From contig NC_092312.1 of NCBI RefSeq assembly GCF_036785885.1, forward strand, positions 20,726,001-20,790,000: DNA of 64,000 bases, written 5' to 3'. Of the stretch, positions 1 to 64,000 are shown in pieces. The first letter of the stretch is position 1; every line of letters begins with the position of its first letter. The notes under the pieces are model-generated. The model did no database searches and was not told the origin of the DNA. It saw nothing but the letters and a program-made list of their open reading frames with translations. Source of the stretch: Coffea arabica (taxonomy: Eukaryota; Streptophyta; Magnoliopsida; Gentianales; Rubiaceae). The position numbers and the translations under genes were made by a program.

Positions 1-359
1 CATTTCACAAATTCGATATCCCCAAACTAGGCCCTCGGAATTACTCTGGAGCCTGAGAGTCAGGATTAAGGAATTAAGACCTTCAGTGTTTCACATCCAC
101 TTATAGAACAAATGGATCATGAAACCGATGCCTATAGTTAGGAGAATACATAATTTTTACAGTCCAATTTCAATACCCCTTGTGAACTTCTTAGACTTGA
201 TATAATATAACCCGCCTATCACCATGCCATTGCAGGTTAAGCAGAGAAGACGCTTCAGATCCTACCAAAACACACACTGGATTGCATCTTCGACAAACAA
301 AATAAGACCCACATGTTCCCTAAGGGGTATAGATACAGTTCTAAAACCAATCTCCCCAT
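1..359. other. 3' flank of the UBLCP1-like gene
   Basis: This stretch lies just downstream of the stop codon of the minus-strand phosphatase gene, so part of it is probably its 3' untranslated region. I see no other coding or repeat signal in it. Confidence 0.5.
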
Positions 360-3300
360 TCATTCTTGTCGTCTTCTCTTGTAACTGTCCTCATTAAATG
401 ACTCCCAGTCGCTATGATCAATGCTGCTAAGGTCATCAATGTCTGCTATAGCAAGCAAGTACTGCGTGAGTTTCAACAGCTCCTCATCAGTGCCACGATT
501 TGCATGGGCCTTTCTGAATGGCTTTATGGCCAACCCATTCTGAGGATTCATTACAAAATTCCTTCGTAGGTCGTCAAACATTATGGTGTTCTTCGAGCTG
601 TAAAACTGGAAAGAGCATCAATAGCAAGACATAGATATGTCAGCAATCTAGTAGTATGTTGCTCCAGATTACAAAAGAATATCATATGATGCTACACTGC
701 ATATACCAGTTGGTCATGTGTAAGCTTGTAAAATTAAAAAGTATCTTGAGAAACAAGCACCATATGCCCATCCAACCATAAATAAAACCCAGAAGAAAGC
801 AAAATGTAAAGTGAACAACCTCTGGAAAATGTGCCCAAATCAAGCCAAGTGGTTTGCAGTCAAAGACCCCACGAGTATCTGATTGAACAGTGATCATAGC
901 TAAATGATCCAGCAATGCTGTAATTTTGTAATTAGGATGATCGAGTACACCAAGTTGTCCCATCTTCAATTCAACCCACTTCATGCTGTAAAAAAGAAGA
1001 GAGATGAGTCACAATAAAGAAATCCATGTAATTCCAATCATTCACAATCATTTTGGAATTTGCAAACAAAACAATCAGTCATTTGGTGCTTAAGAAACAG
1101 TGAAGTTCCATCATCCACAGCACACCAAAGCCTACAAGTCCAAAGGATACATATATGTAGAAACTTTCTTGATCAAGAAACAAGTAGATGAATTCTACAT
1201 ATGAGTCAATATAGCAAAATCACAGAGATACAAGCTACTCCGGTGTCAATCTTAAAGCAAAAGTTATGCTGGAAATGCATTCAGGAAATTTCGAAAAACC
1301 AATGACTTATTCTCTAAGTTGCATATAACACTGTCTAGAGAATGATGGAAAAGAATCGTAATAACATGTTGTGTTGACCTATTTTGCCACTATGCTTAGA
1401 TCCTGTATTATGATGTAAATGCCTACAATGGAATCTTCCATTCTGTAAAAGTGAAAGTCAATGGAGTTCAAGCACTTGCATATAAGGGGGGTTACATCAA
1501 TATCAAAGTTACTTTTTTTTGCACTGAAACTCTTATCTGTGTCATCTATATTTTCGCAATATCAACTTCTTCAGCCTGTTCCAAAATCAAAGCTCCATTG
1601 GAAGTATGCAACACCAAAGACCTTTATCTCTTTCATTAACTGCTGGAACATTTTACGTGGGAAACATTCCCCTTTCATGAAGTGTTCTCTTTCGCTGTTT
1701 TCAATACTATTTCAAAAGCAGCATTTCATACTTTGGAGTGTGGAATTTAGCAAACATATTTAACTTTTTATCTCATGTTTAGCAATTGCTTTGAATTTTT
1801 CTTTCTGGATGTTCTGTTTAGGACAAAAACTTTATTCTCTTCATTTTTCCCAATATTTTTTGTAAGAATATTAGTTATTCTATTTCTGCTTACATCTGCC
1901 ACTGTTTTGTTTAAGATTAGTAATTGAGTCTAGTTTATTTATATTACAAGATATTAAATGGCTGTATATAATCCAGAAACTTTGGAATGACTCATTAAGC
2001 ATACAAGACAAAGTATTTAGTCCCGGAATTATCAACTTCCACAATGATGATATAAACCAAAATCAGAGTCACTTTGTTATCTCTTACACCTAAATGAACT
2101 AGTAATTTTCAATGTTTGCTTCATCAACATTGAAAAATCCATGGTTGCAGAAGATGTCCAGAAAGGTGCACTGACCTATTATAGAACTAGCACTTATGAA
2201 GAGTATTGATGAATTTTGAAAAGAAGGTGACTACCACAGATGATATAAGAGCTATTTGCCCTACTGCTTAAAGAATGAAAACAAACCCTGACAATAATCT
2301 TGTATGACAATAAACAAAGAAAACTCACTTGGTTGCAGACCAGATAATAATATCATATTCCGCATAAGCAGCAGTCAGAAATTCGTGAAGATCTGCAATA
2401 GATTATTGAAGACGGTTGTTCAGAATTTGGTCGCCGCCAAAGAAAGCATAGGAAGAAAAATGAAGATACACTTACAAGGTCGCATCAGTTCAATTGGGTT
2501 CTCAGCAGATGACCGATGATCAAACAGGGTATAGTCAATATCCAGAACAAGTAGTTTTTTACCTTCACGGCATGGGTTGCGGAGCACTATCTAAATTCAA
2601 TAGCCAATGATTCAACAATCATTAGCAAGAGTTATACCTACTAAACTATGCAAGTCACAATTTTGCAACCAGGTGAAAAGTAATACATATGCTAAAATAC
2701 ACTTCAAATGTCACACCCCAAATCCACAGATAAAACACTGCCGCGACCCGAGGCAAAAATCCCGAAGCCAGCCTCAATGGAGCTCAAGTCTACTCCACAG
2801 AAAGAACAATAGACAATAGATCTAACTGCAAACTTCTGACAGACATAAACTTCAATCATTGTGCAAAGCTCCCCAACAGCCAATGCCTAAATGAAATCCC
2901 AAACTCATCTTTTATCACATAATAAGGCTAATAACATAAAGAAGAAGAAACAAGTCCAACAAATTCACTCCTGTTCTAGCTTCAGGTGGGCACCCAGCAA
3001 GCAGTCTGAACCCTCCTCCACTAAATTGGGCAAGTTATCCAGTAGGTACTTTAAGTAAAACTCTTGCAAGAAAATCACAAGTCATAATTTTCATAGAGAT
3101 TTGTTAGTGCTTAGTGCCAATGCATAGTACTAAGATCTAACAAGTAAAAAAGAAGAAGCCTGACAATGTTTAAATCAAGCAGAGAAGCATCACAGAGCAG
3201 CAATTTTGAAAATTTTCCATTTTCTCAACGAAAAGTTATAACTAGAGCTCCAAGGAGTAATAATACAAAAATCTTTTTTCTTGCTTCCTCAGAATGATAA

Positions 3301-4682
3301 AAGCAAAAAATTGCAACTGACAATATGTCCAAAAAAAATCCATCCATTGGTTAGATTTTACTGGGGAATCTACTTATGCTACAACAACCCCTTGCTGACT
3401 GCTCGCAACTGATAGAATCCCTAATCGGAATGCCATCAATAGAGCTCCCCATATTGGACAATTTACAAAGATAAACTTACCTTGTACTGCTCAATGCGCC
3501 TCCGAAGTTTCTGTTTGTTAACTTCTTTATCTTTGATTTCTATGACTTCATCTTGCCCAAGTTCAAAATCATCCACAACCTCAGGGGGATCCACTAGATC
3601 CACATATATATCATCTTCAACGGTGCTGCAAAACAAAGTATATTTGAAATGAGAAGAGCAAAACAAAATGTCATAACTAGACTAATTCCCCTTACATACC
3701 AAAACTCATGCCACTTAGTAAGCTATTTCCAATATCTAAATCAGACTGAATAGTAGTGTCATCCAGGCTTATGGATCCAGAATTCCTTTTCCTTCAAAAA
3801 TTTGAACCTTACAGTCTACCTAGAATTTAAACAAGCCAAATAATAAATTCTACAATTCACCAAGATATTCAATTAAACCACAAACATAGTGTATTCTAGC
3901 ACAAAGGTTTATAGATTACTAATCTTGGTCTAATTTTTTTAAAAAGGATTGAAAAACGTGATGAGTACCGTGATTTTGCTCGTACTAATCAGTCTTCACA
4001 CTTTTTTAAACCTTGACTAGATTTACGTGCCTATACATCCCAACAACATACTCTATATGCCTATACATAACAAGTAGCTGTCAAAAGTTCCATTACAACA
4101 ACAAATTTATAGACCCATACAGCGCAGATGTAGCACACACATTTATGATTTAACGGCTTAAGCAACAGATTAAAAGATCAGATTTTTATTACTGCTACAA
4201 ATTTGAACAACAAAAGACTTTAAAAGAAGAAAAAATAGAAATAAAGACAGCCCGTTTACCAAGATCCTTCAATTCTTCACAGAATCAACTTCCAGAAGCA
4301 TATTACTACCCTATATTACAGTACAGAAAAAACCTTAAAGACCATGGGAAAAAAAAAAAAAAACAGATGTTCGCAGCAATGTAAAAGGGATTGGAGCAAA
4401 CCCGATCATGGTCATTTTGAGAGAGGATTTAAGGGATAGTTGTGAGAGCAGAGCAGAGTCATCGGAGAGCTTTGAGCCGACTTTGGGGTAAAGGAGCTTC
4501 TGTCGTTTAGGCAGCACGTTGGTTACTTCACATATTCGCCTTTTCAGCTCTCCAACAGTGTCGTCTCCACACACTCTCACTGTATACTCTTTCCCGCTCC
4601 ACTTCACCGTCAAAGTAATCTCCTCCTCCGTCACCGGAGAGACCGCCAATGTCGCTGCAGCCGCCGAGGATTCACCGGCCAT
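360..4682 (-). CDS. UBLCP1: Ubiquitin-like domain-containing CTD phosphatase (UBLCP1 type), 6 exons
   Basis: This gene encodes a predicted nuclear phosphatase of the FCP1/SCP (HAD) superfamily. The animal homologue dephosphorylates RNA polymerase II CTD and nuclear proteasomes, docking through its ubiquitin-like domain. Exons read on the minus strand: 4682-4402, 3625-3481, 2590-2476, 2392-2329, 985-820 and 605-360. They give 338 residues in phase. An N-terminal ubiquitin-like domain lies at about residues 20-95 and contains [11 protein letters not shown]. The HAD catalytic motif LDIDYTLFD has its two aspartates at about 159 and 161. Downstream motifs are [19 protein letters not shown] and [16 protein letters not shown]. 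Length and exon order agree with the plant family, represented by Arabidopsis At4g06599 as I remember it. The start is the only in-frame ATG before the Ubl domain. The product is probably a single-copy housekeeping protein. Splice positions are my reading of GT-AG signals and phase. Confidence 0.93.
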
Positions 4683-5380
4683 TTTTGAGGAGTGTTTTCA
4701 GTACTCTTTTCAGTCTTCAGATGTTTGTACACCGTTGTAACTTGGTCATGAAACGCAGCGTACCAATGCCTATTTATAATCTACTAATTACTCTCGAAGA
4801 TCTTCAAAACGAAGAAAAAGAAAATTGCCAATTTTGCAGCCTTGCCCCGTGTTCCTTTTGATATTTACATGGTTGGTGTTTTGCTGGTGGCTCTTTTGTC
4901 AAATAAATTGGGTTAATTAATTAATTCTCCACCCAAAAAAAAAAAATTCGTCTGTGGAAAAAAGGTGAATGTTGTGAGGAATTATTTATAATTTCAAACT
5001 GTATAGTATACATGTTTTGATGTCGATGATATAACGGTTAAGTAACAATCTAAAACATATAGTAGTACCAAGTAAGGAATTGTTGCACATACTTTAAAAA
5101 AAAAAAAAAGAAATAGAAGCAACGATCCCTACAAATTAGTCAAAAGTTAATAATGATCTGTCTAGCAACTCAACTTTTTAGTTTGATTGTTTCCAACTCA
5201 GACCCAAAGCTTTTCACAATTTTGATAATATTGCTGAATTTTAACAAGTCTTAATTAGGAGGAAAAATAAATTTACACAATGTGGCCAGCCATAGATAGA
5301 ATAATGGGAGTACATTTCTTTTGCTTCTTTCTATCTAGCTACAAAGGTAGAATGGTCATTTCGTTTCCGGGCATGACTAA

Positions 5381-5527
5381 TGCCTTGTTTGGATTGCTTA
5401 TTTTCGTCGAAAAATATTATCGTTTTTCGTGATTACATTTCCCTATCACCTTTTTCCCTCACATATATCAAATCGCTACAGTAATTTTTCTATGAAAAAT
5501 AACGGAAAATGCAATCCAAACACAACC
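5381..5527. mobile_element. Tourist-like MITE, 147 bp, TAA target duplication
   Basis: Terminal inverted repeats are TTGTTTGGATTGC on the left and GCAATCCAAACACAA on the right. Direct TAA triplets flank the element at 5378-5380 and 5528-5530. A GTTTGG core near the termini and a 3-bp TAA duplication are typical of PIF/Harbinger (Tourist) MITEs. It is non-coding. Confidence 0.75.
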
Positions 5528-6098
5528 TAAGGTTCCGAAGATACCGGTAACATTGCTCGAGCTTTCTTGTCTATAGTATAGAGTGGCACAATCATATACA
5601 ATGAATATAATAGGATGGAGACACAAAGTTGCTTTTTTTTCTCACTTTTGCACCCACTGATGGTGCCAATCTAATAAAAAGAAGCAATTGCCGGTGTCCA
5701 AGGTTTCACCAATAAGCCATGCAAAGGGGTCGCCTTTACACTTGGCCGTGCTTTGCATTCTCCACAGACGTGGTGGCTCTCACTATCTCACTCACCACTA
5801 TTTACGACATTTTCGTGCTTGCAGAACTATGGTCCTAATCGCTCCTTTACCCTTTTTTTTTTTTCGGGTTTGCCCTTTTTTTGTTTCTCCTTTCTGCGAG
5901 CATTGTCGATGAAGCATCTCAAAAGAAGGAAAAAAGAAAACGTCAAGCATATGTGACTGCTTGAGGACTAAGGAATCATGGAGATCCACGTCAATTTAGG
6001 TGAATATGAACCTATTCATTTGTTTGTTTGTTTGTTACTTATTAATTGCTAAATGTGTTGCGTATGAATGTCACACTCTACAGTGACGGGTACTACAG

Positions 6099-6283
6099 AG
6101 GCCCTTGGATGCTCATTCTAGTGGCACAGAAAGAAGTGTTTGAATCCCCTTATCGATATCGATACGATAGCTGTGTTGGCGGCGGTACGTAAGAATTTCT
6201 ACGAACAATCTATGCTCTTGACCCATGACAGTGATCGGAACCGAACTCACTCAAAATTTTTTATTAAAAAAAAAAAAAAAAAC
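6099..6283 (+). mobile_element. Possible decayed tRNA-derived SINE
   Basis: A polymerase III A-box-like stretch near 6108-6125 (GCTCATTCTAGTGGCA) is followed by a B-box-like GTTTGAATCC near 6139, and the segment ends in an A-run near 6267-6282. No clear target duplication was found, so the boundaries are uncertain. It could instead be chance box matches in AT-rich DNA. Confidence 0.35.
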
Positions 6284-6931
6284 ACCAAGGCTTTCATTTC
6301 GTGTTGTATGTGGTTCTTAGCAGCTACTGGATTTTCCATAGACAGTTATACTTCGAGAGCTTACTATAACTCACACCAGCCATGCTGATTTTGTTTCTTC
6401 CTAGTTCCTACTTTGCTTTTATTACTAGCAGCACCAATGAAGTGTAACAAAACAATAACCACATGTTACGGATCAAGCACAAGCTGCTTCACAGACAACA
6501 ACAGAATCATTATTCTAGAAACTTGAGAGGTTGAGGTGATTAAAAAGGTTAAAAAGAAAGCAAAGGATGAAGATCACCCCCTAAGAAAAATGACAATTTA
6601 AAAAGTATTTACTGACAAGATATATAGGTCGGACGTGAGAGATTATCTAGAGAGGTATTTGCTGACAAGACAACAGAAATTTAGTACCCTAAATTTCAAC
6701 ATTTTAACAAAAATAAAATGTTTTTATACTCACACGATCCAATTAAATGTTGATTTTTTTTTTAATCAATGATAAACTAACGGTCGTTACTTTGATTAGC
6801 AAATAGCAATTGCTTCCGTGCACTATGACAAACTTTACAAGAAAAGTCGTAAATGGGAAAAAATATTAAAAATTCAAGGACCATTGAGCAATTTCTGCAA
6901 AAGAATGGTCCTGTACTCCTGTACGCTTGGC

Positions 6932-7251
6932 ATGAATTATAAACCCTTCGAAAGCCCTCGGCTCTCTTTCCCTTTACTGTTTCTTCTACGCAGCCCGCCT
7001 GAGAAGATTTGCTGCCTCAAAAGTTCCAGGTCCTCCCATCTTCGCTACTCTATAGTACAATATTATGCTTGTTTTGGCAGATTCTGTTCATGTTTATCTT
7101 GCATAAGATACTAATCTTGGAATATGACGAGAGCAGATTTGCTGGATTTTTACTGATTGCCCGATTGTTTCTTAATCTACTTTCTTTTTGTTTTTTGGCC
7201 TACTCGTCACAGGAAATAGAGGTTTTTAAACGTTGATATCGGTCTGCCAAA
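6932..7251 (+). promoter_or_regulatory. RPS12 core promoter and leader
   Basis: ATTATAAACCCTTCG at 6936-6950 combines a TATA-like core with a telo-box-like AAACCCT, a common arrangement in plant ribosomal protein genes. A pyrimidine-rich CTCTCTTTCCCTTT at about 6962-6975 could be the initiator. A 3' splice-site-like CGTCACAG ends near 7211, so the leader may contain an intron. The transcription start is inferred. Confidence 0.5.
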
Positions 7252-8901
7252 ATGTCTGGGTATGTCTAAATTGTATTCTTTTATTTTTTTTCTTTCCTTA
7301 ATTTTTTGCTGTTCTGATTTACTTGAAAATTTATGTCTCTGTCGATTAATTGAAACTAGTTAGGTAAATGCCGAGCGCTTTTTTTTCTTTGTCAAAGCAT
7401 GGATGGTTGAACCCAGAAAGCAAATGGGGTTTGGAAGAAAAGGGATATTATTTTGTAGTACATTTGAGAAAGATCACTTGACTAGACTGATGAAACCATT
7501 GGGTTGAGAACAACTTACGCATGATTGGCTACATACTTGCAGTGCAGCTCAAGTGCCATTGAATCATGTTATGTTAGTTTTCTGATATGCTGAATTCTTG
7601 GTCTGTTATTGTTTGACTTCGTCAATTTCTTTACTACTTTTTGGGTTAGTTTTGCGTCTGTCTCTTAGGCAGTATGGGCCACTCCACTCCAGTCTAAAGA
7701 GTAGCTTTCAAGCCCCACAAACTTTTGTATCTGTAGCAAACCTTCTAGCATCCAGTTTTTGGTCCCATGTTGTGCCAATGCTATTGAAGTTGTCATTCAA
7801 TTATCTCACGTTATCAGCAGGAGGAGAAACGTTCATCAATTAATTTTGTATCTTTGATCTTCTTCCCCTACAATTATGTGATGATGGTTCTGTTTGTGTA
7901 TCCCTTGTTGCAACAGAGAGGATGTTGTTGTTGCAGAGAGTCCTGCGCCTGCCCTTGGAGAACCTATGGACATCATGACTGCTCTGCAATTGGTATTGAA
8001 AAAATCAAAGGCTCATGGAGGGCTTGCTCGAGGTCTGCGCGAGGCTGCTAAAATAATTGAGAAGCATGCTGCACAACTCTGTGTCTTAGCAGAGGATTGT
8101 GACCAGCCAGATTTTGTAAAACTGGTCAAGGCTCTTTGCGCTGATCACAATGTCAGTTTGATTACAGTACCTAGTGCCAAGACTCTTGGTGAATGGGCTG
8201 GTGTAAGTATTATCATTTGCTAAATGATTTCTTACTTTTAGCTATCTTTTGCAGATTACAATTTAAAAGCTTTAAGCATGACCTATCCTTTCTTTTATCT
8301 GGATAACTAGAATGCAAGTTTTTAAGAAGCTTAAAGACTCTTAAATTCCTATGCATGCATGCTCTGTCTATGTTTGTGCTCTCTTACTGCCAACAGTTTG
8401 ATGTTCTTTTCAGATTAACACTCCTCTTTGAGAATACGAGTAGTTGTTCTGTTAATTCCAGTCCCTCTGTTTATTGTCTACAGTTGTGTAAAATTGATTC
8501 TGAAGGTAATGCAAGGAAGGTAGTTGGCTGCTCCTGCATTGTTGTGAAGGTAAATTTTGTGATTTCATATCTCTATGGGCTCATCCCCTTACTATTGAGT
8601 AAACGCTGCAAGTTTCTTTTCTTATTCGGGAAAAAGTGTGTTTGTTGACAGAGCAAGCTATAAAACGTACTTTGTGCTAAAATGCTGGTAATATCTGAAT
8701 AATAAGCGGGTCTAATGGATAGGCTTTTTCCTTATGCTTTGGTTCCCTCTTAAGCTCCTGGAGCCTCTCCGGCCATTTTCTTCCTTAATCTGGAATAAGG
8801 CAAATTATTTCATCAAACCTAATGATCTAATCATTTTGCAGGATTATGGAGAAGAGACTGAAGGTCTTCATATTGTTCAGGAGTACGTGAAATCCCATTA
8901 A
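7252..8901 (+). CDS. RPS12: 40S ribosomal protein S12 (eS12), 4 coding exons
   Basis: This gene encodes a cytosolic small-subunit ribosomal protein of the L7Ae/L30e/S12e fold. Coding exons are 7252-7259, 7917-8202, 8484-8549 and 8842-8901. They join in phase to 139 residues. The first exon holds only ATG TCT GG, a tiny first exon placed directly before an intron. Family signatures are GEPMDIMTALQLVLKKS, the helix HGGLARGLREAAK, CVLAEDCDQPDFVKLVKALC and the exon 3 block LCKIDSEGNARKVVGCSC. The C-terminus DYGEETEGLHIVQEYVKSH also fits eS12. The donor after GCTGGT (GTAAGT) is the only one that keeps the frame. The 3' flank carries a short local duplication (TTTTAGAATCATATCTTTT at about 8925 and 8956). 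Length agrees with plant eS12 at around 140 residues. Confidence 0.95.
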
Positions 8902-9882
8902 ACGCATGGATTAGAGGCTCTTATTTTAGAATCATATCTTTTGCTCCACTCTATATTTTAGAATCATATCTTTTTAGGATTCTTCCTGTGTAGCTGCTGA
9001 GCCTCGTTCTTTTCCACAGGATGCTCGAATTATTTACAAGACAGGATCTATGCATTTATTTTGGACCTTCTTCTTTGATTACAACTTTTACATGAATCTT
9101 GGCTAAAGTTTGAACTAGCGAACTACGAACGTTCTTTATCCGTTAGGCCCTACCACATCATTGTGATTTTAGCGCATTACTACCTTATTGTCACAGACAA
9201 CAATGTCTTAATTCGTAAAATGAATCAGTTAAAGAGGGTCCGTCATAGTTCTCCAATTTTTCTTTTATTATAGTTTTATTCTCTTCCCTTTCTCTTTTTC
9301 TTTTTTCTTTTTTTAAATTTGTTTCTCCTCCTTTTCCCTACCTTTTTGCTTAACTCGGAGACAACAACAGGAATAATGCACATTATAACTCAAAAGTCAT
9401 GGACGATGGTTTTTTTGGCCTGAGAGAAGAGAGGCACCCCGGGGGGGGGGGGTATTCGGGGAGGATCATCTATAATGAATTTCTAAAAGCTACTATGGCT
9501 GAGGGACTACTGGCAGCAGAAAAATGTTAATAGGTAAAACGGATTATACCTCGCAATTAGCATCGACTGAAGTCAGTTACCATTCAATGCCCATATGATA
9601 GCTAGCATCCACCACGGCATGCTAAGATTTACACTCTCTTTGGATTAGACTATTTTCAGAAACAAGTTTTTCAACTACGTAAATGTGTAATCTATTCTAG
9701 GATACAGCTAATTTTTTGAAGGCATCCACAACCAAAAGAGGCTCAGTATGGACCTCAAAAGGAAAACCCTCCGCGTTTCAAGAAAGATACAATTTGCATG
9801 TACAGCATTCGTCTTAGTTTTACCAAAATCACGCATTTCGAGCGACTTCGCAGCCCAGAGGTGAGTGTGGTATCCCTCTCTT
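8902..9882. other. Convergent spacer between RPS12 and MED22
   Basis: This spacer holds the two 3' untranslated regions of converging genes. It has a T/C-rich stretch near 9255-9345 and a run of about 11 G after CACCCC near 9440. I see no gene in it. Confidence 0.5.
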
Positions 9883-11130
9883 TCAATTATCAGCAGGAAA
9901 GGGCATATTTGTTCTCTGAGAAGAGGAGTAGTAGTGTGACTCAAGATCTTTTAGGCTAGCAGCAGCCTCCTCTCCAATCCTGGCCAACATCATGTCTGTT
10001 TTCTCTGCCTGTTGGGTAAACTCCTCTGTTCTCTGCTCTACGTGGTCGTTAAGAGAGGCAAATCCTGAAAAGATTGCTGTCTGTTTCAACTCTGAGACTA
10101 ACTTGAGCAATGAGTCAGCTGCTTGCACCTGTTTTTAGAGTAAACAGAAGGGGGGAAAAACAAAGATAATGGAATTTAATGGTAAATGGACCCACAAAGA
10201 CGCACACAAAATAGTATAAGGATTTGACAAAAGAAGAGCAGACGGTGAGCACGATAAATCTTTCAGTCTCCAATCCCTTGAGAAAGCTTCTACAATTTCA
10301 ATCTCATCCCCTAGCTATGTAGCTTATCTGTAATGTCCATTCAGCAATGCTATTCAAGGATAAACACCTGCATAAAGTCCAACAAATAAGAGATTTCTTA
10401 CCATCCTGGCTGCACGCATTTCCATCATGAAAGCTTCTTGGGAATTTCTTACTGGCGGATCATTCACCTAAAACGCATTTAGATCTGTTAGGAGCTTATA
10501 CCATCCATCGGCCATGCGATGATACTGCACCTTGTGCCATCCTCAAAGAAACAAAATCCACAAGGTGAATATGCGCCCAGAAAACAAATTTGCCAATGTT
10601 TTCAGTCATTTCCCCTCCTTTCAGGTCATAGTTCTGAAGTGGGGTCTTGAAAAGTTTCTCCTAAGTTTTATTTATGCTTTATTAGGGTGTTTTTGGGTGA
10701 TTATCAAGATACCACTGCAGGAAGTAAACTGTAACAAGTCCAATTCTCATATCAAGTTCCGAAACTTAGTAGACACCATGGAGAAAGAATTTGAAGTAGT
10801 CAGTGGGAGAACTAGCAGCCCTCTAAATCTATCACATTATGTGACACTACAATGCGAAATCAAAATTAGACTCTTCCTAAACTGCCTCAACACTATTCTG
10901 CCAAGAATAAGCATCCTGTGGAAGAGAGAGAGAGAGAGAGAGAGAAAGAGTAAGATTACCCGGGCAACATTAACAAGGAAACTAAAATTGTCAACTATGT
11001 TTCCAATGTCAGCATCAACTCTCTGCAACAAGGTCTTCTGCTTTTGAGCAGCTGCAGCGGCTGCAGCAGCAGTTGGCCCGCCTCCTCCACCGCTTCCAAG
11101 ACCAACTCCTCCTACCCCTCCTTTATTCAT
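9883..11130 (-). CDS. MED22: Mediator of RNA polymerase II transcription subunit 22, 3 coding exons
   Basis: This gene encodes a head-module subunit of the nuclear Mediator complex (Surf5/MED22 family), which bridges transcription factors and RNA polymerase II. Coding exons on the minus strand are 11130-10960, 10467-10402 and 10128-9883, giving 160 residues in phase. The N-terminus is Gly- and Ala-rich (MNKGG start). It is followed by [34 protein letters not shown], and the conserved helix [20 protein letters not shown] with [11 protein letters not shown]. These match Arabidopsis MED22 as I remember it. An upstream in-frame ATG at 11157 exists, but CGTACAG at its downstream side looks like a 3' splice site. 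I therefore place the start at 11130, after a leader intron. A (GA)n microsatellite lies in intron 1 near the donor. Confidence 0.93.
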
Positions 11131-11949
11131 TGGGGCTACGAACTGTACGTATGACATGTGAAGATTTGTATGAGCTCAGAGATGACCAAGGTACGTCGAT
11201 GGCAAGAAGTAAGGACAAGTTACAAACTTGATGCTAGTATTTAAATTATGCTTCTTACGACGGAAATAATGCTTAACTTGGAAATAATAAAAGCATATAG
11301 TAATCCATATCAGGACTAAAAGCATGATGAGCCAGCCTCTAGGTATGTATTCAAATAACGTAATCTACATCCCTGTAACTTAAATCGGTAAAATTGCACA
11401 GATGATTAAAAAAAAAAAAAAAGCAACAAATAAATCAATAAAGATCAAAGGAACCAGCAACACTTTCGGAGACTATAAAAGCATTCCGGACCATGTAAAA
11501 TTTTACAACATTAATTAACAGAAAGGGAGTTGTATAAATTCGGTCTCCTGAAGAACATCCCAGAAACATTGATAGGCAAAATCAATCCGACCAAATCAAT
11601 GTAACAAAAAAAAAATACGCCAAAAACAATAATAAGAAACCAATCTCCATACCAGTATTTAGGCGCTAAACTTAAGAACCCTTGAGCAAGGGGAAGGAGA
11701 AGGCCGACTGAAGCTTCCGTACGAAAGGAGAAAGGTTACGGCGGAGGGCAAGCCCGTGGAGTGGGCGCTGTGTCGGAGAGGTGGCCGCCGGGTTGGACTG
11801 GAGTGGATATTGGATTGGGTCTAGTGGGCTTATGTTGATGAATGGTTTAAAGAGGCGTTCTGGGTTGGTTTCGAAAAGATTCGTTTGTATATTGGCGGAT
11901 TTTGATACACTAGTTTTTTCAGCCCGCTATGCGTCAGATAGCCTTGACT

Positions 11950-11982
<33 letters not shown>

Positions 11983-12218
11983 CTGCTGTGGTATATTTTT
12001 TATTACTTTTGTGTGTGTATGTGTGTGTGTGTGTTTTTTTTGACATACTTTCAAGAAAAGAGCTGAAGTGCAAGCCCTAGCTCTATTCAAACACAAGGAA
12101 ACTGTAAAAAAATTGTGAAAATCCTGCCCAAAAACAACACAATCGGAAATTTAAATTTGATCACAGCCCTACTTAAAGCCATCTGCAGCAACAACTTCAA
12201 AGGAACAAAATATAAATT
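11131..12218. other. MED22 leader, promoter region and low-complexity DNA
   Basis: On the minus strand a donor-like ACTG/GTATGG at about 11651 is followed by the acceptor-like CGTACAG just before 11143, which fits a MED22 leader intron. The likely leader exon covers about 11652-11780. The rest contains a 31-base T run at 11952-11982 and a (GT)n stretch near 12010-12034. I see no protein gene in it. Confidence 0.45.
11952..12034. repeat. Poly(T) run and (GT)n microsatellite
   Basis: There are 31 consecutive T at 11952-11982, then a GTGTGTGTATGTGTGTGTGTG tract just beyond. Such tracts are length-variable and open reading frames drawn through them are not genes. Confidence 0.8.
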
Positions 12219-12401
12219 CTAATTTATGTAGACATTTTTTTCGACAGAAGAGGTATCCGATTGAACAGCAAATGCATTCTGCAGGAGCTTCTTCCGCAAG
12301 CTTTCTTCTTTACGGTTCTTTCGAATCTCGACCATGTTGTTTATTCCCCTCCAGCAGCACTCTTCAGCGTCCAACGCCACTTCAGAAAGATTAGTTCTCA
12401 A
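12219..12401 (-). pseudogene. Isolated importin-alpha IBB-domain fragment
   Basis: This 60-codon open stretch resembles the N-terminal importin-beta-binding domain of plant importin alpha. Recognisable pieces are EVALDAEE, then NNMVEIRKNRKEESLRKKLL, then SSVEKN. In the intact family the segment between the first two is arginine-rich (RRRRED type). Here it reads CCWRGI, which removes most of the basic cluster needed to bind importin beta. No armadillo repeats follow downstream on the minus strand, where the next gene in that direction is MED22. I infer a dead gene fragment or a retro- or transposon-captured exon. A short expressed decoy is possible but unsupported. Confidence 0.6.
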
Positions 12402-14910
12402 ATTACATCCCGAGTAGTTTTTCTGGGTTAGGAAAATTAAATTTGAAAGTTACGGAAGATTCGTGGGAGCTCTGCAAAATGCATTAAAAAAAAGTGAGAA
12501 TTAGAGTAGAGAAGTTTATTTTTATCTTTTACCCTCTGATTTTTGGGACTGGCTCAATATGCCTATTTATCTTTGAACTCCAATCGGAGCCTTGTGGTTT
12601 CCAATGTCCTATGCAACTATAAATCTCCCTCTAATGCCAATGGAAGGAGCTCTCCTCCTTCGTCGCCCACTTCTCCACTTCCTGTAATGACATATTTAGT
12701 CAACCCCAACTCAAGAAAAAATCCAACCATTCACATGAAAATTGAAATCCCATGCAATGATAAAACCTAGAACACTTAAAAGTAAAAAAATAAGAAGAAA
12801 GAGAGGCAAAACAATTCAAAAATGGAATTACGGAGATGGGGTTAATTGGAAAAGGTGTTTACATTTTTGTTGTGCGTGTAGGAAAAATTGAGAGGGAATC
12901 TACTGTAGATTTCTAGATAAGATTATGGAGAAAGACGTGGTGTAGGGAACAACTAAATAGGAAGACGATGAGTAAAAAAACTGGCAGAGAAGGCCAAGAG
13001 AAGCGCGAGAAAGAGCAATGGAGATTGCAGAGCTTTCAAGCGGTGGTGGTTCCATTGTACCTCAAATCACTGCTAAACTTGTTGCCGTCCGAGAACAGCA
13101 CATGGGGAATGTTGAAGAAAGCCAAAATTGCTTGGACACCTGGTAAAGAAAGCCAAGAAAAGAAGAGAGGAAACAAGGCCGAAATTGCACACCCCCCAAA
13201 ATTGCTCCTATCCAATAATAGCATGCGGACAGCAGTGAATTTCCACCAAAACCACTACCATCCAATGCCAGAAGACCAAAACACCACTCAAGACTCTATT
13301 CCGACCCATTGTCAAAACATTAATCTACAGCAAACCATCAAAAAAAAAGGGGCAAATAAAGCACAGAGTGGAGACTTTAGAAGATCAGCTTGCTCAGAAA
13401 ATCAGCTAAGTGAGACAATGAAGATTTCACCTTGCAAAACCAAAGATCACTGGGGACACCGTCCACTGCCTACTCACCAGTGCAGGCAAAGCAACTGCAA
13501 TTACACAAGAGATTAAGAAACCAAACATACGTGTGAGGCGAAATATACATAAAGCAACGAGTGAAGACTCTAGAAAACTTTGCAAAACCAGAGATCACTG
13601 GAGACACCGTCCACTGCCTACTCACCATCGGAGGCAAAGCAACTGCAATTACACAAGAGCTTAGGAAACCAAACATACGTGTGAGGCGAAATATACATAA
13701 AGCAAAGAATGAAGACTCTAGAAAGCTTTTCAAGACATTTGCTGACCGCCCACTAACTTAATAGTAATTGCTGACTACCAAAATGAAGAGCCACGCGGAC
13801 AGAGCAAGGTTACAATGCAAGAGAGCCAGCGGACAAAAGCAAAATACCAGCAGAGCCACTCCCACCCATCAGCAAAAGACCAAAATGCCCCTCAAGCTCA
13901 CACAAATCACGGCATAACCCGTCCACCAGGCACTGTTCGCAAGCTATTCGTGCTTTATATATGTAAGATAAGATAAGATATATATGGTGCGCAGTGCTGC
14001 ATAGAGGACTAATCTTTTTATTTCAAAGAATATATCTTTTTATTTTTTTCCCTCATTTTGAATAAATCTTCAGATGAATGCCTAACAAAATAATCTAGTG
14101 TGCTTGACCAATATTCTGTATTATTTCCATCTTGAGGTTAAAAGTTTTATAATGGAGTGAGATTTGTCATTGCAAAATATATGTTCTTGACAAAAAATAA
14201 AAAAAGTAAATACTACTTTAACATACCATGGTCAATGAATTTAATACAAGTTGCAACAATATTACTAGACTAGAAGTATACCATCATTTTCTATTTTTTT
14301 TTTAATTAGAAGTCTATTTTTGTATTACATTACATATTTTGTTATTTATTATAATACAAAATATAAAATACAACAAACTGTTTTGAATTCAAATCAAAAT
14401 GCAATTCTTCTTTAATGCACTTCGGATCATAGAAAATAAGTTGCGCTTTCTTTTAAAAAACAAACATGTATATATATGTATATGTATGTGTATATGTATG
14501 TGTGTAAATTTTATTTTAAATGCTTTTACAGATTATTTTTGGTAAAAATTAACTAATTCACAAATTAAATGCTAGAAAATAAAATGAGTCATAAATAGTA
14601 TGACAAATGTGCCCCAGAGGTACAGTAGTATATATTTGTTGACTAGTTCCGTGTCATGTCATTCAACAGTGAGAGACCCGGCAAATTTATAATCACCAAG
14701 TAAAGTAATAAAACATTTTTGACTAAAATTACATCCAATTGTTAAAATAAAGAATGACCATGTCGAACTAGCGCTAGAGCGCGTCTCTCAAGCAGCAGGC
14801 AGAATTTTGAACTTTTGGTTGGAGGCAGACGCTGAAAACGGACGACATGAAGTTTGTTCCAGACAAGACGAGGCAAAGACACCAAATTATGTGCATAGAT
14901 GCATGTGTAT
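12402..14910. other. Gene-poor stretch with a tandem duplication; 3' flank of the YY1-like gene
   Basis: The purine-rich part at 12960-13930 carries a 148-bp tandem repeat (separate entry) and a 182-codon open frame at 12968-13516 that matches no family I know and runs into the repeat. The remainder is AT-rich, with GATAAGATAAGATA near 13967 and (TA/TG)n near 14468. The end near 14742-14910 is probably the 3' untranslated region of the YY1-like gene. Confidence 0.5.
13433..13728. repeat. 148-bp tandem repeat, two copies
   Basis: TGCAAAACC...GATCACTGG at 13433 recurs at 13581, a period of 148 bases. Copies 13433-13580 and 13581-13728 differ at only a few positions, such as ACCAGTGCAGG against ACCATCGGAGG. 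A weak further match (GAGTGGAGACTTTAGAA near 13366) lies upstream. The high identity suggests a recent duplication. Confidence 0.85.
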
Positions 14911-19568
<4,658 letters not shown>

Positions 19569-22500
19569 ATCTCCTCAATTAACCACCGGTAATCTTGTGA
19601 ACGAAATTAATTACGACTGACTCCTAGGGTTCTAAACATTTTTGAGTACGTAAAAGATGGGAAAATTAAAGGAAAAAACGGTGGAATTGGATAGAAATAT
19701 AATCTCCAATCAGTGGGAAATTGAAATCGGGAACGAAATATTGAAAAGCTTATGAACCCTAATTACGAGAGTTATAGATTGTGGTTCGCCATGGATTGAT
19801 GGACATTTAACTCGGACCGGCTGCAGGATGGTGACTGAACCGGTTTACGGGCCTCCGGCTATCATACCGACAAAAAAAAATTCTTTTAACCATTTTCGGG
19901 TAATTGTACTTTTGATTGAGGGCTCTGATTTGGGACCCTTCAAATTAGTCCTCTCCCTATCTAATTACGCACAACCCCATAGTATTTATTATTATTACTT
20001 TTTTTTCCGGGGCTAGTTGTACAACTTATCATAACTCTTTTCTTTTTTTTTCTTTTTTTTAAAAACGCATGTTCAAGCCCTGATCTGCCGAGACAAGAAG
20101 TTCCTGGCCAATAAGTTCCTTGGGGGCTTGGGGTTAAATTATTACTTCCGTGGGTGATCTCAAGAGTTGCCGATTTTTTAAATTTACTTGGGATTAAAGG
20201 TTAGTAATTTAATTTTAATTTCTTCGTTGAAAGAAAAAAAAAGTATGGAGAGGTTTCTGATTGTCACGGGATTAGTACACCTTTAATATCAGTGGCCTTA
20301 CTGGCCTTTCCAAAAATCCCACATCGATCATTGGGGGGATTTGGGGTTAGATTATTCGTTCCCTGGATGGTCTCAAGAGTTGCCGGCTTTTGAAGTTTAC
20401 ATGAGATTAAGGATTAGTGATTTAATTCTGATTTCTTTGTTGAAAGAAGTTCTTGGCCAATAACCTCAACGGCTATTGATTACCAAAACTCTTTTTTTGA
20501 ACAAGTAGAACTTATGACAAGCAGCAATAAAAAGATTTTAAGTAATTTTTAACAAATTGAATAAACAAATTGGTTTATTGATGCAATCCTTCCATGCTTT
20601 CTCTGATTGAATATTATCACTTGTGGAAATTTCTTTAAAAAAAAAAAAAAAACTAAGGACACACGTGCATTAAAGTTAAAAAGTGTATTTGTCTATTTGA
20701 ACATATATTTTTGATTGCTCTAAACAAGAAAACAAGATAGAATCGGACATAATCAAGTGTGGTGATTCTAAGTTGGAAATTCAGTATTATGATTGTCTTG
20801 GCAGTTGGTTGAGGCCAACAAGAATTCATGTTGGTTGTTAACTTGGAACTTAGTGGCTAAAGCTCTTAGTTACCTTCGTTTCCATCCCTCAACTTTCCAA
20901 ATTTAGCAAACTAAAGCTTATAAAGCAAAAGATTTAGAGATTACAATACCTATGATTACTTAAATAGTGGAGCGTTTGACATTTAAGTGAGGTGATTAAG
21001 CCATGCATTGATTAACCAATCTAGGCATGTTTCACCCCAAAAACTTACCCAATTGATTGCACTTTGTATTATACTCCGAACGATAAATATCACTTGCATG
21101 AAAAAGAATGCTTCAAATTGAAATCAACGTTATATATCATGGAATCTAAACCTACATCTATGAAATATTTTTCGTAGTTTATTTATGTACAACGTCATAT
21201 AAGGCGAAAAGGTTACTCTAGAATTGCGATGGATTGGAAGATATCTATATGAAAATCTTGTTATAAAAGAAAATTATACAATTACCTAAGCCGAAATGAC
21301 TTAGAAAAAAACTTAGTTAGGTGCAAAAATATATAAACTCAAATATATCCAGAAATATATATTACATTGAATAACAAACCAAAAAATGTGTAATTACTAC
21401 TGTAATTTTCGAGTATATATACTAATGTTTCGACCTAACAATTTGAAAGAAAGAAATTATTTTGACTATATGTAATGGAGAACAAACCTATGTTAATCTT
21501 TCTGGCTTTTAAGAATCGGTGGGAGCACCGTTAGTTGATCAGGAAGAGACCTTTGCTCCGTTTCTAAAGTTACAACATTAGCATTATCGATGCGACTTTT
21601 TTGACAAAAAAAAAAAAAAAAAGACAACCCGATGCGGTCAAGGATCTGAGATGCATCCTAGATGAAAGGAAGCTCCGACTGAATAGTGAATAGACGCCTT
21701 AAACAAGAAGAGATCCATACAAATCCAGTTGTTTGACTTTCGATTACATTAATTTAGAGGTTCTTCTTCTTCTTTCAAGATGTGATCAGCAAAAAGAAGC
21801 TTCCATTAGAAAAAGAAAATTCCATTCCTTTGTTTTACTTCTCAATGTTCAAACGATTAGCCATTATCAATCCTCTAAGGGGGTAAGGGATAAAATGATT
21901 CAAATATAATGTTACGAGGAAAATTGATAGTGATACTAAACATTAAAAAAAGGATAATTGACTCAATGTTCTTGCAAGGAAAGTTAATTACAGCGCATAG
22001 AATCCTACTTATTTTTATTTTTGTAGTTCGTGTATCGAGAAGCATTTAGATTATTGTTCTCTTACAGGTGACAGATAAATTTCCAAATTCCCCATACACC
22101 TATAATCAGAATTCACAAGGTTATGTACCAAACTTTGACGAGGGTTGCTTGGGGTTGATAGAACCAAACATGATGAAACAATACTCAGGTCGCGGAAAAT
22201 TAATGAAAATGACTCATTGCTTCACCAATTTTAATATCTCACCACACAAGGCCAGTGTTGAAAAATATGCTCCTTTAAATTTGTCCAAAATTATGGCCGT
22301 CATGATGTCAAGCAAGTTGTTGACCGCCAGCCCTTTGTTTTTTTGCCAATTGTTTAGTTATACCAAATTTTAGTTGACATTTTCATGTCTGATGTCTAAT
22401 TCCTCGAGTATTTTCTGGGCTCATATCTATACTATATGTTTGCCAAATAAAAATGTTCATGGGAAAAGAGAGCAAGTGCTGAGACTTGACCAGCTATAGG

Positions 22501-22867
22501 AAAAGTATTCCAGTACTCGTCAAATTTCCCTTCAGGAAAACTACAAGCAGTAAATTACAAAGAAGGAAATCAACAAAGATTTCCCCCACAAAAAATTAAA
22601 GTGGAAACAAGCAAATCTAAGGACATCAGCATGGATCAACGAGGCTTTACGATAAAGCTATCTGTTATTCCAATTGCCAACAACTTTTGATAATCTTGCG
22701 CTTGGTGGAGAATATCCTGCAGGACCAACCTTTTTTATACAATGGATTAGGATGATCATTGACTTTCCAATTGCCAAGCTCGATCACCTGACTCAGTTGA
22801 GTTCATGTTACAACTGACTGGCTCAAGAAAAGAAAATCCCTCGTCTCGGTTTTTTTTTTTTTTTATT
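19569..22867. other. YY1-like promoter side and AT-rich spacer
   Basis: The first 200-300 bases are probably the leader and promoter of the YY1-like gene. Beyond that lie a diverged direct repeat at 20121-20449 and AT-rich DNA with A/T runs. The last few hundred bases before 22868 are likely 3' untranslated sequence of the kinase gene. I find no gene; the longest open frames lack family signatures. Confidence 0.5.
20121..20449. repeat. Diverged direct repeat, about 115 bp, two copies
   Basis: Copy one is at about 20121-20235 and copy two at about 20331-20449. Both read GGGGTTA.ATTATT, then TCTCAAGAGTTGCCG, then GTTGAAAGA. A second motif, AAGTTC.TGGCCAATAA, precedes copy one (about 20097) and follows copy two (about 20446), so the unit is circularly permuted. 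AAAATCCCACATCGATCATTG before copy two resembles the start region of some plant LTRs. The parent element is not identified. Confidence 0.6.
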
Positions 22868-23770
22868 TTAAGAAATATCAGCCAATATTTCCCTTAGCAA
22901 CAATTTCCCTCTTGAAATTTCAGCATGACCATTTTCTTGATGTGGTGCACAGACAATACTGGTTGCAGCTCTAGCTGTAGTCTTGCTCTTGCTGGAACCG
23001 TTTTTCCTGTGAATGAGACTCCTTAGGAGATTCATCCATAGTGGAAATCTAATCGGTTCAACAATGCAGTTCTCCAACTCGCTGACAATTTCTCCCATTG
23101 ACGGGCGATCAGTTTCTCCAAAATTTATACACCTTCTAGCAATGCTCAGCATGTTCCTAATCAGGCCGTCTGTAAATCGCGAAATAGGGACCCTTCCATC
23201 AGATATTTCCACAATCTGATCCTTTTGGATCAATGGAATTGCCCACTCAACAATTGAAGATGGTGATCTCGAAACATCCATCACTTTCCTGGCAGAAATA
23301 ATTTCCAGCAATAACACTCCAAAGCTGAATACGTCAATTTTGGTGCTTAACTTGCTAGGAACGGTATAAGCAGGGTCCAGGTAACCGATAGTCCCGGCTG
23401 GTCGGTTCAGTGAGTCAATTTGCCAGTTCAGGGAGTCATGATTCATTCTAATCGCAAGCCCAAGATCAGCCAACCTAGCATTCCAATCCGAGTCGAACAA
23501 AATGTTGGCTGATTTAATGTCCCTGTGGACAATTGGTGGCCTTGCTTCATGAAGAAACTGCACGGCTTTGGCTATCTGGAGAGCTATTTGGGCGCGTTTA
23601 GGCCATGTTGGCGGGGGACAGGAGGACGCCCCAACGGGGCTGCGGAGCATTTCATGAAGGGTTCCATTAGGCATGTATTCCATGACAAGAACTTTGTTGT
23701 TGGAAGAGTCATGACTGATGCCAAGAAGGTTGATCACGTATGGATTATGGGACAGTGATGATAAGATGTT

Positions 23771-24012
23771 TATTAGGGATAATGTATATCTCTGTAACAG
23801 AGTTAATGTATATCTCTGTAACAGAGTTGGTTATCAGTTTGAATTGGTAAAGAGATATCTAGCTGATTAGGTGTTATCCTTAGCTATACTTGTATTCAAA
23901 TAGGATCAGTAGCTATCGGTAGCGATATCCACGGTTTGGGCTGTATGTATATATATCCTTGACGAATGCGTAAGAAACAGGAATGAAAACTTCTTCCGCT
24001 GAAACCTTTTCA
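23771..24012 (+). repeat. 5' LTR of the copia element
   Basis: The LTR begins TATTAGGG and ends CCTTTTCA, so its termini are TA...CA instead of the usual TG...CA. Near its start a 24-bp unit (AATGTATATCTCTGTAACAG plus AGTT) occurs twice in tandem. TGTATATATATCC at about 23945-23957 is a plausible TATA box. Transcription would start some 30 bases later. Confidence 0.95.
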
Positions 24013-24030
24013 TGGTATCAGAGCAAGAAC
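24013..24030 (+). promoter_or_regulatory. Copia primer-binding site
   Basis: TGGTATCAGAGC directly abuts the LTR. This is the standard plant copia primer-binding site, complementary to the initiator methionine tRNA. Confidence 0.9.
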
Positions 24031-24050
24031 CTTCTGTCAACTGGAAAAAC

Positions 24051-27000
24051 ATGGAAGGAGATGGAAAGAAAATAGTGTCGCCATACACCTTGTATGCCAA
24101 TGATAATCCTGGAAATATAATCACCCAGGTACAGTTGAAGGAGGATAATTACGATGAATGGGCTAGAGCAATCCGAACTGCTCTCAGGGCCAAGAAGAAA
24201 TTCGGATTCATTGATGGAACCATAGCACAGCCAGATGAAGATTCCGATGAATTAGAAGACTGGTGGACAGTGAATTCCATGCTTATATCGTGGATGATGA
24301 ATACGATTGAGCCAACGGTGCGATCTACTTTGACACACAGGGAGATTGCAAAGAACTTGTGGGAAGACATTAAAGAATGTTTCTCAGTGACTGATGGTGC
24401 ACGAGTACAGCAACTGAAGACAGAATTAGCAAATTGCAAACAGCAAGGACTCTCCCTTATGAGTTACTATGCTAAATTGAAGCGACTGTGGGAAGAACTG
24501 GTGAATTATGACGCAATCTCTACGTGCAAGTGTGGGGGTTGTACGTGTAATGTGGCAACTGAATTAACAAAGAAACGAGAAGAAGAAAAACTTCACCAAT
24601 TTCTGATGGGGTTAGACGATGCATATAGAACAGTGAGATCAAACATTTTGAGCACAACTCCATTGCCTGGTGTGAGCAAGGCGTATTCCTTGATGTGCCA
24701 AGAAGAAAGGGTTCGAAATATCTCCAGGGAAAAAGAGATTAACAACGAAGCGGCTAGCTTTGTGGTTCAGGCCAAAACAGGAATCAAGGATAGGAGTGCC
24801 GTTTGTAAATACTGCAATCGCGAAGGGCATGATGCTGATGGATGTTTTCAGCTGATTGGATATCCCGATTGGTGGGGTGATCGACCTAAAATGTCTGGTT
24901 CAGGTCGAGGAAGACAGACTGGAGGAAGAGGACGTGGCAAGATGTCAGGAAGAGGACGAAATGGGGCACGAGTTAATGCAGCTCAAGTAATTGAAGAATC
25001 CACTGCTGCAACAAAGGATTTTGCTACTCCTAAAGGACTGACAAATGAACAATGGGCAGCAGTTGTGAGTTTGTTGAACGCTTGCAACTCAGAATCAGGG
25101 AGTAATGAGAAGATGACTGGTAAGGAAAATTTTATCTGGATAATTGATTCTGGCGCTACACAACATATGACAGGAAATTCGAGCTATCTATCTAGCTTGA
25201 ACCAGATATTAGGCTGTCCCATTGGCTTGCCTAATGGAGAACAGGTGCTGGCATTGCAAAAAGGGTCGATTCGGATGGGACAAAATATTCAATTAGACAA
25301 TGTTCTTCATGCTCCGGGATTACATTGCAATTTAATCTCAGTATCACAATTGGTTGATGACTCAAAATGTAATGTGTTGTTCACTGATAAGCTTTGTTTG
25401 ATACAGGACCGCACTTCGAGGATGGTGATTGGAGCGGGTGAACGATGCAAGGGGCTTTATTACTTCAAAAAGAAGACGCCAGTCCAAGCACTTCAAACTC
25501 GGACGTTGGATTCATGTGATCTTTGGCATCGGATAATGGGGCACCCGTCTTCAAAGGTCGTAGGTTTAATTTCTGGGGTTAAGATTCAATTAGGTTCAAA
25601 TGAAACTTGTGATGCTTGTTTTAAAGCTAAGCAAACGAGAGAAGTATTTTGTTCTAGTGATAGTAGAGCTAGTGAAACATTTGAATTGATTCATTGTGAC
25701 TTGTGGGGACCATATCGAGTCTCGAGTTCTTGTAATGCATCTTATTTTCTTACGATTGTTGATGATTTTTCCAGATGTGTGTGGATATATTTGATGATAG
25801 ATAAAACTGAAGTTGGCCATATTTTACCAAATTTTGTTGCTATGGTTCAACGACAATTTGTTAAGAATGTTAAGATAGTTCGTAGTGATAATGGCAGTGA
25901 GTTCGTCAGTTTGAAGGGATATTTCTCTGCTAAAGGGATAATCCATCAAACTTCATGTGTGGGAACGCCCCAACAGAATGGACGAGTGGAAAGAAAGCAT
26001 CGACATATACTGAATGTGGCTAGAGCTTTACGATTTCAGGCCAACTTACCAATCAGATTTTGGGGAGAATGTGTGTTAACTGCTGGATATCTGATTAATC
26101 GTACCCCTTCTCAATTACTAGGAGGAAAAACACCTTATGAAATGCTATATGGTCACTTGCCTGATTATCGGTCAATTCGTACATTTGGTTGCTTGTGTTA
26201 TGCACAGAGTTTGAATCGTACGAAGGACAAATTTGCTCCTCGAAGCCGGAAGTGTATCTTTGTGGGTTATCCGTTTGGACAGAAAGGTTGGCGGTTGTAT
26301 GATTTAGAAACACGAAAGTATTTCGTGTCTCGGGATGTTGTATTTTGTGAAGATGAGTTTCCATGTGCAGTTGACCACACACCTGATCATGTTCGAACCT
26401 GTACGGATAATTCAATAGATGATTACCTTGAAGAAGAGGTAGTCGGTCAGACAAGAGACAAGGAAAAGGAGCAGCTTGCTCATGTTCGTGAAACTCATGA
26501 ACGTTTAGATTGTGTGCCGAATGACAATGCCAACGTAAGGCAGGGAGGTGTAACAATTGAACCTCGAATGGAGAACGTAGAGACAGTAGAAGGTGTGACA
26601 GCACTTGGTCGTGGCCTTCGTTCCAAGAAAGTCTCTACACGGCTGAAGGATTGTGTGACTTATGCAGTTCAAAGTGCAAGTCCCTCTGCAAGTTCAGCCA
26701 ATCCATCACCATTCTCAGGTACGTCTTATGACTTAGCTCAATATGTTGATTACACAAAGTTCTCACCAGGTCATCAAGCTTTCTTGGCAGCCATCACAAC
26801 CAATTTTGAGCCAAGATTTTATCATCAAGCGGTTAAAGATGTCCGATGGAGAGAAGCTATGCAAAAAGAGATTGATGCGCTCAAACAAAATGGCACATGG
26901 ACTCTTGTTGACTTACCACCAGGGAAGAAAGCAATAGGAAGCAAATGGGTGTACAAAATTAAGTATAATTCTGATGGGACCATTGAACGATACAAGGCGC

Positions 27001-28343
27001 GATTGGTAATTCTTGGCAACAACCAGGTTGAAGGGATCGACTACAATGAAACCTTTGCACCAGTAGCAAAAATGGTTACGGTCCGCACATTTCTCTCTGT
27101 GGCAGCAGCTAAGGGATGGGGACTTCATCAAATGGATGTTCATAATGCCTTTCTCCATGGAGACTTAGCCGAAGAGGTTTATATGAAACTACCTCCTGGA
27201 TTTCACACTGACCAACCCGGGAAGGTGTGTCGCTTGAGAAGGTCCCTTTACGGTTTACGACAAGCACCGCGTTGTTGGTTTGCAAAATTGGCTGAAGCTC
27301 TAAAACGGTATGGTTTTCTTCAGTCACAGTCTGATTATTCCTTGTTTACTTTGATACGAGATGGGATCCAGTTGGCTGTGTTAGTATACGTGGATGACCA
27401 TATTATAGCTGGAAACAAAACGCATTTGATCAATGCATTCAAATCATACTTGCGCCAGGGTTTTCACATGAAAGATTTAGGTGCTTTGAAGTATTTTTTG
27501 GGCGTTGAAGTAGCTCGAAATGCTGACGGGATTTTCTTGTGTCAACGGAAATATGCTTTAGATATCATTAATGAAGCAGGATTATTGGGTGCTAAACCTT
27601 CGAAGTTTCCTATGGAGCAGAATCATTCTCTCGCTTTAGCCAAAGGTGATTTGCTGCAGGATCCTGATCAATACCGAAGGCTGGTAGGACGTTTGATTTA
27701 CTTGAGCTTAACTCGGCCTGAGCTGTCCTATGGTGTGCATATTTTGGCACAATTTATGCACCAGCCACGGAAAGAGCATTGGGAGGCAGCCTTGCGCATA
27801 GTCCGATACTTGAAAGGTAGTCCAGGACAAGGCATTTTACTCAACGCTGATTGCAATCTTGAACTGAAAGCTTATTGCGATTCGGATTGGGGAGGTTGTC
27901 CATTAACTCGGAGATCACTTACAGGTTATTTCATCTTTCTTGGGCCCTCTCCGATTTCATGGAAGACCAAGAAACAACATACGGTTTCTCGCTCTTCTGC
28001 TGAAGCGGAATATCGCTCCTTGGCCGCCACGGTCTGTGAATTGAAATGGCTAAAGGGTTTGTTATTGTCTTTGGGAGTGCATCATGATCAATCTGCTGGA
28101 GTATTTTGTGATAGCCAAGCTGCGATGCATATAGCTGCCAATCCTGTCTTTCATGAACGCACCAAACACATCGAAGTTGATTGCCATTTTGTTCGCGATG
28201 AAATACAGAAAGGTATGATCAAAACGGTTTATGTTCGAAGTCACGACCAGTTAGCAGACATTCTAACCAAAGCTTTGGGTCGAGATCAGTTTGAGTTTCT
28301 TCTTCGCAAATTGGGCGTTCGTGATCCTCACGCTCCAACTTGA
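24051..28343 (+). CDS. Copia gag-pol polyprotein, intact
   Basis: This is a single frame of 1430 residues if translation starts at ATG 24051. The frame is open back to 24012, but that ATG overlaps the LTR end and primer site. Positions are relative to 24051. A gag domain with YDEWARAIRTALRAKK comes first, then a CCHC zinc knuckle CKYCNREGHDADGC at about 252. The aspartic protease has DSGA at about 365. A GAG-pre-integrase LWHRIMGHPS precedes the integrase triad: D in HCDLWGPY (about 549), D in RSDNGSEF (about 612) and E in GRVERKH (about 646). The reverse transcriptase has VYVDDHI at about 1112. RNase H has AYCDSDWGG at about 1273 and SSAEAEYR. The C-terminus ADILTKAL is typical. No stop or frameshift was seen. 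It would supply capsid protein and the enzymes for reverse transcription and integration. Confidence 0.97.
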   Translation: MEGDGKKIVSPYTLYANDNPGNIITQVQLKEDNYDEWARAIRTALRAKKKFGFIDGTIAQPDEDSDELEDWWTVNSMLISWMMNTIEPTVRSTLTHREIAKNLWEDIKECFSVTDGARVQQLKTELANCKQQGLSLMSYYAKLKRLWEELVNYDAISTCKCGGCTCNVATELTKKREEEKLHQFLMGLDDAYRTVRSNILSTTPLPGVSKAYSLMCQEERVRNISREKEINNEAASFVVQAKTGIKDRSAVCKYCNREGHDADGCFQLIGYPDWWGDRPKMSGSGRGRQTGGRGRGKMSGRGRNGARVNAAQVIEESTAATKDFATPKGLTNEQWAAVVSLLNACNSESGSNEKMTGKENFIWIIDSGATQHMTGNSSYLSSLNQILGCPIGLPNGEQVLALQKGSIRMGQNIQLDNVLHAPGLHCNLISVSQLVDDSKCNVLFTDKLCLIQDRTSRMVIGAGERCKGLYYFKKKTPVQALQTRTLDSCDLWHRIMGHPSSKVVGLISGVKIQLGSNETCDACFKAKQTREVFCSSDSRASETFELIHCDLWGPYRVSSSCNASYFLTIVDDFSRCVWIYLMIDKTEVGHILPNFVAMVQRQFVKNVKIVRSDNGSEFVSLKGYFSAKGIIHQTSCVGTPQQNGRVERKHRHILNVARALRFQANLPIRFWGECVLTAGYLINRTPSQLLGGKTPYEMLYGHLPDYRSIRTFGCLCYAQSLNRTKDKFAPRSRKCIFVGYPFGQKGWRLYDLETRKYFVSRDVVFCEDEFPCAVDHTPDHVRTCTDNSIDDYLEEEVVGQTRDKEKEQLAHVRETHERLDCVPNDNANVRQGGVTIEPRMENVETVEGVTALGRGLRSKKVSTRLKDCVTYAVQSASPSASSANPSPFSGTSYDLAQYVDYTKFSPGHQAFLAAITTNFEPRFYHQAVKDVRWREAMQKEIDALKQNGTWTLVDLPPGKKAIGSKWVYKIKYNSDGTIERYKARLVILGNNQVEGIDYNETFAPVAKMVTVRTFLSVAAAKGWGLHQMDVHNAFLHGDLAEEVYMKLPPGFHTDQPGKVCRLRRSLYGLRQAPRCWFAKLAEALKRYGFLQSQSDYSLFTLIRDGIQLAVLVYVDDHIIAGNKTHLINAFKSYLRQGFHMKDLGALKYFLGVEVARNADGIFLCQRKYALDIINEAGLLGAKPSKFPMEQNHSLALAKGDLLQDPDQYRRLVGRLIYLSLTRPELSYGVHILAQFMHQPRKEHWEAALRIVRYLKGSPGQGILLNADCNLELKAYCDSDWGGCPLTRRSLTGYFIFLGPSPISWKTKKQHTVSRSSAEAEYRSLAATVCELKWLKGLLLSLGVHHDQSAGVFCDSQAAMHIAANPVFHERTKHIEVDCHFVRDEIQKGMIKTVYVRSHDQLADILTKALGRDQFEFLLRKLGVRDPHAPT

Positions 28344-28350
28344 GGGGGGG
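28342..28350 (+). promoter_or_regulatory. Copia polypurine tract
   Basis: GAGGGGGGG lies directly before the 3' LTR and overlaps the TGA stop of the polyprotein. It should prime plus-strand DNA synthesis. Confidence 0.85.
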
Positions 28351-28592
28351 TATTAGGGATAATGTATATCTCTGTAACAGAGTTAATGTATATCTCTGTA
28401 ACAGAGTTGGTTATCAGTTTGAATTGGTAAAGAGATATCTAGCTGATTAGGTGTTATCCTTAGCTATACTTGTATTCAAATAGGATCAGTAGCTATCGGT
28501 AGCGATATCCACGGTTTGGGCTGTATGTATATATATCCTTGACGAATGCGTAAGAAACAGGAATGAAAACTTCTTCCGCTGAAACCTTTTCA
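28351..28592 (+). repeat. 3' LTR of the copia element
   Basis: This copy is identical to the 5' LTR over 242 bases, including the tandem 24-bp unit and the TA...CA ends. It is followed by the target copy ATGTT and then kinase coding sequence. Confidence 0.95.
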
Positions 28593-28801
28593 ATGTTCAC
28601 TTCATTTTCGAGTTTCGAATTGTCTCGAAGCTTTTGAAGGCCTAGTGATTGCTTCTTTACGGCCACAAGCTGATCATGTTCGCAACCATTTCTCTTCAGA
28701 ATGCCTCTGTAAACATGGCCATGGCTCCCTTTACCGACAAGTCGCGATTGAGAGAAGTTTTCAGTTGCTTGAACAAGTTCTTCATACTTGAATTCATGCA
28801 T

Positions 28802-30174
28802 TTTTTGGCTCCGTCTTGACCGAAAGCACTCTGCTCCCGCTATATACAAGAGTATGCAACAAATTAAAAGGGCATATGTATATGAAGCCCGTGGCTTGAA
28901 AGGTAGATATCAGTGACGCGTTTTCTAGTCGCTGTGGTGTTTTGGTATGAACATGGGAATATATCGTTTTCTTGAATTAGGAAAAGAAGGAATCTTTGAG
29001 GTTAAAGAAAGGATCTAGAATGCAATAAGTAAAGTATATAAAATTAGAAAATTCAAAGTGAAGAGGAAAAGTGGGAGAAGAGAATGAAATTTCTAAAGAA
29101 AAGGTGAAGATGTCCTAGCCAAAAGTTGAAGGTGTCTGACAAGGCATAAACCATGATATGAGAGAAATGCTATATGAGCTGGTTTTCTGGACCCTCCCTC
29201 ACCTTTTCGACTTTTCTTGTACTGGCAAGATTTCAGTAGACATTTGGAGACTAATTGCTATCACACTGCTGTCAAATGTGAAGAACCCTCCTTTTTAATC
29301 CACCAGGCCAAATTTTCAAGCACGTTACTGGCAAGATTCTGAGGATCTTCTTAGTTTCAAACGTTCATACAAATGGGGATCCAAACTAAAAGGCCGGCAG
29401 GAAGGAAATCTCCATCTTTTGCAGCCTCCCTGGCTCGCAACGCTGCAGTGTCATCCTTTACACATTTGGCTGCCAAATCTTACTTTGTCAAACGATAAGC
29501 ATTTAGGAGGCCATTTTACACCATACCAGTTCATAAATCTAGACCAGCACAAGTAACTAAAGAATTATTTAGAAAAAACTTAATTGATTTGTTTACAAGG
29601 CCAACTTAACCCAAGAGTCTGACTTTAAGTTCTCCGAACTGTATCATTCAGTTGCTATGTACATGTGATTGTATCTATGTGCCACTTGGTCTACTGCTCG
29701 CTTGTTAGCCTTCGTTTGCTCCTCAAGCTGGAAAAGGGCAAAGGCAAATGAGGTAACCTCCCTGAAGAATGGAACAACTGAACACCAAGATGGTTAGACG
29801 GAGAGAGAAACAAGAAGCAAGAATTATATAGGCGTCTCCAGCTGCTTCTGATAGTTGGAGGTGTAAACGAATCTAATCAACTTGAACGCCCTAATGTTCA
29901 AATTTGTTTGATTATTTTAACGATTTGAAATTATGTTCAAATTTGGCTTGTTTATTTGCCAAACTGAGATTGAACGGACTCTTTATCGAGTTTGAACGTT
30001 ATTGAACATGAAACGAGATTCAAATTTGACTTAATTAATCGGTGAATCGAGTTTGATGGATGTCTTGACAAATCAAACTCGATTCGAGTATCAAATGGTT
30101 TGATTTATCTAATGCCTTTGACGACGAGATTACATTCGATGCACGACGGGGCGGGGTACAAAAAGTGATGTTAT
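28802..30174. other. Upstream region of the disrupted kinase gene
   Basis: On the minus strand 28910-28802 is open and in frame with the kinase. It encodes a hydrophobic run (YALLICCILLYIAGA) followed by RSRR but has no ATG after an in-frame TGA. Short coding-like stretches at 29385-29770 are listed separately. DNA at about 29870-30120 is rich in TTCAAATTTG and GAGTTTGA words and looks like a decayed repeat. Confidence 0.45.
29385..29770 (-). other. Two short coding-like stretches of unknown identity with a TATA-like box upstream
   Basis: On the minus strand a frame entered after CAG near 29792 runs 40-odd codons to a TGA near 29645. It includes FALFQLEEQTKANKRAVDQV and HRYNHMYIATE. A second frame near 29490-29385 includes DDTAALRAREAAKDGDFLP. 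Both look amphipathic and protein-like. A CCTATATAATTC box lies upstream at about 29822-29833 and a pyrimidine patch follows it. I do not recognise the family. They could be leader exons or short upstream frames of the kinase transcript, a small gene, or a gene fragment. Confidence 0.3.
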
Positions 30175-30191
30175 AAAGATAGCTATGGTTT

Positions 30192-30379
30192 GCCCCCGAC
30201 GGATTGCTTGGGTGGTCGTGTAACTCTCGTTAGGGTGAGACGGCATGGGTTCGATTCCGAACTCAGCAACCTAGCGTAATTTTCTGAGGATCGGTGGGGC
30301 CCGCTCTCCTCGGGGTTGGAGGACTAGTCGGGTGTAGACTCGAATAACCCAACTGAAAAAAAAAAAAAAAAAAAAAAAA
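30192..30379 (+). mobile_element. tRNA-derived SINE with 15-bp target duplication
   Basis: The body starts GCCCCCGACGGATTGCTTGG (A-box region) and has the B box GGTTCGATTCC at about 30247. It ends in a run of 24 A from 30356. AGATAGCTATGGTTT occurs directly before the body (30177-30191) and again after the A-run (30379-30393), a perfect target duplication. This shows LINE-type retrotransposition. The clean tail and duplication suggest a fairly recent insertion. Confidence 0.92.
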
Positions 30380-31050
30380 GATAGCTATGGTTTATAGGTC
30401 CTCGGTTAAATGGATGCTTTGATGTTGAATCGCTTGCAGCTTTAGCGTAAGAAGATTTTGACCATCTGCATTCGGGTTATGAGGAATTACTGTATGACTT
30501 ATTAGGATTGGACCGAGTTTAGCTCGTCCCAAGATCGTCTCCATTGAACCTGGACATTACAATTTGGGGCAAGGCTAGGCCCAGCTTATCCCTTTACTGG
30601 ATATAACTGCGTCCTACCCTGAGTTGCTGGAACATTCAAGCCAAGCTCAGGTTTGACAACCCAATTGAGGTTGGGTTGAGTTGCCCGTATATAGCATTTG
30701 ACGTAACCTCAAGCATTAAGGCCCGAATCAGATTGAAGATTATTCAGTTTTTTTTTCCTTTTCTTTTGCATTTCCCTCTCAAGGCGGGAAAGGGGTCCTA
30801 CTCATACTCATTGGTGCTGGCTGCTGATGCCTAACAGCCGTTTGGCTCAAATTTTACTATCACTCACATTATGAGCACGATAAATTAGAAAACCGTAATG
30901 AGTTTGATGACAACTCATAAAATAATTAGTAACTTTCAGCAATGAATTTTAGTAATTAAAAAAAAAACAACCGATAAGTAATAGCCTACTTAGTTTAGTA
31001 ATGAGTTTGATAAAAATTCATAAATTATTTAGTAACTTTACTGTGAAGGG

Positions 31051-31251
31051 TGCCTTCACGGGTAGTTCAGTGGTAAGCGAACTCTTAGAACTCATTTGGT
31101 GATGATTTCGAATCTTACTCTGAATTTGAACCCTCGTAACTCGCTTGGGGATGCGTCGTGTGAGACCGCGGCGTATTTCTCTGATTTGGTGTGTCAGAAT
31201 GGATCTAAAGTGAGTCGAATCAGGACATGTTCCGGGTTACTAAAAAAAACC
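31051..31251 (+). mobile_element. Second SINE, different family, 15-bp target duplication
   Basis: The body has CGGGTAGTTCAGTGGTAAG near its start (A-box-like) and GATTTCGAATCTT (B-box-like) at about 31105, and ends in TTACTAAAAAAAACC. CTTTACTGTGAAGGG at 31036-31050 recurs as CTTTACAGTGAAGGG at 31252-31266, matching 14 of 15 bases. The body is about 200 bp and differs from the SINE at 30192. Confidence 0.8.
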
Positions 31252-31398
31252 CTTTACAGTGAAGGGAGGGCAACCATTTTCTTCCTTGCCCAAAAATGGG
31301 TTTTTTCTTGGCCGAATAATGGTTGAGACTATAATAAGAGTCACTCTCACTCGATGAACATGGACTTCTCCTTTGATTTTTAAAATCGTAGGGATATC

Positions 31399-31524
31399 TC
31401 TTCAAGTGCAAAAGAAATTGATAATCAGTTCAAGGAAATCTAAAGAAACTATGTGTAAGAGTCTTCAAGTGCAAAAGAAATTGATAATCAGTTCAAGGGA
31501 GTCTAAAGAAACTATGTATAAGAG
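31399..31524. repeat. 63-bp tandem duplication
   Basis: TCTTCAAGTGCAAAAGAAAT begins at 31399 and at 31462. The two 63-bp units end AAGAG and differ at three positions (GGAAAT against GGGAGT, and GTGTAAG against GTATAAG). It is non-coding. Confidence 0.9.
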
Positions 31525-32890
31525 AGGCTAATAGATATAAAAACCTACTAGACAAAATGGGTGCTCCGGTATAAAGCAAAAAATAAAATAAATGGGTAAA
31601 AGACAAAGTTGAAGAATTGGGACAAGCAAAATTGGTAAAACTAGAAATACAAGACATGATGTCTCCGCAATTATCAATTCAATTATTTTAATGAAGTCAG
31701 TGCACGTAACATTCAAGCACTAAGGGAAGTCAGCATAATGCGACAATCAAGGCCACGAAGAATTAGATTGATTTTAACAGTTTCTTTTTTTTTTTTTTTT
31801 TGGAGCAGATTGATTTAAGAGTTGATAATTAGATCCAATTTTTCTTCATGTTTAGATACGTAACCATGCATGTTTATTGTTTAGCACAAAACTGAGCATC
31901 GAAATTGAAACCGCAAATCACCTTGTTTGTCGTCACGCATTAAATTGGATCCCAGGGGCCACGGGTCTCTTCTCCTGCTTCCACTCCTCCACGGCCCCAT
32001 GTGATAGAATGGACTTCGGTTTGGCCCTCTTAAGTTGACCAAATTGTAGATTCAACCCCTGAAAGTGAATAAGTCCCAATCAAATCGCCCAAATTGAAAT
32101 TTTTGTTTCAAATGAGAACTTCCATCAACTCTTGTTTATTGTTTAATTAATAACTTTGACCAAAATTTTAAGTTGCAAGCTGAAACCCTACTGATGTTAA
32201 ACCACCTTGAAGCAATTGACCTATCAAATAAATGAGCTAAGGATAAATATAAAATATCGCTCCTCTAATCTTGAAAAGGTTTCACTGCTATATTATTAAA
32301 TTTTTCAAGTTTTCATTTTTAGCCCATTTGAGCTGACAGTCAATTGCTTTATTTAAAGTTCATTAAAAAAAAATTTGTAGAATTTTGTTATAGAACTCAA
32401 GTTTGGTCAAAAATTAAATAACCAACAAAATTGTTAAAATTTCTTATATATTTCAGATCAATTGGTATCAGTCGAATTCCAGATCTAATATATTAATATT
32501 TCTAGTGCATATTTGTCCTAAGCAGTGATACAAATCAAATCGTACCGGACGATTTTCAGCAATTGAACGATGAAATTTTCTTTTTACCAAAAGAAATAAA
32601 ATTGTCAGTTATAGCCTGGAAGTCGTGAACCACCATTAAACACGTTGGAGGCCCTCCCAAGCCCTGAGGAGAGGGTTGGGGGGGGTGGGGGTGCGGGGTT
32701 CAGGTCAGATCAGATCAGATCAGAGATTGGGTCTTTAACCGCCGTAAATGCAGCATATGATTAGCTAGCTTCTGGGCCTGGACGTTTGGGGTGGGGACAG
32801 GCCCTTTGATGTTGATAACGACGCAACCAACTTTCTGATCCAATGTGGATCGTGAATGAATGCACTAAAACTAAGGACTACTAGTACTAT
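31525..32890. other. AT-rich spacer without recognisable genes
   Basis: This stretch is AT-rich with short homopolymers, a G-rich patch near 32680-32700 and a (GATCA)n microsatellite at about 32706-32722. I see no gene in it. Confidence 0.5.
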
Positions 32891-32905
32891 GCCTCTTAGG
32901 TCCTT

Positions 32906-33176
32906 TTTTTTTTTTTTTTTTCTTTTTCTAATGGAGTGGGTGTCCAAGTCAATTCTTACGAGATCCGATTAATCTCATTCCGGTCCAAGAGAAGAGGCCT
33001 CATCCCCACGAACACGATAACCACGGAACTCGGACCCTTGCGGACACTGGACACCAGCTCTTAAGGAGGCTTGCTGAAACCAATCGAGCTGCCCATGAGG
33101 GACAGACAATTTGATAGAAGACAAGGATTGAACCCCTGACTTCCCACCACATCAGGAGAGGTGGTGGCCATTGAGC
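32906..33176 (-). mobile_element. SINE on the minus strand with 15-bp target duplication
   Basis: Read on the minus strand it starts GCTCAATGGCCACC, has the B-box-like GGGGTTCAATCC and ends in an A tail (the T run at 32906-32921). GCCTCTTAGGTCCTT flanks it at 32891-32905 and 33177-33191, a perfect duplication. The segment CAATCCTTGTCTTCTATCAA is shared, with changes, by the copy at 54628, so at least two members of this family occur in the window. Confidence 0.88.
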
Positions 33177-33534
33177 GCCTCTTAGGTCCTTAGTCTTCTC
33201 TCTTTTACCTTTGCTTGGACCACGTTTTCATCCCTCCACGCCACGGTCCACAGCAAAAATAGTGTGTAAGCAATGGAAGTATCAAGTATGAAATTGAGTG
33301 AAATAAGCCCTCGTTTCAATGAGTATTTCTTTCCATGGACTTCTTCAAGAAATATATTATTGACAAAATTGTAATTAGTGAGATGATCATACCACTTATG
33401 ATTAATTGTCAGTATGTTACATTCATGGATCAAGCGTTTCAAATCAAAACGATGTATTTTAGAAACTATCCTGCTAAGATCTCAAAAATTCTAACCGTTC
33501 GAAGAGTGAATGGGATCTATCACAAAGTGTATTA

Positions 33535-33863
33535 CTCCCTCCGTCCCACTTTGATAGTCGTGTATTTCTTTTTCATCTGTCCCAAATTGTAGTCCACTTT
33601 CCAATTGAAAAATATAGTTGTATTTTAATTTTTCTAAAATACCCTTATTCAATGTAAGTAGTTGTTACTATAAACCTACCCCATTTAATGAGAGTTGATT
33701 CTTTTTTTATCATCAATTCAAGTTCCCATAAAGTTGTACCATATTTAATGTGAGGGTATTTTAGGAAAATAGCAATCTAAATTTACTTTTCCAACAAAGT
33801 TAACTACTTTTTCTTAAACTGTGTGAAAAAAGAAACAGAACTATCAAAGTGGGACGGAGGGAG
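33535..33863. mobile_element. Stowaway MITE, 329 bp
   Basis: Inverted termini CTCCCTCCGTCCCACTTTGA and its near-exact reverse complement at the right end are the hallmark of Stowaway (Tc1/mariner) MITEs. TA dinucleotides flank it at 33533-33534 and 33864-33865. The interior is AT-rich and non-coding. Confidence 0.95.
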
Positions 33864-34080
33864 TATTTAAGAATTGGTTTCACTTCTTGTTTGTCATATT
33901 GTTTTAGTTTATGGGGCAGAAATGGGGAGAATTATTGATTAGTCAATGGAAGCATAAAGAAATGAGAGGATCAAACATCAAAGCAAGAGTAGGCGTCGAG
34001 GGTAATTTGGAGGGGGTACAAACCAATAACAAACTGAGTGATTTTCTTGAAAAAGAAAGCATTCCATGTGGGGTGAAAGA

Positions 34081-34102
34081 GGGGGGGGGGGGGGGGGGGG
34101 GG
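34081..34102. repeat. Run of 22 G
   Basis: There are 22 consecutive G after GAAAGA, followed by TGGGGAG. It could form G-quadruplexes and its length may be unreliable in the assembly. The open frames crossing it are artefacts. Confidence 0.9.
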
Positions 34103-34403
34103 TGGGGAGTGTTCACCATTTCCGACAGTCCTATGACAGCATTGTTTTGGAGGATGATGCATATGGGTAGTACTAAATAGTAGTGTAATTAAATTTGGTT
34201 AGTTGGAAAATGATAGGAGCTGGCGGAAAGGGCGCTGGAGTGGTCGTTTTCAAGAAACCCTTTCTAATTGGAAAACCAAACAAAGGTGCCACGATACCCG
34301 AACAGTGCTAGCTCCTCTGCTCTCCGCTGTCCCTGCATGAACAGCTGAAACCATGCTACTGAATAAACGGCAAATTGGCAATATTATACCAGACTTGAGA
34401 TTT

Positions 34404-34560
34404 TGGTCCCGTTTGGCGGGTGAATTATTTATTTATTTATTTTAAATTTTACTGTAACTTACTGTAAATATTGTAAAAAATTTTTTTTTTGAAGTGTGTG
34501 AATTTTTGAATTTTTTGAAGTGTATAATTTAAAAACTTTAAAAAGTTTTTTGAGGTTACT
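34404..34560. mobile_element. Left part of a MITE (GTTTGGCGG ends), truncated
   Basis: GGTCCCGTTTGGCGGGTG is followed by TTTTACTGTAACTTACTGTA and AAGTGT.TAATTTAAAAACTTT. The same internal words occur in the element at 35168-35361, which has a matching right end (ACCGCCAAACAAGGCC). Here no right end was found. Confidence 0.55.
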
Positions 34561-35167
34561 ATATTTAGCCATTTGGATAGACCAACGGAATGCCAGCCAT
34601 CAAGATTTTGAGAATTTTAAAGCCTTCTTCTTAGCCCCCTTTTCATTTTGTGTTAAAATTTTTTTTCCCCCGGAATCATCTACTGCCCTCAAATCTCAAG
34701 TGAAAACATCAACTTATTGCTCATATGGAGAAAGTGTCAATTTCAATGACTTTTTTCATCCTGAGTAAATTTACGCAAGTACCAATTAAATCACAGATAT
34801 GTTTTTTTTTCAGGGTCAAGAAAAGTTTTTTGCTCTTTTGCAAGAGGCATTGCTCATTTATGTAACTATTCGTGTTTCTTTTTTCAATTTCAACTTTCAT
34901 GTATTCCGAAACTACGGAATTGCATTTATAAAGACTTAATTGGTCCTATTGAAATTGTATGTCACACAATGACACCATTTGTTGTGTTTTTAAGATTCTC
35001 AAGAGTCAAGACAACAATTAGAGTAAGAGAACATGACGTGGAAGACGAGTAGGGTCAGATTAATTATCACAAGAAGTTATCATGAAAGAGCCTGTTATTA
35101 TTATCTAGAGATGGCAATCTGTCCAAAGTCCTAATGGCTACCTATCCGTTTAGTAAATGAGTTTTTT

Positions 35168-35361
35168 GGGTGTTTGTCTAAAATTTTACTATAGTTTACT
35201 ATAGAAATTTTTAAAAAAAATTTTGAAGTGTGTTTTTTTTAATATTTTGAAATGTATAGTTTAAAAACTTTGAGAAGTTTTTTGTGATTGTTGTAACTAA
35301 AGTTTTTAAAAAACTTGTAGCAGATAACCTTGGCAAAAAACTTAACCGCCAAACAAGGCCA
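35168..35361. mobile_element. MITE related to the fragment at 34404
   Basis: It shares TTTTACTATAGTTTACTATA, GAAATGTATAGTTTAAAAACTT and AAGTTTTTTG with the 34.4-kb fragment. It ends in ACCGCCAAACAAGGCC, the inverted counterpart of GGTCCCGTTTGGCGG. Its left end is decayed (GGGTGTTTGTC). Confidence 0.6.
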
Positions 35362-35762
35362 TATGTTCAAAAGAATTTTGGACAGGATGGGTTTACCAAT
35401 TTTAAGGTTGAGCCTAATATGGGATTAATCCTGTTTACACCCATCAATTAATGAGAATTTTTTGAAAATATCCGGGTACTCATTGGAACCCAAACATCTC
35501 ACTAAAAATTTAATTCTTATCGAAAAAACTCCTTTGTCTAAACAATCTATAAGTCAAAAGTACATCTCTAGAGGTAATTCATCACAATAAGACCAAAAAA
35601 TATACATTGGAAATCAAAGATTAAAAAAAATATGCATAGAAAACAAATAAAAGAAGAATTGAGGAAAAAAGGAATTCAGGAAAATATATATTCATAATAA
35701 GACAAAAAAAGTTAATAAATCAAATATATTAAAAGTTATATATAAAAAAACAACGAGGTTGC

Positions 35763-35990
35763 ATTTGGATTGAAGGATTTGATGAAAGATTTGAAATTCT
35801 CTCAAATTCTTCTAATTGTTTCAATTGTTTAAGAAGTATTTGAATTTGTAAATCTCAAATTATTATAGTGTTTAAACTGTATTTTAATTATTGCTGAATT
35901 ATAAAATCAAATTTCTCTTAAATAATATAAACAATTAAAACGATTTTGGGTGGATTTGAAATCTTTCATCGGATTTCTTAATTAAATGTA
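35763..35990. mobile_element. MITE-like element with about 29-bp imperfect inverted ends
   Basis: GGATTTGATGAAAGATTTGA near 35780 faces ATTTGAAATCTTTCATCGGA near 35955. The ends match at most of 29 positions. The interior is AT-rich. No clear target duplication was seen. Confidence 0.55.
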
Positions 35991-37068
35991 AGGAAGAATT
36001 AAATAAAAAAAAGAATATAGCAAATAGATTTAGGTATTGGACGAGATCAATCTAAACCCATCTCAAAATGATCCCGTCCAAATTAGTTCCAAAATACATA
36101 TGAATAGAGTTTGGTTTAAACCCATATTGCACAACCCCCTATTTCATTCCAAAACAGATCCCGCCCATTTTGCCATTTCTAGTGTTATTGAAGGCAAAAT
36201 GATCGATTTATACACTTTTTGGATAACAAATTATTTACACAAATTTATCTACTTGAATTAGAAACACATTTGTCAAACATTATTTTATTTTATGTACATC
36301 ACATCAAAAAGTATTATAATATTTTTTTAAAAAAATTATCCTAAATAATTTCCTATCTTTTTTTCTCTCAACAAACAAATAATAATCTCCTATACAAATA
36401 CACTAATGTCCCCTATCTTGATTCGGGCAATCTGTTGTTGCTCAAAAAATTGTTTTAAAAATAAGGGAATAGAATAAGAATAAACATATTTTTGAATTGA
36501 AGATGCTCCAAATCCAGACATGCAGTATCATTGCCAGAGGGAAAGATGGGATGCTTCTTTTTATCTTGTCATGGTACTATTTCTTGTTTTATTATTGAAT
36601 AAAATAAGCATATTGGGATCAATGAGGATGAGGATTTGGGTTGGAATTGTGTGGTTATTCAAGATTCATCGTAGTTGATTGATGGCTACGTATTCAATTC
36701 ACTATACAATAATTCACGGAGAATGTGGGTCCAGGTGGAACTACCTGGCGGATTAGTATTATTTGTTAATGACTTTTCTAAACAAGCTACTTGGTTAGAA
36801 TTTAATAATGAAAGTGATATGATTAGGGCCACTGATGAATACTTTTAAAATTTTTTTATTCCACTACAATGAGTGGACAAATTTGTCCTTTTCACACACA
36901 TTTCTATGGTCTATAGTTATCCCTTAAAGTCTTCATTAGATGCAGTCCAAAGAATGTAATGATTTTTTTTTTTTTTTTGATAATCGAAAGAATGTAATGA
37001 TTGCCTCAAAATCATCTCATTTTTATGAGAGATTATTATTATACTTTAACAATTAGGGATTTTGGACA
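35991..37068. other. AT-rich spacer without recognisable genes
   Basis: No gene seen. ATTATCCTAAATAATTTCCT at about 36337 resembles TTATCTCAAATAATCTCCTA at about 45360, so both places may hold remnants of one MITE family ending CTATCCAAACACA. Confidence 0.4.
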
Positions 37069-38453
37069 GGGAAAATCGTTCAAAATATCTTTCGCATTTT
37101 ACAAGATGACTTTTTTCGCCCCTCACTTTTAAAAGTATAATTTTACGTCCCTTATAAATTCATAATGATCAAATTTGGTCCTTACCTAGGTTTTTGACTA
37201 GTTTTTTGTCAGAATCACCACGTGACTTGTATGTGATCATTTTTTAAGGACAAAATTGTCAAATCAAATGTTTACATAATCTGATTCATAGTTCCTAACA
37301 TCTTACAAAATGAATTTTTTCGTCCCTAACATTTTAGAAAATGAATTGTTTCGTTCCTCACATTTCAAAAAATGAATTTTTCCATCCCTCACATTTTTCA
37401 AAATGAATTTTTTCATCTCTCATTGATCATGTGTATGAATAGCTTTTTTTCTATAAACCCACGTATATGTCTATTTGATTTTATCTGAACAGTATGAATA
37501 ACATGTAATTTATCTCTATTGGATTTCATCTAAACATGCTAATCGTAGTTATACACATGCTATTCAATAAATATATATAGGGGTTTAAAACTAATAATTT
37601 TGTTTGAACCCACGTATATATTTATATGATTTCACCATTTGAACCTATTTAATATTTGTGACATTTCTCTTTTGGTAATAATTTATTTATTAAATTGTAT
37701 TATAAGGTCATATAATTAATGAGTTCTAAGCCGAATTTTATAATTGTGCTAACAAATTTCAGTTTAAATATAAAATTTCTACTCGACACTTTTAAAACCA
37801 ACAGTTAAATTACTTGTCTTGTGATTGTTTTAAAATTTGAAAATTCCAATCACTTATTTCTTTTTGTCATACTTTCTTTTGTTTATTTTTCTGTCCAAAT
37901 TTAATTCGATATAAACACTCGATAATATTTAGAATTAAATGTCTTATTTATTTTTAAATTTCGAGTAAAAGAAAATGAATATAAGTGAAAAACTAACAAT
38001 TTTTTTGAACCCATGTATATATCTATTTGATTTTATTTGAGCAGTACGAATAGTATATAATATATCTCTATTTGATTTCACATGCTATTCGTACTGTTCA
38101 GGTGAAATCAAATAGATATATACATGAATTTAAAAAAAATTATTCACACACATGATTAATAAAAAATGAAAAAATTCATTTTGAAAAATGTGAAGGATGA
38201 AAAAATTCATTTTGTGAAATGTAGGGGACGAAAAATTTTATTCTATGAAATGTGAGGAATTATGAATCGAATTATATAAAATTTGATTTGACAATTTTGC
38301 TCTTAAAATATGATCACGTGTAAGGCACATGGTGAATTTCGACAAAAAACTAATCGAAAACTTAAGTATGGACTAAATTTGACTAATGTGAATTTGTAAG
38401 GGACGAAAAAAATTATTTTACAAAATGTGAATGACGTTTTAAACGATTTTTCC
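37069..38453. mobile_element. Foldback/Mutator-type non-autonomous element, 1385 bp, terminal arms of over 400 bp
   Basis: The left end GGGAAAATCGTTCAAAA is the reverse complement, with one or two changes, of the right end TTTTAAACGATTTTTCC. Similarity continues inward for at least 400 bases per arm. It covers CGTCCCT...AAATTCA, TTTTTTGTCAGAATCACC, GACAAAATTGTCAAATCAAA and repeats of CTCACATTT.AAAATGAATTTTTTC. TTTTGGACA at 37060-37068 and TTTTGGATA at 38454-38462 form a 9-bp near-duplication (8 of 9). Long terminal inverted repeats with a 9-bp duplication are characteristic of MULEs. No transposase frame remains. The centre has repeats of a CTATTTGATTT(C/T)A motif. Confidence 0.82.
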
Positions 38454-38462
38454 TTTTGGATA

Positions 38463-39411
38463 CATAATGATTCTACCTTATAACACTCACTTACCTAACA
38501 GTCTTGAAACCAAATGATACACCAAAATTTTTAGCTGGTAATTATGCACGCAATTAATATGTTTTTGGGCGTCCTATGTGTGTGCTTATTTTAAAAATCT
38601 ATAATTATTTTTTTTTAAAAAAAGTTATTGTATTTAACATCATGATGGAGAACAACAAAAAGGATTTGAATAGTTACACAACAATTACAAACGGCATTTT
38701 TTTATCATGAGATAAAGGAACATAAATAAATTGCTTACAAGAAAAGAAGGGCTCTTGATTAACAACACAACTATATGGTTAGGTTAAATTGTACCATCAT
38801 ATAGTAGTAATAGCCAGAATGATTCATGATCGTCCATCTACATTCGTTGTGATCAATCATAGCTGAAGTGGTACATGATGACGTGCGCGAGAAATTATTT
38901 TTTGTATACCATCCCATGAATTTGGCCACAGCCATTAATGTTCACAACCAGGTGCCAAAATAGCTGCTAGTACATGTTTGTCTTATCATAAAAATAATTC
39001 CTCCAATTTATCAAAAATAAGTTTGCTTCTTGATAAGATTATTCATGCGTCAAGACGAATCAAGAACGTGAAGCACAAGTCCAAACGAACTCCAATTACT
39101 TCATTGCTAGCTCGATATCCTATCACTCCTACAAACACTGAAAACTGCATGAATCAGAAGAAATTACAAAGGAAAATATACTATTGGGGGGAAAAAATGA
39201 AATTACCCTTTTATACATTATTGTTTTTCTTATCAACAGAAGTCATGTTTAAATGATTTCAATCTCCGTCGTCACTATACTTTAAAACATACAGTTCTTA
39301 CATTAATAATAGCAAAGACTTAAAAACACATACGGTCGAAAGTAATAGGCGATGCGTGCTGATCAATTGAGTCAACTTATATTAATTTCTCTGCACAACG
39401 CCTACCATGTC
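38463..39411. other. AT-rich spacer without recognisable genes
   Basis: No coding or repeat signal that I can support. Open frames here are short and lack family motifs. Confidence 0.45.
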
Positions 39412-39420
39412 CTGTAACTT

Positions 39421-39592
39421 CACTTAGGATCCTCGGTGACATGTTTTTCATGCCAACTCAATGTCACCTATAATATTATGTCAAGTGTAAATAATAACAG
39501 GACATTTGACATAATATTATAGGTGGCATTGAGTTGACATAGAAAACATGTCACCGAGAATCCCAAGTGCATGTCACCAAGGATCTCAAGTG
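39421..39592. mobile_element. Hairpin MITE, 172 bp, 8-bp target duplication (hAT-like)
   Basis: CTGTAACT occurs at 39412-39419 and at 39593-39600. Inside, CACTTAGGATCC faces GGATCTCAAGTG at the ends. The arms GCCAACTCAATGTCACCTAT and its near-perfect reverse complement fold into a long hairpin over a loop near 39488-39505. The right end carries an extra tandem copy of a 23-bp segment (CATGTCACCNAGNATC-CAAGTG). An 8-bp duplication fits hAT transposases. Confidence 0.8.
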
Positions 39593-39600
39593 CTGTAACT

Positions 39601-41078
39601 CTAGCCAATTCTCAATGTAACACGACATTAGATGCTGCTCTATGTGTAAGTCTGATGCTTACCTGTCTGCGCTGTCTATCTGCCACCCTGGACCCTCTTT
39701 CCTACTTGGGCAATTACAAATCTCATTTTCCCCTTGTGACCAATGGTGGTTGCACTTTTGCCCAGCATCTTATTTAATCCTTTGATTTTTAAGCTTTTTT
39801 TTTTTTTTTTTTTGAAAAGTTTGTATTAGGGAAGGATAGAATTTAAGTAGCGAAGGAGGAAAAAAAAGGAATTTGAACCCAAAATTTCTATTTTCTAGGA
39901 AATCAAACTTAAGTACTAGTAAAACTCTTTTAACATGTCTATAAGCCCTTTAAACTCACAAATGTGGGAGTCAAAAATTCCTTCAAGAAAAATCCAAGTC
40001 TGGTAATTTTTATTTTGACACTACTATGGTTTGTTTTGATGTATATTTTCCTCTCTCAGGTTAAAAGCGAGAAGGTACATTAGCCCTTTTATACAATTTT
40101 GATTAAATATTGAGTAATTGACTATTTTGACAAACAAAATACAACTATCTTACTTTTTTTTAAAGCAAACTATAAGTTTAATATTCAGTTTACCAAAGTT
40201 TGTTGACATTGTCATTTCATTTAAAGTTGAATAAATTAAAAGTAATTATAACACTACATTTTTTTAAGGAAAATAAGTTATTGGAACTCATTATTGATCG
40301 AACTCGAGTCGAGTTTTGACAGAGCCGGCTCGCGAGTGCTCAAGAGTGATTTGATTCATTTGCGGCCCTAATTGTAATCTCGAGCAAACGAGAACAAAAA
40401 AAAAAAAAAACGACTCGTTTGCGGCCGGCCCTAATTTATACAATAATAAGAAAGGGAGCAATAAACTGTATAAAATTTCTTACTCGAATCTAGCCTTGGT
40501 CGCCATTTAAAACCAAACTTGAGAAATTTAAAGACGTAGAAGACAGTTCTTAAAGTGGATGAAGAAAGTAGGAATAAAAAATCTGGATCATTCGCTCACA
40601 CACACTACTTCATTTGGGTGGTTGCTGCGTGTGATTATGTGCATTCACACCTGCGATTGTCTGGAAGAAGGAAGGCGCCAGAGCGTTGTGCAGTAAATTT
40701 ATTTTCGGACACTGTGACTGCTGTTTTTATCTGCACGGTGCGGACAGCAGGGAGAAAGGAGCATCTGTTTCACGTACCACTCCTGCAAGTGAAAAACTGA
40801 CAATTAAGATCCAGTTACCGTGCAGATGCATCTCTTGGATGACTCGCTCTTACCGGATTATTGAATTTTAATCCCAGATTATGAACTTCACGCACATGAA
40901 CACACACTACTGGGAGAGGTGAAAGCGTCTGTTGTTATAGGGAAGAAAGTCAGAACTGAAAATATTATTTATTATTGCATGTAATGTATGATAGATAGAT
41001 ACTCTTCCTCCATGCGAAGAGCAGTAAACTTGTTGGTAGTAGTAGTAGTATTATAAAGGAAGGATACAGGAGGGCAGC
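39601..41078. other. Spacer upstream of the TCP gene, with decayed repeats
   Basis: TTTGCGGCC(GG)CCCTAATT occurs twice (about 40357 and 40418) beside CGAACTCGAGTCGAG and GGCTCGCGAG words typical of old plant repeats. The rest has T and A runs. I see no gene; the upstream promoter of the TCP gene lies near the right end. Confidence 0.45.
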
Positions 41079-41110
41079 TTTATAAAAATAAGAAGGTTAT
41101 AAAAGGTGGG
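41079..41110 (+). promoter_or_regulatory. TATA-like boxes upstream of the TCP gene
   Basis: CTTTATAAAAATA at about 41079 and GTTATAAAAGGTGG at about 41096 are two candidate TATA boxes. They would give a long leader of roughly 650-700 bases containing a (CT)n tract (about 41384-41406), (ATC)n runs and an A run just before the start codon. The transcription start is inferred. Confidence 0.45.
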
Positions 41111-41545
41111 ATTGACTGCCCCACGGGTGGGCTCTCTGCCAATTTTCTTTCGTTTCTTTTGGTGCAGCTTCCTTCCTCGCCTTCTTGCCGGTTTGAGTTT
41201 ACAACCGCTGAACTCAACGCCACCTCCCTTTCTTCTCTCCTCTCGTCAGCTTCTTATTAGTGGGAAAGAAGACGAGAGTCAATGAGAGAACTCCAAACAA
41301 CCCCACAAAATAAAGCTCTTATGTCATAGTTAGCTCCAGACACCGCCCAGACATCAGACCCCCCCCCCCTCCTTCTCTCTTACTCTCTCTCTCTCTCTCT
41401 CTCTCTGTCTTCCTCCCTCCCTTCCTATCAGATAAGAAAAGAAGATTTCAAGGGTTTTTTTGTTTTTATCTTTTGTTTCTTTAATTTTCTTCCATATCCC
41501 CTCTCTCTCTCTTTCCCTAAGCAGAAGTAAGCAGGGAAGAGAGGG

Positions 41546-41704
41546 ATGGAGATGGGATTGATGGAGTTGATCATGATCATGATCATCATCAATCATCAGG
41601 AAAAGAAAAAAAGAAACAAAGAGAGATCATCACCATCATCATCATCATCATCACCACCACCACCCTTGAACCCACCAAACCAAAAATTCTCTCTCAGACT
41701 TTAG
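41546..41704 (+). promoter_or_regulatory. 52-codon upstream ORF in the TCP leader
   Basis: ATG at 41546 opens a frame ending TAG at 41702-41704, about 107 bases before the TCP start. It begins with a Met/Ile/Leu-rich run (MEMGLMELIMIMIII), then a basic KKKRNKER and a Ser/Pro run. Part of the sequence comes from ATC/ATG and CCA repeats, so the peptide may be incidental. A frame this long in the leader would nevertheless be expected to reduce translation of the main frame if it is in the mature transcript. Confidence 0.45.
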
Positions 41705-41811
41705 AATTTTTAGGACTAGAGATTACCCCACATCCATTCGCCCCCCACAAAAAAAATTAAGCCCACAGCAACCCTCCCCCCCACCCCACCCCCAAAAAAA
41801 AAAAAAAAAAA

Positions 41812-43428
41812 ATGGAACTCACTGATTTACAGCAGCACCAAACAAATAAACAGACCAACGCCAACAATACCAATACTTCCTCCACCACCACCACCTGCAC
41901 CACTTCACAATCTTACCACTTCTCACCCTTCCACCTCCACCACCACCACCATCAGCAGCAGCATGGCCGCTCTGCCCCATTTATAGCCTCTATCTCCATC
42001 CCACCACCAGCTGCCCTCACAAGCAGTGTTGCTGGTGCTACTAGTACAACTTGTGCGGCTGCAGCCGGTGGCAACCGCACCCCATCATCCGCCTCCCCCT
42101 CCACACCCTCCACCAGTGCTTCTCCTTCCTCCGCCGCCGTCGATGCCTCCTTAGCTATAGCCACCAGATCCGAAACCTTGATTGACCCCTCCAAGAAGCC
42201 TCCTCAACAACAGCAAGAAGCAGCCCAACAGCAGCAGCCACCCAAGAGATCCACAAAGGACCGCCACACCAAAGTTGACGGCCGAGGCAGGCGTATCCGA
42301 ATGCCGGCTGCCTGTGCAGCTAGGGTTTTCCAGTTGACTCGAGAGCTAGGTCACAAGTCCGACGGCGAGACAATCGAGTGGCTTCTACAGCAAGCCGAGC
42401 CAGCCATAATCGCCACCACCGGCACGGGAACCATCCCGGCTAACATTTCAACCCTCAACATATCCGTCAGGAGCAGCGGCTCCACTCTCTCTGCTCCTCC
42501 TTCAAAATCAGCTCCTCATTCTTTCCACAGCGCGCTGGCCTTAGCTCACCACCCCTATGAGGAAGGGTTTTCCCACATGTTGGGTTTTCAGCAACAGCAG
42601 CAGCATTTGTTAGCAGCAAATCAAATGACGGAAGCGATTCCCAGCGGAGACGGTGGCGGAGATAGCGGCGGCGGCGGTGGGCAAGATGCCACGGAGAGTT
42701 ATTTAAGGAAAAGATATAGGGAAGATTTGTTCAAAGAGGAAGGATCAAGCGGCCGCCAAGGAGACGGCGCAGATGAAACTTCACCTTCTCCTCCAAATAA
42801 GCAATTCAAAGTAGGAGGTGGTGGTGGTGGCATGCAGATACCGAAAACACAAGATGTTGGAGGGCCATCATCCGGCATGCTGAGGCATGCCAATATGATA
42901 CCCGCCACTGCCATGTGGGCAGTGGCACCGGCACCCAACAGTGGTGGCGCAACTGGTAGCGCGTTTTGGATGTTACCAGTTACTGCTGGTGGCAGCAGCC
43001 AGACAATATTGGCGGCCACATCTGGCGGGGCTGTTCAGCAGCAGCCAACAGAGCAACAGCACCACCACCACCAGATGTGGCCATTTCCGAGCTCCAGTGG
43101 GAACACGCTACAGGCTCCCTTACATTTCATGCCGAGGTTTAATATCCCCGCCGGGAACCTTGAGACGTTTCAAGGTGGGAGAGCTAGCCCACTGCAGCTG
43201 GGATCAATGCTAATGCAACAGCAACAGCAGCAGCACCCGTCTCAGCATTTAGGTTTGGGAATGTCTGAGTCTAACCTGGGGATGTTGGCAGCTCTGAATG
43301 CTTATTCAAGAGGGGTTGGTAATTTAAATATGAATTCTGATCACCAAAACCACCCAATGGATCATCAACAGCAGCACCAGCCTCAACCTACAGATAGTGG
43401 AGAAGATGGTCCAAACAGTTCTCAGTGA
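41812..43428 (+). CDS. TCP8: Class I TCP transcription factor, TCP8-like
   Basis: This is a single-exon gene encoding 538 residues. The TCP basic helix-loop-helix domain lies at about residues 146-205. It reads [20 protein letters not shown], then [20 protein letters not shown] and QQAEPAII. The class I pattern has a shorter basic region than class II. Class I TCPs bind GTGGGNCC-type sites, act in the nucleus and generally promote growth and immune gene expression. After the domain come [31 protein letters not shown] and [15 protein letters not shown]. These match Arabidopsis TCP8 best from memory; TCP14/15/22/23 are the alternatives. The protein is rich in Gln, His, Ser and Gly tracts, suggesting disorder. 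The start follows an 18-base A run and is the first ATG of this frame. Confidence 0.93.
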
Positions 43429-44425
43429 TAGTTTTGAGTTCTGATTTGATTCTGCAGGGGTTGTTTCACCGCATACCAATTCGTCCATATGCCAAGTTGA
43501 TATTCTCAACTATATATGTACATGTATGTATATGGGAGTAGAACTGAAGGATTGATTGGCTGGGTTCGTTTTGCAGTTTCCAGATTAATTAGGACATGGT
43601 GATGAATTAAGTGCTTGAAGGATTCATGAATGATGAAGATTTTTCTCTCCTTGAAGAGAATAGTGAGGTATCTTCTTCTCCATTTTCTTTCGTCTGTGAT
43701 CACTACTATCGATCGTAATTATTTTTTGGTTTGTATTTTTTTTTTTGGTTTGGAATATTTTCTAATAGTAGTAGTAGATAGTTATCGTGGAGGATTTGCC
43801 ATTGTACAAGTTGTTTAGCTTGGTCCAAAGGGACATTAAGTAGAAGCGAAAAGAGAGAGAGATTGTCTGTATAGGAGGATTCCGTATATTTGTTGAGTAT
43901 AATATTACTGATATTCCAATTTGTTTTGCTCATTTTTTGAACGAAAAAAAGGGGAAAAACAAACAAAAACGATCTCTCTCCCTCTCCCAGACAAGAAGAA
44001 TCAGCAATGCAGACCATGGATCCGGGGTTTTTTTTTTTTTTTTTAAATAACAATATTTTAATTTTACTTTTTCTTTTATCATGATTATTTGCCCACTTTC
44101 CTTTGGTGGGATTCTGTTGTTTGGTAAATTCCAACTAAGGTGGGTCTGATAAAATTGAAATTTATTAAATTATTGAATGTGATATATATTTGAGTATATA
44201 TCACATTCAATAATAAATGAATAGATTATCATTTAATTTTGAAAGCAATTTTTATCTAATAAATTCAGTGTTGCTTAATTAATTTCAGATGTTCAATTTT
44301 TAGTTATAAAAAACGATCTGAATATGTTAAGATCTGATTCTATTAAAATTAAGTGTTGAATTAGGTAATCAAACGGGATCTAACTAAGCGATGTTTCGGA
44401 TAATAAATTGTACCTTTATACTTAT

Positions 44426-44465
<40 letters not shown>

Positions 44466-47400
44466 GGAAGTGTATAAACTTGTCAAGACCGAGTTCCATT
44501 TTGTTTGGAACTTATAAGGATTCTCTTATTGTTTTATGTTGCACCAAGGCAAGGATTGTTTGTAGGATAATCACGTCCAAAGTACAATACCGAGCCATTA
44601 TTCAATCCCCTGAAAAAGAGGAAATAATCAATCAGAGTTAAAATAAGAGTACAACAACAGCGCTGCTCCCAATTCGTACTGGTACTTAGGATTTGGAGGA
44701 GCTACAAAATGTAACCCCACTGACTGACTGATCCAGTTCATTGTTCTTTGGTTTTTTTTTTTTTTGAGTGCATTCAAAGTTTATTTTTTTTCATTTTCTT
44801 TGGTACCGCATTCACACATTCTGAGGCTGAAACTGACTTTTTTTTTTTTTAAAAAAAAAAAAAATTTGTACAGTCAATTCAAGATGACTTCCTCGTTTGT
44901 TTTCACTGCTAAATCAATCATTGTCATACGTTGTTTATATTATTGAGAGGGGTGGATTTTGCTTTGTGGCCCGCCCGCTAGGTTTATTTATTTATACTAC
45001 TCTGCTACTTTGTTGTCTCGAGAAAAACTTGAATGGTTTTGTTGTAGAAATAAGAAAATGATAGAATGATGTCCCTTATTTGGCATTGATCAAGCCGCTG
45101 TCAAAGGTGGAGCCAGCCCTTTTTATCTTGTTGCAGATCCTTTACTCCTTTTTCTTCTCCTTCCGAGCAAGCACTTCACAAGAATCCAATGCAAACTTCG
45201 TCATTTACACAAAACTGAACTTTCATGCATTATTTTTCTTCATTTGCACATACTTATTCGATCGTATTATGAACATATTTTTAAAAAGATTAATCCTTAT
45301 ATAGTATATACGTCATATCAAAAATGTATTATAATAAATGTTTTTTTTTAAAAAAAAAATTATCTCAAATAATCTCCTATCCAAACACACTCAGGCCTGT
45401 CCGACCGAAAATATGGGCAGGGATTCAAAAAGCATTGGTTGAAAAGCACACGCAGAATTCGAACATGGATGATGGTCGTGTGTCGGTATCTATTAATCCA
45501 TGAACTTATGGTATGGTACTAAACCCTATCTATAGGTAGTGAGTGGTGTTATGACATTTTTAGCGAATCCATCAAAGAAAGAATAAAATATTAAGTAACA
45601 ATAATAATATTATTGAAAGACTTCCCGCCATAATAATAGTAGTAATACACAGTTGGAGCTTCTTGCTAAGGTAACAGAGGATATTGCATGCACGGTCCCA
45701 TTAATCCGTGATTTTCGCGGTAACGTGTAATCATTTTTCTTCTCATGCTTTTGATGTAACTTTTGTTTGTAATAATTATTATTGTGGCCTCGTCGCGATG
45801 ATGTTGATGCATTTTCCTCTTTTTCTTTTTTCTTTTTCTTTTTCTTTTTTGGGTGGGCAGAATGTCAAATGTACATAATAATATAAAGCCTCCTCAAAGT
45901 CAATCTTCTTTTTTTCTTCCAAAAGACCCAAAAAAAAATTTTTAAAAAAATTTTTTAAAAAAGTTTTTATGGGCCCGAAATGAATTTTTTTTAAAAAAAA
46001 GAAAGGGAAAAAAAGAACAGTGAGATGAATTGTGTAAATGTTAGGCCACGTTCCCAAACTGGGTAGAAGCGAGAGGAGCTGAGAATTGTGTGGAGATTAC
46101 TGTTTTGGGAAACGACAGGAAAGAAGCTCAAATAATGAGTTGTACAGTTTCCAAGTGGATGGACAGTTCAGATTCTTATAAAAATGGTGTCACATTATCA
46201 CATGGGTCGCTCAGATAAGATAAAAGAGCAGTGGTATATTGCTTGCATCTTTTTCCCTTTTTTTTGAACACAATTAATTGATTCGTGTTTTTGTATCATA
46301 GCAGTTGTGAATGGAATAAGTTCCCACGCTCTTCACGTGCGTGCGTCTATCCATATCATTAAACGCTGCTGCACGCACACTTCCGTCTTGTGACTTTAAT
46401 TGTTCCGTCATTCTCAGAAATACACTACTACTTCTTATTAGAGAAACGGCAGTTCAAGTTTCAGACGAGTGATTTTTTGTTAATGAATGCCGGCTTCATT
46501 CTCAAGTTAAAGCTTAAGACCACGGGATGGGAATACTACGTGTTATTTTCTATTTTGTTGATGTCTCTTTCATTAGATGCTAATACTACGTGTTATGAGA
46601 TGGTAAAAAGTTTTAGAGAAAGAAAGGAAACCGCGTCAAGAGCACAAGTCAACCTTCCCTCCCTCCCTAGTCCCTCCCTCCCCAATTTCTTCACCCGCAC
46701 ATGATTTACGACGCACTCTACTTTCAACCGGACCGTGTGCCAACTCCCCAATCTTTGGAGTTTGTGGAAAACACACAAACACAACACACCACCAATCTCT
46801 CTCTCACACACACACACGCACACACACAGCTAGAGGGTAGCCAGCCAGGTCCATGTCAACTTGTCAAGGAAAAAGCAAAGCGGAAAAGAAAAAGCATAAA
46901 GTTGATCCCCAAAATTCAATCAAAGCTGCTCCTCCACAGCCTACACGATATAAAAAAAAAAAAAACATAAGAATGCACTTACAATGGACACCCGTTTTCC
47001 ACAAGCATGCCTGCTGATAAATCTCAACCTCGTGGCTCCTTTTTCTTCTTCTTCTTTTTTTATTTAATCTTTAAGGTGACGAGGCACCTATAAAAATGTT
47101 TGCATCTGAAGCAACCAAAAAAAGAAGGCCCAATTGATAAGATAAGCCCGTCTTTATAAAAAGGCAAATGGGGAGGTTTAGAAGTCGTAGTACATTATAC
47201 AACACCACCCTAATTTAAGCTTTTAAAACTACTGTTTCTGACTTAAGACATGTACGTACAATTGCTGAAAACGAAATAGCAAGAGAAGAAGTGCACTGTG
47301 AAGACTCTACAGATGTGATGTCCATATAGAGAAGCACTTCCTTACCAACATATTATTGATTATTACCCTGCAGTCAGTCTGCCTTCATCTCACCCTTGAC

Positions 47401-48190
47401 CATCTGTATATTATATCCATTTCACTGCTTCAAGAAGGAATTCTGGGGCCTCATTATTAACCTTTTGGGCATTGTTCAGGCTGAGCCGTGGGTAGCTTCA
47501 AACATTTAAGTTGCCAATCTATTTGTCACACATCTCATAAATTCCGCGACTTCAGCAAAGGCCTCATTATCTGACTAGACCTGCACTGGAAGAAAGACAG
47601 GACTCGCAACCTACAGATCACCACCAGTAATGATTAGTATCTTAAGTGGGCCACAATACAAGTGTGTTAATAACAGATGATAGATAATCCATAGCGTCTG
47701 CCCTCTAATGCAAACACGCTAGAAGCTGAAGTCAAATGGAGAAGGGGCTTAAACTCAACTATAAAATCACAGCCAAAAGATCATATTTTTGTCACACACA
47801 TGGTGGATACAAGCAATGCTATGACAATACAACCGTCAAAATACACAAAACTCATCACTTGTACCCTGGGAAGTTAGCATAAGAGACCATTTAGTAAGAC
47901 TTGAGCGTTATAAAACAACAAGGGCACAGCAAAGGCATCTGACAAGTAGTTATTCCTTGATATCAAGGCAAGACACAAAGCCACTTTTCTAGGATCTGTG
48001 GACAAGATTCATGCGTCCAACAATTTCCATACCTATCACATATTGCAGCTTTATTTGAAGTTCGAACTGTAAAATCTCTGAAGGGCATCATGAAAGAGCA
48101 AGATCCAAGGCATATAAATTCCAGAACCAACAACAACTACATGAAGATATACCAAGGGAAGTAAAGAACTAATGGCGAAGGTAACTTTTC
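43429..48190. other. Spacer between the TCP and EI24-like genes
   Basis: The first 500 or so bases are probably the TCP 3' untranslated region. Then come a MITE at 44139-44380, a (TA)n run near 44428-44461, several A/T homopolymers and a possible MITE remnant near 45310-45395. The last few hundred bases before 48191 probably belong to the 3' end of the EI24-like gene. I see no further protein gene. Confidence 0.5.
44139..44380. mobile_element. MITE of the GTTTGATAA family, copy 1 (242 bp)
   Basis: It starts GGTGGGTCTGATAAAATTGA and ends GGTAATCAAACGGGATC, flanked by TAA at 44136-44138 and 44381-44383. The family is shared with 59983-60259 and 63591-63860. A perfect 18-bp palindrome sits inside at 44171-44212. 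The 3-bp duplication suggests PIF/Harbinger. Confidence 0.72.
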
Positions 48191-51100
48191 TTACGACGCG
48201 TAATCAGCAGCAAAAAATATTGGAAGCCTTCCCAATCCAAAACCTTCCCATTGTCTTCTTGGAAGAGCAATAATTTTGTCAGCTTCTGAGCCTGTGGCAG
48301 TGAGAACAAACTGAAGATGGCAAAAATCAGCACCAAACCGTAAAAATTCAAAACCACAATGCTAAACATTCTTTTAGTTAACAGAGATGGGATGAATGAA
48401 AACATAAAGTTCATCTACATTGCAGTATAGCAATAACAGGAACTCACCACAATTGAACTATATCAGTTATTTTGGATGCAATGCAAGCCACAGCAGGTTT
48501 ATTTAAACCGTGTAGGACTTACATTAAATTGGTTGCCTTTAAAATTCTTCATCTAAATTTGAAAAGCTAATAGATATCACATATGGGTACTTTAAACAGC
48601 ATCTTTAGCTATACTCTCTGGTAATCAAGTAATAAGAAATTTAAGTATCACAACTGACCAATAATATTATACTTTGCTTTTCTCTTCATTTTTTGTCATA
48701 GAAATCAACCCCCCCCCCCCCTCCCCTCTTCCCAAAAAAAAAAAAAAGGGAAAAAGGAGCAGAAAGAAAGACTGTAAATAGAATACCGCTCGTGATTGCA
48801 CAGACAGGAAGATATATAATAGTGAGACGAACAGCTGCGACTTACAAGTGGGTAGAGTATAGCCATAACTCCGTAGCTAACCAGAGGAGAGAAAAAGAAT
48901 ATAGCTAGAATACAAGGGCATCCTGAAAGACAATTATAAGAATTCAAACAGATAGTAAATAATGCATCTCAGAAGAACAGCAAAAGACTGAAACTGATGT
49001 ATTCCAGTTGCTTTAAACATTAAGAAGGCATCCCTCAGAAGTTTAAAAAGTTTTCTTTTGCCACAAGGCTTCAGTTCCATATATTCATGAAATAAAATCT
49101 TCCCCACTTGCTATGACAGACTCCATAATGACTTCAGGGACCAAAAGCATTAGTTCTTTTGCATGTTTTGTCAATAAAAAACTTATCGTCCAACGGAAAC
49201 TAATCCACATAAAAGTTTGTCAACCTAAACCATTCAGCTGTGTGCAATCCAAACAACCAACTCAGATGAAGGACATAGAAAACAAAAAACAATGATCATC
49301 CATATGACGCAGGTAACAAATTACTTAATCACCAACAAATCCAACTGAGAAATCCAAACTACCATGCAAGCATTAGAAAAGGGGAAAGCACACACCAACA
49401 CCTACTACTTATACACAAAGACATAGAATCAATACCTAAAGCCCCACTACCTTCAAGTAATTTTTTGTCTAGGAATATCATCTGGAGTTTGACCTCCAAT
49501 AGCATATCACAAAATGCTCGCACAACCCCAATACCCCTCCATCAAGGAGGTGCCCAGGGGAGTTTTTCATTGGTGGGCAGGTGTGGGGAGAGGTAAAAGA
49601 GTGGGGGCAGCGGGAAGGGCAAATGACTTGTAAGCAATACATAGTTGAAAGTTAAAATCAACTTTTCTCAGAGGTACAAGGTTATACCAACTAGCAACTT
49701 ATCCAGTCTCTATGAGTACATCACAATAGCAACAAACAAACTGTACATCACAAAGTTGAGGCAGTTTAAGTTGAAAATACACAGTTTGACGACATTCCAG
49801 TTACTGTAACCGTGTTATAGTATCATCAGATAACCTCTATGCAGTGTTCTGGAGTGGGACTTCTATAGGAGAATTTATTGTCCATTCAAGCTAACAATAC
49901 AGAACTCCAACTAGATATTAACAGCATGCATTGAGACAAAAGGAAAATTAAAAAAAAATTACCAAAACCAGCAAAAAATGCCCAGTTTGATTCAAAAAAG
50001 TCCAGCCTCTTGTCCAGACTCAATCCCGAAAGATTCCATTTGTAGCTGAGAAACATAAAATTAAGTAACATGATCTTTTATCTAAATTAGAGCAGACAGG
50101 ACATGACAAACAGACATTAAAATTCCACCACTTACTCAAAACAATAGTAAGCATACATCCAAGAAAGAAGCAAAAAATTTATTGCCTTTCCAATATACGG
50201 AACAAATCCAGTAACATAAACCTGTAGGCAGTCCAGAAGGCAAGATTTAATTATCATTAAATTACAAGAACTGAGAGCATTATCTTCTTGAAATATTAAA
50301 ATCTATCTCACCTGGAAGAAGAAGAAACTTAATAGGAGTACTGAGTAGACCTGTTCAGCTATGCCAATCAAAATCCTGGAAACAAATGAAAAATATTGAT
50401 GGCTGAATTCTGCAAAAAAAAATGTAAAAGCTGCAAACTTATTTGAGATATAAGACCTCATTCGGCAGCAACATGAACACCACCAATTAATAAAGACAGG
50501 AATCCTACCCCTCGAGGTCCATTGGTTTATCAGCATGACTCCTATTCTGCGGAGTTGGTGACTGCAGTTCATTGTGTGATTCTTCGCCAGCATGGCCATA
50601 GTTCGTGATGGCAAAAAATCCATACTTAGCAATGTCATTATACCTAGATGAAATGCACGTAAGTAAATATGAATGGTAAAAAAAATCACATTTCAGTATC
50701 GCAAATCATAAATAATTAATTGTCTTAAGCTAAGCACAATCATGATACATGATAAGTTTGAGAAACACCCAGGAATATGCAGTACAAAAAATGGATATAA
50801 GAGTCACACAGATTACTGTCCACCTATAAAGACTAAATACTCGCATATAATGATTAAGCCAAGAACTTAGATAACTAAAAGAGATATACAAGATCTTCGT
50901 TTGGCATTACAAGGTTACGAAAGTAAATTAATTTGTTCCATGTTGCTTTCAACAGAAAATCTGATCCAAACTTTCGAAATTGCATAAAGCCTGTCTAAAA
51001 GATTTGTTCTTTCACATCGGTTTCAAATTTCTGAGGCCAACAAGAGAACAGAAAATGATTAAATTGCTTTAAACAAATCCAACTAACTACATCAATTGTT

Positions 51101-53732
51101 GGTCGTCACATTATGATAACATCACTTGGTAGTATTTACAAATTATTTACCACAGAATTAATCACACTCTTGAGAACTGGATCATTAATGAACTTACTTT
51201 TGCTTCAGCTTAATCTCTAAAAATTGAGATTTGGATACATGAGCTAATCCTCAGGATCAAAAGAGCCCTCAGAAAATTGAAAAGCTTTCTGGAAATGTAA
51301 CAGACTTTGAGAACCTAATCCTTATCCATGATTTAAACAATAAAAAGGAGCACCTACTGATATTTTTAATGACAGAAATAGACATTGTTTCACTCTTCTG
51401 AACCGTATTTTGTCCCTCAAGGCCCATAGTACAAGTAGCTCATCCAAAAAAACTACCTTTTGAAATAGGAAAAAGGTGCTATATCCATGATTTCATATTC
51501 AGGAATTAAAAGTGGAAGGAGATAATCCTGAAAGAGTCGTCAGAGAATAAGGCAATACCATAGGGTGCTAAGAATATAACTTAGTATATACAGGGGGTAG
51601 AACCAGAATACCTGCAAAGAATCATCATATCGAGTTATTCCTTTTGCTCAAAAGGGATTAATAAAATATCAACTGATAAAACTCGTCCAAAACTATAGTA
51701 TAGATATTATCGGGATTTTTCATTTTCCAGCAAAAAGAGCAAATAAAATTTTGAAATTTTATTGAAACACTTGCAAGCAATGTTATAACATTATATTATA
51801 ACCATATATAGAATTTGAAGCTAATATCAAGGTACACAAGTTGAAAATTCGCCAAACTATTGAAGTTCAACAATAGGGTTACTTACATAGAAGAGCTGTA
51901 CAAGTCCTAGGCGTAAGAAGGAATAAAATCTCAAAGTACCCCCAAATGGGCATGATTCAAGAGAATGTTTGTCTGGGCACTGATTGGGTAGTATCCATTG
52001 CAGCACTGGGATTATCACTGCTTTTAGTGTCAATATACTGCACATCAAGAATGCTTGCTCAATGTCATTCAAACAGAATATTAAAGTACAGCTGACAGAC
52101 CAAATAAAGGGAGAGCACAAAACTCTACCACTAGATCATTACACGTGAAGTAGAAATGAAAATTGAGAATCAACTGAAAAGTACAATCCGAAACATAGTT
52201 TCAAAATCAAGTTACAACAGAGTAAAATGGAAAAAGTATGTGCATTTCATAGAGCTAGGAACCCGCATTTGTTCTGCAAGGCAATATTTACTCTAGCTTA
52301 AGTAAGACAAAACTGATTGTAAATCTCTAGCACAGTTCTGGTATGCCTTAAAGCAATTGTGCGCTTTTTCTCTTTGCTCTTCAGTCATAACACTTAAAAG
52401 AAGTATCTAAGTGGATAATTCAGATTCTTGAGCTGTTAATCCAGAGCCACAATTATGTACTTGTGATTATGACATCAGACTTCGTTTTCCTGCTAACTCG
52501 TTGCTTATTCCTCTTTGGTACCAAGAAATAAAGAGTTATTATAGCCCTTTCCTCCTCCTCTATCATATTATGCTAAATGATTTAGTGGAACAGGTAACTT
52601 TGTAAACAAATAATGCGAGGTTCACTTGTCCTCTCAGGAGCTTAGTGTTCGCTCATGGGGAGATGGCAGGGTTTGGGCATTGTGGGTCCATGTCAGTTAG
52701 ATTGCAAATACAATGATACCTCAAGGAAGGTAGAAAACAACAGGCTGACTAAATCGGTAAACATAGGAGGCACTGAGTATGATCTCCCACAGCCTGCAAT
52801 GCTCCTCCGCTTTCAAAATAGGTGTATTTGCATCCATTAATTTTGAGAAACTCTTAAAATATGGAGTGAACAAAGTTGTTTTGTCGATGCCGTGCCTTAT
52901 GTCAGTGGCGGATCTACTTGAAGGTCAATGGGGACATGTGCCCCCATCGATGCCCCCATTGACCAGAGGGAAATTTCATTTCTAACCATTGGATTTAAAA
53001 AATATTTGATTTTTTCCCTACTAATTTATGAATGTGCCCCCACTGACCACAGGAAAAATGTACATTTGAACATTGGGTTGTCAAAAAAAAATTGTTTTCA
53101 CCTTTATATTTGGTACAAATTCAACATAAAAATGTGTCCATGAGTGATTAGGTAATAATTTTTAATAAAAATTCACATACCAGACATAATTCATCACTTG
53201 ATTATGATTACATGTCCAAACTCAATACTATAATGTGTTTAATATAGTGTTGACCTTTTATGTCCACCAAAAATTCGTACGATAGCTAGTTGTAGAACAT
53301 TAGTTAGTTCCTCGTGTCCTCTGGTCTTCTTATTGGTTATATAGGCTCTTACATGATACTATTGAGAGTGTGTATATTATTATTGCCGAATACTAATTGC
53401 AAAACTAAAAAAAATTATATTAATTGAGCCCCCACTGAAATTTTTTTTCTGGCTCCGCCACCGGCAGTGGCATATGTGCAACCATTTAATGTGTCAAAAA
53501 AAATAACAAAATTCAACCTCAATATCATTACTAAACTTCAACTCCAAAAAAGGACAGATTAACCTTCCAATTTTTCACCAAAAAATCAAAATTGCAGTTT
53601 GTTCTATCCACCTTGAAATTCACAAGAGGCTTAGTCATTACTGGTAAGACATGTTTGATTCAATGTTTAGAACAGTACACCATCCTCAGCCTAAATATAA
53701 AAAACGCCTTTTTCAACAAAGAGAAGCTCAAT

Positions 53733-53768
<36 letters not shown>

Positions 53769-54269
53769 TTTAGAAAAAAAACGACATTATTGTCAATCCT
53801 TCCAAATACAGCACAAGACATTTCCTCTAAGCATACAGTAGCTACATATAAGTATAACAGATGGACGGTAGAAGAAAAAAAAAAAGTTCCAAAAAATCCT
53901 CAAAAAAAAAAAGCTCTTTCAACTAACTGGGGACAATCATCAATTAATAAATGAAAATTGACAGAGCAAGAGAGATATGGATGGGAGTACCTTCCTAGAA
54001 AGATGAAGCCATTTAAGAGAAAACACTGGCCAGTACGGATCGTAAGCTCCCTCGACCTTCAATTCAACAGCAAAAATATTCATGAGAGGAGCAGCAATTG
54101 GAAGAACGGAAGCAGATGAAATATTTGATCAGCAAAGGAGAGAAGACCTAAGACAGTAGATTACGACACGGTGAAGACAGCAGGCTTCTCGGAGACCTTC
54201 CAGCCATAGCAGCGACGCCTGCTTCGATTTTGCTCTGAGAGTGGCCATCGGAGGGCCGAGGCTTTCCAT
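48191..54269 (-). CDS. EI24: EI24-like membrane protein, 10 exons
   Basis: This is the plant homologue of etoposide-induced protein 2.4 (EI24/EPG-4; Arabidopsis At4g06676), a multi-pass ER membrane protein linked in animals to autophagy. Exons on the minus strand are 54269-54148, 54056-53991, 52037-51887, 51611-51559, 50643-50509, 50375-50312, 50221-50136, 50045-49963, 48922-48846 and 48310-48191. They join in phase to 318 residues. Landmarks are LLWLEGLREACCLHRVVIYC, RTGQCFLLNGFIFLGS, LQWILPNQCPD, FWFYPLYILSYIL, WYNDIAKYGF, GIAEQVYSVLLL, FVPYIGKAINFLLLSWMYAY, YKWNLSGLSLDKRLDFFESN and FFFSPLVSYGVMAILYPL. An in-frame ATG at 54368 would add 33 residues. The stop at 48191 overlaps a good splice donor (TC/GTAAGA), so a further 3' exon is possible. 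A transposon lies in intron 2. Confidence 0.93.
52904..53468. mobile_element. Non-autonomous DNA element in intron 2 of the EI24-like gene
   Basis: CAGTGGCGGATCTACTTGAA on the left faces TGGCTCCGCCACCGGCAGTGG on the right. GTGGCGGAnC ends of this type recur in plant genomes. GTGCCCCCA.TGACCA occurs twice inside (about 52937 and 53034). No clear target duplication was found, so the class is open. Confidence 0.55.
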
Positions 54270-55761
54270 GTCGGAAATTTGCCCAGAAATTAAATCAGAG
54301 GCTAATGATTGGGTCGTTTGAAGTGGGGGTGCGTCGTATACTACTTTTGCTCCCACGATTACGAACAAGGCAATAAACTCCTCAGCTCAGCTACGACTAC
54401 AGTAAAGACACAGAAGGCCAATGCAGTCGCTAAACTGCTTGGAGTAGTTCTGGCTTCCAAGAAACCAACGCCAAGTGGGAAATATGGCTTTTACTGTATT
54501 CTGCGCTTCCTTTTAGCCCTTTGTGACATGGAAGAAAAGGAAATAAAAATACCAATGATGTAAGCTTGACAGGGAAAATTGAATTTAGGCCAAAGCAAGG
54601 TAGATTCTAATAATATGCCACCAGGCAGCCCTATGGCCTGGCGGTCACCACCAAGCATTTAACTCAAGGTGGCGTTGGAAGGTCAAGGGATTCGATCCTT
54701 GTCTCTCATCAAATTATCACTATATATATATATATATATATGTGGCCGTCTTTAATGGAATTTCTATTCTCATCGACTCCTCCTTTTCATAGATTAAGAT
54801 AGATTAAGTTACAAAAATATTACCGTTGCAAAAATTATAATTTGGACCATAACAATACAACGTAACTCACAACTCTAAACAAATTGTTCTTGTGCTTCAG
54901 AATAAAAAACTACTTGCCTTTCTTGAAAAATAAAGCATACACATTAAACAAATACAACAAAACTATATACATGTTAAATCGCTGTGTTTTTGAAGGGGTA
55001 TATGTAACTATAAAAGTTTAAGAGAGCTACATAAATTTAGCACAAACTTTGTGAATTTATGCCATTTTGAACTTGCATTTTCCTTTTCTCCTTTTCCTCT
55101 ATATTTTTTGATTTAGGTGAAGCAGAACCATCATCTGCTTTGTGTACATTTCACCCAAAAGGAGGAACATTTATCCTATGAATTCGAAAGATTGGAGAAA
55201 CTGTTTTCCTTTGCCCCTAAAATACAATACATGCTAGTCCACTCGTGCATTTATTTAATTTCTGTTCCAATTGTCTGGCAAAAAAATACATACATGAGGC
55301 AGTACATATGCTTTCAATAATTGGCATATTCTCTCTTAAAGTAAGATAATCGAGTCCACGTTCTTGAGATGCAAACTGAGAGGAACCATTTTGATTTGTA
55401 TGGACAATCTACTCAAAGATTACATTACCATCCAGTCTTCCAAGTGAGTGCCACAATTTTAAGAGGCAACTATCTAGTCGGCCTTCTTTTTTTTCTATCT
55501 ATCTTCCCTTTTCTTTTTGGTGTTGTTTTGTGGAAAAAAGAAAAAAAGAGCCAACAACAGTAAAGTATGAGTGAAGGAGAGGGAGAGATACAACAGGTGG
55601 GGGGGCAAAAACTCTTCCTTTCCTTCCGATTGTGTACAAAAGATCACATTTGGAGGCTCTGCCAAAATACAATTTCACATTGGTGTGGTCTCTTCTCCGA
55701 AGAAGCAGGACTCTGAAGAATGACGGCTGAAAATTATAAAAGGAAAAATCCCAAAAAATAA
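54270..55761. other. Spacer between the EI24-like and NIPA genes
   Basis: It contains the EI24-like promoter and leader (from 54270), a SINE-like segment at 54628-54720 followed by (TA)n, and the 3' untranslated region of the NIPA gene near 55560-55761. No other gene was seen. Confidence 0.5.
54628..54740 (+). mobile_element. SINE-like segment related to the one at 32906
   Basis: GGCCTGGCGGTCACCACC (A-box-like) and GGGATTCGATCCTTGTCTCT (B box) are followed by CATCAAATTATC and a (TA)n tail. The order and words match the minus-strand SINE at 32906-33176. No target duplication was found and the 5' end is uncertain. Confidence 0.6.
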
Positions 55762-58700
55762 TTATGTTCTGAGTGAATCCTGCCGCCTCAGAGGGATGCC
55801 TTCTTGGCCAAAACCATCCTCCTCATCAGTGTGCTTGGAAAGCCGCAACGATGTAGGTGTAGAACCTAAAAAATGCATGAACAAATGCAACATCACATAT
55901 AATTATCATTGCTACATGGGTTCACCCCAAAGAGATGAAAATAGTAGACACATGGATTCAGAAGATCTTAAAAATCAAAAGTTCGATAAAAGGTTCAGCA
56001 AAAGAGAGCATAGAGCATACTGTCCGCCATGTCTTTTGTTTTATGAAGAAGAAAGGTCCCAGAAAGAATTGTAACAAATCCACACATCTCTGTCACTATT
56101 TGCGTTGGATTCTGCCTATCCCAATCCTGTTAACAAAACGAAATTAACAACATATCCGAAAAGGGTGCTGTTTCAGAAATTACATATTAAAGCTGATCCT
56201 CGTAATATAGCATAATGGGTAACCAATCCCAATCAAGCAGAAAGGCGATGCTGTTCTGAAAAGGTAAGAGGATTACCTTGAACATGATCACGCTAGCCAA
56301 TATAGTAAAGGATGTAAACATAACGTAATAGATAGGCGAAACAACAGCCGTGTTGAATGTGTCAAGTGCCTGCATTCAACATTATGCATACATAAATTAG
56401 TAGAAGAGGAAAAGAACAGAATAAGGAAGCCCTTTGGTATGAAAAAAAAATTGATTTTTTCTTTAAAGCTGCTGCTCTCTCTTTCTCTTTCTCTTTCTCT
56501 CTGTGAGTTTGTGCGAGGGCAGACCAAACCTGGCACCTGGGAAGTGATCATCTGATTCTCAAAATTTTATCGCCTTCCCATAGGAAAGCAATATGTTTCA
56601 CAATTGAAGTTTCAACAAGAAGATCTAGATTTTGATCCATAGGGGCAGTGATTTTGTGATATACGTGGGGAAGAATCATTGTTTAAAATCCCCCCTGGTG
56701 CTTCTTATCTTGAAACAAAGATGCTTCTTATCTAGAAAGAAACACTCACCAATTGATATCTTTTAACCAATTGATTTCTTAACTATTATTTCATGGAATT
56801 CAAAAGATCAAAGGAAGACAGCACAGTCAAAGAACGAAAAGCTATTACCTTATTCAAATAGTTCATTTGGGTAATGACACAAACCATCACCACCAAAGTA
56901 AAGAACCACGTCTGTGGATATACAAGTTGATTCATTCCTGATAGCGTTAGCTTCAGAGCAATTCCGAGTGCTTTGACACTCATGACCTGTCACAGAGTAT
57001 CTCCTTAATTGATTTATTCTGTGTGAAGATTATGAAAGGATTATTTTTTTCCCTCTCAGAAAAGAATAAAAGTGTGCATACCGATAAAGATCCAACTAGC
57101 GAACACACTCCGATATAAAACAGTATGTGAGTCTGTCCATATTCAGGGATATAATGAAATATAAGGATCAGGACAGCTATTATAACCACAGCTGCATAGA
57201 AGAGAAAGGCTGCAAGAAAAATTTGCACTGACTTAGAAGGGCACGAAGAAAAAGAAGCAAGCGAAAGAAATGACCACCAAGCTTTCACCATTGCTCAAGA
57301 GACCAATCAAAAGGTTGGAGATATTAGAATTTCACCTGGTTCAGTAGCTAGCTGCCATACTTCTGCAACAGATTCAATTGCACGTTCCTGAGGAGCATGG
57401 AGTACAATTGTTGTGGAACCCACAACGCACAAGGCACAACCAAGAATTCCAAAAGTATGTAGCTTCTCTCGTAAAATTATGTGCGCAAGCACAGCACTGC
57501 AAGACAACTATTTAGTCAGTAAATGAAGCAGTGAAAATTACATCAAACCAACCAATGCGAGTTCATATCATACCTGATAATAATACTAAGTGCACCAAGG
57601 GGAGTCACTAAAATAGCAGGTGCAAATGCATAAGCTGCAAAATTAGCAATCTCTCCTACAATCACTGTTGCAACAGAGACAACCCATCAGATATATAATT
57701 GCATTTTCAGCTGTATCAGCCAACAAACAGTTCATGTAACTAATTTGCAGCAAAGTAAAAAGTTTAATAGAGAAACTTTCATCACTTCATGATGAAATAA
57801 AGAAACGGACAAATGGAATAACAGGAGAAAGAAAAGATAACGAGTAATCAAAAAAACATTAGTTCTAACAAGCAAACTAATAAAAGATCTTCTTCACAAA
57901 GTTTACTTGCTTTATAGAAAAAGGCATGCCAACCATCACAAAGAAATCAAGATGAAAGAAAAGCAGCTTCATATTTTACAAAGCAAAAGTTGGAGACTAT
58001 GCTCTGAAAATAATGTATATTAGAGCACTCCATCCTCTACACCAGACCGGTGGACAATAATAAGATGAAAAGTGGAGTGCATCTCAAACTCCGGGATATA
58101 AGTCACAGGCCTCCAAGTTCTTTACTCTTGCAGGTAAACAAATTAATTTTTGACTCTTCTTTCCACCAGATTGGGAAAAACAACAAAGATCGGATTCAAG
58201 GTTGATATATTTTCCCTCCCCAGAGAACTACATGTGGATAAGTTGTTTTAGCCTATAATACAAGAACACTTTAGAAGCATTTGCTTACAAATAACAATTC
58301 TCTTCAGAGGAAGAGAAGTTTATCAATATATAGGCTAAGTGAAGATCTTGAGAAATGCAATCCTCAAAAAACGTAAAAACCTTCCTACAGTTTATATTCC
58401 ATTGACATCCTTTAGATTTCTTACATGAAGTCAGTCATCATGTTTGAAAACAGGTTTCAGTATAAATCCAACTCAAAGTGTTAATTCATACTTGTCCCAA
58501 AATCACATAGGTGCCATCAATAAAGAATGCAAACAGAATAATCAAGAAAAATCTTCATGAAATCATACAGAATTAAAATGTTGATTCAGTTTCCTGAGTA
58601 TTAACATGAAGCTCAGAAGTCGAATAACGGGACTCGAACTCTTTAGGCTATTACTTTCAGACCCTGTCTGAAATCTGAACTCGTACTTGTCTATGCTCTT

Positions 58701-61162
58701 AATTTCAACTACAAAGTTGCAAATTAGATTCTAAAGGATCGCACCTTCAATCAACAACTTCTAACTCGTACAAATCCTGGTTTTCAGTAGAAAGCTTAAG
58801 AATCTTATTAAACCATCATAGCTGAGCACCTGTGGCCTAACGAAACAATAATACAGCCATAATCCACCTTACTGCACCTAAAATCAAGTAGCCTGATGTG
58901 TCTCTAATCCACCTCATTACATGACCCACTTTAGATCAATTTTAGCCAACAATTCTAGATGCATCATAATACGAAATGTTAATGGTTTAATATTTCAAAA
59001 GATTAAGTTTACCAGATACAAATTCTTCAATTAACAGTCTTTAGACAATAAATCTGATCACAGAGCATCTTAAATATTATGTTTCTTATGTCTCAAAATA
59101 GTGGTTCAATGTTTCCTTCCAATGTGCCATGAAAGTTGTACACAGTATACAAAATGATTTACTAGATGCATGCATGAGTAAGGGATACGCGTTAGTTTTG
59201 TCTCATGTCCGTCTTGCAACACGCAGCCTTTCAAGTGCTGTTTGTGCACTGAAACAACAGTTAATCCCAGCATTTTATTACATCAGATCAAAGCCAAGGA
59301 GCTATTCTCCAACACAACTCTAGTTTTCTCTCACCATTAATCTGCATAGATTGTCCATGCTGTCAATTTCCACTATACTTCTGCAACAGGATGTCAAATT
59401 GGTTAGACCAATTATCGGTTAAACAAATTTTGGTTATCCACAAACTCCAACTCTGGACAGAGCCATGCAAAACATTCACCTATCGTCTCAAGGAAAACAA
59501 AGTAGCATATGAACCATCCGCAGTAAGTTCATTCGTTTTTCTAATTGGTAACTCTGCATGCATTTAGACGAATTTCCTTCTAAAAGGTAAAGAAGCAGAC
59601 AAATAAGATCTCATGACCCGAGCTTAACATCATACATGGCAAAGGAATATGAATAGACAACTCACTTGTTATCATGCCCACCCACCAAAGTGGTTCATAT
59701 AGGTACGAATATCCTCCAACTCCTGAAATGGAAAATGGAAAGAGCACTATAAACTGAAAAGGTGAACAAGAACGCAAGGTAGAAAAAAAGTTCAAGCAGA
59801 ATGCATTCAGTAAATTAGTGGACCCTTTTAGTCCCAGTAAGTAATCACAATATTAGCAGTCCCACAACACAAGAGGTGCAATCTCCCTGACAAATGCTAT
59901 TTATCAACTGACTTTCCGACTTGATACTGTAATCTCAAGGGGCTTCTGCAATTCAATAGGAGCATATTTCCCAGACTATGGCCCTGTTTGATAACCCAAT
60001 TCAGCACTTTAACTTAATGGGTTCAGATCTTTACATATTCAGACGCATTTGATAATCAAAAATAAAACATCTTAATTAATAAGTGGTACTGAATTTTCTA
60101 GGCCAAACTTACTCCAAAAAATAAGTGATAAGTAAATAGCTTAATGCCAAAAAAAATAGCTTAATGCAAAATATGCTCAAATATTAAGATTTTAATACTT
60201 AATAATTTAGTAACTTAATATATTCAAACTTCAGATTTCAGATTTCAATTTTATCAAAAGTTTGCAAGATATTGTATGAAAGAAAAACGTCAGTGTTATA
60301 ACCTTATAAGCATAAGGTACTTGCAGAGTCTTTCAAGTGCACAACATGATCCTCAAACTCACTCTCCAACATCCTACGCTGTGGAGACAATGGCTAATGG
60401 TATTTTTAGAGCTAACGACAACCATGTGGAAGATAAGCTTCAAGCTAAATTTTGGAACCATCTCTTTTTCACCCTGTTATTTTGTGTGCTCCGCATTTTT
60501 GAGTTTCTCAAACAAGTCACCACTTCTACCCTAGTTTAGGTAGCTATGTCGGCAGGAAGCACAAAATGCTGGCCTGGTGTGAAAAAAGTGAAATCTCACC
60601 AAGTTTTAAATTAATTGCGCCATTGATCTAGTTCCAACACCAATGATGTAACCAAACATAAGCATACATAATGAATCAAGTCAAAATACAACGTATTCCA
60701 GTCTTCCTCCGCACCACAAATGTGAACGCAGTCAATAAAGACCTGAAGTACACTACATCTGCTTATAAAAACCTCAAAGATCTCAACTTCCAAAACTCAA
60801 AACCATCCCAAATACAAAATTACTAGTAGCTCATTCCGACAAATAAACATCGACTTCCGCAAGAGCATAACCACCCATAGGAAGTATACATCCAACTAAA
60901 TGCATCAATTTGAAGTCAACCGAAGAAATAAGAAGCGCAACAAAATAATGAGCAAAAATGAGATAAAATTACCCGCCCTGATGCCGGAAGCCCCCGCTTT
61001 CTTTAAACCCTTTTTCTTAACGATGAAGCTAGCTCCAATAAAGAGACTGGAAGACAATGCAAGAACTAGCCCTTTAATATTATCAGAGGACATGCCCTTG
61101 TACGAGTCTGTCCAGCTGCGCGAAGCCGCATCAGCAGCAGCAGACACCCCTTCTGCTGCCAT
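55762..61162 (-). CDS. NIPA: NIPA-type magnesium transporter, 9 exons
   Basis: This is a multi-pass membrane transporter of the NIPA family (DUF803, drug/metabolite-transporter fold). Animal members move Mg2+; plant members are annotated as probable magnesium transporters. Exons on the minus strand are 61162-60973, 59722-59666, 57664-57574, 57496-57336, 57209-57082, 56986-56849, 56369-56277, 56126-56021 and 55865-55762, giving 355 residues in phase. Family landmarks are [131 protein letters not shown] and the tail [20 protein letters not shown]. About nine hydrophobic segments are visible. An in-frame ATG at 61198 would add 12 residues; 61162 fits family starts better. Intron 1 carries a MITE at 59983-60259. 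Confidence 0.95.
59983..60259 (-). mobile_element. MITE of the GTTTGATAA family, copy 2, in NIPA intron 1
   Basis: It runs from CCCTGTTTGATAACCC to TTTCAATTTTATCAAAA, which is the family in opposite orientation to copies 1 and 3. GAAATCTGAAATCTGAAG on the minus strand matches GAAATTTGAAATTTGAA of copy 3. A target duplication was not clear. Confidence 0.62.
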
Positions 61163-62450
61163 TTCGTCCAAACAACCAAAAACCCTAGCCCTTATCACAA
61201 TCTCATTTCTAAAATCAATTCCACAGCAACAACTCCAAAGCCAAATTTGAACTTTTTCTGGTGGGTACCTGGGTATTTAAGTGGATCTTAACTTAAATTA
61301 GGAAAAAGTTGAAAATTTTCACAAATTCAGGGGGATTGTACGAGTTTGATTGGTGGGGTGGGGGGTTTGAAGATCTGGGTTGAGAAGAGTAGTGGGTTGG
61401 GTTTGTAGGAAGGAGAGTGTACAGCTAAGACGGGTGTTATCTTTGCTGGGATTTGCTCAGATCGGAAGGTAAAGCACATGAAGCACTGAAGAGCGTTAGA
61501 ATTTGTTGAGTAATTAGTTTTACCAGTATTAGGACTCCTCTCCGACTTCGTGTTGATGAAGACTACCCGCTAGCTTGCAGCTACTACCCGCTCCGTCAAT
61601 CTCCACCGTTATTCTGCTTGGGTAAAACCCACTTTTTGCCGCTTTCTTTTTCACCTTATCCTTTCCGATGTATTTTCTGATTTTCCGCATCACAGATTAA
61701 TTGTTATAAATGGTGATTAACTCTTTTTCTTTTTCTAATTTTTCATGATTATGGGTATTAGAAGAACTAAATATAAATCTATATTAAATCAATTTCCCAT
61801 TGCCAAGTTGATGTCATTTTCTTACGAAGAGAAGATAGAAAAGGATGAGATTTGAAAAAAAAAAATGGCAAAATGTAGTCGTGGAAAATTATAAATTAGA
61901 ACAGAACTTTTATTTCATGACCATATTATGTTGATTATTGAATTGGATTATGTTGAAAGCTTTAAATTGATAGATTTCAAAGATTTAAGAATGATGTTAT
62001 AGTTGATCTATTATAATAAAACAAAAGGGAATTTATTATTTTTTATCCATAGGTAAATCCTAATTATGAACTTAAAAGTAGCTATACAACGAATAACTTG
62101 ATTGAGCAATAAGACAATATGAATTATAAATAGAAAATTCTGAATTCAATAACTCCTACTTATTAAAAAAATATAAAAGAACGAGAAAGGTTGGACTTGA
62201 CTACCGACACTATACAATGAAAAGGAATTCCTACATTTTTTGTTTAATACAATTTTAAAATTATTGTGACTCAATCAACGCTGTATACAAGACATATTTA
62301 TCACAATTCAAGGAGGCTAGTGTATGAATTCAAATAATTACGGATGTCAATTGCGCCACACAATAAATGTGGTGGCACAGTAAATATATATACATTAATA
62401 CAATAAATATAAACATTGGAATGATAGTGTACAAAGAACACATAAAAATT
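61163..62450. other. NIPA leader and promoter side, then AT-rich spacer
   Basis: GC-richer DNA to about 61650 probably holds the NIPA leader and promoter. Beyond that the DNA is AT-rich and I see no gene or defined repeat. Confidence 0.5.
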
Positions 62451-63167
62451 TGGCTTTGTTTGGATTTTTTATTTTTTGAAAAACAAGTTTTTCCTATACA
62501 ATGTTACAGTAATATACAAATAAAAATAACTCAAAAAACGTCATATTTATACAATATATCATAAACAACTCTAAATATATCAAAAATTTTAAAAATAAGA
62601 TTTACACTATTTTCTTCTCCCATCTATCACCACCACCACCACTACCACCACTATCGTCACCCACCGTCTTTCTCCTCAATCCTCTTCCTCCCTCTTTCTT
62701 CTCCTTCTCTATCCGCTTCCTCTCTTCCCTTCCCCTTCTCCTTTCCCTTCCTCTCTCTTTTCCTACCATACCCCATCTCCTCTCCTCTAACCTCAACCAG
62801 ATCGAGACCTTTGGTTGTGACCAAAGGCCGCGATCTAGTCTCAATGAGGCAAGATTAGGGAGAGGAAGGAATGGGAAGGGCGGGGTGTGGCGAGAAATGG
62901 GATGGAAAGGAAATGATGGAAGGAGAGTGAGGGAGGAGGAGGAAAAGGGACGGGGAGAAGAGAGCATGGGGGAGAGAAAGGATGGTGATTGTGATGGGTG
63001 GAGTATTAATTTTTAAAATTATCTTAAAAATTTTTAAACTTAAAAAATGCCTTAAATATATCCCAAAAATACCTTTAAAAACATTTACATTAAAAGTTTT
63101 TCACATGCATTGTTACAGTAAAATATTTCAAAAATACTCCAAAAAACAGCTAATCCAAACGGAGCCA
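62451..63167. mobile_element. Foldback MITE-like element, 717 bp, with pyrimidine and purine arms
   Basis: The ends TGGCTTTGTTTGGATT and AATCCAAACGGAGCCA are inverted repeats, and AATGTTACAGTAA.AT near the left matches ATTGTTACAGTAAAAT near the right. Inside, 62615-62800 is strongly pyrimidine-rich and 62850-62995 strongly purine-rich on the same strand. At the centre 62808-62827 is the palindrome CCTTTGGT-TGTG-ACCAAAGG with AGATCG/CGATCT outside it. The whole element can therefore fold back on itself. No transposase was seen, and a frame through the purine-rich arm is not a gene. Confidence 0.7.
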
Positions 63168-63590
63168 CTTGTCATTATGCATTTGAATTTGAATACCAAC
63201 AATTGTATGCTATTTGTATTAGATACACACCATTTCTATGCCCTCTTGTTAATTGGCTTAGAAGGCGTGCCTTTTAGACTACAAAGAATAAGAAATCTCG
63301 TTCGTTTTGTTAATCTTTGTGCATTTTGTTTTTCGAGAATATATATGGGAAATAAGCATTAGCTAGTCAGAATCATCCAAATGAATTAGCTGGTCAACTT
63401 CCTAATTATTCAAATGATAGAGGTTGTAAATCATTTTTTCTTTTTATTTCTTTTAGGCTTGGCCAACTGTAGTTTAAGAACAAGTAAGACACAGAAACGA
63501 AAAATGCAACAAGTCAAGAGCTATGCGAACAAATATGATAAATGATCATGAAATTATATTTTTTTTACGTATATTATTGTTCATCGATTA

Positions 63591-63860
63591 TGTGTTTGAT
63601 AAAACTGAAATTTGAAAACTAAAATTTGAAATTTGAAATTTGAATCCATTAAGTTATTGAATTGTTAAATATTAAATTAAATACTTTTAATTGTTTATAA
63701 CATTCAGTAATAAGTGAATAACTTATCACTTATTTTTAAGAGTAAGTTTCGTTTAAAAAATTCAGATGATCAATTTTTTATTATCAAACGTATCTGAGTA
63801 TATTGAGATATGAATCCATTAAATTTATGTGTTGAATTGCATTATCAAACATGGTCTGAG
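63591..63860. mobile_element. MITE of the GTTTGATAA family, copy 3 (270 bp)
   Basis: It starts TGTGTTTGATAAAACTGAAA and ends GCATTATCAAACATGGTCTGAG, flanked by TTA at 63588-63590 and 63861-63863. GAAATTTGAAATTTGAAAT words and AAGTTATTGAATTGTTAAAT are shared with copies 1, 2 and 4. Confidence 0.75.
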
Positions 63861-63888
63861 TTAACCCATCATTCATTTTTGTGCTGTC

Positions 63889-64000
63889 TATGGGTGAGTG
63901 AGATAAAATTGAAATTTGAAAACTTAAATCTAAAATTTGAAGCTAGAATCCATTAATTTATTAAATTATTAAGTACTAAATCTAATATATTGAGTATATA
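63889..64000. mobile_element. MITE of the GTTTGATAA family, copy 4, cut by the window edge
   Basis: GAGATAAAATTGAAATTTGA at 63900, then ATCCATTAATTTATTAAATTATTAAG, repeats the left half of copy 3 about 300 bases downstream in the same orientation. The right end lies outside the window. Confidence 0.6.

Follow-up and report, generated by a model that had tools for sequence, protein, structure and literature searches.

LTRs of retrotransposons usually end in TG...CA, but these termini are not obligatory, and elements with TA...CA ends are known in the literature. In elements of the tobacco Tnt1/Tto1 type, U3 contains short palindromic boxes in tandem, and insertion takes place in or near genes; gene conversion between LTRs is a generally known process. 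Copia insertions that split genes are common, and the finding of a further one is in itself unsurprising. Most Ty1/copia groups use tRNA-Met as the primer, according to the available part of PMC6317226. The locus described here lies in a 64,000-nucleotide stretch of the Coffea arabica genome (contig C3, 20726001-20790000), referred to below as the window. We consider it highly probable that the locus represents a young copia insertion in one of two kinase homoeologues, that the homoeologous copy on contig C4 is intact and that the family was mobile after the merger of the parental genomes.

The window contains one Ty1/copia element of 4,822 bp (23771-28592, + strand), and no nested or duplicated element copies were found within it. 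The LTRs (5' LTR, 23771-24012; 3' LTR, 28351-28592; both + strand) are identical at 242/242 bp and also match those of a copy on contig C1, while the sequence ATGTT is perfectly repeated on the left (23766-23770) and right (28593-28597) flanks. A polypurine tract (28340-28350, + strand, ending in TTGAGGGGGGG) adjoins the 3' LTR, and the same motif precedes the 3' LTR of the copies on C1 and C7. Direct LTRs, a target-site duplication and this tract mark the element as an LTR retrotransposon. Immediately 3' of the 5' LTR lies a putative primer binding site, TGGTATCAGAGC (24013-24024, + strand), which we take to be complementary to initiator tRNA-Met. The LTRs end in TA...CA instead of the usual TG...CA, and the same termini were found in the four young sibling copies described below, at both ends or in the 5' LTR as read. 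U3 starts with a 24-bp tandem duplication (23780-23828, + strand), each unit containing the inverted repeat CTCTGT-A-ACAGAG, and TATATA at LTR position 178 (23948-23953, + strand) is, as a sequence match only, a possible promoter TATA box. The preliminary description of this DNA mentioned neither the TA...CA ends nor the U3 duplication. A literature search for non-canonical LTR ends returned no match in the portions of the records available, and a looser search gave nothing useful.

A single frame of 1,446 aa, open from stop to stop (24003-28343, + strand), encodes a gag-pol polyprotein with gag (PF14244), a beta-barrel domain (PF22936), gag-pre-integrase (PF13976), integrase (PF00665), an SH3-like domain (PF25597) and reverse transcriptase (RVT_2, PF07727). 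Gag, integrase and RVT_2 follow one another in copia order; rve (residues 560-656) precedes RVT_2 (residues 963-1205) in the one polyprotein, as in Ty1/copia elements. The matches to PF14244 and PF07727 exceeded their cut-offs and identify the gag and reverse transcriptase as copia-type. In the Pfam search, PF03732 remained under its cut-off in the element polyprotein, and NCBIfam gave no match passing the cut-off for the element and kinase proteins. Judging by its size and sequence style, the element presumably belongs to the Ale lineage (Pseudoviridae).

Reading on the + strand, the element interrupts a kinase frame on the - strand (22868-23770 and 28598-28801). When the flanks were joined at one ATGTT, a single open frame of 368 aa starting with MHEFKY was obtained, and both halves were without stops or frameshifts. 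The preliminary description had proposed that a copia element splits a kinase whose halves are open and rejoin in frame, and this was borne out, together with the identical 242-bp LTRs, perfect ATGTT copies and open gag-pol on which it drew. The 5' half (28598-28801, - strand) includes the start codon and the glycine loop, VAVKK lysine and helix C glutamate, and the 3' half (22868-23770, - strand; PF00069, PF07714) extends from HRD and DLG to the C terminus; all these motif names are our assumed assignments. The break falls approximately 68 codons into the frame, and the 5' fragment would extend into the LTR by about 33 codons. The motifs that an active kinase carries on one chain are thus split over two fragments. 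Because the ATP-binding fragment lies 4.8 kb away from the one that holds the catalytic motifs, this copy almost certainly lacks kinase activity. A transcript from the 3' LTR would run antisense to the kinase 5' half and would not be a truncated kinase mRNA, since the element reads + and the kinase reads -. The best solved-structure match of the kinase was PBL2 (PDB 6j5t, E = 3.5e-45), and the gene presumably resembles Arabidopsis At5g23170/At3g51990.

A genome search with the joined flanks matched C4 at 23 of 24 bases; two more places matched at 3 mismatches, a chance-like result, and the reversed-pattern control gave 0. The C4 site lies within an open, stop-free kinase frame of 407 aa, 96% identical at the protein level to the rejoined kinase and carrying all the catalytic motifs within that single frame. 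The sole mismatch sits inside the target site, which is present on C4 in a single copy as ATGTG. As the two window copies agree at this base, C3 and C4 either already differed there when the element landed or came to differ by a change on C4. Chance resemblance of repeats or flanks was considered as well and is ruled out by the presence of the unoccupied site in the same genome. Between the homoeologous kinases, compared from the start codon, dN was 0.015 and dS 0.041; the ratio of 0.37 indicates that the gene was constrained before the insertion. The intact, empty C4 homoeologue can probably cover the kinase function. The null allele suggested in the preliminary description therefore has to be narrowed: this kinase copy is very probably inactivated, but it is one homoeologue only, and the 407-aa frame on C4 is open.

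A filled copy and an empty one would also be seen if the insertion were a segregating allele in a heterozygous diploid, with C4 as the other haplotype, and heterozygosity had been raised in the preliminary description. However, 258 of 7,073 aligned bases differ between C3 and C4 over 9 kb (the sum of 17 bins with aligned bases, one at 19% and the rest at 0.8-7.7%), indels reach about 1 kb and the kinase dS is that given above; in the assembly data, this divergence does not fit filled and empty sites on homologous chromosomes. The kinase search matches also fall into contig pairs throughout the list (C1/C2, C3/C4 and onward). The empty site on C4 is a homoeologue, not an allele. The published HiFi assembly of C. 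arabica, an allotetraploid, derives from the di-haploid line ET-39, according to the accessible part of PMC11018527. The sequenced plant is very probably this line, in which case a heterozygous insertion is unlikely, and overall we attach very little probability to a segregating allele. Since the locus was judged from the assembly, an artefact was also weighed, but a perfect target-site duplication, intact element ends and an empty homoeologous site are unexpected of a misjoin, and four sibling copies carry 5-bp duplications of their own. A misassembly is accordingly considered extremely improbable.

The whole-genome LTR search (1,197,963,845 bases, 131 contigs) identified at least 29 places, which were grouped into at least 14 insertions: 12 spanning two LTRs, one (C22) lacking most of its 3' part, and one palindrome. 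With the inner part as the query, 13 places reached an identity of at least 92%. No solo LTR of the family was present among the insertions listed from the LTR search, the number of which is a lower bound. The four young siblings, on C1, C4, C7 and C22, have LTRs with 0-2 differences from the window LTR and are flanked by GTTAT, AATAT, GAAAC and TAACC, respectively. Their internal parts differ from the window copy at 5 (C1), 6 (C7) and 8 (C4) of 4,338 bases and at 2 of 2,888 bases (C22), the C3 and C4 copies being at most 0.2% apart. Older copies have more divergent LTR pairs (4/239 differences for C11 and 9/223 for C14). The window copy and those on C1, C4, C7, C22 and C11 have two 24-bp U3 units, and the older C17, C14, C12 and second C17 insertions have one, a count covering 10 of the 13 insertions with LTRs, the palindrome set aside. 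The LTR alignments omit seven LTRs of older insertions, among them C17 3', C17b 5' and C12 3'; those of the C10, C7 (9.17 Mb) and C8 insertions were incompletely extracted. Judged at the empty site on C2, the C1 copy has a reading frame of a serine carboxypeptidase-like gene on either side and is probably intronic. The C7 copy is located about 0.1 kb past the stop of a 209-aa frame, which had no Pfam match in the 150 aa searched, and an inositol-monophosphatase frame lies about 0.9 kb from the C4 copy; no gene was recognised from the reading frames around the C22 copy.

The absence of LTR differences (0/242) corresponds to an age of 0-586 kyr (95%) at 1.3e-8 per site per year, the rate given in the available text of PMC11018527. 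The preliminary description had called the insertion very young, with little or no time elapsed. A recent insertion is upheld, but the identical LTRs only bound its age at about 0.5-0.6 Myr, and the window copy has five private substitutions, the most among the five young copies. Identical LTRs are a weak clock, and the 4,338 inner bases are a better ruler. Private internal changes numbered 5 in the window copy, 3 in C4, 1 in C7, 0 in C1 and 0 in C22 (2,888 bases compared), giving a star-like pattern of nine private and no shared changes over the five copies; the older C11 copy bears the commoner base at 9/9 variable sites. On the assumption that every private change post-dates insertion, the window copy dates to approximately 80 kyr (26-186) at 1.3e-8 or 148 kyr at 7e-9, and the five copies pooled to 34 kyr (16-65) or 64 kyr (29-121), respectively. 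Some of the private changes may reflect miscopying or may have arisen in a source element that was not seen. The pooled LTR pairs of four copies gave 119 kyr (25-348), older than the internal-base date. The LTR bound at 1.3e-8, taken by itself, would also accommodate an older insertion whose LTR identity was kept by gene conversion or chance. The 4,338 internal bases, which are single-copy within the element, are nevertheless near-identical between the window copy and four others, gag-pol is uninterrupted and the kinase halves are undamaged, and we give such an old insertion very little credence.

The homoeologous site was empty in all six of the insertions covered by this comparison, namely the five young copies and the palindrome, the eight older insertions lying outside it. 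The empty sites showed 1 mismatch for the window copy on C4, 2 for C1 on C2, 0 for C4 on C3, 0 for C7 on C8, 1 for C22 on C21 and 0 for the palindrome on C3. The C22 and C1 flanks were compared solely via 32- and 30-base patterns, and the left flank of the C4 copy aligned with C3 over 454 columns only, at 82% identity. The C1 site has tandem paralogues, and its match on C2, with 2 mismatches, is less certain as the true counterpart. The best reading of these sites is that the family transposed after the merger of the parental genomes, because the five near-identical copies occupy unrelated sites and each is absent from its homoeologous site, and because C3 and C4 each hold a copy absent from the other, the two differing at 8 of 4,338 bases. 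In its accessible part, PMC11018527 places the allopolyploid founding at 350-610 ka, mentions an older estimate of 10-20 ka for the merger, finds no major evidence for post-merger LTR mobilisation and reports exchange between the C. arabica subgenomes. If the merger took place at 10-20 ka, the copies would, by their point dates, be older than it.

Exchange of homoeologous segments could have moved a copy, and the young copies might accordingly have been mobile before the merger, in one parent, and have crossed between subgenomes afterwards. The exchange reported in the available text of PMC11018527 speaks for such a history, and so does the doubled U3 unit of the older C11 copy, which fits a one-parent source. 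Against it, the homoeologues still clearly differ at the four flank-aligned sites (window, C7, C4 and palindrome), which argues against plain copying of one segment over the other, and, if odd and even contigs represent the two subgenomes, C4 and C22 would each have required a separate transfer. Pre-merger movement is therefore regarded as unlikely, and post-merger transposition is retained. As to subgenome identity, a caffeine-synthase exon on C1 agrees at 139/139 residues with PDB 2EFJ_A, a 3,7-dimethylxanthine methyltransferase; we assume that the 2EFJ entry derives from C. canephora. The best C2 sequence tried, possibly a paralogue, differs from 2EFJ_A at about 8 of 139 residues. Of the subgenome evidence, it is this exon alone that points to C1 as lying on the C. 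canephora side.

The palindromic insertion on C4 (6583012-6583319, 308 bp) consists of LTR bases 1-164 followed by bases 144-1 in reverse complement, each part matching at 100% identity. It is flanked on both sides by ATTAC, its outer ends are both U3 and it interrupts a frame with an X8 domain. The simplest reading is a fold-back or end-joined cDNA that integrated via two U3 ends, and, if true, the palindrome would be a natural case of two-U3-end integration. An origin by recombination between two inserted copies fits less well, as a perfect duplication would not be expected of it. A search for palindromic or inverted LTR insertions revealed no obvious match in titles and abstract openings. 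A broader proposal is that a copia subfamily with the doubled U3 palindrome has been mobile since the merger, mostly in or near genes, with its integrase sometimes inserting aberrant cDNA such as this 308-bp palindrome; we rate its chances as about even.

In the sequence of events favoured for the window, one element of a small Ty1/copia family with recent activity was copied via RNA, and the integrase placed the copy into an exon of one Ser/Thr kinase homoeologue, giving the 5-bp duplication visible in the sequence. The kinase was thereby cut after about 68 residues, with its ATP-binding elements parted from the catalytic motifs, and the intact and empty C4 homoeologue can probably stand in for it. 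The insertion is a real, fairly ordinary young gene disruption, and its interest comes mainly from the behaviour of the family. It offers a dated, testable loss of one kinase homoeologue in a crop of narrow diversity, and the small family (14 insertions among those listed) could be used as a clean marker set for post-allopolyploid transposition. A handful of insertions is compatible with the view expressed in the accessible part of PMC11018527, to which at least one exception would exist should the dating be right.

Like PBL2 and other plant receptor-like cytoplasmic kinases, with which it aligns over the whole kinase domain, the coffee kinase has an RD-type HRD motif; DLG replaces DFG in both homoeologues, whereas three aligned paralogue pairs have DFG. 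The element resembles plant Ty1/copia LTR retrotransposons in its size, short LTRs, single gag-pol frame and integrase ahead of reverse transcriptase, as well as in its 5-bp duplication, the sequence like a primer binding site after the 5' LTR and the polypurine tract before the 3' LTR. It differs from them in its TA...CA ends and tandem 24-bp U3 unit. With Tnt1/Tto1 it shares tandem palindromic U3 boxes, a likeness by description only, and insertion into a gene.

In both 242-bp LTRs of the copia element that splits the kinase frame, U3 starts with a tandemly duplicated 24-bp unit containing an inverted repeat (23780-23828 and 28360-28408). Two of these 24-bp units were found in the young subfamily, and a single unit in each of four older insertions examined. 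The sibling copy on contig C22 (C22:49335293 onward) has undergone an internal deletion: roughly 3,688 bases from the 5' end of the element are fused to the last ~20 bases of the 3' LTR, and a TAACC duplication is still present.

An LTR-derived palindrome of 308 bp from the same family lies on contig C4 (C4:6583012-6583319), within an X8-domain frame. It is composed of two LTR starts, bases 1-164 followed by the reverse complement of bases 144-1, and is flanked by a perfect ATTAC duplication, while the counterpart site at C3:6560212 is empty. The palindrome looks like the product of integration via two U3 ends.

Within the interrupted kinase (22868-28801), DLG replaces DFG in both the C3 and C4 homoeologues, DFG being present in the aligned paralogues. 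A further 36 open codons, including a hydrophobic stretch, precede the kinase ATG (28802-28909). This extension is conserved on C4, where it differs by 3 codons, in frame, and a longer or spliced form of the kinase start is possible.

The window also contains a 555-aa open frame with a TCP transcription factor domain (41761-43428; Pfam PF03634, E 4.6e-32). At 13429-13724 a 148-bp unit occurs twice in tandem, with 93% similarity between the two copies. Inverted repeats whose arms measure 64-151 nt were located at 37202-38348 and 39421-39569, and are possibly fold-back or MITE-like elements.
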